Positions 1 to 64,000 of a stretch of 64,000 bases of DNA are shown here, one piece after another (positions within the stretch are counted from its first letter, which is position 1; the number at the start of each line of letters is the position of its first letter). Under the pieces are notes generated by a model. That model was given only the letters and a program-made list of their open reading frames with translations, had not been told where the DNA came from and searched no databases. A program made the translations under genes and the position numbers. Source of the stretch: a virus; the IMG/VR virus record IMGVR_UViG_3300036944_001324, positions 124,001 to 188,000 of that record, one strand, 5' to 3'.

Positions 1-1
1 C

Positions 2-64
2 AAGGCAACTATCAGCTACGTTGGCAAGTACATTGCTGACATGGTGGAAGTGTTCAACAACTAA
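2..64 (+). CDS. C-terminal end of a gene cut by the window edge
   Basis: Only the last 20 codons are present, ending ...DMVEVFNN and a TAA at 62-64. A terminator hairpin follows directly. Too little remains to name the protein. The frame is supported by the stop position and by codon choice like that of the neighbouring genes. Confidence 0.55.
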   Translation, partial: KATISYVGKYIADMVEVFNN

Positions 65-82
65 TCCCTTGGTTGTAGAAAC

Positions 83-126
83 GGCATAACAAGGAGAGTC
101 CCTTCATCGGGCTCTCCTTTTATGTT
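83..126 (+). terminator. Intergenic hairpin terminator of the GGCATAA/TTATG family
   Basis: Stem AAGGAGAGTCCC / GGGCTCTCCTTT with a short loop, inside outer arms GGCATAA and TTATGTTGC. A T-rich stretch on the 3' side supports termination. Confidence 0.75.
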
Positions 127-152
127 GCTCAACCTATTCCAAAGAGGAAGAT

Positions 153-881
153 ATGGATTTCAGTCAATTGCACCGGGACGCAGCAGCAGTGAAGAAAACT
201 CTGCTGATGACGCCTGGTGATAACAGCGTGTACACCAAGACGGGATGCAAGGTTTACTTCCCGCAGCGCTTCCTTGATCGCTCTATGGCGTTCGTAGGCA
301 GTGAGAACTTGGTCTGCGGTATTGTGGCTATCGTGTTGGAAACCGGCGAGTACGCAGTCTTGTCGGTGAACGCCATGGTTCCGATGGAGCCCGACACAAT
401 CGAGAAGGTTAACTACCTTGGTGTCGATTATGTGGAGTTTGGTTTTGAGCCCGGTGCTCGTGTCATCAAGACCCTTGATTTGGTCAAGAACGACATCTTG
501 GTTTACCGGATCAACAACGAACTTATCTCCAAAGGAAATGTTCCTTGGTACATGGAGTACGACGACATGGCTGCAGTGTTTGATACTGCGGCCAAACATG
601 CAGGCACCAACATCGCTGAAAACAGTGAGGTGACGGAACTCATCGTTTCATTGATCGCGCGTGACCAAGAAGATCGCACGGTTTACTACCGCTCGACTAT
701 CAACACGCCAGAAGAGATGAAAGCCAAGAAAGTAGCATGGATCGCCATGATGAGCGCTGCTTACTCAGCGACCAATACCCTGAACAAACTAGGCGGCAGC
801 TACTTCACTGAAGGTGCTTTGTCCGCTATGGTCTATCCGACTGAACGTGTGGAGAAGATCGAAGAGTTGATCCGAGCCTGA
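153..881 (+). CDS. Unknown 242-aa protein
   Basis: ATG with AGAGGAAG close upstream. The protein is mixed alpha/beta with no signal peptide or membrane segment, and no recognised motif. It sits just after a terminator and three bases before the next gene, so 153-1154 is probably a two-gene transcription unit. The nearby prohead protease might suggest a virion role, but nothing in the sequence proves it. Confidence 0.8.
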   Translation: MDFSQLHRDAAAVKKTLLMTPGDNSVYTKTGCKVYFPQRFLDRSMAFVGSENLVCGIVAIVLETGEYAVLSVNAMVPMEPDTIEKVNYLGVDYVEFGFEPGARVIKTLDLVKNDILVYRINNELISKGNVPWYMEYDDMAAVFDTAAKHAGTNIAENSEVTELIVSLIARDQEDRTVYYRSTINTPEEMKAKKVAWIAMMSAAYSATNTLNKLGGSYFTEGALSAMVYPTERVEKIEELIRA

Positions 882-884
882 GTC

Positions 885-1154
885 ATGGAAGACGCGGCTT
901 TCGATCAGTTCACGTTCGTCATGTTGATCATGACGCTCAAAGAGATCGCTCACACTGAGATCTTTCGGACCAACCAAGAACGCTCTAAGCGTTTCGCCAC
1001 GAATTACCCGACGCTCATGGCGGGCGGTTACGTGTGTAGTTGGGGGGTTACCCTATGGTTGTTGTTTGACAACGCTCCAGCGGCCATTGCGGGCTTCCTA
1101 GCGGCATTCCTGTGGGAGGTTCTCATGACACCTACAGCTGGCCGTAAAAAGTAG
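885..1154 (+). CDS. Small two-segment membrane protein
   Basis: 89 aa, starting three bases after the previous stop, so translation is probably coupled. Residues about 45-62 (AGGYVCSWGVTLWLLF) and 65-81 (PAAIAGFLAAFLWEVL) form two hydrophobic segments, followed by a basic C-terminus ending RKK. It is probably an inner-membrane protein. A holin-like role is possible from the topology alone, but no lysis gene is adjacent. A perfect 14-bp terminator stem follows. Confidence 0.7.
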   Translation: MEDAAFDQFTFVMLIMTLKEIAHTEIFRTNQERSKRFATNYPTLMAGGYVCSWGVTLWLLFDNAPAAIAGFLAAFLWEVLMTPTAGRKK

Positions 1155-1165
1155 ACATACTACAA

Positions 1166-1206
1166 GCATAAAAGCCAGCCGTAAAAAGCTGGCTTTTATG
1201 CTGTTT
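1166..1206 (+). terminator. Perfect 14-bp bidirectional terminator hairpin
   Basis: GCATAAAAGCCAGC (1166-1179) pairs exactly with GCTGGCTTTTATGC (1188-1201). A-tract and T-tract flank the core symmetrically, so it could stop transcription from either side. It is a member of the dispersed GGCATAA/TTATGC family. Confidence 0.85.
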
Positions 1207-1225
1207 AGTAGGGTGAAGGTAACAT

Positions 1226-1258
1226 TTTTCAGCGATACATCATCGATGTGTATTGGTA
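1226..1258 (+). promoter_or_regulatory. Dispersed promoter-like element, copy 1
   Basis: Begins TTTTCAGCGATACATCATC and continues GATGTGTATTGG. The same core occurs at 28984, 41064, 51053 and 56096, always on the plus strand between a terminator or intergenic gap and a gene. Here it lies between two hairpins upstream of the 1398 gene. The promoter role is inferred. Confidence 0.55.
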
Positions 1259-1272
1259 CGTCTAAGCGTACA

Positions 1273-1307
1273 AGCCCTGGCTAGCAACCAGGGTTTTTAT
1301 GCCGTCT
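1273..1307 (+). terminator. Hairpin with conserved ATGCCGTCT tail
   Basis: CCCTGG / CCAGGG stem followed by TTTTTATGCCGTCT. It lies only about 15 bases after promoter-like copy 1, so it could attenuate transcription of the 1398 gene rather than end an upstream unit. Confidence 0.65.
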
Positions 1308-1342
1308 AAATGCAAACTTCTCACTAAACGGATTTTATAAAA

Positions 1343-1370
1343 ACCGGACACCTAATTGCGTGTGTCCGGT
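1343..1370 (+). promoter_or_regulatory. Leader hairpin next to a candidate start codon
   Basis: ACCGGACAC (1343-1351) and GTGTCCGGT (1362-1370) form a perfect 9-bp stem with a 10-base loop. An ATG follows directly at 1371. There is no T-tract, so an RNA structure acting on translation, or a protein-binding site, is more likely than a terminator. Confidence 0.5.
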
Positions 1371-1397
1371 ATGTCGTTCAATCATCGAAAGAAAAAC

Positions 1398-1823
1398 ATG
1401 CAATACTTGAATCAACTCACTGGTCGTTCTTTCTCTTTGTCTTTGGTGGTTTGTGAGAAAAGAGGTAAAGGGGTAATTGCCTATCTTGTTCCAACACATC
1501 TCGTAGGTAATCCCGTTATTGGGGTTATGGATAGAACGCGCATGACGCCGAGCGACGGAAAACCCTGGTATCCAGTGTTCGAGGGTGACGACCTTATCTC
1601 GGCGCTCGCTGGACTGGAAACTTCTATTTCTGTCGTACTCTCACGGACACGAAACGGCGAGATAATTTCCGTAGAGAAGTTCGCAGCGATGACGTGGAAC
1701 ACAGCAGTGTCCACTATTCAACATAACCGACCCGTTCTGAGTGTTACAGCTATTCTTAAAATGGAAGACATCTCACAGCTCATTCCGCGAGATAAGGCCG
1801 ACCCGCCTTCCTGCGGTATCTAA
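1398..1823 (+). CDS. Unknown 141-aa protein
   Basis: Two in-frame ATGs are possible, 1371 and 1398. I prefer 1398 because a purine-rich GAAAGAAAAA lies just upstream, while 1371 abuts a hairpin; the choice is not firm. The product is mostly beta strand, for example GVIAYLVPTHLVGNPVIGVM, with no recognised domain. It is preceded by promoter-like copy 1 and followed nine bases later by the next gene. Confidence 0.7.
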   Translation: MQYLNQLTGRSFSLSLVVCEKRGKGVIAYLVPTHLVGNPVIGVMDRTRMTPSDGKPWYPVFEGDDLISALAGLETSISVVLSRTRNGEIISVEKFAAMTWNTAVSTIQHNRPVLSVTAILKMEDISQLIPRDKADPPSCGI

Positions 1824-1832
1824 GGGGTTATC

Positions 1833-2219
1833 ATGAAAGACTTTTTCACATCTGAAGTTTTGCACCCTACTGGGTTTGCCAAGATGCAGGACAAAGACGC
1901 CGTTCGTCACAAAATCGGATTGATCTTAGCCGGTGCAGATCACGCCTATTTGATCCTCGCTGACCATCCTCTTGGTCTCTACGATAAGGACAAACTTCAC
2001 GAACACCAAGAAAGCTTTCGCAAAGAAGTTTCTGCTATCGTGGTGCAAGCCAGTTACGTACTGGACAACTTAACCCAGTGGGGTGTTTGTCCTGAAGCAG
2101 ATAAGAACATGCTGGACTTCGTGATTGCAAAAGCATGGGGTAATCACCATGCGTTGGTGCGGTTGATGGATGAGGAATGTCATGTAGCAAAGTTATCGAA
2201 AGGTACTTTGAAGCATTAA
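1833..2219 (+). CDS. Unknown 128-aa protein
   Basis: ATG with AAGGGG about seven bases upstream. Predicted mostly helical and rich in His (HEHQESF, GNHHALVRL). No family is recognised. It is probably cotranscribed with the 1398 gene and ends before a hairpin terminator. Confidence 0.75.
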   Translation: MKDFFTSEVLHPTGFAKMQDKDAVRHKIGLILAGADHAYLILADHPLGLYDKDKLHEHQESFRKEVSAIVVQASYVLDNLTQWGVCPEADKNMLDFVIAKAWGNHHALVRLMDEECHVAKLSKGTLKH

Positions 2220-2248
2220 AGGAAAGTCACTACAGGACGAAGACAGGA

Positions 2249-2273
2249 ATTATGTGTACGTAATTCCCTGACA
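2249..2273 (+). repeat. Short inverted repeat
   Basis: GGAATTA / TAATTCC arms around a central TGTGTACG, between the 1833 gene and a terminator. Its role is unknown; it could be a regulatory dyad. Confidence 0.4.
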
Positions 2274-2282
2274 CCATAAACC

Positions 2283-2317
2283 CCCTTAGTAGCTACAAGG
2301 CTACTAAGGGATCTTTA
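2283..2317 (+). terminator. Hairpin terminator ahead of the protease gene
   Basis: CCCTTAGTAG / CTACTAAGGG stem followed by ATCTTTAT. It lacks the ATGCCGTC tail of the common family. Confidence 0.65.
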
Positions 2318-2347
2318 TCGGGGTCTTTCTTTTCTTATCTTCGCCCT

Positions 2348-3097
2348 ATGAACAACATTCGTTTTACCTGCACCTCGCTGGCTAACACCGGCAAGAAAGG
2401 CATCTTGGTGCCTGATGCCGATGGTTACTACACACAAACCATCGGTGGCTTGTCCATCTTCAATTCGGCTGGTCATTTCTACGAAGCCAATCGTGCAGCG
2501 TTGTCTCTCTTTGAGAACTCGTCTGCGTTCATGCGACGTGTCAAACGCGGCGCCCTTCGTGCTGAAGTCGACCATCCCGAATGGAAGAAAGGCATGACTG
2601 AGGATGAGTACGCTGCACGGATGATGACCATCGACCCCCGCAACGAATGCGCCCACTTCTCCGAGATCTTCCTTGACACGAAGAACTTCAAGAATGCAGA
2701 TGGAACTCCCGTGGTTGCTATCATGGGTAAGTTCAAGCCTTCCGGCGTGCACGGCGAAATGCTGCAAAAGAAAGTGGACAATGGCAAAGAGAACGTTTGC
2801 TTCTCTATCCGAGCTTTCACCCAGGACACCTACCAACGTGGCGTACGTCATCGCACGTTGTGCGAAGTCATCACGTTCGACTACGTGAACGAACCTGGCA
2901 TCCACATCGCTGAGAAATTCAAGAGCCCGACGCTTGAGAGCTACGTGGACAAGACCTGGACCCGTGAAACCATCGAGAAGGCTTGCGATCGTCAAGTCCT
3001 GAACTTCGGTCGTGAGTCCGTCACCCTGAGCAAAGAACAGTTGTTCGAGAGCTTCGGTTGGAAAGAACAATCGATGCCTGGCTTTACCCGCTGGTAA
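2348..3097 (+). CDS. Prohead maturation protease (T4 gp21 / phiKZ gp175 type)
   Basis: The 249-aa product keeps the layout of phage prohead serine proteases. There is a G-L-E-DHP block (ALRAEVDHPEW, His76), then a beta-rich stretch, then a glycine-containing helix and VCFSIRAF, where Ser153 matches the nucleophile of the VSSRG-type motif in T4 gp21. Such proteases cleave scaffold and inner-body proteins during capsid maturation. The gene stands alone between two terminators. The assignment rests on motifs seen by eye; the family is well established. Confidence 0.72.
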   Translation: MNNIRFTCTSLANTGKKGILVPDADGYYTQTIGGLSIFNSAGHFYEANRAALSLFENSSAFMRRVKRGALRAEVDHPEWKKGMTEDEYAARMMTIDPRNECAHFSEIFLDTKNFKNADGTPVVAIMGKFKPSGVHGEMLQKKVDNGKENVCFSIRAFTQDTYQRGVRHRTLCEVITFDYVNEPGIHIAEKFKSPTLESYVDKTWTRETIEKACDRQVLNFGRESVTLSKEQLFESFGWKEQSMPGFTRW

Positions 3098-3107
3098 TCC
3101 GGTAACA

Positions 3108-3150
3108 ACATAAAAAGAGCCTTCCTTTACGGGAAGGCTCTTATGCCGTC
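3108..3150 (+). terminator. Terminator hairpin with ATGCCGTC tail
   Basis: AAGAGCCTTCC / GGAAGGCTCTT stem followed by ATGCCGTC. A second inverted copy of the arm (GACGGCATAA) lies at 3163-3172, making a wider palindrome. Confidence 0.75.
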
Positions 3151-3173
3151 AGAGTTTATATAGACGGCATAAA

Positions 3174-3212
3174 CGGCACGTCCGGATTCCCCCACCAGGA
3201 GTGCCGAACGTG
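3174..3212 (+). promoter_or_regulatory. Long hairpin in a 395-base gene-free stretch
   Basis: GGCACGTCCGG pairs with CCGAACGTGCC (one mismatch) around an 18-base loop that contains AGGAG. The region 3098-3492 has no convincing gene: the short frames in it use non-ATG starts and have atypical composition. It may be an untranslated leader or small RNA. Confidence 0.4.
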
Positions 3213-3492
3213 CCTTGCTTCAATGAGGACAACATTGATGCTGTTTATGGGTGGGTCAAACAGAGGTGCTTCACAGCAATCCTAACCACCGTTCCGAAGA
3301 ACCGGAGATGCTTCCGTCAATCAACCTTCCCACTGAACTTGCAAAACAGCAGGGGATCAATCACATTATTTATCCCATTCCATCCAGTCTGAACCATCGT
3401 ATCCTAAAAAAATTCAATCACACATCATTGATTGGAGATGCATCCACCTCTGGATTGCAGCTTCGATCAACCTAACCTTTCTTTCAACCAAC

Positions 3493-3765
3493 ATGAAGAC
3501 CTTCGATTTTCTTGGTCACGCCTACGATGCTGACCGCGCTACTTTGTTGGTGCGCATGTCTGGGCCTGACATTATGATCAAGGTCGATGACATGGTACTC
3601 ACGAGTGCTAAGCTCGTAACTGACCACTTCAGTTTGCCCTGTGTGGTTCAGCATGAGAACAAGTACCACGCTTTGTCTTTGCCGCAGGACTTCAAAGCCT
3701 CCGGTGAAATCAAAGTGCGCTTGCTCTCGAAACCGACCCTGAAGCGATTCCGGGTTGGTGCGTAA
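3493..3765 (+). CDS. Unknown 90-aa protein
   Basis: ATG start. Beta-rich small protein (IMIKVDDMVL, EIKVRLLSKPTLKRF) with a basic C-terminus and no recognised domain. It lies between a long leader and a GC-rich terminator region. Confidence 0.65.
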   Translation: MKTFDFLGHAYDADRATLLVRMSGPDIMIKVDDMVLTSAKLVTDHFSLPCVVQHENKYHALSLPQDFKASGEIKVRLLSKPTLKRFRVGA

Positions 3766-3873
3766 GGCATGGATTTGGCGGTTTGCCAGGAACTGCTGGC
3801 CGCGCCGGTGCCCGCGTGAGATTCGTCTCATAGCCGACGCCGCGCCGTTTGCAGGTCCGTTTTTGAAACCGTC

Positions 3874-3930
3874 TCCCCGCTGGCGTAGTTCTCCTCCCTC
3901 CCTCTCGGTTGCCAGCGGGGATCTTTTTTC
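3874..3930 (+). terminator. GC-rich hairpin terminator
   Basis: CCCCGCTGGC / GCCAGCGGGG with a pyrimidine-rich loop, followed by ATCTTTTTTC. A strong intrinsic terminator before the 3967 gene. The 3766-3873 stretch is unusually GC-rich. Confidence 0.75.
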
Positions 3931-3966
3931 TTTCTGTCTCTCAACTCTCTTTCAAGGAAAAGCAAC

Positions 3967-4362
3967 ATGTCCAAAGTCGACCTCGACGCGCAATACGTCA
4001 CCCCGATCTATGACCACCTGAAGGCCGGAAACACCGAAGAAGACCTGCACATCAAGACCGCACCCGAAGGCATCACCGGCGACTCCATCAAGCTGCACCA
4101 GACGCACGACATCAACTTCGTGGCCGGCGCCACCCGCGCCGTCACCCGCCTGGCCAAGGAAAACTTCACTGCCAACGACGGCCTGGAATCCGAAACGCAG
4201 ACCCTGGGCATGTCCGGCAAGAACAGCGTCACCGTGACCGCTGAACGCACTGGTGTTGTCAATGTGACCGTGGTCAACCGCGCGGCCGACGCCGGCGCAG
4301 GTGAACTCCGCAAGGCCACCAAGGCCTTCGCCGAGGCCATGAAAGAAGCCCAAGAAGCGTAA
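3967..4362 (+). CDS. Unknown 131-aa protein with high-expression codon use
   Basis: ATG with AAGGAAAAG upstream. Codons are strongly biased to C- or G-ending choices, as in the sheath, tube and ChmA genes and unlike its neighbours, which suggests an abundant protein. The middle is beta-rich (SVTVTAERTGVVNVTVVN) and the C-terminus helical (ATKAFAEAMKEAQEA). It has its own terminator on each side. A small abundant virion or DNA-associated protein is plausible; no family is recognised. Confidence 0.75.
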   Translation: MSKVDLDAQYVTPIYDHLKAGNTEEDLHIKTAPEGITGDSIKLHQTHDINFVAGATRAVTRLAKENFTANDGLESETQTLGMSGKNSVTVTAERTGVVNVTVVNRAADAGAGELRKATKAFAEAMKEAQEA

Positions 4363-4387
4363 CCGCTTCCGGCTTTCCTGCAATCGC

Positions 4388-4428
4388 AATAAAAGAGAGG
4401 CCGCTCGGGCCTCTCTTTTTTATGCCCT
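4388..4428 (+). terminator. Terminator hairpin
   Basis: AAAAGAGAGGCC / GGGCCTCTCTTTTTT stem with a GCTC loop, then TATGCC. Confidence 0.8.
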
Positions 4429-4454
4429 CTTTCATTTTTGTTTCAAATAAAATC

Positions 4455-4964
4455 ATGGCACAAACTAAATACGAACAACTCGAGTTGCTCAGAAAACTGT
4501 CTCTGCGCATCCAGCGTGAGATCGTTGACATCGTCGGAGGGACCCAAAATCTCAAAATGATCAAAGACGTGATTGAAGGAACTCCGGTCGATCCGTCTGC
4601 AGCGGACGTTTTCGACAAGCTCACTGTCGCTCAGGTTTTCAAAGCCGGTCTTCACAACGATCTGGCTGTCTTCCTGCGACTGCAGACTTACCACCGGCGA
4701 GTGCCTGGCCTGCTTCGGGAGCTGGGGGGAGCTCTTGGTGAGAAGAAAACTGGCATGGACAACGAAGCCTGGCTGAAAGTTGTCATCAGTATTGCAGCGC
4801 AGGCAAGCGGAGATACTGACAAACCCACGGAATGGTCCATCCCGTGCTTGGAAGAATTGGTAGACAACCAATTAGTCCTTGAAGATCTGAACCATCTTCG
4901 AAGCCGTAACGTCAACAAGCTTTTCCACAAGCTGGCTTTGAACGTCGCGTGTCCGGCACCCTAA
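4455..4964 (+). CDS. Unknown 169-aa helical protein
   Basis: ATG at 4455 chosen over the in-frame ATG at 4422, which lies in the terminator tail. Largely helical throughout (QLELLRKLSLRIQREIVDIV, AAQASGDTDKP, VLEDLNHLRSRNVNKLFHKL). No membrane segment or recognised domain. A single-gene unit between terminators. Confidence 0.72.
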   Translation: MAQTKYEQLELLRKLSLRIQREIVDIVGGTQNLKMIKDVIEGTPVDPSAADVFDKLTVAQVFKAGLHNDLAVFLRLQTYHRRVPGLLRELGGALGEKKTGMDNEAWLKVVISIAAQASGDTDKPTEWSIPCLEELVDNQLVLEDLNHLRSRNVNKLFHKLALNVACPAP

Positions 4965-4982
4965 TCCACGGAGGACACGACC

Positions 4983-5021
4983 ATATAGGAGGACCCCGAA
5001 GGGTCCTCCTGCTATGCCGTT
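4983..5021 (+). terminator. Terminator hairpin
   Basis: GGAGGACCC / GGGTCCTCC with a CGAA loop, then CTATGCCGTTTC. Confidence 0.75.
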
Positions 5022-5030
5022 TCTATTTCT

Positions 5031-5060
5031 TTTTGGCGATATATGCTCGTCGGGATATGG
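5031..5060 (+). promoter_or_regulatory. Weak copy of the promoter-like element
   Basis: TTTTGGCGATATATGCTCGT followed by CGGGATATGG partly matches the TTTTCAGCGATACATCATCG element. It lies between a terminator and the 5104 gene, as the other copies do, but has several mismatches. Confidence 0.3.
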
Positions 5061-5103
5061 AGTTCTATCCTGTCTTTTTCATCAACCTTTAAGGAGTATC
5101 CTC

Positions 5104-6309
5104 ATGATCCATCGCAAGCAAAACCCCAATGTTGTTAACACTGTGCAGCAACCCGCCAAGATTACTGACATCACGGCACCCGCAGCTTTCTGTCACATCA
5201 AGCAAGGTCACATGGCTGTTGACGCTATGCATGCCGGTTTGATCAACGCCTACGAGTTGGCGTTGTACAACAGCCCTGCAGGCCTCGCTTACCACATCGT
5301 TAACATCTTCGAGCAAGAAGGTCTGGATGTTTTTATCGGTACCCAGCAAATCGACACGTTGCTCGAGCAAGGTATTTTGGAAGCTGTAGCGGCACTTAAC
5401 AAAGTTCGCAAACAAGTTCCAGAGTTTCTGGCGCAAGTCAACCAGATCCGTGCATACCTGCAAACACGCGACGCTGAGCACATTATCCGACTGTGTAGCG
5501 AAGTGGTGAGCTTCGCCAACAGTGGTAAATCTGAGTCCAGTAGTTTTAATGACACGCTCAGTCAGCAACTCGGCTGGGTAAACATTTCAGGTATTGAGCG
5601 GACCAACTACTTCACTGAACGTACTGCACAAGGTAGTTTTAACGATGTCTTCTGGACTAACGCTCTGAGCGAGATCTATGGATCGAACCTTCTTGCCAAG
5701 GTACGGTACATGAAGAATCCAGAGAGCTGGCCCAATCCAGCTGAAGTTGGTAAACAGCCTGCTGCAAGTTCGCCCCCGGATGTGCGAGACGACAACCCGA
5801 TCATCCGTACGGCTCCCTTCCAAGAAACCAAGGAAGACGATCGTAATCCTACTCCCGAGGAGTTGGTCTACGGTAAGACGGCTGGCGAGATGATCGAGAA
5901 GATGACGAGTGTTCGCTCGACTTCTCTTCTTCTGACTTTGTTCGCTGACGAGTTGTATTCGCGTCGTGACTTGGGGGTCGTGGGGATGGAAAAACTCTTC
6001 ATCGATTTTCAACAAATTGGCTCAGACTCCTTCGAAGAGATGATGGACCTTGCGCGAAGCCAGGACAAAGATGGGTCACTTTGGGTGACACGTTTGGAGA
6101 GCATGAAGGTTGACGAGTTGACCGAACTCATGTTGTGCCACTACAAGGCACTGAGCTACTTCGTTAGTCCGAGTAATAGGTGGAAACTCTCGATGGCGCA
6201 CGAAGACTACTTGTCTGTTTTCAAGACTAAGTTGGTACTGGAAGCTTTTCCAAGTACACCCCTGTCTGTCTGGAAGCAGCTTACTGAGCCGCGGCCTCTT
6301 TGGGAGTAA
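5104..6309 (+). CDS. Unknown 401-aa protein
   Basis: Start chosen at 5104 because AAGGAGTATCCTC lies directly before it. The N-terminal 130 residues are helical. About residues 190-245 form a low-complexity linker rich in Pro, Asp and Glu, and a second helical domain follows. This two-domain layout with a linker is common in phage structural or assembly proteins, but no family is recognised. Confidence 0.75.
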   Translation: MIHRKQNPNVVNTVQQPAKITDITAPAAFCHIKQGHMAVDAMHAGLINAYELALYNSPAGLAYHIVNIFEQEGLDVFIGTQQIDTLLEQGILEAVAALNKVRKQVPEFLAQVNQIRAYLQTRDAEHIIRLCSEVVSFANSGKSESSSFNDTLSQQLGWVNISGIERTNYFTERTAQGSFNDVFWTNALSEIYGSNLLAKVRYMKNPESWPNPAEVGKQPAASSPPDVRDDNPIIRTAPFQETKEDDRNPTPEELVYGKTAGEMIEKMTSVRSTSLLLTLFADELYSRRDLGVVGMEKLFIDFQQIGSDSFEEMMDLARSQDKDGSLWVTRLESMKVDELTELMLCHYKALSYFVSPSNRWKLSMAHEDYLSVFKTKLVLEAFPSTPLSVWKQLTEPRPLWE

Positions 6310-6318
6310 TGCTTTAAC

Positions 6319-6360
6319 GGCATAAAAAGAGGCTCCCGCAAGGGAGCCTCTTATGCTGTC
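6319..6360 (+). terminator. Bidirectional terminator between convergent genes
   Basis: GGCATAAAAAGAGGCTCCC pairs with GGGAGCCTCTTATGCTG around a GCAA loop. It sits between the plus-strand 5104 gene and the end of the minus-strand 6376 gene, so it can serve both. Confidence 0.85.
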
Positions 6361-6375
6361 TATTTCTTTTTTTGT

Positions 6376-8037
6376 TTAGACGGAGTGCAGCGGAACTGCA
6401 ACTACACCCAAACGCAAATCACCTTGGTCGGTACGGCGGATGAATTCCATCTGCAGATTCGACTGAGAAGACAGGTTCAGGGATACCGTGAACTCTTGGT
6501 TCCACATGGAGATGGGAACTTCAGAACGCGCAGCACCGATGAACATGGCAATGTGAGTAGGCTCTGGAGCCTTTTGCTCTTTGCGAAGGTCGTACAGCGG
6601 CTTGGAGTCGTAGAAGACCCGGTCAAGCCAGTCGTTGAAGTTGGTGATACCTGCACGGATGTTAAGACGCCAGAGGTTCTGGTTGATCATGTTCACCTGG
6701 GCGCTCAAAGCTTCACCGAACAAAGGTTCTTGGTTAGGCTCGAAAGCCAGCTTCCAGTTAGCACCTGCAACCGTTCCAGGGCTCATCAAGACCACTGTCT
6801 GGGTTTGGGTGTGGATGAAGCTTGGGAGGGCTTGCGAGACATCCTTGAGGTTGACGCGCACCGAGAGCTTCTGCACCAGACCGTAACCAACAGGATTGAA
6901 GACGTCCGAGCTTTGGTTGAAGTAGATGTAGGGTGTCACATCGAACATGACATCACGGTTCAGATCGCTCATGAACCAGCGCATCTGGTATTCAGACAGG
7001 TCAGAACGCCAGACAGGGTAGCCAGAGAGCTTGATCGTGAAGGCGCCGCGCTGCTCGGTTGTCACCAGATCGTACGGTTCAGCGATGTGCTTTCCGTCCG
7101 CCGATACGAGCTGTCCGTACGCCACTTCCGTGGTGTCAAGACGGTAGCGCAAAACCAGAGGAACGTGCTGGCCAGGGTAAGTACCTACGAAGCGCTCCAG
7201 ACCCAGCAGGGAGAACTTGCCACCGTCTACAGGCAGCAAGATACTGGAGCCGTCCGAGTAGTGGACTCGGCCGAACATGTTCATCGCTTGCAGTGGAACG
7301 TTGATCGGGTATTCGATCACGTGATCGTCCGTCTGACTCATGAAAGGCGATTCCAGCGTTACGTGCGAGACGTAACGCGTGTCAGCGGCCAGGTCAGGGA
7401 TGAAAGAGCTGTTGTTGACCCAGAGAGTACGGCGGGATACTTCCCCACCTTCAGCCGTGTAGATCACAGCAGTGACCATCGCGCCATCAACGAGTTCTTC
7501 GTTGGTGTAGCACGTAGGGATGACCTTGATGCCGTGGTTTTCATGGGTGTCCATGGCCACCAACACGAGGGGGATGTTGTGCGTCAGGAACGTACCGTTT
7601 TGGTCGTACAGCATACCCAAGACATGGCCCGAAGCAGAGATGTTCGTGCCTTTGAAGATCTTGGCGTATGCGGCGGTATCTGCGTGCAGTTTCAGGCGTG
7701 CGTCAACATGCAGCTTGTGCGGTGTCACGCTCGAATCGAGATAGATCCGGTACGTATCAGGCTGAGAGCCCACACCAGCGGCAAGCAGTTCACCTTCATT
7801 GGAAGTGCCGTTGGTGATGTCTTCGTAGGTCGGTACCAGCGTCAATGGATCGATCGCTGTGACGCGATACCGCTGGTCAGTGATGGGGTTGATCAAGTGA
7901 TCACGCACTTTAGGGACGTGTTTGTTCTGACCCGTCACACCGGTGTAGATCTGATCGATGTCCCACAGACGCCACAGAGCGTCCGGGTCGTAAGTGACGG
8001 TATAGCCGTCTGGAGCTTGGATGGTTTGGACTGCCAT
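6376..8037 (-). CDS. Large probable virion protein (553 aa)
   Basis: Beta-rich protein with no membrane segment. It is the last of a three-gene minus-strand block next to the sheath and tube genes. In phiKZ, genes 26-28 beside the terminase and sheath genes encode virion proteins, so a tail or injected-protein role is a synteny inference. No enzymatic motif is visible. Confidence 0.72.
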   Translation of the reverse strand: MAVQTIQAPDGYTVTYDPDALWRLWDIDQIYTGVTGQNKHVPKVRDHLINPITDQRYRVTAIDPLTLVPTYEDITNGTSNEGELLAAGVGSQPDTYRIYLDSSVTPHKLHVDARLKLHADTAAYAKIFKGTNISASGHVLGMLYDQNGTFLTHNIPLVLVAMDTHENHGIKVIPTCYTNEELVDGAMVTAVIYTAEGGEVSRRTLWVNNSSFIPDLAADTRYVSHVTLESPFMSQTDDHVIEYPINVPLQAMNMFGRVHYSDGSSILLPVDGGKFSLLGLERFVGTYPGQHVPLVLRYRLDTTEVAYGQLVSADGKHIAEPYDLVTTEQRGAFTIKLSGYPVWRSDLSEYQMRWFMSDLNRDVMFDVTPYIYFNQSSDVFNPVGYGLVQKLSVRVNLKDVSQALPSFIHTQTQTVVLMSPGTVAGANWKLAFEPNQEPLFGEALSAQVNMINQNLWRLNIRAGITNFNDWLDRVFYDSKPLYDLRKEQKAPEPTHIAMFIGAARSEVPISMWNQEFTVSLNLSSQSNLQMEFIRRTDQGDLRLGVVAVPLHSV

Positions 8038-8101
8038 AAATCGACAAGGTTAGGAGAAGACAAAGAAAGAGAAACGGCGGAGTTTTACCTCCACCGGATC
8101 A

Positions 8102-10687
8102 TCAAGCCGAGAGACTCACAGACGGAGACAAACTCACCAAGCCATTGGCGTAGTGAGCTACCACTTGGTACATGAACTGGTACTGGTGATGGGTCAGGTT
8201 CACAACCGTTGGCAGACTGTGAGGAAGAACAACCACGTAAGCTGGGTTCACGATGCTCTGTTGTCGAATAGGGTCAACCTCGAGCAAGTACTCGTAAGGT
8301 TTACAGATCTCAACCACGTCTTGCAAAGAGAAGCTGGGTTTGACAGGCAGCGTCAAACGTGCAAAACGAATGTCAAAGATCAGTTTGCACAAGAACGGAC
8401 TGAAGACCTGGTAGCGGTCAGGGATCGCGGTCAAGGGCCCACGATTGGTCTCTGGCAAACGTGGAGTGATGTAGTCACTCACACTCTTGTCGATGGTCTG
8501 TGCAATGGCGAGCAGCTCGTACGTGTCCTTTGCAATCTCCGGACGAAGCGGTACGTGCATGTCTTTGATCATGTACGGTGAGCCGTTGCTCGCGTGAGTG
8601 ATGGCGATCTGATTGCTTTCTTCACTGAACTCAACGTCTGCCTTGTTGACCAGTTTGCCGCGCGCAATGATGCGCTGCACCTTACCGTCGCGCAAGTCAA
8701 AGCGTTTGTTGTTCGAGAGCAAACCGTGCTCGATGTAACCAACGTCCCCTTCAGGATAGATGGTCATATCGCTGCGGCAGAAGCCTGCAAAGCGAATGTG
8801 GACTTGTTGCAAATCCGTTTCTGGATTGACAAGCCATTCCTTGGCAGTGATGTACACCGCACCGTTTTTGTAGAAGTAGTCCAGACCGTAGATCAAGCTG
8901 CGACCATTGAGGATCACATCGAGCTGACCGAGAGGGATGACAAGACGCCCCCAACCCGTTTGGCCGTTGTGGTTTTGCTGGGTTTGTAGGTTGATGACCA
9001 TCAACCCGTCAAGAGGTCGCACCGCGTGATCGACAGCGTAGAACGTCTTATCGGAACGCAGCGTTGGGTACGCTGTGGTCGAAGGACTGAGCCACGTGAA
9101 TACGCCGTTCACAATCGAGTACAGATTGGTTCCGGTAACGTCACGGGGGTTGGCTTGTAACACACCAGCCACTTTGGTCCGCAGGTAGACCTTGTAGTTG
9201 CGATCATTCTTGATGGTTGCGGTCGTAACACCGTGCACTTCATCAAGGGTCGATCCACCAATACCTGCGATGAACTCGACAAGGCGTGCGTTGTCGTTGT
9301 TCAGGTAGTAGCGATCACCCACGTAGTGGTGATGCCATCCAAGGAACAAACCATCGGCATCGTATTCGTAAGCTGTGCAACCGTGCATCAGCTTGAAGGG
9401 AACTTCGCAGTAAGGGTTTCCACCAATGTCCTTGGGAACGACTGGGGAATCCGCCAAGTACTTGGCCATGGCAAAATACCCGTATGCTTTTTCAACCAAG
9501 TCTGGTGTCACATCGCAAACGGGTGCACGCATCACTTCGGTGTAACCAGAAGCCTCCAGAACAGCGGCTCGCCACACATCCACGGTGGCGTCGATGCCCG
9601 TCATAGCGCGCTGCACTTGTTCATCAGCCATCTTGTACAGTTCATGCAGGCGACCATGCTCCCAGACGATCGGGCGGTCAAATCCAGCATGACGAATGGT
9701 TGCTGTGATGTACATGTTCTCCGTACCAGTCACGGGACCCATAGCAACCAGTTTACTCGCATGACGCTGAACATACGTCACAGCCAGAGCGTAGTCACGA
9801 TGGGTTACCTGCCGGATAGCGTCTTCGGCATTGTGGTGGAAGTACAAGTAGCTTGGGTTGACACCCAGACCAGAGATGTGAAAGTCCACATCGTCGTAGA
9901 AGTCGATGGTCGTAGGTCCGACACCGACGTAATGGAACAAGAATTTGCTCTTGTTATCCAGCGTGGAGTCAAACGTAGCCAAGTCTTTGATCTTGATCTT
10001 GTACTGGGCTTTTACCGAGCCATCCCACACGTACTCCAGGCTGTCACCAATGTTGATCAGACCAGCGTTGAGTGCTTCCTTCTTGATCCCGTTGTGGTAG
10101 AAAGAAAGAACACCAGGCGCTGGAGATTCAGCCAGCAGGCCGTTGTACTGGGAAATGAAGGTATCGCGAATCAGTGCGGACTCAGCAATAACCCCATGAA
10201 CCTGCACTTTGCGTGCGATGCTAGCGGACTCAGTGCGGTTCCAGAAAGCATTGGTGTAGACACGGACGTAAATCTTGTCACTGGCAAAGTTGACAGGAAT
10301 ACGGTTGTTGATGCGAACAGTAACTATCAGAGCGCCGGTTTGGGTGTACCGGTAGTAAGTGTCGTGACGCGGAAGCTCAACACCATCTACGTTGTAGATG
10401 TTGGCGATCAGGTTGCGGTCATTGCATGCATCCGCAAAAGAGATCCATTCAAAGGAGCGATGCAGGAGATTGAAAGCAATCGGATCAATACCACCAACGG
10501 TGTACACGTGCCACCGGCCAAAGTTGTCTGGTAGTTTGATCATGTCCCACATCACGCGAAACGATCGCATCACACCAGCAGAAGGTGTGAGACGTTGTGG
10601 CTGCAGTCGAAACTGCTGATCTTGGTCGATACCGCACCGAACATGTGTCAGTGCGTGATGACGCAAGAATGAGTAATCAGCCGTCAT
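8102..10687 (-). CDS. Large probable virion protein (861 aa)
   Basis: The largest protein in the window. Beta-rich throughout, with repeated aromatic-rich strands (GDRYYLNNDN, LDYFYKNGAVYITAKEW). Start at 10687 with GAGG about 13 bases upstream. Its size, beta content and place between the 553-aa gene and the sheath-proximal gene suggest a baseplate or tail component. The two products may be distantly related because both use similar beta-sandwich-like stretches, but I could not verify this. Confidence 0.75.
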   Translation of the reverse strand: MTADYSFLRHHALTHVRCGIDQDQQFRLQPQRLTPSAGVMRSFRVMWDMIKLPDNFGRWHVYTVGGIDPIAFNLLHRSFEWISFADACNDRNLIANIYNVDGVELPRHDTYYRYTQTGALIVTVRINNRIPVNFASDKIYVRVYTNAFWNRTESASIARKVQVHGVIAESALIRDTFISQYNGLLAESPAPGVLSFYHNGIKKEALNAGLINIGDSLEYVWDGSVKAQYKIKIKDLATFDSTLDNKSKFLFHYVGVGPTTIDFYDDVDFHISGLGVNPSYLYFHHNAEDAIRQVTHRDYALAVTYVQRHASKLVAMGPVTGTENMYITATIRHAGFDRPIVWEHGRLHELYKMADEQVQRAMTGIDATVDVWRAAVLEASGYTEVMRAPVCDVTPDLVEKAYGYFAMAKYLADSPVVPKDIGGNPYCEVPFKLMHGCTAYEYDADGLFLGWHHHYVGDRYYLNNDNARLVEFIAGIGGSTLDEVHGVTTATIKNDRNYKVYLRTKVAGVLQANPRDVTGTNLYSIVNGVFTWLSPSTTAYPTLRSDKTFYAVDHAVRPLDGLMVINLQTQQNHNGQTGWGRLVIPLGQLDVILNGRSLIYGLDYFYKNGAVYITAKEWLVNPETDLQQVHIRFAGFCRSDMTIYPEGDVGYIEHGLLSNNKRFDLRDGKVQRIIARGKLVNKADVEFSEESNQIAITHASNGSPYMIKDMHVPLRPEIAKDTYELLAIAQTIDKSVSDYITPRLPETNRGPLTAIPDRYQVFSPFLCKLIFDIRFARLTLPVKPSFSLQDVVEICKPYEYLLEVDPIRQQSIVNPAYVVVLPHSLPTVVNLTHHQYQFMYQVVAHYANGLVSLSPSVSLSA

Positions 10688-10832
10688 GTTGGAGAAAACC
10701 TCAGAAAGAAAACAAAGGGTACTTCAACCTGTTATTAGAGCAGGCGACACAAAGCACAGGACAAGCCTGTACAGCGTGATATAAACGCTGCAAAGGACCT
10801 GCCCTGTGTTGAGGTTGAAGTAAACGAAACGA

Positions 10833-11801
10833 TCAGGAACCGTAGAGAGTGCGGTGGATGGTACGGATGAAGTCTTGTTCACCCTTAGGTCCTTTGTAGA
10901 TCTCGGTGACGCGTGTGAACGCAGCCATCTTGTACCCACGTTGACCAAACGAAGCGTAGATCATGGCAAGGAACGTTGGAGGGTGCTCCAGCGCTACACA
11001 AGCCACTTCTTTGCCACCGAGACCAAACCAAGTACCGGAGATGACGGTATTGAGAAGGCCAACGTTGAAGTTTTCAAACCGTGGGTTTTCCATAACCGTC
11101 ACGATCTTGTTCACGAAGTCCGTCACGTCTTCGATGTAGCCAACCCGCTCCATCAAGCTGGCGGTTTCATCAGCCGGTGCTTTGGCGGCCTTGGCGATGA
11201 TCACGGCCAAGCGGTTGATCTCGTCGTCACGGAACTCGCTCTTATCGATGAAGAGACAGTGGTAGAAGAAAGCTGCCAAGATGCGAAGGCGCATCATGTC
11301 ACCAAGGTCCAGGCCCAGACGTTGGGAGACAGTCTGGGAAATCCACGAAGCGTAGATGGATTGGGCGATCGGGGAGATGTTGCGAAGAGCAACAGGGCCC
11401 TGGGTCAGCCAGATGGAACCCAGGCCGATACGGGCTTGGAGGAATTCGAACTCCATCACGTTGGCGATGTAAGGCACACCATCACGACCAGCACGCATGA
11501 ACGAGCGTGCATCACCCACCAAGTAGTTACCACCTGCCATGCCCTTGCCCGTAGGCATTTCTACCGGGATAGGGTGATAGAAGATGGGAAGAGCTTCTTG
11601 GGCGGTGCTACCCGGTGCGATGATGGAAGGAAGATAACCGCCTTCTGCATCACCCACTTTGAAGCTCAGGTGAAGATGTGCGTTGCGATTCATGGAAAGC
11701 GTACTGTCACGCACTTGCAATTCCTGCAGTGCTTCTCGCAGCTGGGTAACGATCAGACGCTTACCCAAGAAGGTGTCAAAAGTGGTTTTGAAGATAGACA
11801 T
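10833..11801 (-). CDS. Probable tail or baseplate-associated protein (322 aa)
   Basis: Start set at ATG 11801 (MSIFKTTFDTFLGKRLIV); the frame extends upstream only through a TTG. Mostly helical, with a conserved-looking middle (PVALRNISPIAQSIYASWIS) and no membrane segment. It is the first gene of the minus-strand block, divergent from the sheath gene. A virion role is inferred from position. Confidence 0.72.
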   Translation of the reverse strand: MSIFKTTFDTFLGKRLIVTQLREALQELQVRDSTLSMNRNAHLHLSFKVGDAEGGYLPSIIAPGSTAQEALPIFYHPIPVEMPTGKGMAGGNYLVGDARSFMRAGRDGVPYIANVMEFEFLQARIGLGSIWLTQGPVALRNISPIAQSIYASWISQTVSQRLGLDLGDMMRLRILAAFFYHCLFIDKSEFRDDEINRLAVIIAKAAKAPADETASLMERVGYIEDVTDFVNKIVTVMENPRFENFNVGLLNTVISGTWFGLGGKEVACVALEHPPTFLAMIYASFGQRGYKMAAFTRVTEIYKGPKGEQDFIRTIHRTLYGS

Positions 11802-12262
11802 AAAGACTGCAGTTGTTCTTGAAGATGAAAACGGAAAAACACAAGTGTTCAAACGTCGATCACCAACACAGCTATACCCGATTAGGAATGCTATGCAGGT
11901 TTCTACGAAATACTTATGATTCAGACAATTTAGGCCATTTTATTATGCGCCTGATTTTGTCAGGTCATGACCAGCACATGATTTCCAACCCCCTATAAAA
12001 GAAGCTTGGGGACTTATATCTGCACGACCAAAGGCAGATCATGGATAAAACCTTCTGACAGACACTTGTTTCTTACAGCAGTTGCTAATAGCGATTGCGC
12101 GGAGGTGAGTGGATGCTCAAGGGGCGTGCTTCTCGTAACCTGGTGTTATCTGAAGGGGGTACGCAACAGGTCAAGGAATTCGTTCCGATCCCTCATCCGC
12201 CGACCATCCGTTCTTTCTTTTTCAATTTCCATCTTTCTTTCTGCTTTCGTTAGGAGCAATAC
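11802..12262. other. 461-base divergent control region
   Basis: Separates the minus-strand virion block from the sheath operon. It contains AT-rich stretches near 11900-11945 (AATTTAGGCCATTTTATTATG), CCCTATAAAAG near 11991 and a GC-richer segment at 12090-12170. I see no tRNA cloverleaf and no believable gene; the 86-codon frame at 12006 lacks a ribosome site. Promoters for both directions should lie here, but none can be fixed. Confidence 0.45.
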
Positions 12263-14377
12263 ATGAGCAACACGATCGTCAATGGAGCCCCGCAGTTTAA
12301 CCCGCTGGGCACCAAAGATGTCAGCACACGCCCCCTGGTGCGCCAGCGCGAGAGTCGTCCGACTCACCTGCCGAAGATCTTCTTCTATGCACGTCGTGGT
12401 CCCACGACGGACCAATTGGTCGGTGACGGTTCGCTCACAGCGCTGTACCACACGGACACGTTCGACTACCGCAAGAAGTGGGCCAACCACGCTACGGTGT
12501 TCGTCAACGGCATCAAGTCCAAGGGCAACGCTGTCATGGCCAAGCGGGTGATCCCCACCGACGCTGGTCCTATTTCCAACGTCCTGATCAGCCTGGAAGT
12601 TCTGGAGCTGCCTGACCAGCCCGACTACGAACGCGAACTCGACGGCTCCATCAAGCTTGATGGCGTCACTGGCAACCCCATCCCCACCGGCGCGACCCAC
12701 ATCGGTCACGAAGTCCGCTGGGTGGCCTCGCACGCTGCAACCCACGTTGCTGCAGATACCTTCGGCGCTGCAACCATCACGGAAGGCACGCTGGTTGACC
12801 CCAGCGATCCGCTCAACAAGAGCTCGATCTACCCAATCCTGCAACTGCGTGAAACCTCCATCGGTGAAGACGGCAACCTGACGGGCGTTCGTCTGTGGGC
12901 ACCTACCGTTTCGTCCGTGGGTGAAAAGTTCGATACGCGTCTGCTGTCGCGCATCAAGGCTTACCCCTTCCGCCTGCAACTGCTGCGTCGCTCCGAAGGC
13001 ACCGGCGTGGTGCGCCCTGTGGAAGCACTCGATGGTTCGCAATCCATCCTGAGCACCTGGCCTACCGGCAAGATCGACCCAGCTACCGACGCGCAACTGT
13101 CCATCGGCGAAATCCTGCTGAACAAGTTCAACCGCGTGAACCACTCGCTGCTGCCCGATGTGATCGGCAACGTTGGCAACGTGCATGTGTACCAGTCGAA
13201 CATCAACACGCTGGTGGCCAAGTTCGCTGCTGCTGAAAAGGCCTTCATCACTGCCAACCCCGGCATCGATGTGGACACCGACTTCGCAATGGTTGCCGGT
13301 GAAGACCACCTGTTCAACTTCTTGGGCGGCACGACCTACAACGGTTACCCCTACCACACGTACAAGATCGTGGCCGGTGTCAACGGCCTGCGCATGGGTC
13401 CTCAATCGGCGATCGATTTCGCTGGTGGCTCTGACGGCACCATGAGCAACGCTGCTTTCGCCGCTCTGGTGGAAGACGAGATGTCGCAATACGCAGATCG
13501 CAACAGCGAATTGATGGACGACGCCTACCACATCGAAAGCGTGTTCTACGACAGCGGCTTCCCGCTGGCGACCAAGTACAAGCTGCTGGACTTCCTGGCT
13601 ATCCGCAAGGACTTGGCTGTGGCTCTGTCGACCTACGAAGTGGGCACTCCCAAGCGTACCGCTGGTGAGGACAACGCAACGGCTGTGGCTTTGCGCGCTC
13701 GCGCTCAGCTCTATCCTGAATCCGATACGTTCGGCACAGGTGTGATGCGTGTGTACATCCAAGGTCGCTCCGGTCGCCTCATCAACTCGCCTTACAAGGA
13801 ACGCGTGCCGGTCCTGTACGAAGTGGCCACCAAGTGCGCCGACTACATGGGCGCTGCCAACGGTATCTGGAAGGCTGGCAAGAACTTCACGGGCTACCCT
13901 GGTCACATGATCACGGAACTGGAAGACATCGATGTTGTGTTCACGCCTGTGGACCAACGCGTGCTCGACTGGGACACGGGTCTGAACTGGGTGATGCGTT
14001 TTGGCCGCACGGGCTACTACATCCCTGCGTTCAAGACCGTCTACGAAGACGACACCTCGGTGCTCAACAGCTGGGCTACCGTGCTGGCGATCTGCGAAAT
14101 CAACAAGGTCTGCCAAGCTGTGCATCGTCGCTACAGCGGCGTGGACTACCTCTCGAACGCCGAACTGGCTGATCGCGTGGATCGTGAGATCGCTGCTGAT
14201 CTGGAAGGCCGTTTCGATGGTCGCTTCTTCCTGCAAGTGCAAACCACCTTCACTGACCTGGACGTGGCTCGCAACTTCAGCTGGACCACCGCTGTTCGCA
14301 TCGGCGCTTCCGGCACCAAGACGGTCATGACGGCGTACGTGGAAGCGTACCGCCGTGAAGACCTGGAAACGCAGTAA
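12263..14377 (+). CDS. Contractile tail sheath protein (phiKZ gp29-like)
   Basis: 704 aa, the length usual for phiKZ-type sheaths. ATG preceded by TTAGGAGC. The N-terminal part carries the handshake-type region and variable domains. The C-terminal portion (about 545-700), with DVVFTPVDQRVLDW, WATVLAICEINKVCQAVH and TVMTAYVEAYRRED, resembles the conserved sheath C-terminal domain. Directly followed by the tube gene, the standard sheath-tube order in myophages. Codon use is strongly biased, as expected for a major virion protein. Confidence 0.85.
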   Translation: MSNTIVNGAPQFNPLGTKDVSTRPLVRQRESRPTHLPKIFFYARRGPTTDQLVGDGSLTALYHTDTFDYRKKWANHATVFVNGIKSKGNAVMAKRVIPTDAGPISNVLISLEVLELPDQPDYERELDGSIKLDGVTGNPIPTGATHIGHEVRWVASHAATHVAADTFGAATITEGTLVDPSDPLNKSSIYPILQLRETSIGEDGNLTGVRLWAPTVSSVGEKFDTRLLSRIKAYPFRLQLLRRSEGTGVVRPVEALDGSQSILSTWPTGKIDPATDAQLSIGEILLNKFNRVNHSLLPDVIGNVGNVHVYQSNINTLVAKFAAAEKAFITANPGIDVDTDFAMVAGEDHLFNFLGGTTYNGYPYHTYKIVAGVNGLRMGPQSAIDFAGGSDGTMSNAAFAALVEDEMSQYADRNSELMDDAYHIESVFYDSGFPLATKYKLLDFLAIRKDLAVALSTYEVGTPKRTAGEDNATAVALRARAQLYPESDTFGTGVMRVYIQGRSGRLINSPYKERVPVLYEVATKCADYMGAANGIWKAGKNFTGYPGHMITELEDIDVVFTPVDQRVLDWDTGLNWVMRFGRTGYYIPAFKTVYEDDTSVLNSWATVLAICEINKVCQAVHRRYSGVDYLSNAELADRVDREIAADLEGRFDGRFFLQVQTTFTDLDVARNFSWTTAVRIGASGTKTVMTAYVEAYRREDLETQ

Positions 14378-14401
14378 GCGTTTTCTGGTGAGTAGTTGAG
14401 A

Positions 14402-14436
14402 TAGGGGTGGGCTGGCTTGTGCTGGCCCGCCTCTTG
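14402..14436 (+). other. Hairpin between sheath and tube genes
   Basis: GGTGGGCTGGC / GCTGGCCCGCC around a TTGT loop in the 99-base gap. It has no clean T-tract, so it may stabilise the mRNA 3' end or tune tube expression rather than fully terminate. Confidence 0.45.
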
Positions 14437-14476
14437 ACCTTGTTGAATTCTTTTTCTTTTCTTTGAAAGCTCGAAC

Positions 14477-15346
14477 ATGACGATTACCGTGCAAGAACGC
14501 CTGATGCAAGGGCGTGCTTTCGCGCAAGGCTATCAGCACCCGATGCTTGACCCCACCTTCGGCGGTCAGCTCGGTTTCGCGCCTGACCTGCGCTACTGGG
14601 TGAACAACGCGAACTACGTTCAGCGCAACCTCATCCCGATCCTGGTGGAAGCCCCACGCTTCTTCCAGTACCTGAGCAACCCCGACAAGTGGCGCGATGC
14701 TTTGCGCGCCATGGTGGAGCTGCACCCCCGCACCATCGAAGGCCTGAACTCCACGCTGACGGTGGACGTCGACTCCACTCCTGTGGGTGGCGCTGGTGAA
14801 ATCCAGCAAGAATTCACCAACGTGACCCGTGCGCGTTCGGAGCCTTCTTTCACCTGGGACGAAAAGTACGGTCGCCCCTTCGGCACCATGCTGGAGAACT
14901 GGATCACCCAAGGCATGATGGACCCCGCTACCAAGGTGGCGAACATCGGTACCCTGGCTGGCCAGCGCCCCAACGACATGCTGCCCGACCAGTACGCCAT
15001 GACCATGCTCTTCATCGAGCCTGATCCGATGCACCGTCACGTGCTCAAGGCCTGGCTGATCACGAACATGTTCCCACAAGGCACTGGTGACATCACCGGC
15101 CGCCGTGACATCACGAGCCCTCTGCCTCTGCAGCAGATCAACGTGACGTTCTCCGCTCTCACGCAAGTGGGCGCTGGTGTGAACGCTGTGGCACAGGCCG
15201 TGCTCGATGGCATCAACATCACCAACGCGAACCCCAACCTGCGCGCTGCCTTCATCCAGGAAATCGCTCCTGACGTGATGGCTACCCGTAACGGCTACGG
15301 TGTCCAGACCCAAGAGATGGGTGACACCGCGATCAACATCGGTTGA
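14477..15346 (+). CDS. Tail tube protein (phiKZ gp30-like)
   Basis: 289 aa, immediately after the sheath gene and with the same biased codons. The sequence has the mixed beta/loop layout of a tube subunit, including a strand pair near TLTVDVDSTPVGGAGEIQQEF and a C-terminal segment ending MGDTAINIG. The assignment rests on size, order and expression signature. Confidence 0.78.
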   Translation: MTITVQERLMQGRAFAQGYQHPMLDPTFGGQLGFAPDLRYWVNNANYVQRNLIPILVEAPRFFQYLSNPDKWRDALRAMVELHPRTIEGLNSTLTVDVDSTPVGGAGEIQQEFTNVTRARSEPSFTWDEKYGRPFGTMLENWITQGMMDPATKVANIGTLAGQRPNDMLPDQYAMTMLFIEPDPMHRHVLKAWLITNMFPQGTGDITGRRDITSPLPLQQINVTFSALTQVGAGVNAVAQAVLDGINITNANPNLRAAFIQEIAPDVMATRNGYGVQTQEMGDTAINIG

Positions 15347-15373
15347 TCGACAAGGCGTCATAAACGCATCAGA

Positions 15374-15442
15374 AGCCCTCCAGAAGCCACTCAATAAGCC
15401 TTACCAAGGCCATGGGTGCTCTGGGGGGTTTTATGCCGTCTA
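15374..15442 (+). terminator. Terminator after the tube gene
   Basis: CCCTCCAG and CTGGGGGG arms around a long structured loop, followed by TTTTATGCCGTC. Confidence 0.65.
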
Positions 15443-15602
15443 TGGAGTTTTAACGAAGAGTATCTTGTGAGCCAATCTCCATTGCAGGGACAGCCAGCGT
15501 AACCAGTCGTTGCCGTTCTTTTGGGAATTGAAAATTCCGGCAGGTATGTTGAATCCAAAACGCATATCTACCCTACAACTAACCTTTCGTTAAAAATCTG
15601 CT

Positions 15603-17831
15603 ATGATTTTATTTCGTGATGAGTGGCAACGTTACGCAGCCATCCCCGACTTAGAGACTAAGAACAGATCGTTTATTCACATGGCGCGGGTGCTCAAGGC
15701 ACTTGGCGTTAAAAACCATCTGTTTCACCTGGCTCTGTACAACCCGTATTTGCGGGAAGTCGATCCACATTCTCCAACGATCTCTCCTGAAGAGATCTTG
15801 ATGGTGATTGAAGAATGCCGAATTAACTTCTGGTACTTCGTGCGTGAGGTTGCAAGAGCCCCCGGTCAGTCCGGCGCGCCTGCACGACCTCTTGAAGCTA
15901 ACCGTGGTAACTTAGCCCTCTTTTGGTGCTTCTTTAACCACGTGATGACAACGCTGATCCAGATCCGTCAAACGGGTAAGAGTTTCAACACTGACGTCTT
16001 GGGTGCTTATCTGCTTGAGATCCGTTGCACAGATACGCAGATCAACTTGCTCACGAAGGATGAAACCCTTCGCCGTGCTAACATCCAGCGTCTGAAGGAC
16101 ATCATGGGTGTGCTCCCACCATACCTGGACTCGCGGACCAAACGGGATGCGAACAACACAGAACTGATCACTGTGAAGGAACGCGGTAACCTTTACCAAG
16201 GTCACCTTCCTCAGGCATCTGAAAAGCTCGCTGGTAACGTGGGTCGTGGTTTGACTTCCCCCATCTTCTTCGTGGATGAAGGACCGTTCCAGCCCAACAT
16301 TCAAGAAGCTCTTCCAGCTGCTTTGGCCGCTGGTGGTGCTGCTCGTGAAATTGCTGATGAAGCAGGCGAGCCCTATGGCACTATCCTCACTACAACTGCC
16401 GGTAAGAAGGACACGAAAGAAGGCAAGTACTTCTTCAACCTTATCTCCGGTATGGCTGAGTGGTCCGAGGCTTTCTACGATGCCAAGGATCGTGAGGATC
16501 TGGAGAAGATCCTGCGCCGCTCTGGTCGTGATGGTGAGTACCGCGTAAACATCACGATGAATCACCAACAACTCGGTAAGACCGATGAATGGCTCGCTAC
16601 CAAGCTGGGTGAGTCGGTCTCCACTGGTGACAAAGCTGACCGAGATTACTTTAACCGCTGGACTTCTGGTACGGCTACCAACCCGCTGAACATCCAGACG
16701 CTGGAGAAAATCCGTGCGTCGCAGCGTGAGCCTCAGCATGCTGAGATCTGCAACCCCGGTGGGTACGTGGTTCGCTGGCATGTTCCTGAGAACCAGATCG
16801 AAGCTCGTATGAACTCGAGCAAGTACATCGTTGTTTTCGATACGTCCGAAGCCTCTGGCGGGGACGATATCTCCATGCGGGTTACAGACATCCACACGGG
16901 CGATATGGTTGCTGCAGGCACGTACAACGACACCAACATCATCACGTTCAGCGAATGGGTAGCTACGTGGCTCACGCGGTGGGAAACGACTACCATGCTG
17001 ATCGAGCGACGCTCTACCGGTGTTGCGGTGATTGACATGCTGCTGTTGATCTTGCCGGGTAAGAACATCGATCCTTTCAAGCGTATTTTCAATCGCATCG
17101 TTAACGAACACGATGAGATGCCGGACCGCTACAAGGAAATATCTGTCCCTATGTGGCGCCGTGATGGTGACATCTACGTTCGCAATAAGAAGGCGTTTGG
17201 TTTTGCTACGTCTTCATCGGGTCTCACTAGCCGTGCAGAGCTCTACGGCTCCACCCTGCATTCCGCAGCCAAACAAGTGGGTCACTTGGTGGCAGATAAA
17301 ACTACCATCGATCAGGTAGCAAGTTTGATCATCAAGAACGGTCGGGTAGATCACCCTGCTGGAGAACACGATGACATGGTGATCGGCTGGATTCTTACCC
17401 ACTGGTTCATGACCAAGGCAAAGAATCTTCAGCATTACGACATCGTACCTAGCAACATCCTGAAGGACTTGCGCCAGACACAAACTGCTGACCCAGTGGA
17501 CCTGTACAAAATCTCGGTACAAATGAAACTGCGTGAACGCATCGAGGAAGTTTCGCAAGCTTTCCAACGGGAAAACGACGACTTCATCTCTCGCCGTTAT
17601 GAACAAGAACTTCGTTATCTGTACAGTCGTCTTGAGCTGCAAGAAAACGAGAAGATCACGCTCGATGAGTTGATCGCTAAGACCAAGGAAGATAAGCTGC
17701 GCAAGCGTATCGATCGAGGTCTTGATAGTTCTGGACATAGAGACACTCACGAACGTGAACGTAAGTTCATTCAACGCATCGGTCATGGTCAACAATTCCA
17801 ATCGGCTTTGTTCGGTGGTTGGTCTCGTTAA
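15603..17831 (+). CDS. Large terminase subunit, TerL (phiKZ gp25-like)
   Basis: DNA-packaging ATPase and nuclease. Seen: Walker A-like RQTGKS (122-127), Walker B IFFVDEG (Asp225-Glu226), a motif III-like TTTAGK near 260, and an RNase H-type nuclease with VVFDTSEASGGDD (Asp413) and GEHDDMVIGW (Asp590-Asp591). The 742 aa length fits phiKZ-type TerL. Expressed after its own 256-base gap and ending at a bidirectional terminator. No small terminase subunit was recognised in the window. Confidence 0.92.
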   Translation: MILFRDEWQRYAAIPDLETKNRSFIHMARVLKALGVKNHLFHLALYNPYLREVDPHSPTISPEEILMVIEECRINFWYFVREVARAPGQSGAPARPLEANRGNLALFWCFFNHVMTTLIQIRQTGKSFNTDVLGAYLLEIRCTDTQINLLTKDETLRRANIQRLKDIMGVLPPYLDSRTKRDANNTELITVKERGNLYQGHLPQASEKLAGNVGRGLTSPIFFVDEGPFQPNIQEALPAALAAGGAAREIADEAGEPYGTILTTTAGKKDTKEGKYFFNLISGMAEWSEAFYDAKDREDLEKILRRSGRDGEYRVNITMNHQQLGKTDEWLATKLGESVSTGDKADRDYFNRWTSGTATNPLNIQTLEKIRASQREPQHAEICNPGGYVVRWHVPENQIEARMNSSKYIVVFDTSEASGGDDISMRVTDIHTGDMVAAGTYNDTNIITFSEWVATWLTRWETTTMLIERRSTGVAVIDMLLLILPGKNIDPFKRIFNRIVNEHDEMPDRYKEISVPMWRRDGDIYVRNKKAFGFATSSSGLTSRAELYGSTLHSAAKQVGHLVADKTTIDQVASLIIKNGRVDHPAGEHDDMVIGWILTHWFMTKAKNLQHYDIVPSNILKDLRQTQTADPVDLYKISVQMKLRERIEEVSQAFQRENDDFISRRYEQELRYLYSRLELQENEKITLDELIAKTKEDKLRKRIDRGLDSSGHRDTHERERKFIQRIGHGQQFQSALFGGWSR

Positions 17832-17839
17832 CTAGACGT

Positions 17840-17883
17840 ACGGCATAAAGCCCTACCCAAAACGGGTAGGGCTTTTATGTTGT
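17840..17883 (+). terminator. Bidirectional terminator between convergent genes
   Basis: GGCATAAAGCCCTACCC pairs with GGGTAGGGCTTTTATG. Sits between TerL and the minus-strand block. Confidence 0.85.
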
Positions 17884-17891
17884 TTGCTTCT

Positions 17892-18269
17892 TCAATCGTT
17901 CAAACCACGCATGGCTAGAAAATCCAGATAGAAGTTACTTGCGTTGTACAAGGCCATAGCAGACGGTTGGTCTGCTTTTCCATCGTACGGCAAATGCAGA
18001 TACTGGCTGCAGACTCGCTGGAGTTTCTCTGGCGCGTCACCTCTGAGCTCAGTGCTGAGCTTGATGACGTGATCACGGCTGTTAGGAACCCACCACCGCT
18101 TATAAACCTTGGTATAGGTATTGATCTCGTAGAAAATCTCCAGATCAAATCCCCCGCCTTTTAACTGCAGTAGTTTTTTCTTCTCAGCGCTGCCTGGTTC
18201 GTGAATGTGAGTGTTGTAGGGTCCTAGGAGGAAATGAACTACGTGGACATAAAGCTGAGATAAGAACAT
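17892..18269 (-). CDS. Unknown 125-aa protein
   Basis: Last gene of a minus-strand block of four, 40 bases after the 18310 gene. Mixed alpha/beta with basic and aromatic residues (KVYKRWWVPNSRDHVIKL). No recognised domain and a weak ribosome site, so the start is uncertain. Confidence 0.6.
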   Translation of the reverse strand: MFLSQLYVHVVHFLLGPYNTHIHEPGSAEKKKLLQLKGGGFDLEIFYEINTYTKVYKRWWVPNSRDHVIKLSTELRGDAPEKLQRVCSQYLHLPYDGKADQPSAMALYNASNFYLDFLAMRGLND

Positions 18270-18309
18270 GGCTGTATGGTAAATGGCTAAGGATTTAACC
18301 TTCGGCTAC

Positions 18310-19590
18310 TTAACGTCCGGCCCCGTAATGACTCATGGTGAAAGCACGAACAACCAGGTAGAGCATCAACGCCGTTTTCACGGCAGATACCACTGAGCTG
18401 TTTTTGCTCTTGATGGCTTTCTTGGTGATCTTCTCGGAGAGATCACGCATCTTCATTAGGTGCACGTCCGTAGAGCGTGAACTCATGTAAACACCCTTGA
18501 GGCGCAAAATGAGACCGGAGAGATTGTTGTTGTCGCGAAGCACTGTTCGGTTATCGGCAAGATACCCGAAAGAGTGGACCATGATCAGGTCCAGCAGTTC
18601 ATCGATTTCTTTAGCCTGCGGCTTGCGATAGTTGAGCGAACACCAGCGCAGTGTTTCATGCACCAAACTTGGAGGAGCGGTGTGCAAGGCTTCGGCAAGG
18701 ATGTCCAGGATGTCTTGTTTGATAAGCGTGTGCTCATCGGACATCACGGAGTGCAGGTAGCGCGTGTAAGTCGAGAGATTCTTGGTGCGATCTTTGAGGA
18801 AGCTTTCACCGTTATCGAGCTCAACCGTTGCGGACGTAGAGCGGTGGCGCGTACCACGAGCGATAGAAGCAATCAGTGCCTCCATCAAGTTCTTCATCAT
18901 GTCACGAATACGCCCTTGGGTATCACTGATAGCGTAGTTGATGGCGATGTCATCCTCGTACGAAACCAGGGTCTTGTAATGCAGGCCACTTTGATCTACC
19001 AAGTCCTTGATACGTGTTTCGAGCAACGCCTGCCAAGAGCCATGCTGCTTGATGGCGTACTTGTTGGACAGCTGCGCGTAGGCCGCTGCAGCGATCTGTG
19101 GATCGGCGGGGATCTTGTAGTAATGCGACAGCAAAGAAGTGAGGAAGCGGTACAGCAAAATCAAAGCTGTGCTCTGTGCGGCACGCAGTTTCACAGCGTC
19201 AGGAAGATCGCTGGTGAGGAACTTGTGCATGACCCAGATGCAAGTGTGGTTGAACACATCGCTGGTCACGTTGCGTGTCGTCACGATGGCGTCGAGGGTG
19301 TGCAGGTTTTCCTCGATCTCCATGTCGTTGACTTGAACAACGTCCGTGAAGAAACGATCCATGTCCTGTGGTGTGAAACGCACCACGTGCACACCCGTCA
19401 AGTTGCCGCCGAAGAACGCCATGTGTTCTTCGTTCTTGTTGACGAAAGCGATTTGGAATTCGATGACACGTTGAGCAAGCGCTACGTCAAACTTGACGTG
19501 CTCGCAGACGCGTTCAAAGACGCCTTTGATAGTTCCGAACGTTTTGACGTTGGAATTCTCCAAGGCGAGCTCAAGATCAAGTACCGACAT
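18310..19590 (-). CDS. Unknown 426-aa helical protein, probably virion-related
   Basis: Almost entirely helical, with a hydrophobic C-terminal stretch (SVVSAVKTALMLYLVVRAF) that may be a membrane or packing helix. Its ATG overlaps the stop of the upstream gene by one base (TGATG), so translation is coupled. Position after sheath, tube and TerL on the opposite strand matches a phiKZ structural neighbourhood; that is inference only. Confidence 0.75.
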   Translation of the reverse strand: MSVLDLELALENSNVKTFGTIKGVFERVCEHVKFDVALAQRVIEFQIAFVNKNEEHMAFFGGNLTGVHVVRFTPQDMDRFFTDVVQVNDMEIEENLHTLDAIVTTRNVTSDVFNHTCIWVMHKFLTSDLPDAVKLRAAQSTALILLYRFLTSLLSHYYKIPADPQIAAAAYAQLSNKYAIKQHGSWQALLETRIKDLVDQSGLHYKTLVSYEDDIAINYAISDTQGRIRDMMKNLMEALIASIARGTRHRSTSATVELDNGESFLKDRTKNLSTYTRYLHSVMSDEHTLIKQDILDILAEALHTAPPSLVHETLRWCSLNYRKPQAKEIDELLDLIMVHSFGYLADNRTVLRDNNNLSGLILRLKGVYMSSRSTDVHLMKMRDLSEKITKKAIKSKNSSVVSAVKTALMLYLVVRAFTMSHYGAGR

Positions 19591-20309
19591 CAGGCACCTG
19601 CTTTGCGTTTAGCCGCTTGGCGGTTTTTCAGTTCCTGGGTGAACGCTTCCATGCCAAAGCAGATCTTGGCACCCGTGCCTTCAAAGAGGCGTTCCAGGCA
19701 ACGTTCGGTTTCTGCATGATCTTCAAAAAGCAGCATGGCTGTTTCTTCAGGTGGTTGAACTGGACCAGGTCCACCCATGTCACCGACCACCAGCACAATA
19801 CCGCGGAAGTCAGTGTCAGTACCGACGAGCGCTTCGTAGTTCTCGGGTTTGACGATCTCGCTGGCGTTGGTCACCAGCACGGTAGTGACGTCTGGGGATT
19901 CCGTAGGCAAGGTGCCGGCCTTGGTGTCTGCGATGTGATCATCCACAGACTGCACGTCAAAATCAGAAAGCACCACTTGCAGCTCGGGGGCCTTGCCAAC
20001 TTCGTTCACCAGTTGTTCCATGAAATGATCCTGCGCGTAGCTCTCGGAGGAGGCCGCAGGTTTGTCCATGGTTGGGGTGTCGGCTTCCGGTGGGTTGTCC
20101 GTGAGTTCGAGAGGCTTCTTCTCGAACACGATGTTCATCGCCTGGGTCAGGATCTCAGACAGAGGACCTGTCATCACGATCTTGTCCTTGATGCCGTTGC
20201 CTTCGTCGTAAGCGACAGGCTGGAGTTCCTGGTTGTCCGAAGCTGCCTTGTTCGGAGACGTCTGGCAGCTCGTGCATTGTTCAAGGGCTGTGGATGGTTG
20301 TGGGTTCAT
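19590..20309 (-). CDS. Unknown 239-aa acidic protein
   Basis: The N-terminus has a CTSCQ pair of cysteines followed by an acidic, Pro-rich, low-complexity region (about 60-100). The C-terminal half folds as strands and helices with GIVLVVGDMGGPGP and ends in a basic tail (KNRQAAKRKAGA). The disordered front plus ordered back suggests a scaffold- or assembly-type protein, but no homology is recognised. Confidence 0.72.
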   Translation of the reverse strand: MNPQPSTALEQCTSCQTSPNKAASDNQELQPVAYDEGNGIKDKIVMTGPLSEILTQAMNIVFEKKPLELTDNPPEADTPTMDKPAASSESYAQDHFMEQLVNEVGKAPELQVVLSDFDVQSVDDHIADTKAGTLPTESPDVTTVLVTNASEIVKPENYEALVGTDTDFRGIVLVVGDMGGPGPVQPPEETAMLLFEDHAETERCLERLFEGTGAKICFGMEAFTQELKNRQAAKRKAGA

Positions 20310-20339
20310 GACTGAATGAAAGAGAGTTGATGATTATCT

Positions 20340-20398
20340 AAAGGATACCGAATCTTCGGTAATAAAAGCACCAGTGACCGAAAAACAAGTCACTGGTT
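20340..20398 (-). terminator. Hairpins between minus-strand genes
   Basis: Read on the minus strand, ACCAGTGAC / GTCACTGGT is followed by GCTTTTATTA, and then ACCGAAGATTCGGT forms a second small hairpin. Probably a partial terminator separating the 20414 gene from the 19590 gene. Confidence 0.6.
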
Positions 20399-20413
20399 GC
20401 CAAATACTACAGC

Positions 20414-21232
20414 TTAACGGAATCCACCAATTTGCTGTCGAATACCGCGCTCATAAGTCTCACGGTCATTCATGAGGGAGATCTTCTGCCACTTGGTACG
20501 CTTGTACTCCTCGTACTGCTCTTCAGCGTCAGCGTAACTGTCAACGATCTGCTTGAACATGCCCAGCTCAAAACCGCCTTGGATACGACCACTGTCAAGT
20601 TCAATGACAAGTTTGTTGTAGACGTGGCTTTTCACCGCAAGCTCGCACAGACGGGTGAACGCTGGGTAACTGCGAATGCTCAGGTTGTTCATGTTCTCGT
20701 CGTTAGCAAGGATGCAACGAAGAACACCGTTCGTCGGCGACATCGATGGATCTTTGACAAGCACGACGTTCTCGCCGATGAGCTCAAGGCGAGACGTACC
20801 GATTAAGCCCGTCACGTCGTAGGACGCGTTCATGGCTTGAACAGCGGTAGTGAGCGGGGTAACCGAGCAGGGATCAAACATGCCGTTGGCATTTTGCTGG
20901 TTCACCGCCAAGTAGTCCACGTACCCAAGGTGAAGCACCTGGGAAATAGGGCGGCCATTGGTCTTGTCCTTAGGGACGTAGATCACACTCATCATCTCTG
21001 GAGTGCGTTCATACCGAATGCCATCCAGACGAATCCAGACTTCCTGACCACCTACCAAATTGCAATCCACAAGGACGCGTGGACGGATCACTGTGGAGAC
21101 GATTTGATCGTCCACGTTCACGGGAACCGTGCGCCATTGGTTGTATGTCGGAGCGAACACCGCCTTCAGAATCTCATGCGGTATCTTGCGCCACATGTCA
21201 GATGTGGCTTTAGAGATTGGGTTGTAACTCAT
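20414..21232 (-). CDS. Unknown 272-aa protein, probably virion-related
   Basis: Beta-rich first 170 residues (VLVDCNLVGGQEVWIRLDG, MMSVIYVPKD) and a charged helical C-terminus (ADAEEQYEEYKRTKWQKISL). This layout would suit a neck or connector component, but no family is recognised. First gene of the minus-strand block. Confidence 0.72.
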   Translation of the reverse strand: MSYNPISKATSDMWRKIPHEILKAVFAPTYNQWRTVPVNVDDQIVSTVIRPRVLVDCNLVGGQEVWIRLDGIRYERTPEMMSVIYVPKDKTNGRPISQVLHLGYVDYLAVNQQNANGMFDPCSVTPLTTAVQAMNASYDVTGLIGTSRLELIGENVVLVKDPSMSPTNGVLRCILANDENMNNLSIRSYPAFTRLCELAVKSHVYNKLVIELDSGRIQGGFELGMFKQIVDSYADAEEQYEEYKRTKWQKISLMNDRETYERGIRQQIGGFR

Positions 21233-21652
21233 ATTGCCGTCGAACTTTCACCAACGTTATCATTTCTACCAAATAAGGAACCATTCACACCATCAGTCAA
21301 GTAACTCATTCTCTTAGATCTGAAGGATTTCAGAACCTGAGGAGTTGTAAGGTAACGAGCTTTTTGAGAGCTCTAACCCTACTCTTCCGATGGGTAAAGG
21401 AAGAATTCAATCAAATCATTTTGCAGCTCACACGTTCTCTGCAAACAAGGATACGCTTCCTCACGGAAGAGCAATCTAACAAATCTCGATCACACATTAT
21501 CTCTGGGATAGTGCGATCACTCTCTGGTTTCTCCTGGGACCAGGGTTTCTTTTAACAGGTCATCAACCCGCGCGTGCCATCGCAAGCGGGGGAGCATTAG
21601 ATCTTAGGATCGAAGGCTCTATATTGGCCACCTAGTCTTGAAAGGACTACCG
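21233..21652. other. 420-base divergent control region
   Basis: AT-rich gap between the minus-strand block and the transglycosylase operon. It contains a possible terminator hairpin at 21520-21552 (TCTCCTGGGACCAGGG then TTTCTTTT) and no believable gene; the 63-codon frame at 21364 starts with TTG and has no ribosome site. Confidence 0.45.
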
Positions 21653-22351
21653 GTGAAAATTCTCTCTATTCGTCTCTTGTTCGTTTGGTTGTTTGTTGCT
21701 TTCGGTGCTTTGGTTATTCCAACCAAAGCCATCGCTGGTGACGACGTGACTGTCAAAGCCGTTGCTGGCTGGATCGTCAAACAAACCAAGGAAAATGTGC
21801 AGTGGCCACAAGCCATTAAAATAGCGCGTGCTGTGTTCGATAAGGTCGACACCCACCGCATCGATCCCTATTTGGTGATCGCCATGATGTCAGCGGAAAG
21901 CACCTTCAACCACAAAGCAGGCAATAAGTCCGGTGCTCGTGGTTTGATGCAGGTCATGCCGCGCTGGCACCGTGACAAGATAAAAGGTCGTAACATCCTG
22001 GACATACAGACCAACGTTGAAGTAGGACTGCAGATTTTGCAGGACTGTCTTATCAAAGCCGGTGACAAGATGAGTTCCGGTCTGCGTTGCTACTCTGGTG
22101 GGGCATCCAAGAAGTACGAAACCAAGATCAAGGTAGCGCACGCTTCCGTTAAAGAAGCAGTCATACAGAGTCGCTTTGACCAAGAAGTTCCTATCGTCGC
22201 TACAGCCAGCTTTAACCGGCCACGGTACTGGCATGAGCAGATGGAACGCTACGAACACACCCAAGCCGTGGACCGGCGTCGCACACTCGACTCTGAAGTG
22301 GCTGGGCGTGAATACGATCGTTTGATCGTCGCCATGAACCAACACAACTAA
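21653..22351 (+). CDS. Secreted lytic transglycosylase (SLT type)
   Basis: GTG start at 21653 chosen because AAAGGA lies seven bases before it; an upstream in-frame TTG at 21638 has no such site. Residues 1-28 are a Sec-type signal (LLFVWLFVAFGALVIP, cleavage near AIA-GDD). The catalytic domain has AESTF with Glu82, then GARGLMQVMP (about 94-103) and a later YSGG, the three classic SLT motifs. It would cut peptidoglycan in the periplasm, for lysis or remodelling. It lacks the cell-wall-binding repeats of a particle-borne endolysin. Confidence 0.85.
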   Translation: MKILSIRLLFVWLFVAFGALVIPTKAIAGDDVTVKAVAGWIVKQTKENVQWPQAIKIARAVFDKVDTHRIDPYLVIAMMSAESTFNHKAGNKSGARGLMQVMPRWHRDKIKGRNILDIQTNVEVGLQILQDCLIKAGDKMSSGLRCYSGGASKKYETKIKVAHASVKEAVIQSRFDQEVPIVATASFNRPRYWHEQMERYEHTQAVDRRRTLDSEVAGREYDRLIVAMNQHN

Positions 22352-22382
22352 CCTGGGCTTAAACGCCAGATCGAAGGAAAAT

Positions 22383-22493
22383 ATGAAATCGCTTGTGAAG
22401 AATATGTCCGTTAAGTCGCTCAAATTTATCATGAGCGATTTCGGCCTCGTCGCGGTAGTTCTGGCCATTGTGGCTGTAAAGAGCGCCGTATAA
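22383..22493 (+). CDS. 36-aa single-span membrane peptide
   Basis: ATG with AAGGAAAA upstream; TAA at 22491-22493. The sequence starts MKSLVKNMSVKSLKFI, a basic amphipathic front, and ends in a hydrophobic helix (FGLVAVVLAIVAVKSAV). Located 31 bases after the transglycosylase stop and 27 bases before the next start, so clearly in the same unit. It could be a holin-like or regulatory micropeptide. Confidence 0.6.
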   Translation: MKSLVKNMSVKSLKFIMSDFGLVAVVLAIVAVKSAV

Positions 22494-22520
22494 ACCACGT
22501 CAACAAGAAGGGAAATCGAA

Positions 22521-22844
22521 ATGGCAAACAAAACCGACATCAACAAACTCGTTGGTGTTTTGTTCGGTGATGCGTTCACTGGCAAGATCAAGGTCTCGCT
22601 CAAGAAGGGTAATTTGACGCTGGAGAGTGGTGACACCAATGTGTCTTCCACCACTGATGGTGTCACGTACCAACTGGCCGAGAACCCTCAGACCAACCTG
22701 ACTGATGGCGTGCACAACATCGAGTTCAAGGACGGCTACGCAGCAGCTATCGAAGCATTGGTGGAAAAGCCTTCCACGATGACCGCTGTCAAGCCTACGA
22801 AGGGCACGCATTCGAGCATGCCCGGCAAACGCGTGTACGACTAA
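22521..22844 (+). CDS. Small protein related to the 62563 gene product
   Basis: 107 aa, GAAGGGAAATCGAA ribosome site. The N-terminus (INKLVGVLFGDAFTGKIKV) matches that of the 62563 product (IVAFIKAIFGEKFTGHITV), sharing FG-x-x-FTG-x-I-x-V. A small beta-rich domain follows, with a basic tail. Function unknown. The paralogy suggests a phage-specific small-domain family. Confidence 0.75.
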   Translation: MANKTDINKLVGVLFGDAFTGKIKVSLKKGNLTLESGDTNVSSTTDGVTYQLAENPQTNLTDGVHNIEFKDGYAAAIEALVEKPSTMTAVKPTKGTHSSMPGKRVYD

Positions 22845-22851
22845 CCAACAC

Positions 22852-22907
22852 CGCATACAGACCCTACCCAAGCCTTAGATGGTCTGGGCAGGGTCTTATG
22901 TCGTCTA
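22852..22907 (+). terminator. Terminator with a 14-base loop shared with 39549
   Basis: AGACCCT-CCC / GGGCAGGGTCT stem. The loop AGCCTTAGATGGTC is the exact reverse complement of the loop at 39549-39562. Tail TTATGTCGTC. Confidence 0.75.
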
Positions 22908-22926
22908 CAAAGAAAAGGAATCAGTC

Positions 22927-23604
22927 ATGACAATCATTGTCTATGACAATAAGTCTCTGATCACCGATAGCCTGACGTTGGTAGTAAACGATGAAACTGC
23001 TGATCAGTTCAGCTATCATGCTAACAAGATCCGTTACAACGCTAGCCGTACGGTTGCATTTGCATACCCCGGTGAGACGATGAGCGCAGAGATCAACGAA
23101 TGGATGATGCGGCACGCAGAAGCAGAGCTGGCATACGCTTACATGCAAGCAGATAGAACGAGGTACGGTGAAAAAATTACCATGGCTGCCAAGTACCTCG
23201 ATGGTTTCAATAAATTCATTTCTTTACTTCCGCTCCCGCCATCTAAGGATGGCAAAGGTATCGCTATTTCCAAACACGAAGCTGTGCAGTTTGGTTCGGC
23301 TGGTAAGACCGTGGTGACTAACTCTTTGTTCATTGGGACGGGTTGTTACCTGGAAGCTTACTGGATGCTACGAGCGTCTGGAATGCACCCAGTCCCGATC
23401 ATGAATCGCTTGAGTCAGATTGGTAAGTTGGTTGGCGGTCCTATCAACATTCAGCGACAGCAAGATTTGAACGATCCTGACTACGAGCGTTATGTCAAGG
23501 ATTTGTTTGACGGCGTAAAGTACAAGGACTTGAATTTGCACGCTGTTACCAAAACACCGACAAACAGGAAGGCGAAGAATGCGACACTTCTTAAGAAACA
23601 ATAA
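22927..23604 (+). CDS. Proteasome/HslV-like Ntn-hydrolase candidate
   Basis: Start 22927 is preceded by AAAAGGAATC; the longer frame begins in a terminator. The opening MTIIVYDNKSLITDS, then KIRYNASRTVAFAYPG, resembles HslV and phage proteasome-like proteins, which begin with a catalytic Thr, then have an ADS/GD strand and a K-I-x(8)-A-x-A-G strand. Removal of Met1 would expose Thr2. 225 aa is within family range. Activity would depend on Thr2 and a lysine that I cannot place with certainty. Confidence 0.5.
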   Translation: MTIIVYDNKSLITDSLTLVVNDETADQFSYHANKIRYNASRTVAFAYPGETMSAEINEWMMRHAEAELAYAYMQADRTRYGEKITMAAKYLDGFNKFISLLPLPPSKDGKGIAISKHEAVQFGSAGKTVVTNSLFIGTGCYLEAYWMLRASGMHPVPIMNRLSQIGKLVGGPINIQRQQDLNDPDYERYVKDLFDGVKYKDLNLHAVTKTPTNRKAKNATLLKKQ

Positions 23605-24157
23605 ACGCCTGGTCATACCCGGCATCGAATCCAACAACTACTACGCGTTTGAAGTGGACGTTGCGTATTACGAGACGCCTTATGGTCTGGCGTTGCCGCC
23701 GACTGCCAAAAGTGCGACCATGCTTCGTTTCTTGCGCAACTACGACCAGCTCAAAACCAACACGTTCAACTTCGCACCGGCAAGTACCAAGTCCTACGTT
23801 TGCTACTTGTTGAACAACCGCGGCGAGATGGAATTGGTGTTCATGGACGGCGAGATGATCGATAAGGTCGAGCAATTCAATCTGGAAGTCATTACTCTGC
23901 CGGCTGGAAAGCCTACTTGGAAGGTCGAGGATGCGTTAGGCCCTACCGACGCCATCGCCAAGACGGACGCCGTCAAGAAGATGAGTCAGGCAGCTGCGGT
24001 CAAGTGGCTCGATGAACGTTCTGGTCATCGGTTCCAGCAACCTTTTACGGTGGATATCGAAACCTGGGTTAAGAATCGTCCACCGGAGTACAAGAACTTG
24101 TTTCTGTACAACAATGCCTTTATCAGGGGTGATTTCATAAAACGCAAGCATTCGTAG
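23579..24157 (+). CDS. Unknown 192-aa protein
   Basis: Overlaps the previous gene by 26 bases, with AGGAAGG just before its ATG, so it is translationally coupled to it. Beta-rich N-terminal half (YYAFEVDVAYYETPYG, VCYLLNNRGEMELVFM) and a helical, basic C-terminus (FIRGDFIKRKHS). No recognised domain. Coupling suggests it may act with the Ntn-like protein. Confidence 0.75.
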   Translation: MRHFLRNNKRLVIPGIESNNYYAFEVDVAYYETPYGLALPPTAKSATMLRFLRNYDQLKTNTFNFAPASTKSYVCYLLNNRGEMELVFMDGEMIDKVEQFNLEVITLPAGKPTWKVEDALGPTDAIAKTDAVKKMSQAAAVKWLDERSGHRFQQPFTVDIETWVKNRPPEYKNLFLYNNAFIRGDFIKRKHS

Positions 24158-24264
24158 AAGCGGATCATATGGAGGTGTGTATCACCTCCGTATCATCATC
24201 TTTAACTGATTTCGGTTAGTCACCGAGGGATATATACATGTACGCTACAAAGGGAGACGTCGAC

Positions 24265-24690
24265 ATGAAGCTGAAGGCTGTCGACGGTGGTCAGGTTATC
24301 ATTTCATGGCACCTGATCCATAGCGAGATCAACAAAAACAGAATGCTCATTATCGGGCTCGAGCAACGCATTCGAGACGGTAAAGTTGACAGCGTCACGT
24401 TGAGCGACAAAGACTGCTACATCCGGCAGCGTCGCAACAACAAGCGGCCCAATTTCCTGTTTGGTATTTACTCCTGCCATGGTTGTGATACCCTGGTGGA
24501 TCTGATTGAACAAGTCGACGACTACGAGAGCGTCTGTGTGAAGACGTACCAAGTCAATGAAAATACCGGTGAGCGAATCACCACTGGGCTCGTCCACTGG
24601 AGCGAAAGCCATAACGAACTGACGTTCCACAACAAAAACAAAGTCAAGCGTTTCGGCTGGACCGGCGAAGAACTGAAGAAACAAAAGTAG
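24265..24690 (+). CDS. Unknown 141-aa protein
   Basis: Start 24265 preferred to the ATG at 24238 because AGGGAGA lies at the right distance. Alpha/beta, with CYIRQRRNNKRPNFLFGIYSCHGCD, a basic patch followed by a CxxC-like pair. A nucleic-acid contact is possible but not shown. Confidence 0.7.
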   Translation: MKLKAVDGGQVIISWHLIHSEINKNRMLIIGLEQRIRDGKVDSVTLSDKDCYIRQRRNNKRPNFLFGIYSCHGCDTLVDLIEQVDDYESVCVKTYQVNENTGERITTGLVHWSESHNELTFHNKNKVKRFGWTGEELKKQK

Positions 24691-24695
24691 CAACT

Positions 24696-24730
24696 ATCAG
24701 CCCCTCCAAAAGAGGGCTGATTATGCCGTC
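24696..24730 (+). terminator. Terminator hairpin
   Basis: ATCAGCCCCTC / GAGGGCTGAT with a CAAAA loop, then TATGCCGTC. Confidence 0.75.
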
Positions 24731-24825
24731 TTTGTAGTTGCTTGTCTTTTTTATCTAAGAGAAGTAAACCATCTGTCTGAGACGCATGTGACGTCTTGTT
24801 TACAATCTGGATAAAACGGGGATCT

Positions 24826-25272
24826 ATGTCTTTTACAAACGACGTTCATGTGTGCGAACAAGGTGTCTGTGAAGACACCCTGGAACACTTCATTGCTGTC
24901 ATCCGTGACGAGTATAAACGGTTTCACACACCGGTGCCCAGTAACCTCCAAACCTGCCGTTACACGGACCTCAATTACAGCGTTCGCGTCAAGGTACTCA
25001 CACGCCTTACCCGTGATGTGGGCGTTCCTTTGAATCGTGACGATTTCAATCACGTTGCAGTTGGCCGACTTACCGTGGCCGATGCATTCGCCTTTGTGCA
25101 AAAGAAGGTACAAGAAGCTAAAGCTGAAAAACCCAAAACATCAGTGTTGGAGATACCAAACGTAGGTGTTTTGGACGAGATTCCACCGCCCCTCCCATTT
25201 GAACCTTTCGGGTTATACCTGAGCGGGATAACTGGTCCAGATGTCCCGACGGACAAGCCTTTCAAATTTTAA
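24826..25272 (+). CDS. Acyl-carrier-protein-like small protein (candidate)
   Basis: 148 aa; start 24826 has CGGGGA upstream. Residues about 15-85 follow the ACP pattern: helix 1 (EDTLEHFIAVIRDEYKRF), a loop, a DLNYS block where ACPs have DLG-x-DSL, helix 2 (VRVKVLTRLTRDVGVPL), and RDDFNHVAVGRLTVADAFAF like the ACP helix 3-4 region. The Ser is present but the preceding Asp is replaced by Tyr, so phosphopantetheine attachment is doubtful. The C-terminal 50 residues are a Pro-rich tail. The fold call is by eye. Confidence 0.45.
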   Translation: MSFTNDVHVCEQGVCEDTLEHFIAVIRDEYKRFHTPVPSNLQTCRYTDLNYSVRVKVLTRLTRDVGVPLNRDDFNHVAVGRLTVADAFAFVQKKVQEAKAEKPKTSVLEIPNVGVLDEIPPPLPFEPFGLYLSGITGPDVPTDKPFKF

Positions 25273-25298
25273 TCCATCCCCCAAGAGAAACAACCATC

Positions 25299-25835
25299 AT
25301 GGAAAACACCGAGCACAAGATCCAGTACACACCCGACGTGAACACCACGTTCCCGACATCGTTCGAGCCACGCTCCGTGCACTTTCACAACTGGGAACTC
25401 ACGCGGGCCGATGGCCGTACGTGTTTCGAAGTGGAAGTGAGCATCTACAAGGGTGCTGACGGCAAGCCTGTGGAAATCCCCGAGCAGGTGACAGCAGCGG
25501 CTTTGCTGCGCATTCGTGATTCGTTCCTGAACAAGGAATGGTTCATGTGCCTCAGCGCCGACGACCAGGAACTGCTGGCTTTTGACAACGAACTCACCAT
25601 GGCCAAGCTTCGTGAGTTCTTCGCCAGTGATGAAGTGCTGCTCTATGTGAGCGTTGGTCATTTGGTGTATGACGTTCCTCACGATGAAGCGGTGGAACCT
25701 ATCGCCAGCCTCGGCTACTTCGGTGCTGTTCGCAAAGAATACCTGGAGATCGCTCTGCTCGACGCCACAACCAACCAAGTGATCAAACCGATCTACGGTA
25801 TCGAAGTCCCGCAAGCGCTGGACTCCGCCATTTAA
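25299..25835 (+). CDS. Unknown 178-aa protein
   Basis: ATG 26 bases after the previous stop. Alpha/beta protein with VHFHNWELTRADGRTCFEVEV near the front and a helical middle. Codons are more GC-biased than those of its neighbours, suggesting higher expression. No recognised domain. Confidence 0.72.
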   Translation: MENTEHKIQYTPDVNTTFPTSFEPRSVHFHNWELTRADGRTCFEVEVSIYKGADGKPVEIPEQVTAAALLRIRDSFLNKEWFMCLSADDQELLAFDNELTMAKLREFFASDEVLLYVSVGHLVYDVPHDEAVEPIASLGYFGAVRKEYLEIALLDATTNQVIKPIYGIEVPQALDSAI

Positions 25836-25898
25836 CCACACCGCTACGCTCTAAGAACAAGAGCGTAGCAACCACACAAAACACAAGGAGATCCTGAC

Positions 25899-26402
25899 AT
25901 GTCTGAAATTACCGTAGCTTTGAGCAAACACAACGTTCTTCTGGAATACAAGAAGGACAAACCCGTTCCGGCCCATGTGTTCCGTACCATGCAGGTGGGT
26001 CTTGATTTCCTTGATGCGTCGTACGCGACGAATTCTCTCGTGCTCCATGTCTCTAGTGAACTGGCCTTATCTGAAGAGGTTGGCAATTCTGCAGCTAGAT
26101 TCGGTTACCACGAGTACGAACGAAGCGACTACGGCATTTTGATCGCCAAGTTCAATGGGATTGATCGACTGTACACCATCGCGGTTGAAGAAGAAAAGAT
26201 CCCGTACGTCGACGACATGATCAGCCGTCATCGCAAGATGAGGGAGTTCACCGTCGAAGTGAATCACCAGAGTCTGCTTCTCGACAACGAAGGCCGCCGC
26301 ACTCCGTTTTCCTACTCCACCAAGATGATCTGGCCCATCATCGGGACGCTGTTCTGGTGGGCCGACATCGCAGAACCCTCCAAAGAAAGTACATGCAAAT
26401 GA
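25899..26402 (+). CDS. First of two tandem paralogs (167 aa)
   Basis: Strong AAGGAG upstream. The C-terminal half (IPYVDDMISRHRK...LLLDNEGRRTPFSYS...FWWADIAEP) aligns with the next gene (IPMVDRKINEALE...LLLTEGCERTAYSHC...FFWTDIEP). The stop overlaps the next start as ATGA. The family is unknown; the pair points to local gene duplication. Confidence 0.78.
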   Translation: MSEITVALSKHNVLLEYKKDKPVPAHVFRTMQVGLDFLDASYATNSLVLHVSSELALSEEVGNSAARFGYHEYERSDYGILIAKFNGIDRLYTIAVEEEKIPYVDDMISRHRKMREFTVEVNHQSLLLDNEGRRTPFSYSTKMIWPIIGTLFWWADIAEPSKESTCK

Positions 26403-26893
26403 AGACAACTCATCTCTCCGGTCTGGAATTGAAATTTCCCTATCGACCGGAATCATGGCGCGCTCGCAAAGAACTGTACAGGGTTCAACTGCTGCTGGAC
26501 TCTTGTGGGTTCAACGAGTTACACAAGACGTTTATGTTGATTGCGACCAATAGCGTGGCTAACATCCCTACTTCGGCAGCGAACGAAGCTGTATTTCGCA
26601 TCCATCCATACGCGTCTTCGGAATACAGCTGCCTGGTGATGCGAATGACTGGCATTGGGCGCTCTAACCTGCTGATCGTTCCCAATAACGAAATTCCCAT
26701 GGTTGATCGAAAAATCAACGAAGCATTGGAAAGTGGTGCAGGGGCGATTGAAATTCAATCGCAAACTTTACTTCTCACAGAGGGGTGCGAACGCACTGCT
26801 TATTCGCATTGCGCGCAGACCGTTTGGCCTGCGGACTTGGTGGAGTTCTTCTGGACTGACATCGAGCCTGACGCACCTGAACAACCTGCGTAA
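26399..26893 (+). CDS. Second of two tandem paralogs (164 aa)
   Basis: Start 26399 chosen for the ATGA overlap with the previous stop; an ATG at 26393 adds only two residues. Related to the 25899 product in its C-terminal 65 residues and diverged elsewhere. Function unknown; a heterodimer of the two is a reasonable guess. Confidence 0.75.
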   Translation: MKTTHLSGLELKFPYRPESWRARKELYRVQLLLDSCGFNELHKTFMLIATNSVANIPTSAANEAVFRIHPYASSEYSCLVMRMTGIGRSNLLIVPNNEIPMVDRKINEALESGAGAIEIQSQTLLLTEGCERTAYSHCAQTVWPADLVEFFWTDIEPDAPEQPA

Positions 26894-26920
26894 TTTATCT
26901 AAAACCTAAGGAGTATCCTC

Positions 26921-27217
26921 ATGTCCAAAATGAAACGTCTTAAAGGTAGCGGCGTTGTTGGTTTCTTGGTGTTCGTGGTTGCGTGGTTCTTCGCACTTGC
27001 GTTCCTCACTACGTTCTTTATCCATCCGGCGCATGCTGCACCCGGTGCCGAGAAGTACTACACCAAACCACAACCCAACCAACAGCCCCACGTACTGTAC
27101 CAAACTAAGGATGGTTACATCCAAAGTTTCACGATCCACAAGGACCGTGTTACATGTTTGCGCCGTACCAACGAGCTCAAACTCAAGCCGGGAACGTGGC
27201 AGTGCCTCCCTAGTTAA
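26921..27217 (+). CDS. Small exported or membrane-anchored protein (98 aa)
   Basis: Strong AAGGAGTATCCTC before the ATG. A basic N-terminus is followed by a hydrophobic helix (VVGFLVFVVAWFFALAFLTTF) and a likely signal-peptidase site (HPAHA-AP). The exported part is about 58 residues, basic, with two Cys that could form a disulfide (VTCLRRTNELKLKPGTWQC). Probably periplasmic or inner-membrane; role unknown. Confidence 0.72.
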   Translation: MSKMKRLKGSGVVGFLVFVVAWFFALAFLTTFFIHPAHAAPGAEKYYTKPQPNQQPHVLYQTKDGYIQSFTIHKDRVTCLRRTNELKLKPGTWQCLPS

Positions 27218-27233
27218 ACAAGGACAAAAGAAA

Positions 27234-27836
27234 ATGAGCGACAACATCATCCCATTCAGAGTCAGAACAGCAAAACCCGTCGAGCCTGACATCGGTCGCG
27301 GACTGGCCAAGCCTGAAGGCTTCGTCGCCGTGGATCAGGACCCCACGTTCAATCACCGGTTGGAAAACTCCACTACTGTGAACATTGTCAAGCTCGACGA
27401 ATGCAAGACCCTCGAAGACGTGCGTTCGTTGGTGTCTGCTGTTGCCAGTGCGTGGCGGGACAATACCTCGAAATCTCCGGAGTACCTCGACTTACTGACC
27501 ATTGAGGCATCGGTCGAGTTCCCTGGTGAAGACGACAAACCGACGGTAGCGCTGTTCAACTTCGACCATCGTGTGAGGCTCGCCATCTGTGCTGCTTTGG
27601 AAGACAAGGTAGATAGCCACATGCGTGACGAATTGTTGTCAGCCTTGTCAACTTTCTCGATGACGATCCGTATGTGGATGTTCGCAAATGTGGCGAGTTC
27701 TTCCCATCAGTTGGCGTACGGCGGCAAAGTTGGAATTCAGCTGGATTTTGGCTACTACGGTGCGGGGATTACCCTCCTCATTGACGGCGTCATCCAGACC
27801 AACACTTTCTTTGCCAAGAAGATTGTTCCTGTGTAA
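27234..27836 (+). CDS. Unknown 200-aa protein
   Basis: ATG with AGGACAAAAG upstream, 17 bases after the previous stop. A mostly helical middle (DVRSLVSAVASAWRDN, RDELLSALSTFSMTIRMWMF) and a beta-rich C-terminus (KVGIQLDFGYYGAGITLLIDGV). No recognised family. Confidence 0.75.
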   Translation: MSDNIIPFRVRTAKPVEPDIGRGLAKPEGFVAVDQDPTFNHRLENSTTVNIVKLDECKTLEDVRSLVSAVASAWRDNTSKSPEYLDLLTIEASVEFPGEDDKPTVALFNFDHRVRLAICAALEDKVDSHMRDELLSALSTFSMTIRMWMFANVASSSHQLAYGGKVGIQLDFGYYGAGITLLIDGVIQTNTFFAKKIVPV

Positions 27837-27861
27837 TTGACAAACTTTTTAGGATTACAAA

Positions 27862-28902
27862 ATGGCAGCAAGGGATACTTCTTTTAATAGCGACCGCCAA
27901 GTCGTAGGCGGTAACTTGGCAGTCACTGTCGAGATGACTTCGCAGGAATACGATGCTGCGGTGAAGTCATTGATCCCGCACATCCTGGCGTATTTCGTTG
28001 ATGACTGCACGTTCTTCGTTGGTACCCCTTTTGGCCCCGACGTGGTTGCTACGGTAAATGTAGCACGTCTGGACAAAAACAAAAAGCTGCGCGGTCCCAC
28101 CATCAAAATCCGTACGCACGGTAGTCATGAGATCGAATGGGACGATGATCGCGAATACAACAAGTGGCGGTATTTTTCATACCGAACCATTTTCGAACGT
28201 TTGAGTGAAAACGGCACCAAGAAACCTCTTAGCGACAGCAACAAGGTCATCGCAGGTTTGATCGAGAAAATCAAAAATCCTGGTAAAACCAAAGACATCG
28301 GAAAGACCGTTAAGCTTGGTAATGCAATCGTTGATACGGGTGGAGTGGTGTTGACGCGACTGGGGGGTGGGATAATTATTAGGCCTTACAATACTCCCAA
28401 GATAGGGGATTCAAGCACAATACTTCAAGCGACCGAAGCCGATCGTATCCCGACACCGCCACTCATTGACCCACCAGCTAGTCAGCAGATGCCATCTATG
28501 CTGACTGAAATTGATGAGGTGTGCGCTTTTGTTGACGGGTATGAAAATACTGACGGGATTTCACCAACGGGGTTTGTCGACGGCAGTTGGCCGGGTTACG
28601 TCGTCTTTTCTACTCAGACACCAGAACTCGAAAATCGCTGGATCAATCTGGATACCGATTCTGAAGACGTCAATCTCGTTGAGATTACTACGTTCCTCAA
28701 CGACGTCATCAGGGACTGGCCGTTCTTGCCCGAAGGAGAGACCGACCTGCAGTGGACTTTTGCTTTCTGGGATAGAGACGGTGAAGATCGCGAGTTGATT
28801 GGTGTAGCGGAATCTTCCAACAAGAAGATCCAGTTCTACTGGTCTGCCCATGAAGATTGCATTTACGTCAAACCTTCTAACACGGGTCGCGTGAGCTTGT
28901 AA
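27862..28902 (+). CDS. Unknown 346-aa protein
   Basis: ATG after TTAGGATTAC. Two alpha/beta halves joined by a Pro-rich linker (about 200-215). The central TVKLGNAIVDTGGVVLTRLGGGIII is glycine-rich and hydrophobic. The C-terminal half has strands rich in Trp and Asp (LQWTFAFWDRDGEDREL). No known motif. Last gene of the 25299-28902 run, ending at a strong terminator. Confidence 0.72.
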   Translation: MAARDTSFNSDRQVVGGNLAVTVEMTSQEYDAAVKSLIPHILAYFVDDCTFFVGTPFGPDVVATVNVARLDKNKKLRGPTIKIRTHGSHEIEWDDDREYNKWRYFSYRTIFERLSENGTKKPLSDSNKVIAGLIEKIKNPGKTKDIGKTVKLGNAIVDTGGVVLTRLGGGIIIRPYNTPKIGDSSTILQATEADRIPTPPLIDPPASQQMPSMLTEIDEVCAFVDGYENTDGISPTGFVDGSWPGYVVFSTQTPELENRWINLDTDSEDVNLVEITTFLNDVIRDWPFLPEGETDLQWTFAFWDRDGEDRELIGVAESSNKKIQFYWSAHEDCIYVKPSNTGRVSL

Positions 28903-28912
28903 GTGCTTCTAA

Positions 28913-28957
28913 CAGCATAAAAAGAGAGCTTCCGCGAGGAAGCTCTCTTATGCCGTC
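28913..28957 (+). terminator. Terminator hairpin
   Basis: CAGCATAAAAAGAGAGCTTCC pairs with GGAAGCTCTCTTATGCCG (loop GCGA). Promoter-like copy 2 follows after about 30 bases. Confidence 0.85.
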
Positions 28958-28983
28958 TGTTTTTCTTTTTCTAGTCTAACAAA

Positions 28984-29014
28984 TTTCGAACATATATCAT
29001 CGTTGTGTATTACG
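28984..29014 (+). promoter_or_regulatory. Dispersed promoter-like element, copy 2
   Basis: TTTCGAACATATATCATC then GTTGTGTATTACG. Directly after a terminator and 44 bases before the 29058 gene, an ideal promoter position. A local palindrome GTATTACGTAATAC overlaps its 3' end. Confidence 0.55.
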
Positions 29015-29057
29015 TAATACACACTCTTTTTCATCAACGTTTTTAAAGGAAGTTGTC

Positions 29058-29885
29058 ATGTCGCTTATCCATACCCCCATCACTGCTTTCAAACCAGTGA
29101 CCGACGCACCTTTCGTTCCTGAAGCGCCGTTCAAGCTCGGCAAACAAGAGCACCCCAACTACACGTTGCTTTACAAAGACAAAGGCGAACCTACTGACGC
29201 GGATGATCCTTTTGCGATCGTCTTTTCGGTTGAAAGAGTAATACCTCGACCAGGTTACTACATGGCACCGCCTCCATTCGTCAGTAACAAAGAATCAGAG
29301 TGTTTGAAACATGGCAAAATCGGCATGATCAAACACCACACGTTGCCTCCGTTGTTTTACGTTACTGATTTTGAAAGTATCGAGGAAGCCATCGAACAGG
29401 TGGAATACTTCTTTTCTCTCAGTGAAACACAGCAGCTATTGCAGCTCAAGTACGAGAGATTTAACCGTTTCCTTGAACAAGATGTTCATCATGCACTGGT
29501 GAGTTACAAAGGCGCAATCGAAAACCTGGACTCTCGTACGAGTGAACTGCATGACCTTACCCGGCAGATTATCGAGCCTGCTAACACCTTGTTGAAAACT
29601 CTGGCGTTATATATCTCACCTTTTTCGCTTACTTGTTCGGCTTTTCAAAATACGAACTCGCACGGCAGTATCATCCTGTACGAACACGTGATGAGCCTTC
29701 AAATCGCTATACGTAATTTGATTCAGCAACTCGATCATCCTCTGCACTCTAATTCCGTCGCCATAGCGTACGGTGGTTTGCGACACGCTATTACGTGCTT
29801 GGAAGAGGTAGTGCAACGTCCTGCAAGGGAACCATCCTGGAATCAGAATGGTTCCCTTGCATCTCCATCTAAACAGCAGTGGTAA
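29058..29885 (+). CDS. Unknown 275-aa protein
   Basis: ATG with AAAGGAAG upstream. The N-terminal 110 residues are Pro-rich. The rest is helical and coiled-coil-like (IEEAIEQVEYFFSLSETQQL, SRTSELHDLTRQI). Near the 3' end, GGGAACCAT / ATGGTTCCC (29827-29855) forms a hairpin inside the coding sequence. First gene of the unit leading to the nucleotidyltransferases and PhuZ. Confidence 0.72.
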   Translation: MSLIHTPITAFKPVTDAPFVPEAPFKLGKQEHPNYTLLYKDKGEPTDADDPFAIVFSVERVIPRPGYYMAPPPFVSNKESECLKHGKIGMIKHHTLPPLFYVTDFESIEEAIEQVEYFFSLSETQQLLQLKYERFNRFLEQDVHHALVSYKGAIENLDSRTSELHDLTRQIIEPANTLLKTLALYISPFSLTCSAFQNTNSHGSIILYEHVMSLQIAIRNLIQQLDHPLHSNSVAIAYGGLRHAITCLEEVVQRPAREPSWNQNGSLASPSKQQW

Positions 29886-29910
29886 CAAATAAATATCACA
29901 CCATCGAGAT

Positions 29911-30609
29911 ATGAATCTGAGACAAAATATCTTTATCAACCGAGTCATTGGCCAGTGCCTTGATTTGGTTGGCTCCAATGACCATTGCGCGGTACTCTGG
30001 GGTAGTCGCGCTTTTGGTTACGCTACCGACAAGAGTGACTTTGACATCAACGTCATTCATGCGGGAAACAAAACGATGCGAATCGTTGTTACGTCGGAAG
30101 GTCAGAAATACGACTTGACCTTTGTTCCGCGCCGAAGCCTCTTTCGGGTGTATGCTGATTCCCCGGATCTGCTGCAACTGGTTCCTCTGGGCAAAATAAT
30201 CAGCACCTCCAACGGGCTGTCGCACAAAGCACTGGAGCAACGCATCCGCTCACCAGAGTGGAGACGCGAACTCCTGAAGCCTGTGAACCTCAACGCAGCG
30301 GCAGCTGTCGAGCCTCTGCAGGGTCAAACGCCTTCCGGGGTTCTTGGCACTTACCTGCGTCAAGTCTACGCTTACATGTTGCGTGAGCACATGCTCGGAC
30401 GTGACACGCTGCCTCTTACTGGCGTTAACATCCGTGTGCTGGCTGAGCACGTGGGTGGTCCCGTGCTAGTACATGACATCGAAAACGTCATCGCTTTCCG
30501 CGGTGACAACACGCTTTCTGGTGAACGTGCTACGGCTATTCTCGCGCTTTTAACGCGTTTGGTAAACCGGAACATTCAACCAGAACCTTTGCAAACACCA
30601 CAACCATGA
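29911..30609 (+). CDS. Nucleotidyltransferase-fold protein (Pol beta / MNT type)
   Basis: The N-terminal domain has the diagnostic LWGSRAFGYATDKSDFD: Gly31-Ser32 and the metal pair Asp43, Asp45. The third acidic residue is Asp68 in KYDLTFV. The C-terminal 130 residues are helical (LRQVYAYMLREHMLG). Such enzymes transfer a nucleotide to RNA, protein or a small molecule; the substrate cannot be told. It overlaps its degraded paralog as ATGA, and PhuZ follows. Possible roles are RNA end modification, host-protein nucleotidylation or anti-defence. Confidence 0.75.
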   Translation: MNLRQNIFINRVIGQCLDLVGSNDHCAVLWGSRAFGYATDKSDFDINVIHAGNKTMRIVVTSEGQKYDLTFVPRRSLFRVYADSPDLLQLVPLGKIISTSNGLSHKALEQRIRSPEWRRELLKPVNLNAAAAVEPLQGQTPSGVLGTYLRQVYAYMLREHMLGRDTLPLTGVNIRVLAEHVGGPVLVHDIENVIAFRGDNTLSGERATAILALLTRLVNRNIQPEPLQTPQP

Positions 30610-31283
30610 AACTCAAGGCATATAACATGGAACCCATCGTTCACGCGCAGCTGCTGCGTTGCATTCCTCACCTTAAGACACTCGTCAAGTCTGCCGAGAT
30701 GAAGGTCTACTACATCGGTGGCAACGCTTTCGGTTACCCGCAAACGCATCACCGCCACGAGATCGTGGTTGTTCACGGCAAGACCCTCTGGGACCGCACC
30801 GAGATGAAATACCCGGATCATCCAGACATCGCTTTTGACGTCAAGATCGTTCCACGGTCGCACGTCATCGGGATGTTCTCATCTGGCCTGGGCAAGCTGA
30901 TCCCCATGGGTGAGCTGGTCTACGACAGCGGCGGTAAGCGTCTGGCTTTCATTGATGAGTTTCTGGCGTCTGAAGATTACGCCGAAGTGCTCAAACGCAA
31001 GCTGGTGCTGAACGCGACCGAGTTTGTTCGCACACAGAACACAGGTCTGTACTACATGCACATGTATGCTGATCTCGTTGCTTACCGCACGAAGCTCGCC
31101 GGTATTCGCGGTGTTGGCGAATGCATCGATTTGCGTGCTCTTGCGGAGGAGTACTCCGCCAACATGCTTGGTGATTTGGTGAACATCATCGACCGGCACA
31201 CATCTCTGTCGTTTGAAGAGTTCTACAACGAAGCTATCGCCTCCCTGAAGGACGCTAGCATTGAAGTGATCCATCCCGAGTAA
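30606..31283 (+). CDS. Degenerate nucleotidyltransferase paralog (probable pseudoenzyme)
   Basis: Aligns along its length with the previous protein: YYIGGNAFGYPQTHHRHE replaces LWGSRAFGYATDKSDFD, FDVKIVPRS replaces YDLTFVPRR, and LYYMHMYADLVAY matches the later helix. The catalytic Asp pair is replaced by Arg50 and Glu52 and Ser by Asn40, while Asp78 remains. It is therefore probably inactive and a regulatory or structural partner. It starts within the ATGA overlap and has more GC-biased codons than its active sibling. Confidence 0.72.
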   Translation: MKLKAYNMEPIVHAQLLRCIPHLKTLVKSAEMKVYYIGGNAFGYPQTHHRHEIVVVHGKTLWDRTEMKYPDHPDIAFDVKIVPRSHVIGMFSSGLGKLIPMGELVYDSGGKRLAFIDEFLASEDYAEVLKRKLVLNATEFVRTQNTGLYYMHMYADLVAYRTKLAGIRGVGECIDLRALAEEYSANMLGDLVNIIDRHTSLSFEEFYNEAIASLKDASIEVIHPE

Positions 31284-31336
31284 TCCCTCTTATCAATTTC
31301 TGCAATCCCTTTTCCCTTTAGAAAGACTTTGAAATC

Positions 31337-32344
31337 ATGAATGCTTCCGTTTCTACTTCCTCTGCCAAGGGCCGCGTTGTTTGCTACATGGCCGGCGGTA
31401 CCGCCGTCAACATCTCCAAGGTGTTGGCTGAACAGTTCAAGAAACTCGATCTGGCGCCTGCTGCGCAAATCGATGTGGTGCTGATCGACACGTCGGATTC
31501 CAACCTCGTCAACGGCGCGTCTGACAAGATCTACCTGCTCAAGGGCCTGGATGGCTCCGGCAAGCTGCGTGCAGAAAATCACCCTGCAATCAGCCGTGCT
31601 ATTTTGGGCATTCTCGATGCACACCAGCCTGGTGATCTCAACATTGTCGTTAGCTCCCTGGGCGGCGGTAGTGGCTCGGTGATCGCTCCGGCGCTCGCAG
31701 GCGCTTTGCTTGCTCAAGACAAGCTGGTGATCGGCATGGGTGTGACGAACACCGACTCCGCGATCGAAGTGACCAACTCGGTCAAGACGATCAAGAGCTA
31801 CGAATCGATCGCCAAGAAGATCGGCAAGCCTATCGTTCTCTCGCTGTTCAAGAACAGCGCAGCTGACTCGTTCCAGAAGATCAACGAAGCCATCGTCTCG
31901 AACATCATCATGCTGTCGGTGCTGGCGTCTCGCAAGAACATCGGCCTGGACTCTGCAGACCTGCGCAACTGGCTGTACTACAACCGCGTGAGCAAGGCCC
32001 CGATCAAAGCGATGACGCTGGACATCACGCATTCCGAGTCGGTGGAACTGCCAGAAGGTGCACACCCCATCACCACCGCCACGCTGGCCCGCGAAGGTGC
32101 ATCCACCCGCCTGAACTGGACACCTGACTACCAGTGCGTCGGCTACGTGTCTACCGACGGCGAGAAGAAAGGCAACTTCGACAAGCCGCTGCACTTCACG
32201 GTCTGTGACGGTGAACTCGACCAGATCTTCAAGGAACTCGATGAACTGGAAAAGAAGCTGACAGCCAAAGCTGCAGCTCACCAGTACACGCCTGGCACCT
32301 TGAGCGGCAATGAAGACGTCCAAGACGACGGTACGGTGTTGTAA
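31337..32344 (+). CDS. phuZ: PhuZ, phage tubulin/FtsZ-family GTPase
   Basis: 335 aa, close to phiKZ gp39. The tubulin signature SSLGGGSGSVIAP (GGGSGS at 109-114) binds GTP phosphates; the VVLIDTSDSNL strand and the T5-like region GVTNTDSAIEV fit the fold. The C-terminus is an acidic tail (SGNEDVQDDGTVL) as in PhuZ, where the tail drives filament assembly. PhuZ filaments centre the phage nucleus and carry capsids. Codon use is biased, implying high expression. Two hairpins follow the gene. Confidence 0.93.
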   Translation: MNASVSTSSAKGRVVCYMAGGTAVNISKVLAEQFKKLDLAPAAQIDVVLIDTSDSNLVNGASDKIYLLKGLDGSGKLRAENHPAISRAILGILDAHQPGDLNIVVSSLGGGSGSVIAPALAGALLAQDKLVIGMGVTNTDSAIEVTNSVKTIKSYESIAKKIGKPIVLSLFKNSAADSFQKINEAIVSNIIMLSVLASRKNIGLDSADLRNWLYYNRVSKAPIKAMTLDITHSESVELPEGAHPITTATLAREGASTRLNWTPDYQCVGYVSTDGEKKGNFDKPLHFTVCDGELDQIFKELDELEKKLTAKAAAHQYTPGTLSGNEDVQDDGTVL

Positions 32345-32351
32345 TGGCGTC

Positions 32352-32375
32352 GTAAAGGGCCTTAAAAGCCCTTTA
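32352..32375 (+). terminator. Hairpin after phuZ
   Basis: GTAAAGGGC / GCCCTTTAC perfect 9-bp stem with a CTTAAAA loop, eight bases after the stop. Confidence 0.6.
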
Positions 32376-32407
32376 CAGCGTTGTTGTCGATAAAGACATA
32401 CATAGAG

Positions 32408-32466
32408 ATCAAGAGGAAAGAGAACGCGTTAAAAGGCGTTTTCTCCTCTTGGGCTTTATGCTGTCT
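32408..32466 (+). terminator. Second hairpin after phuZ, family tail
   Basis: AAGAGGAAAGAGAACGC pairs imperfectly with GGCGTTTTCTCCTCTT, followed by GGGCTTTATGCTGTC. Confidence 0.6.
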
Positions 32467-32568
32467 TGGTAGTTGGATAAGTCCGGTTGTGGTGGTTTTT
32501 ATTAGACACAGAGAATGGTTTGAGGGAAAGGGAGCAGTTATGCTTTCTGACCTTTTAAGGAGAACGTC

Positions 32569-33093
32569 ATGATTGAAGGACTAGGCACGTATGGATCGAT
32601 CAGACCGATCCCTGCGTCCAAGAAACACTTGGTTATCCACCTGCTTGATCAGCTGGTAGTGCACCGTGATTATCTGCGGAGCATGCAGGATTGTTACTTT
32701 GACTCTGTTGGTGAATACAACTACGCACTGTGTTACGGCATTGCGACAGTTCTGTCACGCAACTATCACATTAACGCGTTTGCGGCGGGTGGTTTCGGTA
32801 AGCCTAACGTGGAGTTTACGACTGAGTTGTATTCGATGTACGAGCGCATCTGCTCCGAACATCAACTCAATCGTTCCATTATGGATGCGACAGGTACGCT
32901 GGACCTCGAGGTCCAGTTGAGCATCCGTGGGTTTCATTTGTACGCTGAGATCGTGACGTTCCCCTTTCATCCCATGCCTGCGGCACAAGTAGATCCTAGC
33001 GCACTCGCATTCGCTAAGGAATTCCTAGCTGCCGCTTCTCAATCCACCATCCAGAGACTTATCACTAACCATGCAACTCGTCACCCGCGATAA
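32569..33093 (+). CDS. Unknown 174-aa protein
   Basis: ATG with TTTTAAGGAGAACGTC, a strong ribosome site. Alpha/beta, with TGTLDLEVQLSIRGFHLYAEIVTF as the core strands. Overlaps the next gene by 23 bases. No recognised family. Confidence 0.75.
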   Translation: MIEGLGTYGSIRPIPASKKHLVIHLLDQLVVHRDYLRSMQDCYFDSVGEYNYALCYGIATVLSRNYHINAFAAGGFGKPNVEFTTELYSMYERICSEHQLNRSIMDATGTLDLEVQLSIRGFHLYAEIVTFPFHPMPAAQVDPSALAFAKEFLAAASQSTIQRLITNHATRHPR

Positions 33094-33856
33094 CTTAATC
33101 GATGTCTGTTCACTGCAAACCACGCCCGAGACGGACATCAAGGAGCTCATGAAGCCAGTGAGCGTCCTGCGCTTGCGGGTGGATGAGTCCTACCAGGCAG
33201 GTATCGAGCGATTGAGCGTCGCCATGATCGAACCTTCCCTGAAAATGACCAATTCTGAACGTAATTGGACAATTTATCAGAAAGACAAGCATGCTATTGC
33301 GGAGACCGCCGGCGAACAGCTGTACGTCACTCCGTGGACTTTGGACAGCATGGGTAGCTTCGAATACCTCAAAAGTGAGCTCTTGAAGGGTAAGGTACTC
33401 ACCGTCGTCCAGCAAGATGGTTTCAGAATCATCGCCAGGGCAAGCGACATTGACGATCTGGTAGTCGTCAAAGACACTGAAGATCTTTGGAACCGGGCTT
33501 GTGCCGGTTACATGGACAACCTCGTTCTCACGATGGTTAACTGGAGTTATAAGGCACGACGCCAGTCGCGCCTGACACCCCTACTCGTTGACGAGCTTCT
33601 GAATGTAGGTATTGATTCGACTTCTGGCGAAACAGTACAAGTCCATTCTGAGGAATACTTCAACGACACAATGCGTGAACTCATCGCACCTATCGCGAGT
33701 GAAGTTACTGACTTTGTACGTCAAGATCCATGGGCGTACTACAGTGTTCAACATGACCGTCTTGGCATCAACGTGACCCGTCACCGTGATGTCAGAGCGC
33801 TCATCTGGAACAAAGCCATCATGGACCAGTTAGAACAAGAAGAGCTCAACCAGTAA
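33071..33856 (+). CDS. Unknown 261-aa protein
   Basis: Starts inside the previous gene. The N-terminal half is alpha/beta (SVLRLRVDESYQAGIERLSV), the C-terminal half helical (RELIAPIASEVTDFVRQDPW), ending in an acidic helix (MDQLEQEELNQ). No recognised family. A terminator-like hairpin follows. Confidence 0.75.
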   Translation: MQLVTRDNLIDVCSLQTTPETDIKELMKPVSVLRLRVDESYQAGIERLSVAMIEPSLKMTNSERNWTIYQKDKHAIAETAGEQLYVTPWTLDSMGSFEYLKSELLKGKVLTVVQQDGFRIIARASDIDDLVVVKDTEDLWNRACAGYMDNLVLTMVNWSYKARRQSRLTPLLVDELLNVGIDSTSGETVQVHSEEYFNDTMRELIAPIASEVTDFVRQDPWAYYSVQHDRLGINVTRHRDVRALIWNKAIMDQLEQEELNQ

Positions 33857-33878
33857 GAGCTACAAAACAAGTAATCGG

Positions 33879-33912
33879 CATAAAGGGCTGCGCTCACGCA
33901 GCCCACCTATAA
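33879..33912 (+). terminator. Terminator hairpin
   Basis: GGCATAAAGGGCTGCG / CGCAGCCC stem with a CTCA loop; the 3' arm lacks a full ATGCC. Confidence 0.6.
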
Positions 33913-33980
33913 CAATTTCAATTTACTAAAAAAGGGGAAGACAATGTTGTCTGTTTATACGTAGTTACAAGGAGTTGATC

Positions 33981-34457
33981 ATGATCGATCAAAAAATCAT
34001 TTCGGTAGATAATCGCGGCATCATCCGCGACTTGGTGATGCGCATTGCTGGTGAGAGTTACACCCGAGAGCTTGGCCCGATCGGTCAGTTCTTTGATGAT
34101 CACTACAAGGATGTGTTTTCCATCATCAACAATCACTACGTCGCGCAGCTGTCTCACGGCCGCAACGTCAACATGGCGAGCGTAGAACAGCAAGTTAACG
34201 CTCTGGTGACCACACACATGTGTCGGTATTTTCCCAGCATGACGCTCAACGACATGCGGTCAGCCACGCAGGTGTTTATGGAAGTACTCGCCAACGCATT
34301 CAACAGTCGCGTACCCTCGAACCTTGGTGTTTGGGATAAATGCGAACTTCTTGACTTGAACATGGATACGTATGTTGTCAACTGCACACGCCAAACCACA
34401 GAGCGACAGACAAGTGCTCCAGGATCAGGGGTTTTTATCCACCCGATCAACGCTTGA
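33981..34457 (+). CDS. Unknown 158-aa protein, start of an overlapping gene run
   Basis: Start 33981 with ACAAGGAG upstream. Helical protein (NRGIIRDLVMRIAGESYTREL, MRSATQVFMEVLANAFNSR). First of five consecutive small genes in which most neighbours overlap. No recognised family. Confidence 0.72.
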   Translation: MIDQKIISVDNRGIIRDLVMRIAGESYTRELGPIGQFFDDHYKDVFSIINNHYVAQLSHGRNVNMASVEQQVNALVTTHMCRYFPSMTLNDMRSATQVFMEVLANAFNSRVPSNLGVWDKCELLDLNMDTYVVNCTRQTTERQTSAPGSGVFIHPINA

Positions 34458-34851
34458 AAACGCGCTGACTTTCCCCACACAGGCCAAACCCAGTGGCGAG
34501 AAAGAACGGGTATTGCTCGTAGACGTTTGCGAGCTGTATATCCGGTTAAGAACAAGCGACGAGTTCAAACTTCTGCGAACATTCATACCAGAGGTGTTTT
34601 TGTTCGACACGTGTCACGACTATGATAATTTCTATCATCTGTTGGCGGACATGAAAAGCAACACCGAGCTAGCTGGGGATGATCTTGTTCTTGACGACAA
34701 GACCTACGACGAGCTAGAGTATCAGGGTTCGAAGTTTGTGGAGCTATACCTTAACAGTTTCATAATGCCAGAAGTCAACCGAGTAGCCGGTCAAGGGACA
34801 TACATGGTGCACGGGATGACTATCAGTCAACAGGTTGTGATCACTTATTGA
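34372..34851 (+). CDS. Unknown 159-aa protein
   Basis: First in-frame ATG is 34372, which overlaps the previous gene by 86 bases; no good ribosome site marks it, so a later start, giving a product from about KERVLLVDVCELYI, is possible. The core (VLLVDVCELYIRLRTSDEFKLL) and acidic middle have no recognised family. Confidence 0.62.
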   Translation: MLSTAHAKPQSDRQVLQDQGFLSTRSTLENALTFPTQAKPSGEKERVLLVDVCELYIRLRTSDEFKLLRTFIPEVFLFDTCHDYDNFYHLLADMKSNTELAGDDLVLDDKTYDELEYQGSKFVELYLNSFIMPEVNRVAGQGTYMVHGMTISQQVVITY

Positions 34852-34918
34852 CCAGATGGAAAGGACAAAAAAGATGGAACCCAGTAAGCGTCGCTGGTAA
34901 GCGTGAGGTCTCGTAATT

Positions 34919-34971
34919 CCGGTTGCGACCAATGCCTAATATCGGGTGTTGGAGCAACCGGGCCTTATGCC
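34919..34971 (+). terminator. Terminator hairpin with ATGCCG tail
   Basis: CCGGTTGC and GCAACCGG arms around a long loop, then GCCTTATGCCG. The gap 34852-35114 holds this hairpin and no gene. Confidence 0.55.
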
Positions 34972-35114
34972 GATTAAATGGATGGTAAGGATAGATTAGT
35001 CAGTGGTTGCTGGTTTATCCCTACCATCCGAACATCTTTGACTAGTTCTGCAATTTCTTTTGACTGGCACATCCATCCATTTGAGTGAACGTACGCAAAC
35101 GAAAGAAATGCTCA

Positions 35115-35717
35115 ATGCAACCACTACAACCAACACCCTTGAAAGATCTGACGGCCGACCCAAGGTTCAGACATGTCATCAATCTCCCGATGACCGGCCT
35201 GATATCCGTGGCTGAAGACCCAATTAAATCGAATGATCCGTGGACGGCGTGGGGACAAAAACAAATCTGGCCACCTACTGAAAGTGTCTACAAAAAGCCA
35301 CTGGATCATCTTCTCGTCATCCGTGAGTACAGGCTCATGGAGATCATCAAAGAGCTCAAGCACGTCCTCATGGACACAGCTGATAACTCGCGTTGTTACG
35401 CTGGGCAGTATCTCGACATCCCTGTTATCGATATGGTGGCGATGCTTGAGTACCTATGCAGTGACCTAGACAAAATGATAGCCGGCGAAATGTCGGTATC
35501 TGGATCAGTTACCCAATACGTTCTGACGGAAGTACTTGACCATGACGCTGAGTTCACTGTGCTGCTTCGCAGTGTTATGGACTTAGTTCAAGAACTTCTT
35601 CAGATTTTGTGTCGCTCTGTATTAGAACACCCGATTGACCATTATGCACCTCACAGATACGAATTACAAGAAGTACTACCCTCTGGAGGGGTTGTGCTCC
35701 GAAGGTTTGATCTCTAA
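35115..35717 (+). CDS. Unknown 200-aa protein
   Basis: ATG 35115 preferred; an in-frame GTG at 35085 is the alternative. The middle (HLLVIREYRLMEIIKELKHVL) and later helices (LLRSVMDLVQELLQIL) align in pattern with the next product, suggesting distant paralogy. No catalytic motif. Confidence 0.68.
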   Translation: MQPLQPTPLKDLTADPRFRHVINLPMTGLISVAEDPIKSNDPWTAWGQKQIWPPTESVYKKPLDHLLVIREYRLMEIIKELKHVLMDTADNSRCYAGQYLDIPVIDMVAMLEYLCSDLDKMIAGEMSVSGSVTQYVLTEVLDHDAEFTVLLRSVMDLVQELLQILCRSVLEHPIDHYAPHRYELQEVLPSGGVVLRRFDL

Positions 35718-36165
35718 GATCACCATCGTTGATTTCACAGAACTTGAGCCACTGATCGAAGACATTCAGTGGCTGTTCGATGAGACCATCAGCATCGAAG
35801 CTCTGGTAGGCGATTACATCGCCGCGTATACCGAGCTTGGTGAGAACATCTCATCGGCGTTAGAAGACCAAGTCATGGAACAAATTACCAACTTCTTGTT
35901 GCAAGACTACGAAGACGGTGGGTTGTTCACTGCGGTCGCAGCAAAAGGCATGCCATCTGTCAGCAAGACTTTGCGACTGATCTTCCAACTCATCCACTTT
36001 ATCTTGAAAGATAACGAAATCGAGTTGGATGACGAGCCTCCGTGGGAGCTGGTTGGTATGCGTGGCCAAAGTCACGTCATCTTCGGCCAAGAGAAAACTA
36101 CACTGTCTGCAGCCCACTCTGCGGCACTTCAGACGCAACTCCAGGATTCGGTAGATGGAAACTAG
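35644..36165 (+). CDS. Unknown 173-aa protein, possible paralog of the previous one
   Basis: ATG 35644 lies inside the previous gene, an overlap of 74 bases. The core ITIVDFTELEPLIEDIQWLF and the later SKTLRLIFQLIHFIL match the spacing of similar blocks in the 35115 product. Acidic overall. Function unknown. Confidence 0.68.
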   Translation: MHLTDTNYKKYYPLEGLCSEGLISKITIVDFTELEPLIEDIQWLFDETISIEALVGDYIAAYTELGENISSALEDQVMEQITNFLLQDYEDGGLFTAVAAKGMPSVSKTLRLIFQLIHFILKDNEIELDDEPPWELVGMRGQSHVIFGQEKTTLSAAHSAALQTQLQDSVDGN

Positions 36166-36529
36166 GCTTGTTCCTAAAACCAAAGACAACGAAATCGTCG
36201 TGGTGAACTTTCCAGGCTGGCAACGCTACCTGGACATCTGCATCATGACGCGAGAAAGCACGGGTCGATTGATACTCTCTCGTCTCATTGACTACTGCAG
36301 TAATAACTTTCAAAACAGTATTGCTCAGTTTGACAAGCTCTCTCAGCTCAGTGAATTCAATCCCCATGGTCTTCCTGATCTGGCTGACAACATTATGGGA
36401 CTGGGAGTAGACGTGTATTTCACTTGTTTCGAGAATGAGCTCTTTGAGCTCGGATACGCTCGTGATCTGCCGTTTGAATTAGCCCATGTCGGACCCCACA
36501 GACTCTATCTGCGGCGTCTTATCTTCTAA
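36155..36529 (+). CDS. Unknown 124-aa protein
   Basis: Overlaps the previous gene by 11 bases. Opens with strands (NEIVVVNFPGWQRYLDICIM), has a helical middle and ends in strands (VGPHRLYLRRLIF). Last of the overlapping run, closed by a terminator. Confidence 0.7.
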   Translation: METRLVPKTKDNEIVVVNFPGWQRYLDICIMTRESTGRLILSRLIDYCSNNFQNSIAQFDKLSQLSEFNPHGLPDLADNIMGLGVDVYFTCFENELFELGYARDLPFELAHVGPHRLYLRRLIF

Positions 36530-36534
36530 CCTCT

Positions 36535-36597
36535 ATACAACCACCTCCACGATCCTTGACGGGTCTGGAGGTGGTTGTAGTTGATTCTTTTTCTTTT
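36535..36597 (+). terminator. Terminator hairpin
   Basis: CAACCACCTCCA pairs with TGGAGGTGGTTG, followed by a T-rich TTCTTTTTCTTTT that runs into the next ATG. Confidence 0.75.
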
Positions 36598-36993
36598 ATG
36601 TACGATTTCAAAATTGGTGTCCGGTACAACTTGCAATTTCGTGGTGCTCCCATTTTGGGGACGGGACTGAAGAACGCGAGGATGTGCGGTGTTGTTGACT
36701 ACCGCGTAGCGTCCAACGAAAGCAACGTGACTACGCAGCACTCGAACATGATTCCTTATCTGGAAGCCACTGTTCAGCACGATCCCACGGTTTTGAGCTA
36801 CGTGCTCTTTGAAACCGAGTCGGGTGCACGGGCAGCATATGCCTATCCGTGGATCATTGAGTCATCCATCGAGATTGCTCAAAACAAAACACTGACGTTC
36901 ACCGTGCCTGGCGGCTCAGCCGATGACGCGCAACGTATCAAGGACATCCTGTCTTCTGCAGGTTGGAAGAACATCACGTTCACCCTGACCTGA
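36598..36993 (+). CDS. Unknown 131-aa protein
   Basis: ATG 36598 chosen; the longer frame begins with TTG inside the terminator stem. Beta-rich (DFKIGVRYNLQFRGAP, SYVLFETESGARAAYAYPW) with a short helical C-terminus. No recognised family. The gene lacks a clear ribosome site. Confidence 0.62.
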   Translation: MYDFKIGVRYNLQFRGAPILGTGLKNARMCGVVDYRVASNESNVTTQHSNMIPYLEATVQHDPTVLSYVLFETESGARAAYAYPWIIESSIEIAQNKTLTFTVPGGSADDAQRIKDILSSAGWKNITFTLT

Positions 36994-37337
36994 TTAGTGG
37001 CGTGGTGGTTTTTGTCCATTAATGAATAAAGACCATAGCGCTACTAATGGTATGCAGAAGAAACTCAATCGCGATTCGATCTCGTATCGATGGTACGGCC
37101 TCACGCCCTTCGTCCACAGTTGCTGCCACCCTTAACTCGCACACACTTCTTTTTTCCTTTCTTGATGTGGTGTCGTAGAACAAGTGTGGCGTCAAACGGT
37201 CATGGTCCCGAGGTGAGAGTTTGTTTTGTGCCTGCCTCTGAACGCCAGCCCGACTTGTTCGAGGCTGGCGTTTATGCCGTCTTTTCGTTTTATGGTATTG
37301 TTTACCATGTGGTTGAGTCTTTTGTCAGCAAGAACGC
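36994..37337 (+). other. 344-base gap holding two hairpins
   Basis: ATTAGTGGCG (36995) pairs with CGCTACTAAT (about 37041) around a 35-base loop, probably ending the 36598 unit. A second hairpin lies at 37240. Between them there is no ribosome site or believable gene. Confidence 0.5.
37240..37282 (+). terminator. Terminator hairpin before the polymerase gene
   Basis: AACGCCAGCC pairs with GGCTGGCGTT (one bulge), then TATGCCGTCTTTTCG. Confidence 0.75.
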
Positions 37338-39524
37338 ATGTTGTGTTACGCAGAGCGTCTGCGGTCTTTTCTTGATTCAGCAAAAGTAATGATTGATCCA
37401 AATAACCCTTTCGTGATGACGGCTGAGTCCTATAAACGGGACGTCTATCCGGTCAAGCACTATATTGACCAGAGTTCTCATTTCCTTCACGTGATGACCG
37501 GTAAGGCTTATCCGGAATGCCAAAGCTACGTGAAGAAGGCTTTAACTAGTCGGCGGTTCCCTCACGTCAAGAATCCAGTCGTCAAGTATCTACACCGTCA
37601 GGAAAACGGTGATCGAGAACCCCAAGAGCTTCCGCTTACAGACTACTTGAAAGAAGTTCTCACCAACCGTGAGATCATGGCGCCTACCCTTACCACGTAC
37701 ATCAGCTCTGATGTATTTGAATCGGTGCTTGCCAAGTACATTCGCGGTAACGTTGCAAAGCGTAACGTGGCTAAGAAAGCCATGTTCGTAGCTGAGGCTG
37801 CTAAGGACGACATCAAGTTCTTCTTCATGAAGAACGAGCAGCGCAACCGCAAGCTCTCCAACAACTCTATCTCTGGTGCGCACGCCTCACCCAGCACGCC
37901 GCTGTACAACCAGACCAATCACAGCACGTTGACTTCGCACTGCCGGATGACTTCGGGTCACGGTAACGCCAACAATGAAAAGCTCCTGTCAGGTAACCGA
38001 CACTACTGGAAACCTGAACTGGTCATCAACAACATCATCTCTATTACGCAGAACGTCGAATACGACAAACTGCAAGCGGTGATCGACAAGTACCAGTTGC
38101 ACCTACCTAGCGTGCAAGACATCATGGCTTGTATCACGTACTCGACGAACCTGTACTGGCACAGTCGTACGTGGGAAGATAAGTTCCAATCGCTTGTGGA
38201 GCGTTTGACGCCTATTCAACGCGCTGCTTTCCTGTACACGGGTGATCTGTTTCACATCACCAAACACAACGACGCTTTCATGCGTAAGTTCTTGGGTCAG
38301 TTGTCGGCCAAGTGCCTTGGCGAAGTTAGTGATCCGGTATCGGAAGTCAAGAAATACCACGAAGACTACGTAATCCTGTCTCACCAGATCTGTGCTACGG
38401 AAATGCGTGGTAAGGGCAAGGACTACAAGGAGCTTGGTAACTGCCCGGAAATGCAAACACTCATTGCTACCACGGCCAACATCAAGAGCACCATCTTTGA
38501 GTATGCTGATTTCATCGAAGTCATCTTTGTAAGTAACAACTCCCCTGCGTCTGTTCCTTACTTCCCTTCATCGATTCGTCGCTCTGCCCTGACGTCTGAT
38601 ACTGACTCCACCATTTTCACGGTACAAGAATGGGTGATCTGGTACTTCGGTAAACTCATATTTACCGAACGTGCAGTTGCTCTCGCTGCTACTGTTGTGT
38701 TCTTGGCATCACAATCGATTGTTCACGTTCTTGCTCGCATGAGCATCAACTGCGGGGTGTCTACCAAGAACATGTGGCTCACGGCCATGAAGAATGAATT
38801 CTTCTTCCCTGTTTTTGTTCCTACTCCGGTAAGTAAACACTACTGGGCTTTGATCAGTTGCCAAGAAGGTAACATTGCCGAGAAGCTCAAGAAAGAAATC
38901 AAGGGCGTTCACCTTAAGAGCTCTAACGCTCCTAAGGAAGTGAATGACAAAGCAGAAGAGATGATGCTGGAAATAGCTCACACCGTCATGCGTGGTGAGA
39001 AGGTTTCTTTGATCAAGCTGTTCAAACAAGTCGCTGACGTTGAGCGCTCCATTATGGACGCTATCAAACGTGGTGATGGACGTTACTGCCGTCGTGGTGA
39101 AATCAAACCAGCGGACACTTATGCCAAGCCTAAACATCAAAGCAACTACATGCACCATGACTTCTGGAACGAATGCTTTGCTTTCAAGTACGGTACGCAA
39201 GAAGCTCCGCCTTACGCTGTTATCAAACTCTCAGGTGGTTTGAAGAACGCAACCGCTACCAAGGAATGGCTCGAGAAGATCGACCCACAGGTAGCAGAGA
39301 AGGTAAGAGCTTATCTCGCAAGAACTGGACGTGATAAGCTTGGTGCTTTTCAAATCCCTAAACAAATCGTTGACGTGCGTGGTGTACCGGAAGAGATTCT
39401 TCTGGCCATCAATGCTAGAAAGATCGTGTCTGACATTTCCAAGATCTTTTACCTGATCTTGGCGACGGTTGGATACCATGGTCTCGATAAGAAGATGACC
39501 AAGCTTTTGAGCGATACTTACTAA
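37338..39524 (+). CDS. Family B DNA polymerase, C-terminal (palm/thumb) part
   Basis: Replicative DNA polymerase portion. Visible: motif B-like KLSNNSISGA (about 173-181) and motif C TSDTDST (Asp421, Asp423), the YGDTDS-type metal site. Motif A (DxxSLYP) and the 3'-5' exonuclease motifs are absent from this 728-aa product and from the other genes in the window, so the N-terminal half is probably encoded elsewhere. Start uncertain: ATG 37338 or ATG 37389. Alternatively motif A is diverged beyond recognition. Confidence 0.68.
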   Translation: MLCYAERLRSFLDSAKVMIDPNNPFVMTAESYKRDVYPVKHYIDQSSHFLHVMTGKAYPECQSYVKKALTSRRFPHVKNPVVKYLHRQENGDREPQELPLTDYLKEVLTNREIMAPTLTTYISSDVFESVLAKYIRGNVAKRNVAKKAMFVAEAAKDDIKFFFMKNEQRNRKLSNNSISGAHASPSTPLYNQTNHSTLTSHCRMTSGHGNANNEKLLSGNRHYWKPELVINNIISITQNVEYDKLQAVIDKYQLHLPSVQDIMACITYSTNLYWHSRTWEDKFQSLVERLTPIQRAAFLYTGDLFHITKHNDAFMRKFLGQLSAKCLGEVSDPVSEVKKYHEDYVILSHQICATEMRGKGKDYKELGNCPEMQTLIATTANIKSTIFEYADFIEVIFVSNNSPASVPYFPSSIRRSALTSDTDSTIFTVQEWVIWYFGKLIFTERAVALAATVVFLASQSIVHVLARMSINCGVSTKNMWLTAMKNEFFFPVFVPTPVSKHYWALISCQEGNIAEKLKKEIKGVHLKSSNAPKEVNDKAEEMMLEIAHTVMRGEKVSLIKLFKQVADVERSIMDAIKRGDGRYCRRGEIKPADTYAKPKHQSNYMHHDFWNECFAFKYGTQEAPPYAVIKLSGGLKNATATKEWLEKIDPQVAEKVRAYLARTGRDKLGAFQIPKQIVDVRGVPEEILLAINARKIVSDISKIFYLILATVGYHGLDKKMTKLLSDTY

Positions 39525-39529
39525 CAAGA

Positions 39530-39585
39530 CAGCATATAGCCCTACCCGGACCATCTAAGGCTCGGGTAGGGCTTGTATGGCGTCA
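39530..39585 (+). terminator. Bidirectional terminator with shared loop
   Basis: AGCCCTACCCG / CGGGTAGGGCT stem between convergent genes. The loop GACCATCTAAGGCT is the reverse complement of the loop at 22871-22884. Confidence 0.8.
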
Positions 39586-40677
39586 GGAAGAACTAGCAAT
39601 CATCTCGATGGCATCAAGCATCTCAAGAATCACGGGAGCGTCTGTTTTCATCTGGGTTGTAATGACTTGTCGCATGTTGGAATAGTCGATCATGCGGATC
39701 ATGTACTGCAAGTTTGATTTGTCGTATTCCTTCAAACGGGAAGGACTCAAAGCGGCCATCGCTGCGACGACCTTAATGCGTGCTACGACTTCAGCCCACG
39801 CGTATTGACGTGTTGGTGCCATGGCCGGAAGTTGCATGGCTTCTGCTGCGTTACTGGCAGTCACTGTCGGAATGTTGCACAGCATGTCGTGCAGGCTCAG
39901 GCCCGATGTCTGCAAATGCTCGATAGAGTGGTGCAATACCTTATCCGTGATCATCGAGTGATCACCTAACGCGAATGGATTTCTGCGCGATGGTTGTTTG
40001 AGAGGGTTCTTTGCGATGTGTGCAATCATCCGGTTGAGCAAAGCTACGTCCAGATGAGAGGGTATGGCATTTGCCAAGACATACGCATGCACAAACATAG
40101 GTGTCGTTTTTGGTGTTTGGCCACGTTGCAGTAGAGCGCGCTGCTCAATCAGAAAACAACGCCACATGATCGCCATCATGGTGATATTCACAGAGATCAC
40201 CGCGTAACCGCGTTCGCCACTATAAGCGACGCCGTTAGGAATGTGCATATCCAGATCAGTCTTGCAGTGATCAAGTATCTTGACAGGGGTTGCGTTCTTC
40301 CAATCTGCAGCTATCGCGTAGACGTCGAAGGGTTCGCTGTTGCCAACGATGATCTCTTTGACGCCGTCACCATAGAAGACACCATCGTGCAAAACACCTT
40401 GATGGATTGAGTTGGTCAGTTTCAACCCCATCGCCATGTAAGGCGCGCCAGTGTCCACAAGTTCGTAGTAACGCTCAAGAGGTGCATCAAGGTTCACACG
40501 CATGCTGTTGAGCATGCGCACTAACAAGTGGGTAGATCGAGTACCGATAGTTCTGGTATGGTAGTACGACAAGGCTTGCTGAAGGTTTCTGCTCAAACCA
40601 GAACGCGCTTGTGACCAGGCAGGTGAAATCACAACGCCGCGTTCTGAACTAGGACTTTTGTTGAAGAGGGTTTGCAT
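39583..40677 (-). CDS. Unknown 364-aa protein
   Basis: Start set at ATG 40677 (MQTLFNKSPSSERG); the frame continues upstream without a good start. The only minus-strand gene between 21232 and 55729. Mixed alpha/beta with a helical C-terminus (RIKVVAAMAALSPSRLKEYD). No recognised motif. Confidence 0.72.
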   Translation of the reverse strand: MQTLFNKSPSSERGVVISPAWSQARSGLSRNLQQALSYYHTRTIGTRSTHLLVRMLNSMRVNLDAPLERYYELVDTGAPYMAMGLKLTNSIHQGVLHDGVFYGDGVKEIIVGNSEPFDVYAIAADWKNATPVKILDHCKTDLDMHIPNGVAYSGERGYAVISVNITMMAIMWRCFLIEQRALLQRGQTPKTTPMFVHAYVLANAIPSHLDVALLNRMIAHIAKNPLKQPSRRNPFALGDHSMITDKVLHHSIEHLQTSGLSLHDMLCNIPTVTASNAAEAMQLPAMAPTRQYAWAEVVARIKVVAAMAALSPSRLKEYDKSNLQYMIRMIDYSNMRQVITTQMKTDAPVILEMLDAIEMIASSS

Positions 40678-41155
40678 AAATCTTGTTGCGTTGTTCTTTG
40701 GGTACAAGCCTTACGATTGGTTAGGCTGGATGTAACTTCACACGATTGAAATGGAGAAAAAAGTCAAGCACTACACCAATAGTATAGGAGATTGCTTTTA
40801 GATCTTCTACGTGGCACGCACGCGTCTCTTAAGAGACCTGCCACCAATGCACCGGGTAATGTGTCTCAATGTGATAATCGCGTTGGGTAACTGAACTTTT
40901 GGTGGCTGAGGAGGCGCTAGCTAAGGCGTGCTTTTTCTGAGAACCGTAACCATTTAGATGCTGAAACACCTGGGTTTGGAAGGTGTCCTGTACAAGCAGA
41001 GAAGGTGTGGTGATGAGAGGTTAAGTCTACAACGTGATGAAAAACGAAGTAGATCCTAACTTTTTTCAGCCACACATCATCACTGTGAGTTAGGATTACA
41101 CTCCTCCCTCGAGATGCATTTCGTCAACAAAGTACTTTCAAGAAAGGAACACCCC
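40678..41155 (+). other. 478-base leader and control region of the ChmA gene
   Basis: Divergent from the 39583 gene. Contains several inverted repeats, among them TGGCACGCACGC with a GTCTCTTAAGAGAC palindrome near 40820-40842 and ACACCT/AGGTGT near 40967-40985. Promoter-like copy 3 lies at 41064. No believable gene or tRNA. Confidence 0.5.
41064..41095 (+). promoter_or_regulatory. Dispersed promoter-like element, copy 3 (ChmA)
   Basis: TTTCAGCCACACATCATC then ACTGTGAGTTAGG. It is flanked by an inverted repeat, ATCCTAAC (41053-41060) and GTTAGGAT (41089-41096). It lies 61 bases upstream of the most strongly codon-biased gene in this half of the window. Confidence 0.55.
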
Positions 41156-43129
41156 ATGGGCGTTCAATCTGGTAACAACCAAACCAACGTGTCTTCTGCT
41201 GCTCCTGCACAACAAACCCCCGATGCGGGTCTGCACGTCCGTTCCGAACAAAAGCAAGCTGCTGCTGCCGACACCTCCGGCATGTGGAGTTTTGTCAACA
41301 GCGGCCTGCCTGAAATCGTCTCGACCAAAGCCGGCGGCGCCGACGTTCGCACCATCGTGGCCACCATCGCCGCGATCATGGCCAAGGAAGCTCCTCAGCC
41401 TGGCTTCGATGTGGACACCCACGTCGTGGACAACACCGTGGACACCGGCTGGCGCTACAGCACCGTGATCGTCTCGCTCAAGCAGAAGACCACCAACACC
41501 GTCGCGTTCTACCCGCTGGTGCTCGAGTCGACCGAAACCCGCGCCCTGGAAGCCGACGTGCGCGAAGTGGGCAACATCGTCTACCACGTGGACCGTGTGC
41601 CTTCGGACGCTCTGGACGCCGACATGACGGCAGCTATCGCCAAGCTGATGCTCACGACCTTCCCCGGTCATGAACTGCTGGACGTGGGCGGCATGGTGGT
41701 GGCTCGCACCGTCGATGCTGCCGCTGAAGATCAAGTGCGTCCCGTGCTGTACAACGCAGTGCGCGCCTGCTTGACCGCCATCGTGGAAAAGAACCCCGAG
41801 TTCGTCGACATGAACCTGGGCCTGCGGTCTGACGACACGTACCAAAGCGTCAACCTGCAAGTCACGAACCAGCACCACATCGACATCGTCGGCCAGCCCA
41901 TCCGCCAAGACGTGATCGTCACCCTGACGGCTCGCCAAAAGCAGAACGACCAAGGCAATCAGCCCGGTGGCCAAAAGCACCGCTCGATCCACGACATCGG
42001 TGGCACTGAATCCGTGATCGGCGGCATCGGTGGTTTCTTCGACGTGGTGATCACGCCTCCTGCGACCAACTCGGCCTACGCGATGGCCAACCAGAACCCC
42101 CTGGACCGCACGCGTTCGTTCGTCAAGCGCCTGGTGCTGACGCACTTCAACCAACCGCGTCTGTCGACCCTGTCGTCGACGCTGATGATGCTGAACCAAG
42201 CGACTCTGTTCTCCGATCCGTCGGTGAGCGATTCGGTGTTCTATCAGCGCATGAAGCAGCACCGCCTGGACGTCGGCGCCAAGGACAAGGGTGTGGACCC
42301 TACCGATGTGGGCATCCTGAACCTGATCAGCAACGTGATGAACGTGCCTGCCGGTCAAGCCGTGCAACCGTTCGATCTCAAGAGCAACACGCTGACCACC
42401 GATGTGTTCGCCGGCTTCATGAACCAGGTCTTCCACCCTGGCTTCTCGTTGGCGATCGACGTTCCTCGCGCCGGCCCACAAAGCTGGGTGCTGGACGTGT
42501 TCACCGGTGCAGCTGCTGGCCGTCCTGAAGCTCTGAGCGAAATCGTCCGTGCAGCCAACAAGCTGACCAACGGCGCTTTCGGCAATCACTTCTTCAAGGG
42601 CTCGCCTGCCGGTCAAAACATCGTGACGACCGACATGATCTTCTCCGAAGTGAACAACACCGTGCACAACGGCTACTACGTCAAGGGTGACGGCGTCAAG
42701 CGCGACATCCGTGAAGTGGACTACCTGTACGTGCTGAACCGCTTTGGCCAGATGGACAAGACGGCCCTCGACTGGGCCATGACGTTCCTGGTGGACCGCG
42801 TGAATCCCTACCAGCGCATGGCGCGCCGCAAGGAAATCATCGAAGCCTGTGTCGGCGGCCGCGTGACCATCACTGGTTTCAGCGAGCGTCACACCTTCAG
42901 CGATCACTTCGTCGGCTCGCTGTTCGCAGCCTGCCTGGACATGAAGCTCAAGCCCAACTTCCAGTACAACAACCCGCTGGCGGGTGCTACGACTGGTCTG
43001 GTGGCTCCTGGCTTCGTGGGCTCGCGCGGCATGATCAACGGCAACCTGCTGCAAGCTGGCTTCACCGCCGCTGGCAACAACGCGGCCGCTGGTGGCGCTT
43101 TCCACAACCCATCCCTGGGTCGTTGGTAA
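41156..43129 (+). CDS. chmA: Candidate nuclear shell protein ChmA (chimallin, phiKZ gp54-like)
   Basis: 657 aa; start 41156 with AAAGGAACACCCC. ChmA proteins are about 600-650 aa and self-assemble into the lattice enclosing phage DNA. Here the length fits, codons are extremely biased (abundant protein), the ordered core is flanked by flexible N- and C-terminal tails (first 45 residues Ala/Gln-rich, last 40 Gly/Asn/Ala-rich), and the RNAP beta' N-half follows, as phiKZ gp54 precedes gp55. No signal peptide. The assignment rests on size, context and composition rather than a motif; a major virion protein is the alternative. Confidence 0.72.
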   Translation: MGVQSGNNQTNVSSAAPAQQTPDAGLHVRSEQKQAAAADTSGMWSFVNSGLPEIVSTKAGGADVRTIVATIAAIMAKEAPQPGFDVDTHVVDNTVDTGWRYSTVIVSLKQKTTNTVAFYPLVLESTETRALEADVREVGNIVYHVDRVPSDALDADMTAAIAKLMLTTFPGHELLDVGGMVVARTVDAAAEDQVRPVLYNAVRACLTAIVEKNPEFVDMNLGLRSDDTYQSVNLQVTNQHHIDIVGQPIRQDVIVTLTARQKQNDQGNQPGGQKHRSIHDIGGTESVIGGIGGFFDVVITPPATNSAYAMANQNPLDRTRSFVKRLVLTHFNQPRLSTLSSTLMMLNQATLFSDPSVSDSVFYQRMKQHRLDVGAKDKGVDPTDVGILNLISNVMNVPAGQAVQPFDLKSNTLTTDVFAGFMNQVFHPGFSLAIDVPRAGPQSWVLDVFTGAAAGRPEALSEIVRAANKLTNGAFGNHFFKGSPAGQNIVTTDMIFSEVNNTVHNGYYVKGDGVKRDIREVDYLYVLNRFGQMDKTALDWAMTFLVDRVNPYQRMARRKEIIEACVGGRVTITGFSERHTFSDHFVGSLFAACLDMKLKPNFQYNNPLAGATTGLVAPGFVGSRGMINGNLLQAGFTAAGNNAAAGGAFHNPSLGRW

Positions 43130-43184
43130 GCAGTTGCTACATGGGTAGCGTAAGTTATCCATGTTTCACAAGCCTTGCATGAAA

Positions 43185-43290
43185 GAGTAATCACACACCA
43201 CACTCAACCTACTTCTTTGACACCGCTTTAAAAGAGCTTTAAGTCATTGAGGTAGGAAGAGTGCGTGTGGTTATTTCTTTTATGCTGTCA
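43185..43290 (+). terminator. Long terminator hairpin after the ChmA gene
   Basis: CCACACTC and CCTAC (43198-43212) pair with GTAGG, GAGTG and GTGTGG (about 43251-43271), with an inner AAGAGCTTT structure, followed by TTTCTTTTATGCTGTC. Confidence 0.65.
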
Positions 43291-43318
43291 GTTCATAAAT
43301 ACAAGGAGTGCAGAGAAG

Positions 43319-43489
43319 ATGGTTCCAAGTTCGAAGAAAGTTCAAGTCAATCATAGCGTCGAGCGCGCAATTCGCTCGTTCAGCCGTAGTCGCTGGCCGA
43401 TGGTGACACAAGGCGTCTTGCTGGGTGTTGCTGCGATTGGCGCAACGAGTATGATGTTCAACGTGATCACTCACGTAATCCAGAACTAA
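43319..43489 (+). CDS. 56-aa single-span membrane protein
   Basis: ATG 43319 with AAGGAG upstream. Basic N-terminus (SKKVQVNHSVERAIRSFSRSRW) and a C-terminal hydrophobic segment (VTQGVLLGVAAIGATSMMFNV). Ends four bases before the RNAP start, so it is cotranscribed with it. Role unknown; the position between ChmA and RNAP makes it interesting. Confidence 0.65.
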   Translation: MVPSSKKVQVNHSVERAIRSFSRSRWPMVTQGVLLGVAAIGATSMMFNVITHVIQN

Positions 43490-43492
43490 GCA

Positions 43493-45392
43493 ATGGCCAT
43501 CTATAAGACCATTGTGAGTTTTGACTCGATGTTCAAGAATGCTCGAGTCACTCCTGTGATCATCAATGACTTGCCGATCGTCACCGAAGAAGATCGCAAG
43601 AACAACAACGCACGCATCTACCATGAGTACACCAACGACGTGTTTAACACCACGCCGTCGTGCAATTGCGGTAAGCTCCGTTCCGAGTATCTGAAGGACA
43701 TTGTTTGTCCTGTTTGTAACACACCAGTGGAAAGCGTTCTTGAACGCGATCTGGAGCCTCAGCTGTGGATGCGTAGGCCGCACGGTGTTGCCAGGTTCAT
43801 CAACCCAGCAGTGTGGAACATGCTGCGGGAGTTCCTGTGGGTCAAAGAAGGTAACTTCGACGTTCTGCAGTATCTCACGAACACAGACTACCACCCCAAG
43901 AAGCTGCCGAGTTTGGCGTACTCCATTCAGGAAGCAGGGATCGTTCGAGGCTACAACAACTTTGTTGAAAACTTCGACGTGATCATCAAAAAGCTCCTGG
44001 GTTTGACGCGCTACAACAAAGCCGATCGCAAGGATCGCCGGATTGCGTTGAGCAAGGTCCTGCGTCGCTACGCCAACAACATCTTTTCTGACCACATCCC
44101 TGTCATCAACAAAAACTTGATGATCTTGGAGAACGTCAGTTCTGACCGGTACGTCGACCGTACCGTTCCGATGGCTGTGGATGCGTACCGATTGCTGCTG
44201 GGGATCGATACTGGTGCATCACCGTTCGGTGGTGAAGATGGTGATCGTACGGTCGGCTACAAGAAACTTCGTGCTCGTGAAAACCGGGTAGCGAAGATGC
44301 TGGACATGATCTGTAACTTCAACCTTGAGTACTTCAAGGCCAACGTTGCATCCAAACCAGGTCTGGCTCGCAAGCATCTGTGCTCTTCCCGTGCTAACTG
44401 GTCGGCACGCTCGGTGATCACTTCTCTGACCAAGCCGCACAAATACGATGAAGTCCATGTCCCGTGGGGTGTGGGTATCGGTTTGATGCGCTATCACCTG
44501 TGCAACCGATTGACGAAGATGGGTTTTCGTACCAATCAGATCTTCGGTATGCTCAGTGCAGCGGTCGTTAAATACGACCCACTCATTGACAAGCTCTTCC
44601 AAGAGTTCATCGCTGAGTCTCCTGAAAATGGATTGGTAGTTTGGCTGTGTCGTAATCCGTCCTTGGCGCGCAGTAGTATGCAGCGCATGCGGATCACGCA
44701 GTTCAAGACTGATCCGAATGATCCAACGATCGGCTTGCCGATTCTGTCAGTCACTGGTTTCAACGCTCGAGCGCAAGCTCAGGCCACCCCGTGTGGAAAC
44801 GCCGGGAGTGAATCTTTCCTAAAAGGGGAATCTCCCACCCACGCACGGTCTGGAACGTGTAGTGGAGGACAACCCCTTGCAAAGCATCTCTAGCTTTAGC
44901 GGACGCGTTATAGCTGGGTTTAAGATGTGCGCCTAACGGCCATCGAAAGGGCATACTGCGCGATTCGCGGCTTCAAGAAGCCGTCGTGGTGTAGCACTGA
45001 GTAGAGTAGGGTAGCTAGATCTAAGGCACCCGAAACGGAAAGGCACTGACCGCAAGTCTGGGGGTTCCCGGGCGGACGAAGTGCAAGATATGGTCTGACC
45101 ACGGCAGTAATGTCGTGCAGGTGATGCTGCTCACCGGCTAGAACTGATCAACTCTAGTGGACAAGTGGATTTCGACGGCGACGCCATGGGGTTGGTGCTC
45201 GCCTTGGATGAAACCATGGCAAAGATGATCGAACCCCTTGCTCCTCACAAGAGCGCATTCGACATCTCACGTTATCGCGGTTTGTCATCGAACAATTCCC
45301 TGCCCAAGCCAGTGGTTGCTACCATCAGCAGCTACCTGTCCGGTTCTTCCGGCAAGACTGACATGAGCATGATGGAAGAGTTCGCTGTTTAA
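43493..45392 (+). CDS. Non-virion RNAP beta' N-terminal half (phiKZ gp55-like), intron-split
   Basis: Coding exons 43493-44767 and 45168-45392 give 499 aa after removal of a group I intron. The N-terminal zinc site is Cys57, Cys59, Cys72 and Cys75 (CNCG...CPVC), as in bacterial beta'. The joined exons restore NADFDGD, with Asp426, Asp428 and Asp430 as catalytic magnesium ligands, followed by a bacterial-like segment (NNSLPKPVVATISSYL). The protein ends soon after the motif, the usual split point. Without splicing, translation would stop at 44893. Context after ChmA supports gp55 rather than the virion RNAP paralog. Confidence 0.88.
44768..45167 (+). ncRNA. Group I self-splicing intron, 400 nt, no ORF
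   Basis: Boundaries come from the protein frame: exon 1 ends ...AACGCT and exon 2 begins GATTTCGAC. The exon's last U can form the P1 U-G pair: GCU with GGC after a GAGC-GCAA-GCUC stem-loop (44769-44784). AAGATA at 45085-45090 followed by TGGTC fits J8/7 and the 3' strand of P7, with GACC near 45049 as the 5' strand. The last intron base is G. No homing endonuclease lies inside or directly beside it. Confidence 0.85.
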
Positions 45393-45418
45393 CGCGATCG
45401 ATTCAAGAAAGGAAAAGG

Positions 45419-46039
45419 ATGGGACCTGTATTCGGAGATAGCAGCGTAGTTGATGCGTTGCTGTTTGGCGTTCCCACGCAATCTACCGTTTCGTTTGTGC
45501 AACGTGAATTTGAGCGATTCTCCAACACTGCTGTTGGTGAGTTTGGTCAACGTCTGGTTGCAGAGACAAAAACGCTACTGGACCGTTTTACGAACAGTTC
45601 AGTGATGAACATGGCGCAAGCTGCGCTCAATCAGATCCGGTCTATCGGGATGGCAGATACCATCTATCGGTTTGATCGGATGCAGGACTTCCAGATCGCG
45701 CAGCCGATGATGCAGACGTTTATCATGGCTAACCCCATGGTGCGTAAGCGTTACCACGAGCAGCGCTGTGATGGTTATTCTGACACGTATGTGGACAAGC
45801 ATCCCGGCAAGATCGGAAAAGATCACGTCCACTGGCAGATGGTGAACAACGGTTTGGTGACTGAAGAAACCGATGGCGGTGTCAGTTGGACGAACTATTC
45901 TGGGGCGTTCACTGATGAAGGCGGACTGCATCTGCAGCCTGTCCAAGCGCATTCTGTCTTGTCTACCTGGCGGTCGCTGGAGAAGTTGTTCGCTGAAGGC
46001 GAATTCGATCCGACGAGTCCTTGGAACGGCAAGCTGTAA
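45419..46039 (+). CDS. Unknown 206-aa protein downstream of the RNAP gene
   Basis: ATG with AAGGAAAAGG. Helical first half (SFVQREFERFSNTAVGEFGQ), then MANPMVRKRYHEQRCDGYSD, a basic conserved-looking patch, and an aromatic-rich end. No recognised family. 26 bases after the RNAP stop, so probably in the same unit. Confidence 0.75.
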   Translation: MGPVFGDSSVVDALLFGVPTQSTVSFVQREFERFSNTAVGEFGQRLVAETKTLLDRFTNSSVMNMAQAALNQIRSIGMADTIYRFDRMQDFQIAQPMMQTFIMANPMVRKRYHEQRCDGYSDTYVDKHPGKIGKDHVHWQMVNNGLVTEETDGGVSWTNYSGAFTDEGGLHLQPVQAHSVLSTWRSLEKLFAEGEFDPTSPWNGKL

Positions 46040-46047
46040 TCCAGCTC

Positions 46048-46137
46048 AAAAGTAGAAGATCCAACTGCACTCGCTTATTCAGCCTTCTTGGTTGAGTAGG
46101 TGGCTGCTGGTTGGATCTTCTTTTTATGTTCTTTCTT
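46048..46137 (+). terminator. Terminator with long-range stem
   Basis: AGAAGATCCAAC pairs with GTTGGATCTTCT over about 60 bases, followed by TTTTATG. Confidence 0.65.
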
Positions 46138-46157
46138 TTTCGGAGAGGTTATTTTAC

Positions 46158-46571
46158 ATGGCAACTGATACCAAACCACTGCCTAGCTTGTCTACAGATG
46201 GCTGGATTACGTCGACCCCTCAGAAGGTCGACTATATGCTCGGGCATTTCTATGCCTCTGAAATTACCCAAACGCACATGTTCCCGAACAACGTGCACAG
46301 TTTGGTGAACTTGGTTCAACTGTACAAAGAAGACCTGGTCATGCTGGGGACCAAGGTGCAAGAATCTTTGCGCACGTATTTCGGTGGTTATTTTCCATCG
46401 GTGACTGCTCGGGCACAATGCCGTGACATTCCCAACGCTCCGGGACAAGTGGGTATTCACATTTTCTTGGAAGTTCGTGATGTCAATGGTGTTGTTTACA
46501 ACGCCGCCAACGTGGTTGACATCGAAGACTCCAAGATCATGAAGATCTCGGCCATTAACAACGGTCAATAG
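46158..46571 (+). CDS. Unknown 137-aa protein
   Basis: ATG 46158 after GGAGAGG; upstream codons belong to the terminator. The C-terminal half is beta-rich (VGIHIFLEVRDVNGVVYNAA). Spacing and size suggest a small tail- or DNA-associated protein, but no family is recognised. Confidence 0.7.
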   Translation: MATDTKPLPSLSTDGWITSTPQKVDYMLGHFYASEITQTHMFPNNVHSLVNLVQLYKEDLVMLGTKVQESLRTYFGGYFPSVTARAQCRDIPNAPGQVGIHIFLEVRDVNGVVYNAANVVDIEDSKIMKISAINNGQ

Positions 46572-46633
46572 CGTTTTTCATTTTCAATAAGAGATGATGT
46601 GTAGCCCAACCATTATTTCTTAAGGTGTGACCC

Positions 46634-47197
46634 ATGGCAACCTCTCCACAACAAACAGCTTCTGCAGCTGAAATCGACCGCATCCATCAACTGATCGTGG
46701 AAGAACCCAAGCGCATGGCCAACCGCCTGCCGGAACAAATCTTCCGTGATTACTTCCTGCCGGTGTTTGCAGGAAATACGCCCAACGGCAAGCATTACGA
46801 AGAATGGATCTCCATCGCTGGTGCTCCTTCTGCTGAGGTGGCTATCCTCGGTGAAAACGGGCAGGTGCTTTTCAATGTACCGCCACTGATGAACACGGAT
46901 CACATCAAGCGTATCCGTCCTGAGGGTGCTGTTCCTTTTGCATCCATCGTTTCCATGTCGGAAGCATTCCGCGGCAAGAGCGGTGCAGCGGCTGACGAGC
47001 AGATGACCACCGACGGTATGCGCCGTTATCGTGCCAGTCACGACAGCAATCACGATTACACGCCAGAAGAAAAACGCTGGTTGGAAATCTTCCAGCGTTA
47101 CGGCATTGTGTCGGCTGCCTCCAATGTAGAAGTTTCTACCCCATCTGAGGCCGCAAAACCGAACGCTATCGACGACGACGAGTTTGTCGAGTCCTGA
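46634..47197 (+). CDS. Unknown 187-aa protein
   Basis: ATG after AAGGTGTG. Helical N-terminus (IDRIHQLIVEEPKRMANRLP), a central beta region (EVAILGENGQVLFNVPPL) and an acidic flexible tail ending DDDEFVES. Nine bases before the nuclease gene, so coupled to it. Confidence 0.72.
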   Translation: MATSPQQTASAAEIDRIHQLIVEEPKRMANRLPEQIFRDYFLPVFAGNTPNGKHYEEWISIAGAPSAEVAILGENGQVLFNVPPLMNTDHIKRIRPEGAVPFASIVSMSEAFRGKSGAAADEQMTTDGMRRYRASHDSNHDYTPEEKRWLEIFQRYGIVSAASNVEVSTPSEAAKPNAIDDDEFVES

Positions 47198-47205
47198 AGT
47201 TCTGT

Positions 47206-48333
47206 ATGCAAACTTTCAACGTTGCGTGTTTTAGCGATCTCCACTTAGGACATCGCCGTAATGACACCCATGTCATGATTGGTGCTCTTGATGAGAGCAT
47301 TCTTCACTCTGGCTTACTCACGCGGATCAAACTGCTGTTTTTAGCTGGTGACGTCTTTGATCGTTTGCTCGAACTCAACCATCCAGCGATTCATGAAGTG
47401 GATCGCTGGATATGGCGTTTGTTCAGAGCATGCGAGAAAAATGGTGTTATCGTGCGTGTCCTGGAAGGCACGCCAAGTCACGACAGACACCAAAGCCACC
47501 GCTTCATAACGGTGCATGAGATCAGTCGCAGTCAATGCAATTTCAAGTATGTTGATAAGATCGATATCGAGTATATCGAGCCCTTGGGCATCAATGTGCT
47601 TTATATCCCTGATGAGATCTCTCCTCAAGGGACGCAGGAAACCAAAGCAATCGTTGAGACAATGCTGGTCAGTCGTGGCCTTGAGCAAGTAGACATTGCT
47701 TGTATGCATGGTTTCTTTAAGTACCAGTTACCTTACGACGTCAAAGAAAGTGCGTATCACGACGAAGACTTCTACCAGCGTATCGTTCGCTACTGGATAT
47801 TCATTGGTCACGTTCACAACCACACAAGGCGTGGAAAGATCGTAGCCCAAGGAAGCCACGACCGACTGACGCATGGTGAAGAAGAACCTAAAGGCTTTGT
47901 TCAAGCCAGCGTGGGCAATCTTGACGGTGATGAATGCTACTTCATCGAAAACAAGAAAGCTCACACTTACATGACCATCCAGTGTTACGAGATGGAAGTA
48001 GGTATGGCATTTGAGATGATTGATGACCGTCTGCAGAACGTCGTCGATTTCTCACGCATTCGGATTGAAGCTGAACCACAGCATCCGATCTTTACCAACA
48101 TGGCGGAACTTCAAAAGAAGTACCCCACACTTAACTTTACACCGCACCCTAAAGCGTTCGATGAGGGTACACCCTTGTCAGAAGCAGCCAAAGAGCCGGA
48201 AATTATCAAATGGCATGCAGTTGAGATCACGAAAGACAACATCGTGGACATGGTTGCATCCCGTCTTAGTTTGCGGGATATTGGACCTACTACTGCTGCA
48301 AGAGCATTACAACACTTGAAGGAGTTCGCATGA
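47206..48333 (+). CDS. SbcD/Mre11-like metallophosphoesterase nuclease
   Basis: 375 aa with all calcineurin-like metal motifs in order: SDLHLGH (Asp11, His13), GDVFD (Asp49), GTPSHD (His92), CMHGF (His168) and GHVHNH (His202, His204). The usual GNHE is GTPSHD here. Enzymes of this type cut DNA ends or hairpins with an SbcC/Rad50 ATPase. No SbcC gene is visible in the window, so it may work alone or with a partner elsewhere. A DNA-processing or recombination role is likely. Confidence 0.85.
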   Translation: MQTFNVACFSDLHLGHRRNDTHVMIGALDESILHSGLLTRIKLLFLAGDVFDRLLELNHPAIHEVDRWIWRLFRACEKNGVIVRVLEGTPSHDRHQSHRFITVHEISRSQCNFKYVDKIDIEYIEPLGINVLYIPDEISPQGTQETKAIVETMLVSRGLEQVDIACMHGFFKYQLPYDVKESAYHDEDFYQRIVRYWIFIGHVHNHTRRGKIVAQGSHDRLTHGEEEPKGFVQASVGNLDGDECYFIENKKAHTYMTIQCYEMEVGMAFEMIDDRLQNVVDFSRIRIEAEPQHPIFTNMAELQKKYPTLNFTPHPKAFDEGTPLSEAAKEPEIIKWHAVEITKDNIVDMVASRLSLRDIGPTTAARALQHLKEFA

Positions 48334-48878
48334 AACGTTTGGATTTGATTGCGTATGGAGTCGCTGAAGTCTGCGGTGGGATCTATACCCCGCAGTCAGT
48401 CCTGACTGTTAAGAACAACGAAGCCTTGATGAAAGTATTGACCCAAGCAGGCGGTATCGAAATGCTGCACGGTTTCACGGCGATGTATAGTGCGATCGTG
48501 CATGCGGCTAATACACGTCAGATCTCCGTGGCGTGCGCCCGTGGTTTTTATCACATGGTCTTCGGCCAGTTATTTAACAAAAAGGAGCAGAGGCTGTTTC
48601 ACACTCCTATTGCCATGGTTTTACGGGAAGAAGAGTTTCGTGGTGTTTTCAATCTTTCCGGAATTACGGTAGAGGATGAAGAGTTTCATTTCGCTACGCC
48701 TGATTTCGTGTCCGTATCAAGTTTGATCAGCAAGATCATGCGTGAGAAGAAAATGGCAGGCATGAAACCAAACGTGCAGAACTGGTTGATCGATATGGTC
48801 CCACCCAAAAAACCACTGCCGGTCTACTACCAGTCTCAACGCAATCCTGGAAGATACGGCTATGAGCATCTTTCGTAG
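48330..48878 (+). CDS. Unknown 182-aa protein coupled to the nuclease
   Basis: ATGA overlap with the SbcD-like gene. Helical N-terminal two-thirds (LMKVLTQAGGIEMLHGFTAM, VACARGFYHMVFGQLF) and a basic, Pro-rich C-terminus. No recognised family; coupling suggests action with the nuclease. Confidence 0.72.
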   Translation: MKRLDLIAYGVAEVCGGIYTPQSVLTVKNNEALMKVLTQAGGIEMLHGFTAMYSAIVHAANTRQISVACARGFYHMVFGQLFNKKEQRLFHTPIAMVLREEEFRGVFNLSGITVEDEEFHFATPDFVSVSSLISKIMREKKMAGMKPNVQNWLIDMVPPKKPLPVYYQSQRNPGRYGYEHLS

Positions 48879-49068
48879 TTTCTTCTTTCGGTACCTACTG
48901 GGTCAGCACTTTCAGTGGTACCGTCGATGGTACGGCGGTCGTTGGGAATGTCACTGGATCGAGATCTGTGGGTCTTTCATCTGGTTGGACATGGCACCCG
49001 GTAATGCTTGGCCCGAGTATCGCCCGCCATGTTCTTTTGGAACACCTGTTATTGAGGACTATTCATGA
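48862..49068 (+). CDS. 68-aa tryptophan-rich protein
   Basis: Begins inside the previous gene and ends in an ATGA overlap with the next, a typical phage arrangement. Six Trp in 68 residues (HFQWYRRWYGGRWECHWIEI). No hydrophobic span long enough for a membrane helix. Unknown; could be a small inhibitor or accessory protein. Confidence 0.55.
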   Translation: MSIFRSFFFRYLLGQHFQWYRRWYGGRWECHWIEICGSFIWLDMAPGNAWPEYRPPCSFGTPVIEDYS

Positions 49069-49925
49069 GCTTGGAAATACTCGCTGAGCGGGTCATGAGT
49101 GCGCCAGGTGTATCTGTAGGCACTACTCTCGCGCTTGAGACCATCTTGCCTTCTTGGCCTGTCTTTGATCCTGAACGACCAAAGCCCAAACCAGTCAACA
49201 TCTTCGATTACTCACGGGTCTGGATTAACCTGGCTACGCTCTTTCGCAATCTCTACGGCGCGTGCCCACGCGATCGTGTTGAATTGATGTCCGTAAACGA
49301 CGGCGCTGAAGCGCTGTACGCCGAGATGGAGACTATCTATCAAGCCATTCGCAGCGCTACCCAAAACGCAGTGGATGTTCACTACTACTGGTGTGACTAC
49401 AGTGATCTTGCTCGTCAGTTTCCTCGCGCTAAGTTGCGTGAATTGTCGACAGCCAAGCAGATCGCTTTTCGTGACTTGATGGTGAAGGTTGTTGGTAAGG
49501 TCGTGTCTATCGCCAAGTCCAACAACCAGCAATTCATCAGTCAATTTCACACTGACATCACGCCCAAGACCTACGGCAAAACACTGATGATTTCCCACTA
49601 CCCGGTGGACTTACTCAGTGAGCATCGTTTCGGTCACATTGACTTACTGGAATCCCATACAGGGGTTTTGAAAAACAAGACCCAATGGCATTCCAAGTTG
49701 TTCAACGGCAAGTCGTTGTCTATCCTTCCCTTTTGTGCTTTGACACTCCAGGTGTTTGGTGATGATCATTTCTTCAAAGCTCAGGATGCAAAGATCCGTG
49801 AAGCTGTTTTAGAGATCGCTCACAAAGGAAAATGGAGCTGGATGACGACCAAGTCGAAGATCCGCTCTGACGTTCGATCACACCCAGACCAGATGTTCGC
49901 ATCCATTTTGGCATCGATGACCTAA
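49065..49925 (+). CDS. Unknown 286-aa protein
   Basis: ATGA overlap with the previous gene. Alpha/beta, with a helical middle (RDLMVKVVGKVVSIAKSNNQ) and a C-terminal half containing TLMISHYPVDLLSEHRFGHI. No Walker motif, so it is not the SbcC partner. Ends the unit before a hairpin terminator. Confidence 0.72.
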   Translation: MSLEILAERVMSAPGVSVGTTLALETILPSWPVFDPERPKPKPVNIFDYSRVWINLATLFRNLYGACPRDRVELMSVNDGAEALYAEMETIYQAIRSATQNAVDVHYYWCDYSDLARQFPRAKLRELSTAKQIAFRDLMVKVVGKVVSIAKSNNQQFISQFHTDITPKTYGKTLMISHYPVDLLSEHRFGHIDLLESHTGVLKNKTQWHSKLFNGKSLSILPFCALTLQVFGDDHFFKAQDAKIREAVLEIAHKGKWSWMTTKSKIRSDVRSHPDQMFASILASMT

Positions 49926-49933
49926 CAATAAAC

Positions 49934-49975
49934 AAGTAGTGGTTACTGGTCTATTTTTTCCAGTGACCACTATCA
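49934..49975 (+). terminator. Terminator hairpin
   Basis: AGTGGTTACTGG pairs with CCAGTGACCACT around TCTATTTTTT, without the ATGCCGTC tail. Confidence 0.65.
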
Positions 49976-50047
49976 TGTGCATCAAGCACAATCATCAATC
50001 AATCATCAACCCAATCCCACGTTTCACCGTGGAAAGGATAACCATCT

Positions 50048-50977
50048 ATGTCTACTGATCAGCAAAACGCCGCTACTGCCGGTGCTGGTGCGCCCGCTGC
50101 CGCTGAAACCCCCGTGAAGAAATTCAAGGAGGTTTACATCAATCGTTTCCAAATGGAAGCGCCCATTCCCGGCTCCCGTGGCGACCAAGCGGCCAACCTT
50201 TCGTGGGGTGCTTTCCGTGGTAATCCGCGGATCATCATCCGTACCAACGATCCTGCTGACGCTGAGATCAACTACGGCAAGATCAAGGCCAACATGGACA
50301 TCGGCACGTTCGAGTACCTGGCCGATCGCATCATCTTCGCTACGACAGCCGAAGCCGGTTTCAAAGAGAAGATCATCAACAAGTCCACCTACAAGGGCGG
50401 TCAGCGTTTCGACTCCCCCGAAACCATCAACTCGACGTTGTTCGGCAAGGACACCGACGGCCGTGTCTGGATCTCCGTGGTGGAAGACAGTCGCCCAGCG
50501 CCTCGTTTCTTTTTTGGTCCCTCCAAGTTCCATTCCGTGGTCCGTCAAGACGGCACGCCTTTGTCCGACGCAGAAGCATCGTGCCACTTCGCACGTGCCA
50601 CCATGCAGGCCTTGAAAGGCATCATGCACAGCCTGGCAGCCCGTGCAGCGCTGGGTGATGAAGAAGGTGGTGACGACGCCAAGCCATCCGCAGAAGGCGG
50701 TGGCGGCGGTTACAAGGGTGGTGGTCAGGGCGGCGGCTGGAAAGGCGGCGGCCAAGGTGGTGGTTGGAAGGGTAACGGCGGCGGTGGCGGTTGGCAGGGC
50801 CGTGGCCAAGGTGGTGGCGGCGGTGGCTGGAAAGGCGGTGGCCAGGGCGGTGGCTGGCAGGGTCGCAGTAATGGCGGCGGTGGTGGCGGTGGTTGGCAAG
50901 GTCGCCCCGGCGGCGGTGGTTACCAAAAGCCTGAAGCAGCTGCAGCGGCCGTGGGTCATGACGACATCACTTTCTAA
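50048..50977 (+). CDS. Glycine-rich protein with SSB-like acidic tip
   Basis: 309 aa; AAAGGATAACC before the ATG. An ordered N-terminal domain (about 23-195) is followed by a Gly/Trp/Gln/Lys-rich linker (about 217-298) built of GGGWKGGGQ-type repeats, and the protein ends GHDDITF, like the DDDIPF tip by which bacterial SSB recruits partners. Domain plus flexible Gly-rich linker plus acidic-aromatic tip is the SSB plan, so single-stranded DNA binding is likely; the N-domain fold is not proven. It has its own terminator on each side and biased codons, suggesting high expression. Confidence 0.62.
   Translation: MSTDQQNAATAGAGAPAAAETPVKKFKEVYINRFQMEAPIPGSRGDQAANLSWGAFRGNPRIIIRTNDPADAEINYGKIKANMDIGTFEYLADRIIFATTAEAGFKEKIINKSTYKGGQRFDSPETINSTLFGKDTDGRVWISVVEDSRPAPRFFFGPSKFHSVVRQDGTPLSDAEASCHFARATMQALKGIMHSLAARAALGDEEGGDDAKPSAEGGGGGYKGGGQGGGWKGGGQGGGWKGNGGGGGWQGRGQGGGGGGWKGGGQGGGWQGRSNGGGGGGGWQGRPGGGGYQKPEAAAAAVGHDDITF
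50697..50943 (+). repeat. Gly-Trp-Gln coding repeat
   Basis: In-frame repeats of GGCGGTGG and GGTTGGAAGG / GGCTGGCAGG encode the low-complexity linker of the SSB-like protein. Repeat number probably varies between relatives. Confidence 0.8.
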
Positions 50978-50996
50978 CTGAAACAACGTTAGCAAT

Positions 50997-51040
50997 CGGC
51001 ATAGAGGAGAGGCCTTCGTGGCCTCTCCTTTTATGGTGTT
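50997..51040 (+). terminator. Terminator hairpin
   Basis: GGCATAGAGGAGAGGCC pairs with GGCCTCTCCTTTTATGG around TTCGT. Confidence 0.8.
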
Positions 51041-51052
51041 ACATTAAAGAAA

Positions 51053-51084
51053 TTTCAACCACATATCATCGATGTGATATGTAC
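51053..51084 (+). promoter_or_regulatory. Dispersed promoter-like element, copy 4
   Basis: TTTCAACCACATATCATC then GATGTGATATG. It contains the perfect dyad ACATATCA / TGATATGT. Located 13 bases after a terminator and 26 bases before the gp68-like gene. Confidence 0.55.
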
Positions 51085-51109
51085 CGTACCACCCAAAAGG
51101 AAAAGACCA

Positions 51110-52708
51110 ATGGAAGCAATTATCCCGGCATTTGACACGTATATCCTTGATCGCGCCATGTACATCACGCACAAAGGTGCGCACCTGGCATTCAAATCCG
51201 ACAAGGTCATTCGTGCCCGGATGTATGAAAACGATCCGAAGGTGATGTACCACATCAACTGGTACTGGTCTGGCTTGTCCCCAGAAAAGCAAGACGAGAT
51301 CTTCAACGTCTACACCAACATTCACGCCCTGTTGCAGCGTGAACCGGATACAACGTTCGAGAACCTGCCATTGGTTCACGCCATTCGCGATCTGGTGGCT
51401 CTGCACCCCATCGAAGAAATGTACGCCTGGATCACCAAGCCTGGTGTCCTGCGTTGGCCTGATGAATCGGAGATCCCACGGGAATTCGATCAAGCGGCGC
51501 AAGCGAAGTACTCGCGTGACAAGAACTTTGTCTATCAGGACTACCAAGACCTGATGGCTTTTGTTTTGCAACTGCGTGTGGTCACTCCGATCTGGGGTGA
51601 ATTCCTCGGCCAGTACGATAAGGTGATCAGTCACCCGTATCGTGACATGGTGGCTTTGCAACTGGCGAGCGAAAGCGCGATCAGTGAATCCCCCGGCTAC
51701 AAGAAACTGGAAAAGTTCGTGGACGCCATGGTGGCTTCCCGTGCAACACTGAGTACGTCTGGTTCGCTGGAGTTCATCTCCAGCGTTGACTATCCTGCGT
51801 GGATCTTCTCCAACACAGTGATGCGGCGGCTGACTGGTGCTAGCTTCTACCAAGCACCTGAGGATCGTTCTGCGTTCCTCGTGAAAGTGATTAGCAATCA
51901 CGTCAAGGACCTGATCGACAAAAGCGTGATGGACTTCAAGGCACCCACTGAAAAACGCGAGACGGGTGAAAGCTCTCGTGTCAGTGACGAAAGTCAGAAC
52001 AGCAACTTCGAGAACGTTCGCATCAAGCAGCGTTTGAGCGGTGGCGACAACTACTTCCTTCAGTGGTACGTTGGTGACTTGCCGCGACTGGCTAAAGAGC
52101 TCGAGCCCGACATCAACATGGGTCTGGTCAAGGACTTCTTGAACATGTACTCGATGGGTACGTTTGTTCCTGATCCCAATCAGGTTCTGGTGTTGCAATG
52201 GGTTCTTGCCCCTGTCATCAGTCCACAGGCTGCCGTGGATCTCACCCGGATCAACGTGGCACAATGCCTTGCTGTTGCAGGTGCGGTTCTCTGGCATCGG
52301 GATCACAAGATCCTCAGTGCTTTCGTCACATCGGGTCACAGCCGTGTGAGTATGAACGCCAATGTGTCTGGTGATACCGTCAGTCGCATGAACAACCAGA
52401 TCTACGACGAGCTGCCTCTGGTGTACCCGTACCAGCGTCGTGCCAAGAGCTCTGAAAAGAGCTACAAAGGCATCATCGATACCGTGAAAACGTTTGTCGA
52501 TGAAATCAGTCGTTTCGCATGGCATCCCACGCTGCCTGTCAACTACATCGAGGAGATCAAGGACTACGTTTCTGGAACGGATAACTACCGTACCCTGATC
52601 CTGCCCAACAACATGCGGCCTTTGGTGGTAGAGGCTTTGATCGATCTGGCCAAACGCCCTCTTCCGGACGACATCGTCCCTAACGTCCCAACAGAAACAA
52701 GCATGTGA
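51110..52708 (+). CDS. Candidate non-virion RNAP accessory subunit (phiKZ gp68-like)
   Basis: 532 aa; ATG 51110 with AAAAGGAAAAG, preferred to the GTG at 51074 that lies in the promoter-like element. Helical and acidic, with no enzymatic motif. In phiKZ, genes 68 to 74 run in order and gp68 (about 520 aa) is the fifth subunit of the non-virion RNAP. This gene has that length and precedes two unknown genes and then the beta and beta' C-halves, in the expected order. The assignment is synteny-based. Confidence 0.55.
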   Translation: MEAIIPAFDTYILDRAMYITHKGAHLAFKSDKVIRARMYENDPKVMYHINWYWSGLSPEKQDEIFNVYTNIHALLQREPDTTFENLPLVHAIRDLVALHPIEEMYAWITKPGVLRWPDESEIPREFDQAAQAKYSRDKNFVYQDYQDLMAFVLQLRVVTPIWGEFLGQYDKVISHPYRDMVALQLASESAISESPGYKKLEKFVDAMVASRATLSTSGSLEFISSVDYPAWIFSNTVMRRLTGASFYQAPEDRSAFLVKVISNHVKDLIDKSVMDFKAPTEKRETGESSRVSDESQNSNFENVRIKQRLSGGDNYFLQWYVGDLPRLAKELEPDINMGLVKDFLNMYSMGTFVPDPNQVLVLQWVLAPVISPQAAVDLTRINVAQCLAVAGAVLWHRDHKILSAFVTSGHSRVSMNANVSGDTVSRMNNQIYDELPLVYPYQRRAKSSEKSYKGIIDTVKTFVDEISRFAWHPTLPVNYIEEIKDYVSGTDNYRTLILPNNMRPLVVEALIDLAKRPLPDDIVPNVPTETSM

Positions 52709-52738
52709 AGAAACGATAACAATCAAGAGAAGTAACAA

Positions 52739-52792
52739 CAGTGCGGGTAACTAATAGCTGATTCTAGAGTTAGTTATTAGGCAACCTGCACT
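52739..52792 (+). terminator. Hairpin between gp68-like and gp69-like genes
   Basis: AGTGCGGGT and ACTAATA pair with AGTTATT and ACCTGCACT, with an inner loop. No T-tract, so termination may be partial. Confidence 0.5.
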
Positions 52793-52841
52793 GTATGATA
52801 AGTGCGGCTAAGTAGCGGTTTAAAAAGAAAGGCTTTCGTTC

Positions 52842-54470
52842 ATGTTCCCATCCAAAACAATCTCCCTCCTTGCAAGGACTTTCATTCTGCGTCCTTCTGG
52901 TACGTACCAGAACCAGTTCCATCGCAACTTCACGGTTGATGCACGCCTGGGGCAAGTTGGTGCATTGGTGGATACGATCAATTCCGAGGGGTTGACAACC
53001 ATCACCCCTAAGCTGCTCGGTACAGTTGGCTATGACCTGCTCACGCTCGATTCGCGTATCGCCAACAAGAATCCCATTGCGGTTCCGAATGACTGGGGTA
53101 ACCGTCGCGGTATCTTCATTCTGGCACTGGAAGCCATCAACAGCACGGGTGGTCGGACCAACTACTACATCCAGGGCTACACGGACGAGCCTGCTTTCAG
53201 CAGCTCATCTATCGACCCACGGATGCGTCTGTACATCAACAACGTTGTTACAGCGACACCTACGGTTGAAGAGACCAACATGGGTCGTCTCAACAGCATG
53301 CGGGTGTCTTCGAACTTCCAAACGCCGGTGGACTTCAGTGCGACTTCTGTCAGTCCTTCCAACCCAATGGTGATGGCTCGCCCACAAGACATCTTCGGTC
53401 AAATGAAGAACGCTGACTTCAATGTCAGCGACGTCTTTGTGTCGGATCGCTCCAACATCGTGACCAACAACTTGGTGAGCTCTCGCAAGCGCAACAACGT
53501 ACCGACGTCTTTCCTCACGTCCGTCTTCAACGGGTTTGCTGCTGGTAAACGTGAAAACAACTCGCCTGACTTCACAGCGGGCGACGTGGCTGAGAATGCT
53601 TTCGACACCGTGTTGGAAAAAGACGGTCTGCTCGATACGTTCCTCGTGAAGGTGCGTGAAGCCAACGGTCTCACGCGCAGTCAGTCTCACTTCACGTTCG
53701 CTGAACTGTGCAACGCAGTTCCTAACGTTCACGATGTGTGGGTGCCGTTCCAGAACGCCAACCAAGGAATGCACCTGAGCCAAGCGAGTGACAGCAATCA
53801 CTTCGCCGGTCAATCGATCTCGACCATTGCAGCAGTGCAACTCGCTAGCGCCATGCCTGCTTTGATGCTCGAATGCATGCTCTCGACGTTGAACATTCGT
53901 GTGACCAACATGGTGTCTGGTCAGCTTGATCTGGTGTTGTACGGCAACCCAGGTTGCTTCGCACCTGATGTGGCTGTTCGGCAGTTTGAGCTGTTCAAGG
54001 ATCGTTTCATGCGTGAGGTCATCTATCCGTTGACTGAGCGCGGCATGATCAACATCGACGCCAAGATCACGTGCTCGTTCCACTCGGAATTTGTGATCGA
54101 CATCAAGATGGGTGATGACCCGATGACGCACTTCGTAGCACCCACGTTCTGCGATTCGTTGTTCTCTCCTACGGTGACCAACAACCCGCAAGTGGTCAAA
54201 GACCTCACAGGCCACATCGCAGTCATGTGTGATCACGTGGCTGAAGCTATTGGTTCTTCGGAACTGAGAAAGGATCGTATCATCAGCAAGTCTCTGATGG
54301 CTCCGATGACGGGGGCATTGTCCAGCAGAAATGACCTGGCATTCGGTATCCCGGCGTCGACCAATGGCGGCGCTATGGCGCCTCTTCGTTCCAGCAACCC
54401 CATGGCTGTTACTCCCAGCAACAACCCCATGGCGGTGCGGCCTAATGGTCCATCCATGAGCCGCATGTAA
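52842..54470 (+). CDS. Candidate phage nuclear-import factor (phiKZ gp69 / PicA position)
   Basis: 542 aa; AAAGAAAGG before the ATG. Alpha/beta core without enzymatic motifs. The tail from about residue 500 is low complexity, with repeats of NPMAV (SSNPMAVTPSNNPMAVRPN), and SNPMVM also occurs near 170. It occupies the place of phiKZ gene 69, which, as I recall, encodes the import factor PicA/Imp1 of nucleus-forming phages. The functional call depends on that synteny and should be treated as a hypothesis. Confidence 0.45.
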   Translation: MFPSKTISLLARTFILRPSGTYQNQFHRNFTVDARLGQVGALVDTINSEGLTTITPKLLGTVGYDLLTLDSRIANKNPIAVPNDWGNRRGIFILALEAINSTGGRTNYYIQGYTDEPAFSSSSIDPRMRLYINNVVTATPTVEETNMGRLNSMRVSSNFQTPVDFSATSVSPSNPMVMARPQDIFGQMKNADFNVSDVFVSDRSNIVTNNLVSSRKRNNVPTSFLTSVFNGFAAGKRENNSPDFTAGDVAENAFDTVLEKDGLLDTFLVKVREANGLTRSQSHFTFAELCNAVPNVHDVWVPFQNANQGMHLSQASDSNHFAGQSISTIAAVQLASAMPALMLECMLSTLNIRVTNMVSGQLDLVLYGNPGCFAPDVAVRQFELFKDRFMREVIYPLTERGMINIDAKITCSFHSEFVIDIKMGDDPMTHFVAPTFCDSLFSPTVTNNPQVVKDLTGHIAVMCDHVAEAIGSSELRKDRIISKSLMAPMTGALSSRNDLAFGIPASTNGGAMAPLRSSNPMAVTPSNNPMAVRPNGPSMSRM

Positions 54471-54500
54471 ACACCCCATTCAAGTAAAGGAAAAATCAAA

Positions 54501-55652
54501 ATGGGCAAACTCCTGCAGCATTACGAGAATCTTCTCAATCTTGCATCCCTCACCTCCACCGCCGACGGCGTCGTGCGTCGCAAAGCACAAAAAGATGTCA
54601 AGGTGAACAACTTGTTCATCAGTGGCAAGCCTGTTGTGTTGCCCACCTACGAGCAGCTGAACTCGCAAACGATCTCTGACAAGATCGTGTTCCACCCTTT
54701 CGCAGAAAGCTCCTCCAAGGGCGAAAGCCAGATCGTGGCTGAACTGCGCTCGCGCTTTTGCGCTAGCATGTCGATGACGCTGATGAGCACGATCATGAAG
54801 TTCGTGGAATTCGGCGCCTCCAAGGCTGAGCACCGCAAGCTCAACCCGATCCAAAGCGAAATGCTCGACTGCGTTCGCAAGATCGATGAAAAGGATGCGA
54901 TGGCCATCGCTGATTTCTTCGTCAAGATCCTGAAGATGCCTGACAAGAAGAATGCATCGCTGATCCAGATCTACCTGAGCCGTCATGGACGGGTTGGTGA
55001 CAAGGAATACGCACGTGCCGGCATCGTCAGCTTCCCGCTCTACAACCTCGTGCTGGAAGAGCTGGAAAAGACCAAGGAGCGATCCATAGAGGGCATCAAG
55101 ATGTCCGAGAAGAACCTGCGGTACATCAAGGATCTGTACGAGTACATGTTCCCTGAGCTCAAGGACGGCCGCACCACGGCTTACGACCGCGGCAGCAATA
55201 GCGATGTTGCGCCTTACATGGACGCTTTGATGCGGACTGTGGCGGCTGTGCAGGGTGCCATCAACGAACGCATTCGTTTGTTCGAACCGGTGTTCAAGGA
55301 TGAGCTCGCCCTCATCCCTGAGGACTGGATGGATGCGATCGAAGAACTCGACGAGCTCCTGCCGGAAATCCGCAAGATCCGCGTGCAGCCCGGTGGTGAC
55401 GGTGAACCACGTGTTTCCGAAACCATTGCTAATGCAGGTGTAACTACTGTGCCGTCGGCATACGTTCCAACGGTTGCACCCATGGCTGTGGCTCCGCAGC
55501 AGGTGTACAACCCCATGGCTCCTGTTGCCCAGCCCGGCATGTACCCGCAGGCCCAGCCCGTGAACCTGAACCCGTTCGCGCAGCAGTACCAGCAGCACCA
55601 GCAACCTGCCTTCGTCTACGGTGGCGGTGGTGGTAAACCGCTCTGGGACTAA
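54501..55652 (+). CDS. Unknown 383-aa protein (phiKZ gp70 position)
   Basis: AAAGGAAAAATC before the ATG. Helical for the first 300 residues (MKFVEFGASKAEHRKLNPIQ, EELEKTKERSIEGIKMSEK), then a Pro/Gln/Ala-rich tail with YNPMAP and QQYQQHQQPAF, echoing the NPMA motifs of the previous product. It lies 30 bases after the 52842 gene, so the two are cotranscribed and may interact. Function unknown. Confidence 0.65.
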   Translation: MGKLLQHYENLLNLASLTSTADGVVRRKAQKDVKVNNLFISGKPVVLPTYEQLNSQTISDKIVFHPFAESSSKGESQIVAELRSRFCASMSMTLMSTIMKFVEFGASKAEHRKLNPIQSEMLDCVRKIDEKDAMAIADFFVKILKMPDKKNASLIQIYLSRHGRVGDKEYARAGIVSFPLYNLVLEELEKTKERSIEGIKMSEKNLRYIKDLYEYMFPELKDGRTTAYDRGSNSDVAPYMDALMRTVAAVQGAINERIRLFEPVFKDELALIPEDWMDAIEELDELLPEIRKIRVQPGGDGEPRVSETIANAGVTTVPSAYVPTVAPMAVAPQQVYNPMAPVAQPGMYPQAQPVNLNPFAQQYQQHQQPAFVYGGGGGKPLWD

Positions 55653-55673
55653 CACTGAAGTCTGAGCTGTAAA

Positions 55674-55716
55674 CGGCATAGAACCCTACCCTGTCAAACG
55701 GGTAGGGTTCTTAGCT
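55674..55716 (+). terminator. Bidirectional terminator between convergent genes
   Basis: GGCATAGAACCCTACCC pairs with GGGTAGGGTTC around a TGTCAAAC loop. Confidence 0.8.
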
Positions 55717-55728
55717 GCTTCTTTATTT

Positions 55729-56076
55729 TTATCGCTTGATCTTCACCTTCATCTGCGTACGGTGCGTGTTGTAAATACGCCGGATGTACTGAGGGTCTAC
55801 CATGACAACCATGGAGATGTCCGAGTTGACATCGCTGGGTGAGATCATGTCGTTTACACGAAGAGTGATCCACTTGAGGTAATCAGGGACACCCAATTCG
55901 TTGAGTAGTCCATAAAAGTCACCCTTGTAACGCAGCGCCTGGATGGGCGTGATTGTTACGGTGGTGAGATTCGATTGTTCTTTGATGATCTTGAGGTGTT
56001 CTTCGAGAACTTTGCGAAACATGGGTTCGAAATAACCCGCTGAATCAGTTACGTTCAATACGTCTGTCAGTGCCAT
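55729..56076 (-). CDS. Small probable baseplate-type protein (115 aa)
   Basis: Lone minus-strand gene between RNAP-block genes. The segment ALRYKGDFYGLLNELGVPDY followed by KWITLRVND resembles small baseplate wedge-type proteins that have a LL-x-x-L-x-IP-x(4)-W-x-TLR-x-N pattern, but the similarity is from memory and weak. The ATG faces the divergent promoter region. Confidence 0.6.
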   Translation of the reverse strand: MALTDVLNVTDSAGYFEPMFRKVLEEHLKIIKEQSNLTTVTITPIQALRYKGDFYGLLNELGVPDYLKWITLRVNDMISPSDVNSDISMVVMVDPQYIRRIYNTHRTQMKVKIKR

Positions 56077-56095
56077 AAAAATAGTCCTTAAAAAC

Positions 56096-56127
56096 TTTCA
56101 GCGATACATTATCAATGGGTGTTAGAT
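56096..56127 (+). promoter_or_regulatory. Dispersed promoter-like element, copy 5
   Basis: TTTCAGCGATACATTATC then AATGGGTGTTAG, close to copy 1. It lies 79 bases before the RNAP beta C-half. A hairpin CATTGTC / GACAATG at 56136-56156 follows it. Confidence 0.55.
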
Positions 56128-56205
56128 GGTCAAACCATTGTCTTGGCCGGACAATGAAAGCGTTTTATTAGTGCGGTGAGAACAAAGCAAAGGAAGAGAT
56201 GAAGC

Positions 56206-58335
56206 ATGTTGTATAGTCCACATACCCCCATTACCACTGCGCCACCAGAAGGGCAGTTCAAGCGCAAGCTGCTCAGTAGCGCAGGGTTGTCGCCATGGCC
56301 GCACTTCGTGAGTCCTGGTCGTCAACAAATGTTCACGAACAGCCACTTGGCACAAAAGATCGTGACCATGGGGATGAACGAACGGTACTGTCAAACGGGC
56401 ATGGAGTACGAGTTCGGTCGCGCTACTTTTTCTGTCAAGATGCCGTGCGACGGCAAGATCTTGCAAGTCATTCGACGCTATCCTGAAGGGGTGGCCGCTG
56501 ACGCTATCAAAGAAAATCCCGAGACTATCGTGATTTTCGAAGACAACGCTACCAAAGAAGTCGGGATGCTGACTCTTCCGCGTTACTTCTCTTACCATAG
56601 CTATTTCGGCTTCCCCTATAGGGAGGGTAAAGGAGCATCACAATTGCAGGTTGGAGCTGTTATCCCTAAGGATACCATCTTCCTAGACTCACCTGGCAAG
56701 AATCCATCCACGGGTAACTATGCCTACGGCGTGGAGCTCAACGTAGCCTTCTTGAGCCATCCTGCTATCTCTGAAGACGGCATCGTCATCAGTCGCGATA
56801 AGCTGCACTTGTTCCGCTTCAAGCGTTACGAAACTCGGGCAGTGGAGTGGGGTGAAAAGACGTTTGCTTTGAACGTCTTCGGCCAAAAAGACGGCGAGTA
56901 CAAGATCTGCCCGGACATCGGCGAATATGTTCGTCCTGACGGTTTGCTGATGGCTTTCCGCACTTACGACGAAAAACTGGCCCCGGTGAACATGTGCGTT
57001 AATGCTCTCAAGCGCATTGACTACGCGCACGACGAGCGCGTTTATGCCAATGGTCCAGGTGGTAAGGTGATTGACATTCGCGTCACTACCAACTTTGACA
57101 TCACGCAAGGTCTGTCTGACATGGATCGTCAGATGGAAAAGTACATCAACCAACGCCGTGCGTATTTCGAACAGATCATTCGAATGTACGATCAACTGCG
57201 CCGTAACAAGGCATTGCAACTGAGTCGTCCTTTGCACGCTTTGATTGTCAAGGCTTACACCGAACTGGCCAGCGGCAAGCAGCGCCTGGGCAAGCTGTAT
57301 CGCAAGACTCCACTGGATCATTTCCGTGTCGAGTTTGTGATCGAATATGAAATCACGCCGTCTATCGGTTTTAAGTACACTGACACCTTCGGTGGAAAAG
57401 GGGTTATCTGCCATATTGAAGAGCCTGAGAATATGCCTGTGGACGCTCAAGGCGTTCGTGCAGACATGATCATGGGTGCAGAAGCCCGAACCAACCGAAT
57501 GAACATCGGTGGGTTGTACGAACACTACTTCAATGCTGCGAGTCGGCAAGTTTGCTTTAACGTACGTGACTGGCTGGGGCTGACCAAGGAGACACGTGGC
57601 GCTAAGGAAGCTATCGAGATGATTCACCAAACAGACCCAGCACGGTTCGACAAGGTCTGGAATCATGTCATCGGCTACTACCGGATCGTCGCTCCTATGC
57701 AGGCCTATTTCTACGACAGTGGAAAGATCGGCATGGATGGGGTCTACGAGAACTTAGCGACCATCGTTAACGACATGGTCTATCTGTTCTTACCGCCGGA
57801 TTACGCAGTTGATTATGTCAACGCTATCTTGCAGATTGAAGAGCATGTGAAACCCATCTACGGACCGGTGCGCTATACCGGGTACTCCGGCAGAAGTTGC
57901 ATGACAAAGCGGCCTGTGCGTATCGGGAGCATGTACATCATGCTGCTTGAAAAGACAGCGGACGATTGGTCGTCTGTTGCATCTGCACGTGTTCAGCACT
58001 TCGGTTTCTTGGCCCAGATCGGCAAGACTGACAAATACTCCGAACCTCTTCGTCAGCAGCCTATCAAGGCCGTTGGTGAAACTGAAGGCCGGATTCTCAT
58101 GGCGTATTGTGGCGCTGCAACCATGGCTGAAGTCATGGATCGCAACAACAATCCCGCTGTGCACAAGGAAATGGTTTACCGCATTCTGAATGCGGCTAAA
58201 CCCACTGCGATTAACAACATCGTTGACCGCAATAAGTTCCAACTTGGCAAGAGCAAGCCCATCCAGATGCTGCACCATTTGCTCAACTGTGCAGGCATTG
58301 GGTTGGCGTATACGAAAGAGAACACGACGGACTAA
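56206..58335 (+). CDS. Non-virion RNAP beta C-terminal half (phiKZ gp71-73-like)
   Basis: 709 aa; AAAGGAAGAG upstream. An early block LNVAFLSHPAISEDGIVIS corresponds to the bacterial beta region with GYNFEDAI. The block TDTFGGKGVICHIEEPENMP (Lys398) matches the beta GNKGV catalytic lysine region, and NIGGLYEHYFNAASRQ is the beta NIGQ-type segment. The C-terminal GQ-x-x-GEME-like region is present as QPIKAVGETEGRILMAY. It pairs with the beta' C-half downstream. No intron is visible here, unlike phiKZ gene 71-73. Confidence 0.9.
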   Translation: MLYSPHTPITTAPPEGQFKRKLLSSAGLSPWPHFVSPGRQQMFTNSHLAQKIVTMGMNERYCQTGMEYEFGRATFSVKMPCDGKILQVIRRYPEGVAADAIKENPETIVIFEDNATKEVGMLTLPRYFSYHSYFGFPYREGKGASQLQVGAVIPKDTIFLDSPGKNPSTGNYAYGVELNVAFLSHPAISEDGIVISRDKLHLFRFKRYETRAVEWGEKTFALNVFGQKDGEYKICPDIGEYVRPDGLLMAFRTYDEKLAPVNMCVNALKRIDYAHDERVYANGPGGKVIDIRVTTNFDITQGLSDMDRQMEKYINQRRAYFEQIIRMYDQLRRNKALQLSRPLHALIVKAYTELASGKQRLGKLYRKTPLDHFRVEFVIEYEITPSIGFKYTDTFGGKGVICHIEEPENMPVDAQGVRADMIMGAEARTNRMNIGGLYEHYFNAASRQVCFNVRDWLGLTKETRGAKEAIEMIHQTDPARFDKVWNHVIGYYRIVAPMQAYFYDSGKIGMDGVYENLATIVNDMVYLFLPPDYAVDYVNAILQIEEHVKPIYGPVRYTGYSGRSCMTKRPVRIGSMYIMLLEKTADDWSSVASARVQHFGFLAQIGKTDKYSEPLRQQPIKAVGETEGRILMAYCGAATMAEVMDRNNNPAVHKEMVYRILNAAKPTAINNIVDRNKFQLGKSKPIQMLHHLLNCAGIGLAYTKENTTD

Positions 58336-58337
58336 CT

Positions 58338-58363
58338 CCATGGTGGGGTCACTCCCCACCATG
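58338..58363 (+). other. Intercistronic hairpin between the RNAP genes
   Basis: CCATGGTGGGG / CCCCACCATGG, a perfect 11-bp stem with a loop of about five bases. No T-tract follows, so RNA processing or stability is more likely than termination. Confidence 0.6.
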
Positions 58364-58384
58364 GTAAAGAATAAAAGGAAGTAC

Positions 58385-60412
58385 ATGACAGTGTTGCAAA
58401 AATACTCAGCCAGCAAGATGCTGCGTCGCACGACGCAAGAACTCATGGATCGGTTGGCTGGGAATTTCATCTTGGTGTTCGATGACGGGAAGGAAATCGA
58501 AACCAATGACCTGGAAACCGTCTACAGCAGTTTCTTCTGGGACATCATTCGGGTTCATCCGTTCACACCTCTGACATCAGACATGCATGTGTCGTCCGTT
58601 CTCAAAGGCGGACTGGCTAACTCTGGCACTCACCTGAAGTTGCTCGAGCGCATTTCGTTCAGCGTGATTGATGCGGCTGCCGCTGGGAACATCCCGCTGG
58701 ACATGGATCGTCTGGGCAAGATGATCTACGAAGGTGCGAACAACCTCTACAACTACGCTTGTGTGGGTATGGAAAGTGATGTTCCTTCTACGGACATCCT
58801 GGACTACGTGGAGGTGTTGAACCATCCGGCCATCAAGCCCATCATGGATCAGATGGAAGCTACGGAAGATTCCATCGCTAAGGCGTACGCTTCTATCAGT
58901 GCGGTCATCATGAATGACCCCACGCTGGCCAATAACGCGTTGTGCATCAGTGCTCGTTCTGGAATGGTCCGTGTGAACCAGTTGCTCCAATGCTTGGTGA
59001 CTCGCGGATACGTGACGGATATCGACTCACTGATCTTCCCAGAGCCTGCTATGGGATCGTTCGCAGCGGGTTACAAGGACTTCTACAGTCTGTTCATCGA
59101 CAGTCGCACCGCCTCTAAGAGCTTGTTCTTCTCGGCCAAGCTGTTGCGCGATACGGAATACAGCAGCCGCAAGCTGCAGATTCTGTGCATGTCGTTGGAA
59201 ACACTGCATCCTGGTGATTGTGGTTCCACGAAGTACATGCCATGGTTAGTACGGGCTGAGCAAGTGGATGAGAACGGTAAGGTCGTTCGTGAAAGTGACT
59301 TGAAGGCATTTGCCGGTAAGTACTTCCTGGACGAAGAAACCAACTCCATCAAAGAGCTCAAACCTGACGATACCAAGTATCTGGGCAAGATGCTGCAGTT
59401 CCGCTCCACGCTGGCAGGTTGCAACCACCCTGATACCCACGGCACATGCATGACGTGTTTTGGTGCCATGGGTCGTATCATCCCTGACAAGACCAATATC
59501 GGTCACTTGCTGGCCGCCGCCTTGATGCAGGTGCTCTCGCAGAGCATCTTGTCTGTCAAGCACATCGACAGCTCGTCTTCGTCGAACAAGATCATCTTGA
59601 ACGACTACTACACCAACTGGTTGGCAGTGAGTCCCGATGGTAAAGGATACATGTTGTCCAAGAACCTTCGTGGCAAGACTGTCAAGTTCGTGATCGCACC
59701 TGATGAAGTTCCTAACCTGCCTAGCATCAACGCTACGCTGGAACTGGACACCCTGGTGATCGATCAGATCTCTGAAATCGAGACCATGACCATGGTCGTG
59801 ACGGACGGTATCGAAACCATCCCTCAACCGCTGGTTTTGATGAGCGACAAGCGTAAGGCGTCTTTCACGCACCAAGCGCTGGAATTCATCAAGACGCGCG
59901 GCTGGACGAATGATGATCGGGGCAACTACGTGATTGATTTCACTGGCTGGCCTATCAACCAAGTCATGATGGAATTGCCGCAGCGCCACTTCAACACAGC
60001 TGACCACGCTGAAGAAATCACCAAGCTGATCCAAGGCTCAGGTGATGACAAGAACAAGCGCCGTCAAGAAGGCTCTGTGTTCGCTTACTTCCATGAACTC
60101 TTCGAGCTTGTGAATAAGCGCCTGCAGGTTCCTGCGGTGATCCTGGAGCACATCATCTACGCTGCGAGTAATCGCAATGCAGACGAAGATGACTACCGCC
60201 TGCCGCGTGGCCGCCATACCCGGCAGATGGGTCTGACGAACATGACAGTGCCAGAGCGCTCCATGGGAGCTGGTATTGGGTTTGAGCGTCACATCAAGGC
60301 GATCTTCTCACCCAGTATCTTTGATCCAGAAAAGCGCGCCGATCACGTCTTTGACGTGGTTGCGTTGCCCAAAGAAACAGTGGCTGATCGTAACAGCCGC
60401 GGCTTGGCGTAA
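58385..60412 (+). CDS. Non-virion RNAP beta' C-terminal half (phiKZ gp74-like)
   Basis: 675 aa; ATG 58385 with AAAGGAAGTAC, preferred to a far upstream start that would overlap the beta gene. The trigger-helix region is DFYSLFIDSRTASKSLFFSA then EYSSRKLQ (about 228-268). The second beta' zinc site is intact: Cys279 (GDCGS), Cys346, Cys355 and Cys358 (HGTCMTCFG). The C-terminal assembly region follows. Gene order beta C then beta' C matches phiKZ 71-73 and 74. The beta N-half (gp123-like) is not in this window. Confidence 0.9.
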   Translation: MTVLQKYSASKMLRRTTQELMDRLAGNFILVFDDGKEIETNDLETVYSSFFWDIIRVHPFTPLTSDMHVSSVLKGGLANSGTHLKLLERISFSVIDAAAAGNIPLDMDRLGKMIYEGANNLYNYACVGMESDVPSTDILDYVEVLNHPAIKPIMDQMEATEDSIAKAYASISAVIMNDPTLANNALCISARSGMVRVNQLLQCLVTRGYVTDIDSLIFPEPAMGSFAAGYKDFYSLFIDSRTASKSLFFSAKLLRDTEYSSRKLQILCMSLETLHPGDCGSTKYMPWLVRAEQVDENGKVVRESDLKAFAGKYFLDEETNSIKELKPDDTKYLGKMLQFRSTLAGCNHPDTHGTCMTCFGAMGRIIPDKTNIGHLLAAALMQVLSQSILSVKHIDSSSSSNKIILNDYYTNWLAVSPDGKGYMLSKNLRGKTVKFVIAPDEVPNLPSINATLELDTLVIDQISEIETMTMVVTDGIETIPQPLVLMSDKRKASFTHQALEFIKTRGWTNDDRGNYVIDFTGWPINQVMMELPQRHFNTADHAEEITKLIQGSGDDKNKRRQEGSVFAYFHELFELVNKRLQVPAVILEHIIYAASNRNADEDDYRLPRGRHTRQMGLTNMTVPERSMGAGIGFERHIKAIFSPSIFDPEKRADHVFDVVALPKETVADRNSRGLA

Positions 60413-60413
60413 A

Positions 60414-60455
60414 CAGCATAAAGCAAGGGAGCCTGTCCGCTCCCTTGCTTATGTT
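60414..60455 (+). terminator. Terminator after the RNAP beta' gene
   Basis: CAGCATAAAGCAAGGGAGC pairs with GCTCCCTTGCTTATG around a short loop. Confidence 0.85.
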
Positions 60456-60484
60456 TTCTTTTTCTTTGAAGGGAAGTTAATTTC

Positions 60485-60916
60485 ATGACTACGGCAAAAC
60501 AATTGTCCCAAACTCATCGTGATGCCTGCGCGCTGGTGTTCATTGCAAGTACTTACGCGGGTAAGACCGACAGCAAAATGAAGTTGTCTGAAGTCGCCAA
60601 GTGGTTTGAGCTGACGGATGACATTCGCTGGCGCAAAGAGTTGAAAAAGGAACGTACCCATCCTGTTCATCTCAACCATGTTCAGATGGATGTGGATGCT
60701 CGAATCGCTGCCAATGCGGTACTGTCTTTCATCGCCATGGTTGAATCCGGCATGACAGTCAGCAAGGCTTTGAAAGAAGCAAAAATTTGGGTGCTGGAAA
60801 GTCGTGTGCGTACCCGGGAAGACCGTTACGCTCGTGTGGAGAAAGCACTGCGCTCTATTTACGAATTCAAATCGCATCACGACGATGCGTTGAAGGAAGT
60901 CATCGAAGCTTCCTGA
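60485..60916 (+). CDS. Unknown 143-aa helical protein
   Basis: GAAGGGAAGTTAATTTC before the ATG. Helical and basic (ELKKERTHPVHLNHVQMDVD, ESRVRTREDRYARVEKALRS). A DNA-binding or packing role is possible; no family recognised. Confidence 0.72.
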   Translation: MTTAKQLSQTHRDACALVFIASTYAGKTDSKMKLSEVAKWFELTDDIRWRKELKKERTHPVHLNHVQMDVDARIAANAVLSFIAMVESGMTVSKALKEAKIWVLESRVRTREDRYARVEKALRSIYEFKSHHDDALKEVIEAS

Positions 60917-60923
60917 CAGAATT

Positions 60924-61022
60924 TGGGCAATGGTGCCCAAAGACCCGCCGTTGTGCGGTTATTTAAACCCCGTCCTAGACGGGGAGTCCCCAGGCCAATT
61001 GAGGCCGAAACTTGAAAGAGCA
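60924..61022 (+). promoter_or_regulatory. Cluster of four hairpins in a 108-base gap
   Basis: TTTGGGCA/TGCCCAAA, CCGC/GCGG followed by TTATTT, CCCCGTC/GACGGGG, and GGCC/GGCC follow one another before the 61025 gene. The first two may terminate; the latter two lie in the leader of the next gene. Confidence 0.5.
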
Positions 61023-61024
61023 TT

Positions 61025-62551
61025 ATGCTGCGTGTTATTCAACATTACCAAGACAAGATCCTCCAAGACCTGAAAAACGGCACTTACGGCACCAACGAAA
61101 ACGACTTCCAAGTCATTGCAGTTGGTGGTCCGTCTCTGGGAATTCCCAGCAAGCAGTTGCGTAGCATCTTCCTGGTTCTGTCGAAGATGGATGCCAATGG
61201 TGAGGTACTCATCAACGACGAATTCGATGCTGAGGCTTTTGATCTGCTGCTGATGTTGGTTGGTTTTGATCGACAACAGCGCAAGGCGTACAAATACGTC
61301 GGTGACAAGGACAACTACAAGACCCGCTTGACTACGAGTCGCTGGATGGTTGGAAAAGAAATGGTCATCGAAGTGGGCGTCTGCAACGAACTCTACGATG
61401 ATGGAGATGTGCTTCAGAGCAAATCGACGCCGCAATTCGCGCAAACCCGTGTCGATAACAAGCGTCGTCGTTTTGATCTCGCGATTGACAACCCACTGCA
61501 CGTGGTGAATGCTATCAACGAAGCTCATGAAAATGGTGAACGCGTTGTGTTGACCATCAACCCTGTTGTCTGCGGTCATCAGCTGAAAGTTAAAACGTTT
61601 GTCATTGCTCTGGTTGAGCTGCTGAACGTCACGATGTACAGCAAAACAGCAGGCTTGCGTGAACGCTACCTTCTGAATCCAGCCAGTGCGTTGCCCGACA
61701 TGCACGCGCGTTACTTCACCATTGACGCTTTGGTCAACGCGATTACATCCGACATGAAAAACACGTCACGGTTCATTTTTGACTTCACCGACGCTAAAGA
61801 AGCTAAGGTGTTTCACAAACGCACCGGCGTGAATATGTACCTGTACTCGGTGATGGCTAAGCCTGATCCGTTCCGTTACCAGATCCCGTCGAACGTCATG
61901 GCTACCATCATTGCCAGCCATGTCTCGTCTCCTCGTCCGGGTACTGAGCCTGGTCATGGTTTCACGCTGGTGAAGTCTCTCTTCGACATTAACCAGTTAG
62001 CAAAGTACTTCTACATCAAGGACAATGACACTTCCACCAAGAAAGTAACCGGTAGTCTTCACGACTACTACGTGAACAACGGCGGGAGCGATTTGCTTCT
62101 TACGTGGTCGTTGTCTGTTGGTGTGGTTGACGACCACACTACGTGGACACTCGCACTGTACGACCTCAGTAACGGTCTTCAGGTTATTCGATGCGATGCA
62201 AAGTGTGTCACGGGTAAACCGGATAGTGATGCTCGTGTCATCCATCCCATCACTACTGACGACGACTTGGGTTACAACTTGATCGATGTCGAGATCTTTA
62301 TTCGGCGTGTGGGTGTGCTCCTGAAAAACGGTCGCACAGTTATCGTCCGACGTAAAGATAAGACTGCGTTTACGCTCCACCCGTACGCTCTGGAAGCATT
62401 GCCTTACGCTGGTGATAAGGGCGAAGTGACTGATGAACGCATCAAAGCCCAAACGTCCGCATGTTTCACTAACGTTATCGAAGTGGAGCTCAAGCAGAAA
62501 CCTACCGATGAAAAACGCGGTTACCAGTTCTTGGCTGAACCGCAACGTTAA
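61025..62551 (+). CDS. Unknown 508-aa protein
   Basis: ATG with TTGAAAGAGC upstream. Alpha/beta, with IQHYQDKILQDLKNG at the start and several domains. No catalytic motif recognised. Acidic loops and a basic patch (VDNKRRRFDLAI). It is followed 11 bases later by the small 62563 gene, so the two are coupled. Confidence 0.72.
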   Translation: MLRVIQHYQDKILQDLKNGTYGTNENDFQVIAVGGPSLGIPSKQLRSIFLVLSKMDANGEVLINDEFDAEAFDLLLMLVGFDRQQRKAYKYVGDKDNYKTRLTTSRWMVGKEMVIEVGVCNELYDDGDVLQSKSTPQFAQTRVDNKRRRFDLAIDNPLHVVNAINEAHENGERVVLTINPVVCGHQLKVKTFVIALVELLNVTMYSKTAGLRERYLLNPASALPDMHARYFTIDALVNAITSDMKNTSRFIFDFTDAKEAKVFHKRTGVNMYLYSVMAKPDPFRYQIPSNVMATIIASHVSSPRPGTEPGHGFTLVKSLFDINQLAKYFYIKDNDTSTKKVTGSLHDYYVNNGGSDLLLTWSLSVGVVDDHTTWTLALYDLSNGLQVIRCDAKCVTGKPDSDARVIHPITTDDDLGYNLIDVEIFIRRVGVLLKNGRTVIVRRKDKTAFTLHPYALEALPYAGDKGEVTDERIKAQTSACFTNVIEVELKQKPTDEKRGYQFLAEPQR

Positions 62552-62562
62552 AGGAAACCATC

Positions 62563-62829
62563 ATGAAAAACTCGATCGACATCGTCGCCTTCATCAAGGC
62601 GATCTTCGGTGAGAAGTTCACCGGTCACATCACTGTGCTGGTCGACAAGTACGGCACTGAGATCAAGACGGATAAGTACAAGTCTGACGTGTTTCGCGTC
62701 ATTCTGCCTCACCGTGAAGTAGTCGTGTTAGTACAGGGTAAACCGATCCTCACACTGACTAGCGGTCACAACGATCTCACGTTCCACAAGAGCGTATGCG
62801 TTGCCGTTACCGCTGTGACTACTGAGTAA
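62563..62829 (+). CDS. Small protein related to the 22521 gene product
   Basis: 88 aa; AAAGGAAACC before the ATG. The N-terminus IVAFIKAIFGEKFTGHITV matches INKLVGVLFGDAFTGKIKV of the distant 22521 product. The remainder is beta-rich and diverged. Function unknown. Confidence 0.72.
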   Translation: MKNSIDIVAFIKAIFGEKFTGHITVLVDKYGTEIKTDKYKSDVFRVILPHREVVVLVQGKPILTLTSGHNDLTFHKSVCVAVTAVTTE

Positions 62830-62841
62830 TTACCGTAACCA

Positions 62842-62880
62842 CCATAAGCAAGGAGGGAAATCCCCTCCTTGCTCTTATGT
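62842..62880 (+). terminator. Terminator hairpin
   Basis: CATAAGCAAGGAGGG pairs with CCCTCCTTGCTCTTATG around an AAAT loop. Confidence 0.8.
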
Positions 62881-62892
62881 CTGAAAGATAAA

Positions 62893-63966
62893 ATGAGCCA
62901 ACAAGACAAACTCTTCCAAGTGCATTGCTTTGTTCAGCACATGGCAAACTTGACCATGGTCGGTTATACGAACGAAGAACGTATCGCGAAGTTACGTTTT
63001 AACTGGGGGTCAGGCGTTATTCGTGCGCTGTATCCCCCGCGCGTTTCAATCATCAAAGACATCAAACCGCGGGAAACCAAGACGTTTATCGAAACGTGGA
63101 AGATCGAAGACGAAGACTTTAACAAACGCCTTACGGAAGTGCTGTACGAGATTGGCGGCTGGCCAAAGTACGACATTTCTGGTGATTTGGTAGTAGATCC
63201 ACTCACTGAAAATGAAAAGGATCTCCTGTCGTGTTACTTGATGTCTTCACTCACATCAAGTAATGCGGAGATAACACTCCAGTACATCGAGGACATTGGG
63301 AAAATCATTAGCAAGACGCCTTTGACGTCTCAACAAATATCCAGCTATTGGGAAACTGGAATCCTCACTAGCGTCGCTGTGACTGTGTCCATCTTCAGCG
63401 ATAATCCATCGAAGCAGGTTGAAGATTTCGAAAAGAAATACAACATCAAAGCCGCTGCTATTGTTAGTCGTTTGGTTGAGATGATTACGAAACTCAATGG
63501 CTGGCCCGTGCGCGTCGATGGTAAGGTTACGGTGTTGAAATTGAGTCCGAAACAACGGCAAGTCTGTTACGAACATGCACGGCGATCGTCTACTATCATG
63601 TTCGATAAGATGATGGAGGGTCTCAACGAACTTTCGCAAACTGAAGTTCTGGACGATATCAGGGCAAACGATCTCTTGCTACGCAGTCGCCGAATTAGTA
63701 GCTGGATTTCAGACATCGGTGAAATGGAAATCCAGAAATACTTCGGTCCTGAAGTTCTGTTCGCAATTAAAGGGTATCAGCGTTCACTGGATGTGATGTA
63801 CAAAGTCATCGACGAAAGCAAAGATGGACCTGATCTCGAACTGATCAAACCCATCGTCAACAACGCGCGAAGTACGATGGCTACCGTCGTTAGTGTGGTG
63901 CTCAGTCGCCCTGCGTCCGCTGCTTTGAAAGTACGGATTAGTCAAGCGGCTGATCTTCTGCGATAA
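62893..63966 (+). CDS. Unknown 357-aa protein with an internal repeat
   Basis: ATG 62893 with GAAAGATAAA; upstream codons lie in the terminator. Two segments look duplicated: RLTEVLYEIGGWPKYDISGD...LTENEKDLL and RLVEMITKLNGWPVRVDGKV...LSPKQRQVC, each a helix, a GWP turn, two strands and a helix. Helical elsewhere. No family recognised; repeated modules are common in phage inner-body and scaffold proteins. Confidence 0.72.
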   Translation: MSQQDKLFQVHCFVQHMANLTMVGYTNEERIAKLRFNWGSGVIRALYPPRVSIIKDIKPRETKTFIETWKIEDEDFNKRLTEVLYEIGGWPKYDISGDLVVDPLTENEKDLLSCYLMSSLTSSNAEITLQYIEDIGKIISKTPLTSQQISSYWETGILTSVAVTVSIFSDNPSKQVEDFEKKYNIKAAAIVSRLVEMITKLNGWPVRVDGKVTVLKLSPKQRQVCYEHARRSSTIMFDKMMEGLNELSQTEVLDDIRANDLLLRSRRISSWISDIGEMEIQKYFGPEVLFAIKGYQRSLDVMYKVIDESKDGPDLELIKPIVNNARSTMATVVSVVLSRPASAALKVRISQAADLLR

Positions 63967-63971
63967 ATAAA

Positions 63972-64000
63972 CGAGGGAAGGCCAAAAACCTTCCCTCGTT
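63972..64000 (+). terminator. Terminator hairpin at the window end
   Basis: GAGGGAAGG pairs with CCTTCCCTC around CCAAAAA; the 3' tail is cut by the window edge. Confidence 0.7.

Follow-up and report, generated by a model that had tools for sequence, protein, structure and literature searches.

Structure of the interrupted gene

The window, by which we mean the whole stretch of 64,000 nucleotides analyzed here, corresponds to bases 124001 to 188000 of an IMG/VR virus record of 271,654 bases. A gene for the nuclear shell protein (chimallin) is located at 41114 to 43129 (PHROG nuclear shell protein, E = 1.4e-64), just 5′ of a gene that is split by a 400-nt insert, and the same order of chimallin and beta′ genes is annotated in phages MIZ-Pa99, MKR2, and FishSpeaker. 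On the basis of the chimallin gene and the shared gene order, we assigned the window phage to the jumbo phages that form a nucleus.

The split gene encodes the N-terminal beta′ subunit of the non-virion RNA polymerase (nvRNAP), a homologue of phiKZ gp55. It was matched in 290 phage records by tblastn, and no relatives were found in bacterial and archaeal genomes. The protein matched Pfam RNA_pol_Rpb1_2, and the best solved relative of the spliced protein was the phiKZ gp55 chain 7ogp_A (E = 2.3e-76), with NADFDGD aligned to NADFDGD. In phiKZ gp55, the Mg-coordinating motif is DFDGD, residues 417 to 421 (PMC8287921). The Pfam and 7ogp_A matches thus bore out the original prediction that the gene is interrupted between NA and DFDGD, in the catalytic motif of an RNA polymerase. 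A second NADFDGD, which is uninterrupted, was observed elsewhere in the record outside the window (locus L022, G000:C1:117295-117309; GGLNADFDGDKCTG), and this perhaps belongs to the beta′ subunit of the virion RNA polymerase.

All features described below are on the plus strand unless stated otherwise. Exon 1 (43493 to 44767; identified by tblastn, 7ogp_A, and the Pfam domain) ends with the codons GGT TTC AAC GCT (GFNA), as read directly, and exon 2 (45168 to 45392; identified from the sequence, 7ogp_A, and the alignment to relatives) starts with GAT TTC GAC GGC GAC and encodes 74 amino acids, DFDGD...EEFAV, followed by a stop. The insert between them (44768 to 45167) reads CGAGCG...GGACAAGTG. 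Joining the exons yields a protein of 499 amino acids (...SVTGFNADFDGDAMGLVL...), and a comparison with intron-free relatives, as originally proposed, revealed that the joined protein is gap-free at the motif against Burkholderia phage FLC9 and five IMG/VR relatives whose gene is uninterrupted, with 38 to 41% identity overall and 32 to 42% across exon 2. A boundary one base leftward (AAC GC/.../G GAT) is equally compatible with the protein alone; the boundary given here was chosen over it by the group I rules, namely, a U before the 5′ site and a G at the intron end. The predicted ends, with exon 1 stopping on a codon boundary at 44767 and exon 2 resuming in frame at 45168, were therefore confirmed to the base.

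The insert cannot be read through, since its 400 nt do not make up a whole number of codons and stops close the reading frame. Its longest open reading frames (64 and 60 amino acids) are on the minus strand and come from a mechanical listing, with no support, in agreement with the description of the insert as 400 nt in length and ORF-less. The unspliced message would give a product of at most 466 residues, ending at a stop at 44893 and devoid of the Mg-binding aspartates, which indicates that a working late polymerase requires splicing. The insert may affect late transcription, and the earlier proposal that splicing gates late transcription would hold, by deduction, only weakly, in that no working polymerase could form without splicing.

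Detection of the insert by covariance models

The Rfam group I model (RF00028) gave no match in the window, neither at the gathering cut-off nor at an E value of ≤5. In positive controls, the same model did match introns of other phages, in eight loci, at or near this site, and the insert of phage EL at the identical site exceeded the Rfam cut-off (54.9 bits). Because Rfam was blind to the window insert yet recognized its relatives, we built a custom covariance model, R1, from seven introns (EL, MIZ-Pa99, 2050HW, PS119XW, Koomba, fnug, and PS2), leaving the window out. P3 to P8 were assigned to the aligned cores with the Rfam alignment as a guide; the intron of FishSpeaker and the second intron of PS2 were omitted, as P3′ and P8 were misplaced in a nine-intron MAFFT alignment.

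R1 matched the window once in 64 kb, at 44811 to 45100, with 36.0 bits and E = 7.4e-8. There was no further match in the whole 272-kb record and none at E ≤ 1 in the intron-free loci L002 to L007. The score is weak relative to the 41 to 172 bits of most relatives, two others scoring 39 and 24 bits. The covariance-model search that had been suggested as a check therefore failed with Rfam and succeeded with our own seven-phage model, and divergent introns like that of the window escape the Rfam model. The best R1 alignment path departs from our hand map between P6 and P7, and in an unfiltered full-model run the intron appeared in two matches, the second of which has P4 to P7 as on the hand map. 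Since that map was drawn by eye, the E value of the model was taken as the independent measure.

Secondary structure of the insert

The conserved core elements P3, P4, P6, P7, and P8 are present in order, with P3 and P7 interlocked. P1 (44765 to 44784) pairs the exon GCU with GGC and continues in a GAGC/GCUC stem closed by a GCAA loop; it was read from the sequence, is present in the unconstrained minimum free energy (MFE) fold, and contains the wobble pair U44767-G44782 at the 5′ splice site. The exon-guide pairing is only 3 bp, as it is in EL. A P2-like hairpin, CACCCCG...CGGGAGUG (44785 to 44810), was assigned by its position relative to EL. The 5′ strand of P3, UCUUUCC (44813 to 44819; hand map, covariation), pairs with GGAAAGG at 45037 to 45043 (model match, hand map), and the P4 strands AAGGGG (44823 to 44828) and CCCCUU (44873 to 44878; both from the hand map and covariation) enclose P5, CUCCCAC/GUGGAGG including its loop (44832 to 44868; model match, hand map). 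P6/P6a, GC AAA GCAUCU...AGAUGU GC GC, occupies 44879 to 44932 (full-model run, hand map).

P7, the guanosine-binding helix, is formed by GGCCAU (44938 to 44943; hand map) and AUGGUC (45090 to 45095) and is of the same GGCCA/UGGUC variant as in EL. The 93 nt between P7 and P3′ (44944 to 45036) constitute a putative extension of the P7.1/P7.2 type, a feature of subgroup IA2, assigned by position, with length and place as in relatives. P8, CACU...AGUG including its loop (45044 to 45083; model match, hand map), is followed by J8/7, AAGAUA (45085 to 45090), and the 3′ strand of P7, the two together spanning 45085 to 45095 (sequence, model match). Hairpins P9, P9.1, and P9.2 lie at 45100 to 45157 (sequence, MFE fold, comparison with EL), and the intron ends at 45159 to 45167 with GGACAAGUG, identical to EL, its last base being G45167. 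Thus, the hallmarks listed in the original prediction, namely, the U-G pair, the AAGATA element followed by a P7 strand, and the terminal G, are all in place. A P10 pairing was sought by eye, and none was found.

All core pairs from P3 to P8 on the hand map are canonical (30/30), and 10 of them are altered on both sides relative to EL. P4 is the clearest compensatory helix, being UGCUGG/CCAGCA in EL and AAGGGG/CCCCUU in the window; four of its six pairs are altered on both sides relative to the seven introns used for R1, which have UGCUGG. In the trimmed alignment including the window, 97.6% of the cells pair, versus 83.1% in shuffled and at most 44.7% in slid controls, and two-sided changes were observed at 19 pairs versus 7.2 (shuffled) and at most 4 (slid). 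The unconstrained fold of the insert was only mildly better than those of shuffled sequences (z = −2.0).

Introns at the same site in other phages

By blastn and nhmmer against all fetched loci, the window intron showed significant similarity only to the introns of EL, MIZ-Pa99, and vB_PQ1, all at the same site. It fits the EL type by site and by a similarity exceeding that to introns elsewhere. In EL (AJ697969, between ORF024 and ORF026), the insertion site, NA/DFDGD, is identical to that in the window, and the two introns have in common the P1 ends GCU/GGC, the P7 variant, and the last nine intron bases, with 68 to 74% identity over the last ~80 nt. Their P4 and P9.2 helices consist of different complementary sequences, and the P9.1 stems, GGUGA/UCACC in EL and GGUGU/ACACC in the window, likewise differ while being equally complementary and in the same places. 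The EL intron is 1,417 nt long, and its P1 loop contains an HNH endonuclease gene (ORF025, annotated as intron-encoded HNH) flanked by long complementary strands, whereas the 400-nt window intron has a P1 stem closed by the GCAA tetraloop there. An HNH ORF of the EL type is absent from the window insert, which has no ORF beyond 64 amino acids.

Introns of the Seoulviruses SPLA3 and EC001 resemble that of the window in being ORF-less and in lying at the same codon boundary (NG/DFDGD); they are 356 nt long, have the 3′ end GGACAAACAG, and outscore the window intron in the model (58.7 and 62.8 bits). No direct similarity between them and the window intron was detected by blastn or nhmmer. The interrupted gene of these phages is annotated as two RNA polymerase genes, and Salmonella phage SPN3US, a relative of both, provides a natural empty site, the uninterrupted ...KMANGDFDGDQ, which places the SPLA3/EC001 intron at the same codon boundary as that of the window. 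These data indicated that ORF-less introns at the NA/D site are already present in isolated phages.

The insert as a group I intron and rival explanations

The match of a covariance model built without the window, the covariation in the core, and the same-site introns in EL, MIZ-Pa99, vB_PQ1, SPLA3, and EC001 all support the classification of the insert as a group I intron. We consider it almost certain that the insert represents an EL-lineage group I intron ribozyme, lacking the P1-loop HNH gene of EL and predicted to splice. Three other explanations were weighed against this reading. Inteins also favor catalytic motifs, as is generally known, and an intein or an extra protein domain could be imagined here; known inteins, to our knowledge, are all longer than 400 nt, and translation through the insert is ruled out by the in-frame stops and by a length that is not a multiple of 3. 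Nor does EL present a matching insertion that is translated as protein, an outcome that had been named as counterevidence, since its first intron codon is a stop (GCT/TAA). The chance of this explanation is accordingly negligible. It is highly improbable, too, that the gene is truly split into two separate polypeptides with the insert as a mere spacer. These phages normally have split RNA polymerase subunits, and several homologues are annotated as two ORFs in GenBank, but exon 2 opens with the GAT of DFDGD and has as its sole start an in-intron GTG, the supposed spacer contains a full group I fold, and the cryo-EM structure of the phiKZ subunit shows a single chain that includes DFDGD (PMC8287921, 7ogp_A).

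A degenerate group I intron that has lost splicing, residing in a defective or mis-assembled genome, would be in keeping with the divergent core and the lack of an Rfam match, and the record is indeed a metagenomic contig of unstated completeness. Decay, however, would break core pairs, whereas every one is preserved here, with compensatory changes; the two exons are open, and their conservation extends right to the splice sites; and the phage needs beta′, as knock-down of PHIKZ055 strongly reduced plaques (PMC12571901). We therefore regard this explanation as very unlikely, although less so than the other two.

Judged from sequence features, the group I intron of the window probably splices. 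The nvRNAP beta′ transcript would fold into the core P1 to P9, and a guanosine bound in P7 would attack the U44767/C44768 junction, which is set by the U-G pair of P1. The freed end of exon 1 would then attack after G45167, joining NA to DFDGD.

Endonuclease and origin of the intron

In agreement with the statement that no homing endonuclease lies nearby, the 272-kb record, which is possibly incomplete, had no match to the four families HNH_3, HNH, NUMOD4, and GIY-YIG. A search of this record with the EL protein, run without a positive control, found no relative of the EL intron endonuclease. At the protein level, the exons of EL and the window share only 24% identity, and the nearer RNA polymerase relatives (about 40%; L003 to L007) have no intron. 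Given that EL-type similarity is restricted to same-site introns despite this low exon identity and that the nearer relatives are intron-free, the simplest reading of the sequences is that an EL-type intron moved laterally and then lost its endonuclease. Ancient presence with many losses is the alternative and is less simple. We infer that the intron reached this gene horizontally, by homing or another route, and has since become stranded.

A tentative and rather doubtful proposal is that the ORF-less intron is kept as an occupant of the target, whose recognition site it splits, so that the HNH endonucleases of co-infecting EL-like or phiKZ-like phages can no longer cut the polymerase gene. 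If this were true, NADFDGD would be a battlefield on which a stripped-down intron serves as immunity.

Introns across the NADFDGD motif

Among the phages sampled, introns recognized by Rfam or by our own model were found at five codon boundaries of NADFDGD; the sample was picked by interrupted matches and is not a census. The boundary between N and A is interrupted in phiKZ, MKR2, and Koomba; NA/D in the window, EL, MIZ-Pa99, vB_PQ1, SPLA3, and EC001; NAD/F in PS2 (first intron), PDCC-1, and L008; DFDG/D in 2050HW, FishSpeaker, PS2 (second intron), D3, and Totoro; and DFDGD/Q in PS119XW, Brmt, and fnug. In all introns with both boundaries read, a U precedes the intron and a G ends it. Stricter pattern scans of IMG/VR returned EL only, and two extra contigs from a looser scan were rejected, as the intron was absent and they were apparently unrelated.

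The phiKZ gene is split as PHIKZ055-056-056.1 by a group I intron (model match of 155 bits) in the same gene and motif as that of the window; it differs in lying one codon upstream (N/ADFDGD) and in containing a separate ORF, PHIKZ056. This intron in gp55 was not mentioned in the nvRNAP papers searched. A putative group I intron has been described for gp210 of PhiPA3 (Birkholz 2024, PMC11620839), which likewise concerns an RNA polymerase gene of a jumbo phage and adjoins conserved aspartates; unlike that of the window, it is in a virion RNA polymerase, in beta rather than beta′, and carries the endonuclease gp210. PMC12908238 and PMC13282480 contain general statements only, and no account of a hotspot in the non-virion beta′ gene was found in the literature searched (subscription papers lay outside its scope). 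The kind of intron is thus already known, as many related phages, phiKZ included, have introns in the same motif; what is new is the divergence of the window member, its EL-type origin without an endonuclease, and how widely the hotspot extends.

In the late polymerase of nucleus-forming phages, introns interrupt the catalytic Mg motif at five boundaries in this sample, sometimes twice in one gene. Such a hotspot offers a natural experiment on two questions, namely, why self-splicing introns come to occupy catalytic codons and what retains these introns once the endonuclease is lost. In practical terms, annotation divides the beta′ gene of such phages into two.

Further arrangements were observed at individual loci. 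Aeromonas phage PS2 (L020, MN453779) has two group I introns in one beta′ gene, at 3391 to 3864 and from 3874, separated by a 9-nt exon, TTCGACGGT (F-D-G), and its annotated HNH gene is located 3′ of the core of the second intron, before exon 3. The metagenomic relative L008 (IMGVR_UViG_3300028733_000003) contains another ORF-less group I intron, at 6306 to 6698 (above the Rfam cut-off, 55.7 bits), whose site, GAD/FDGD, is three bases downstream of that in the window. In Pseudomonas phage fnug (L018, 3300 to 6190), at least two model-recognized introns are present in the beta′ gene, at 4246 to 4475 and 4682 to 4932, with further ORFs between the exons, and the first of these introns lies upstream, after the FHRN codons.
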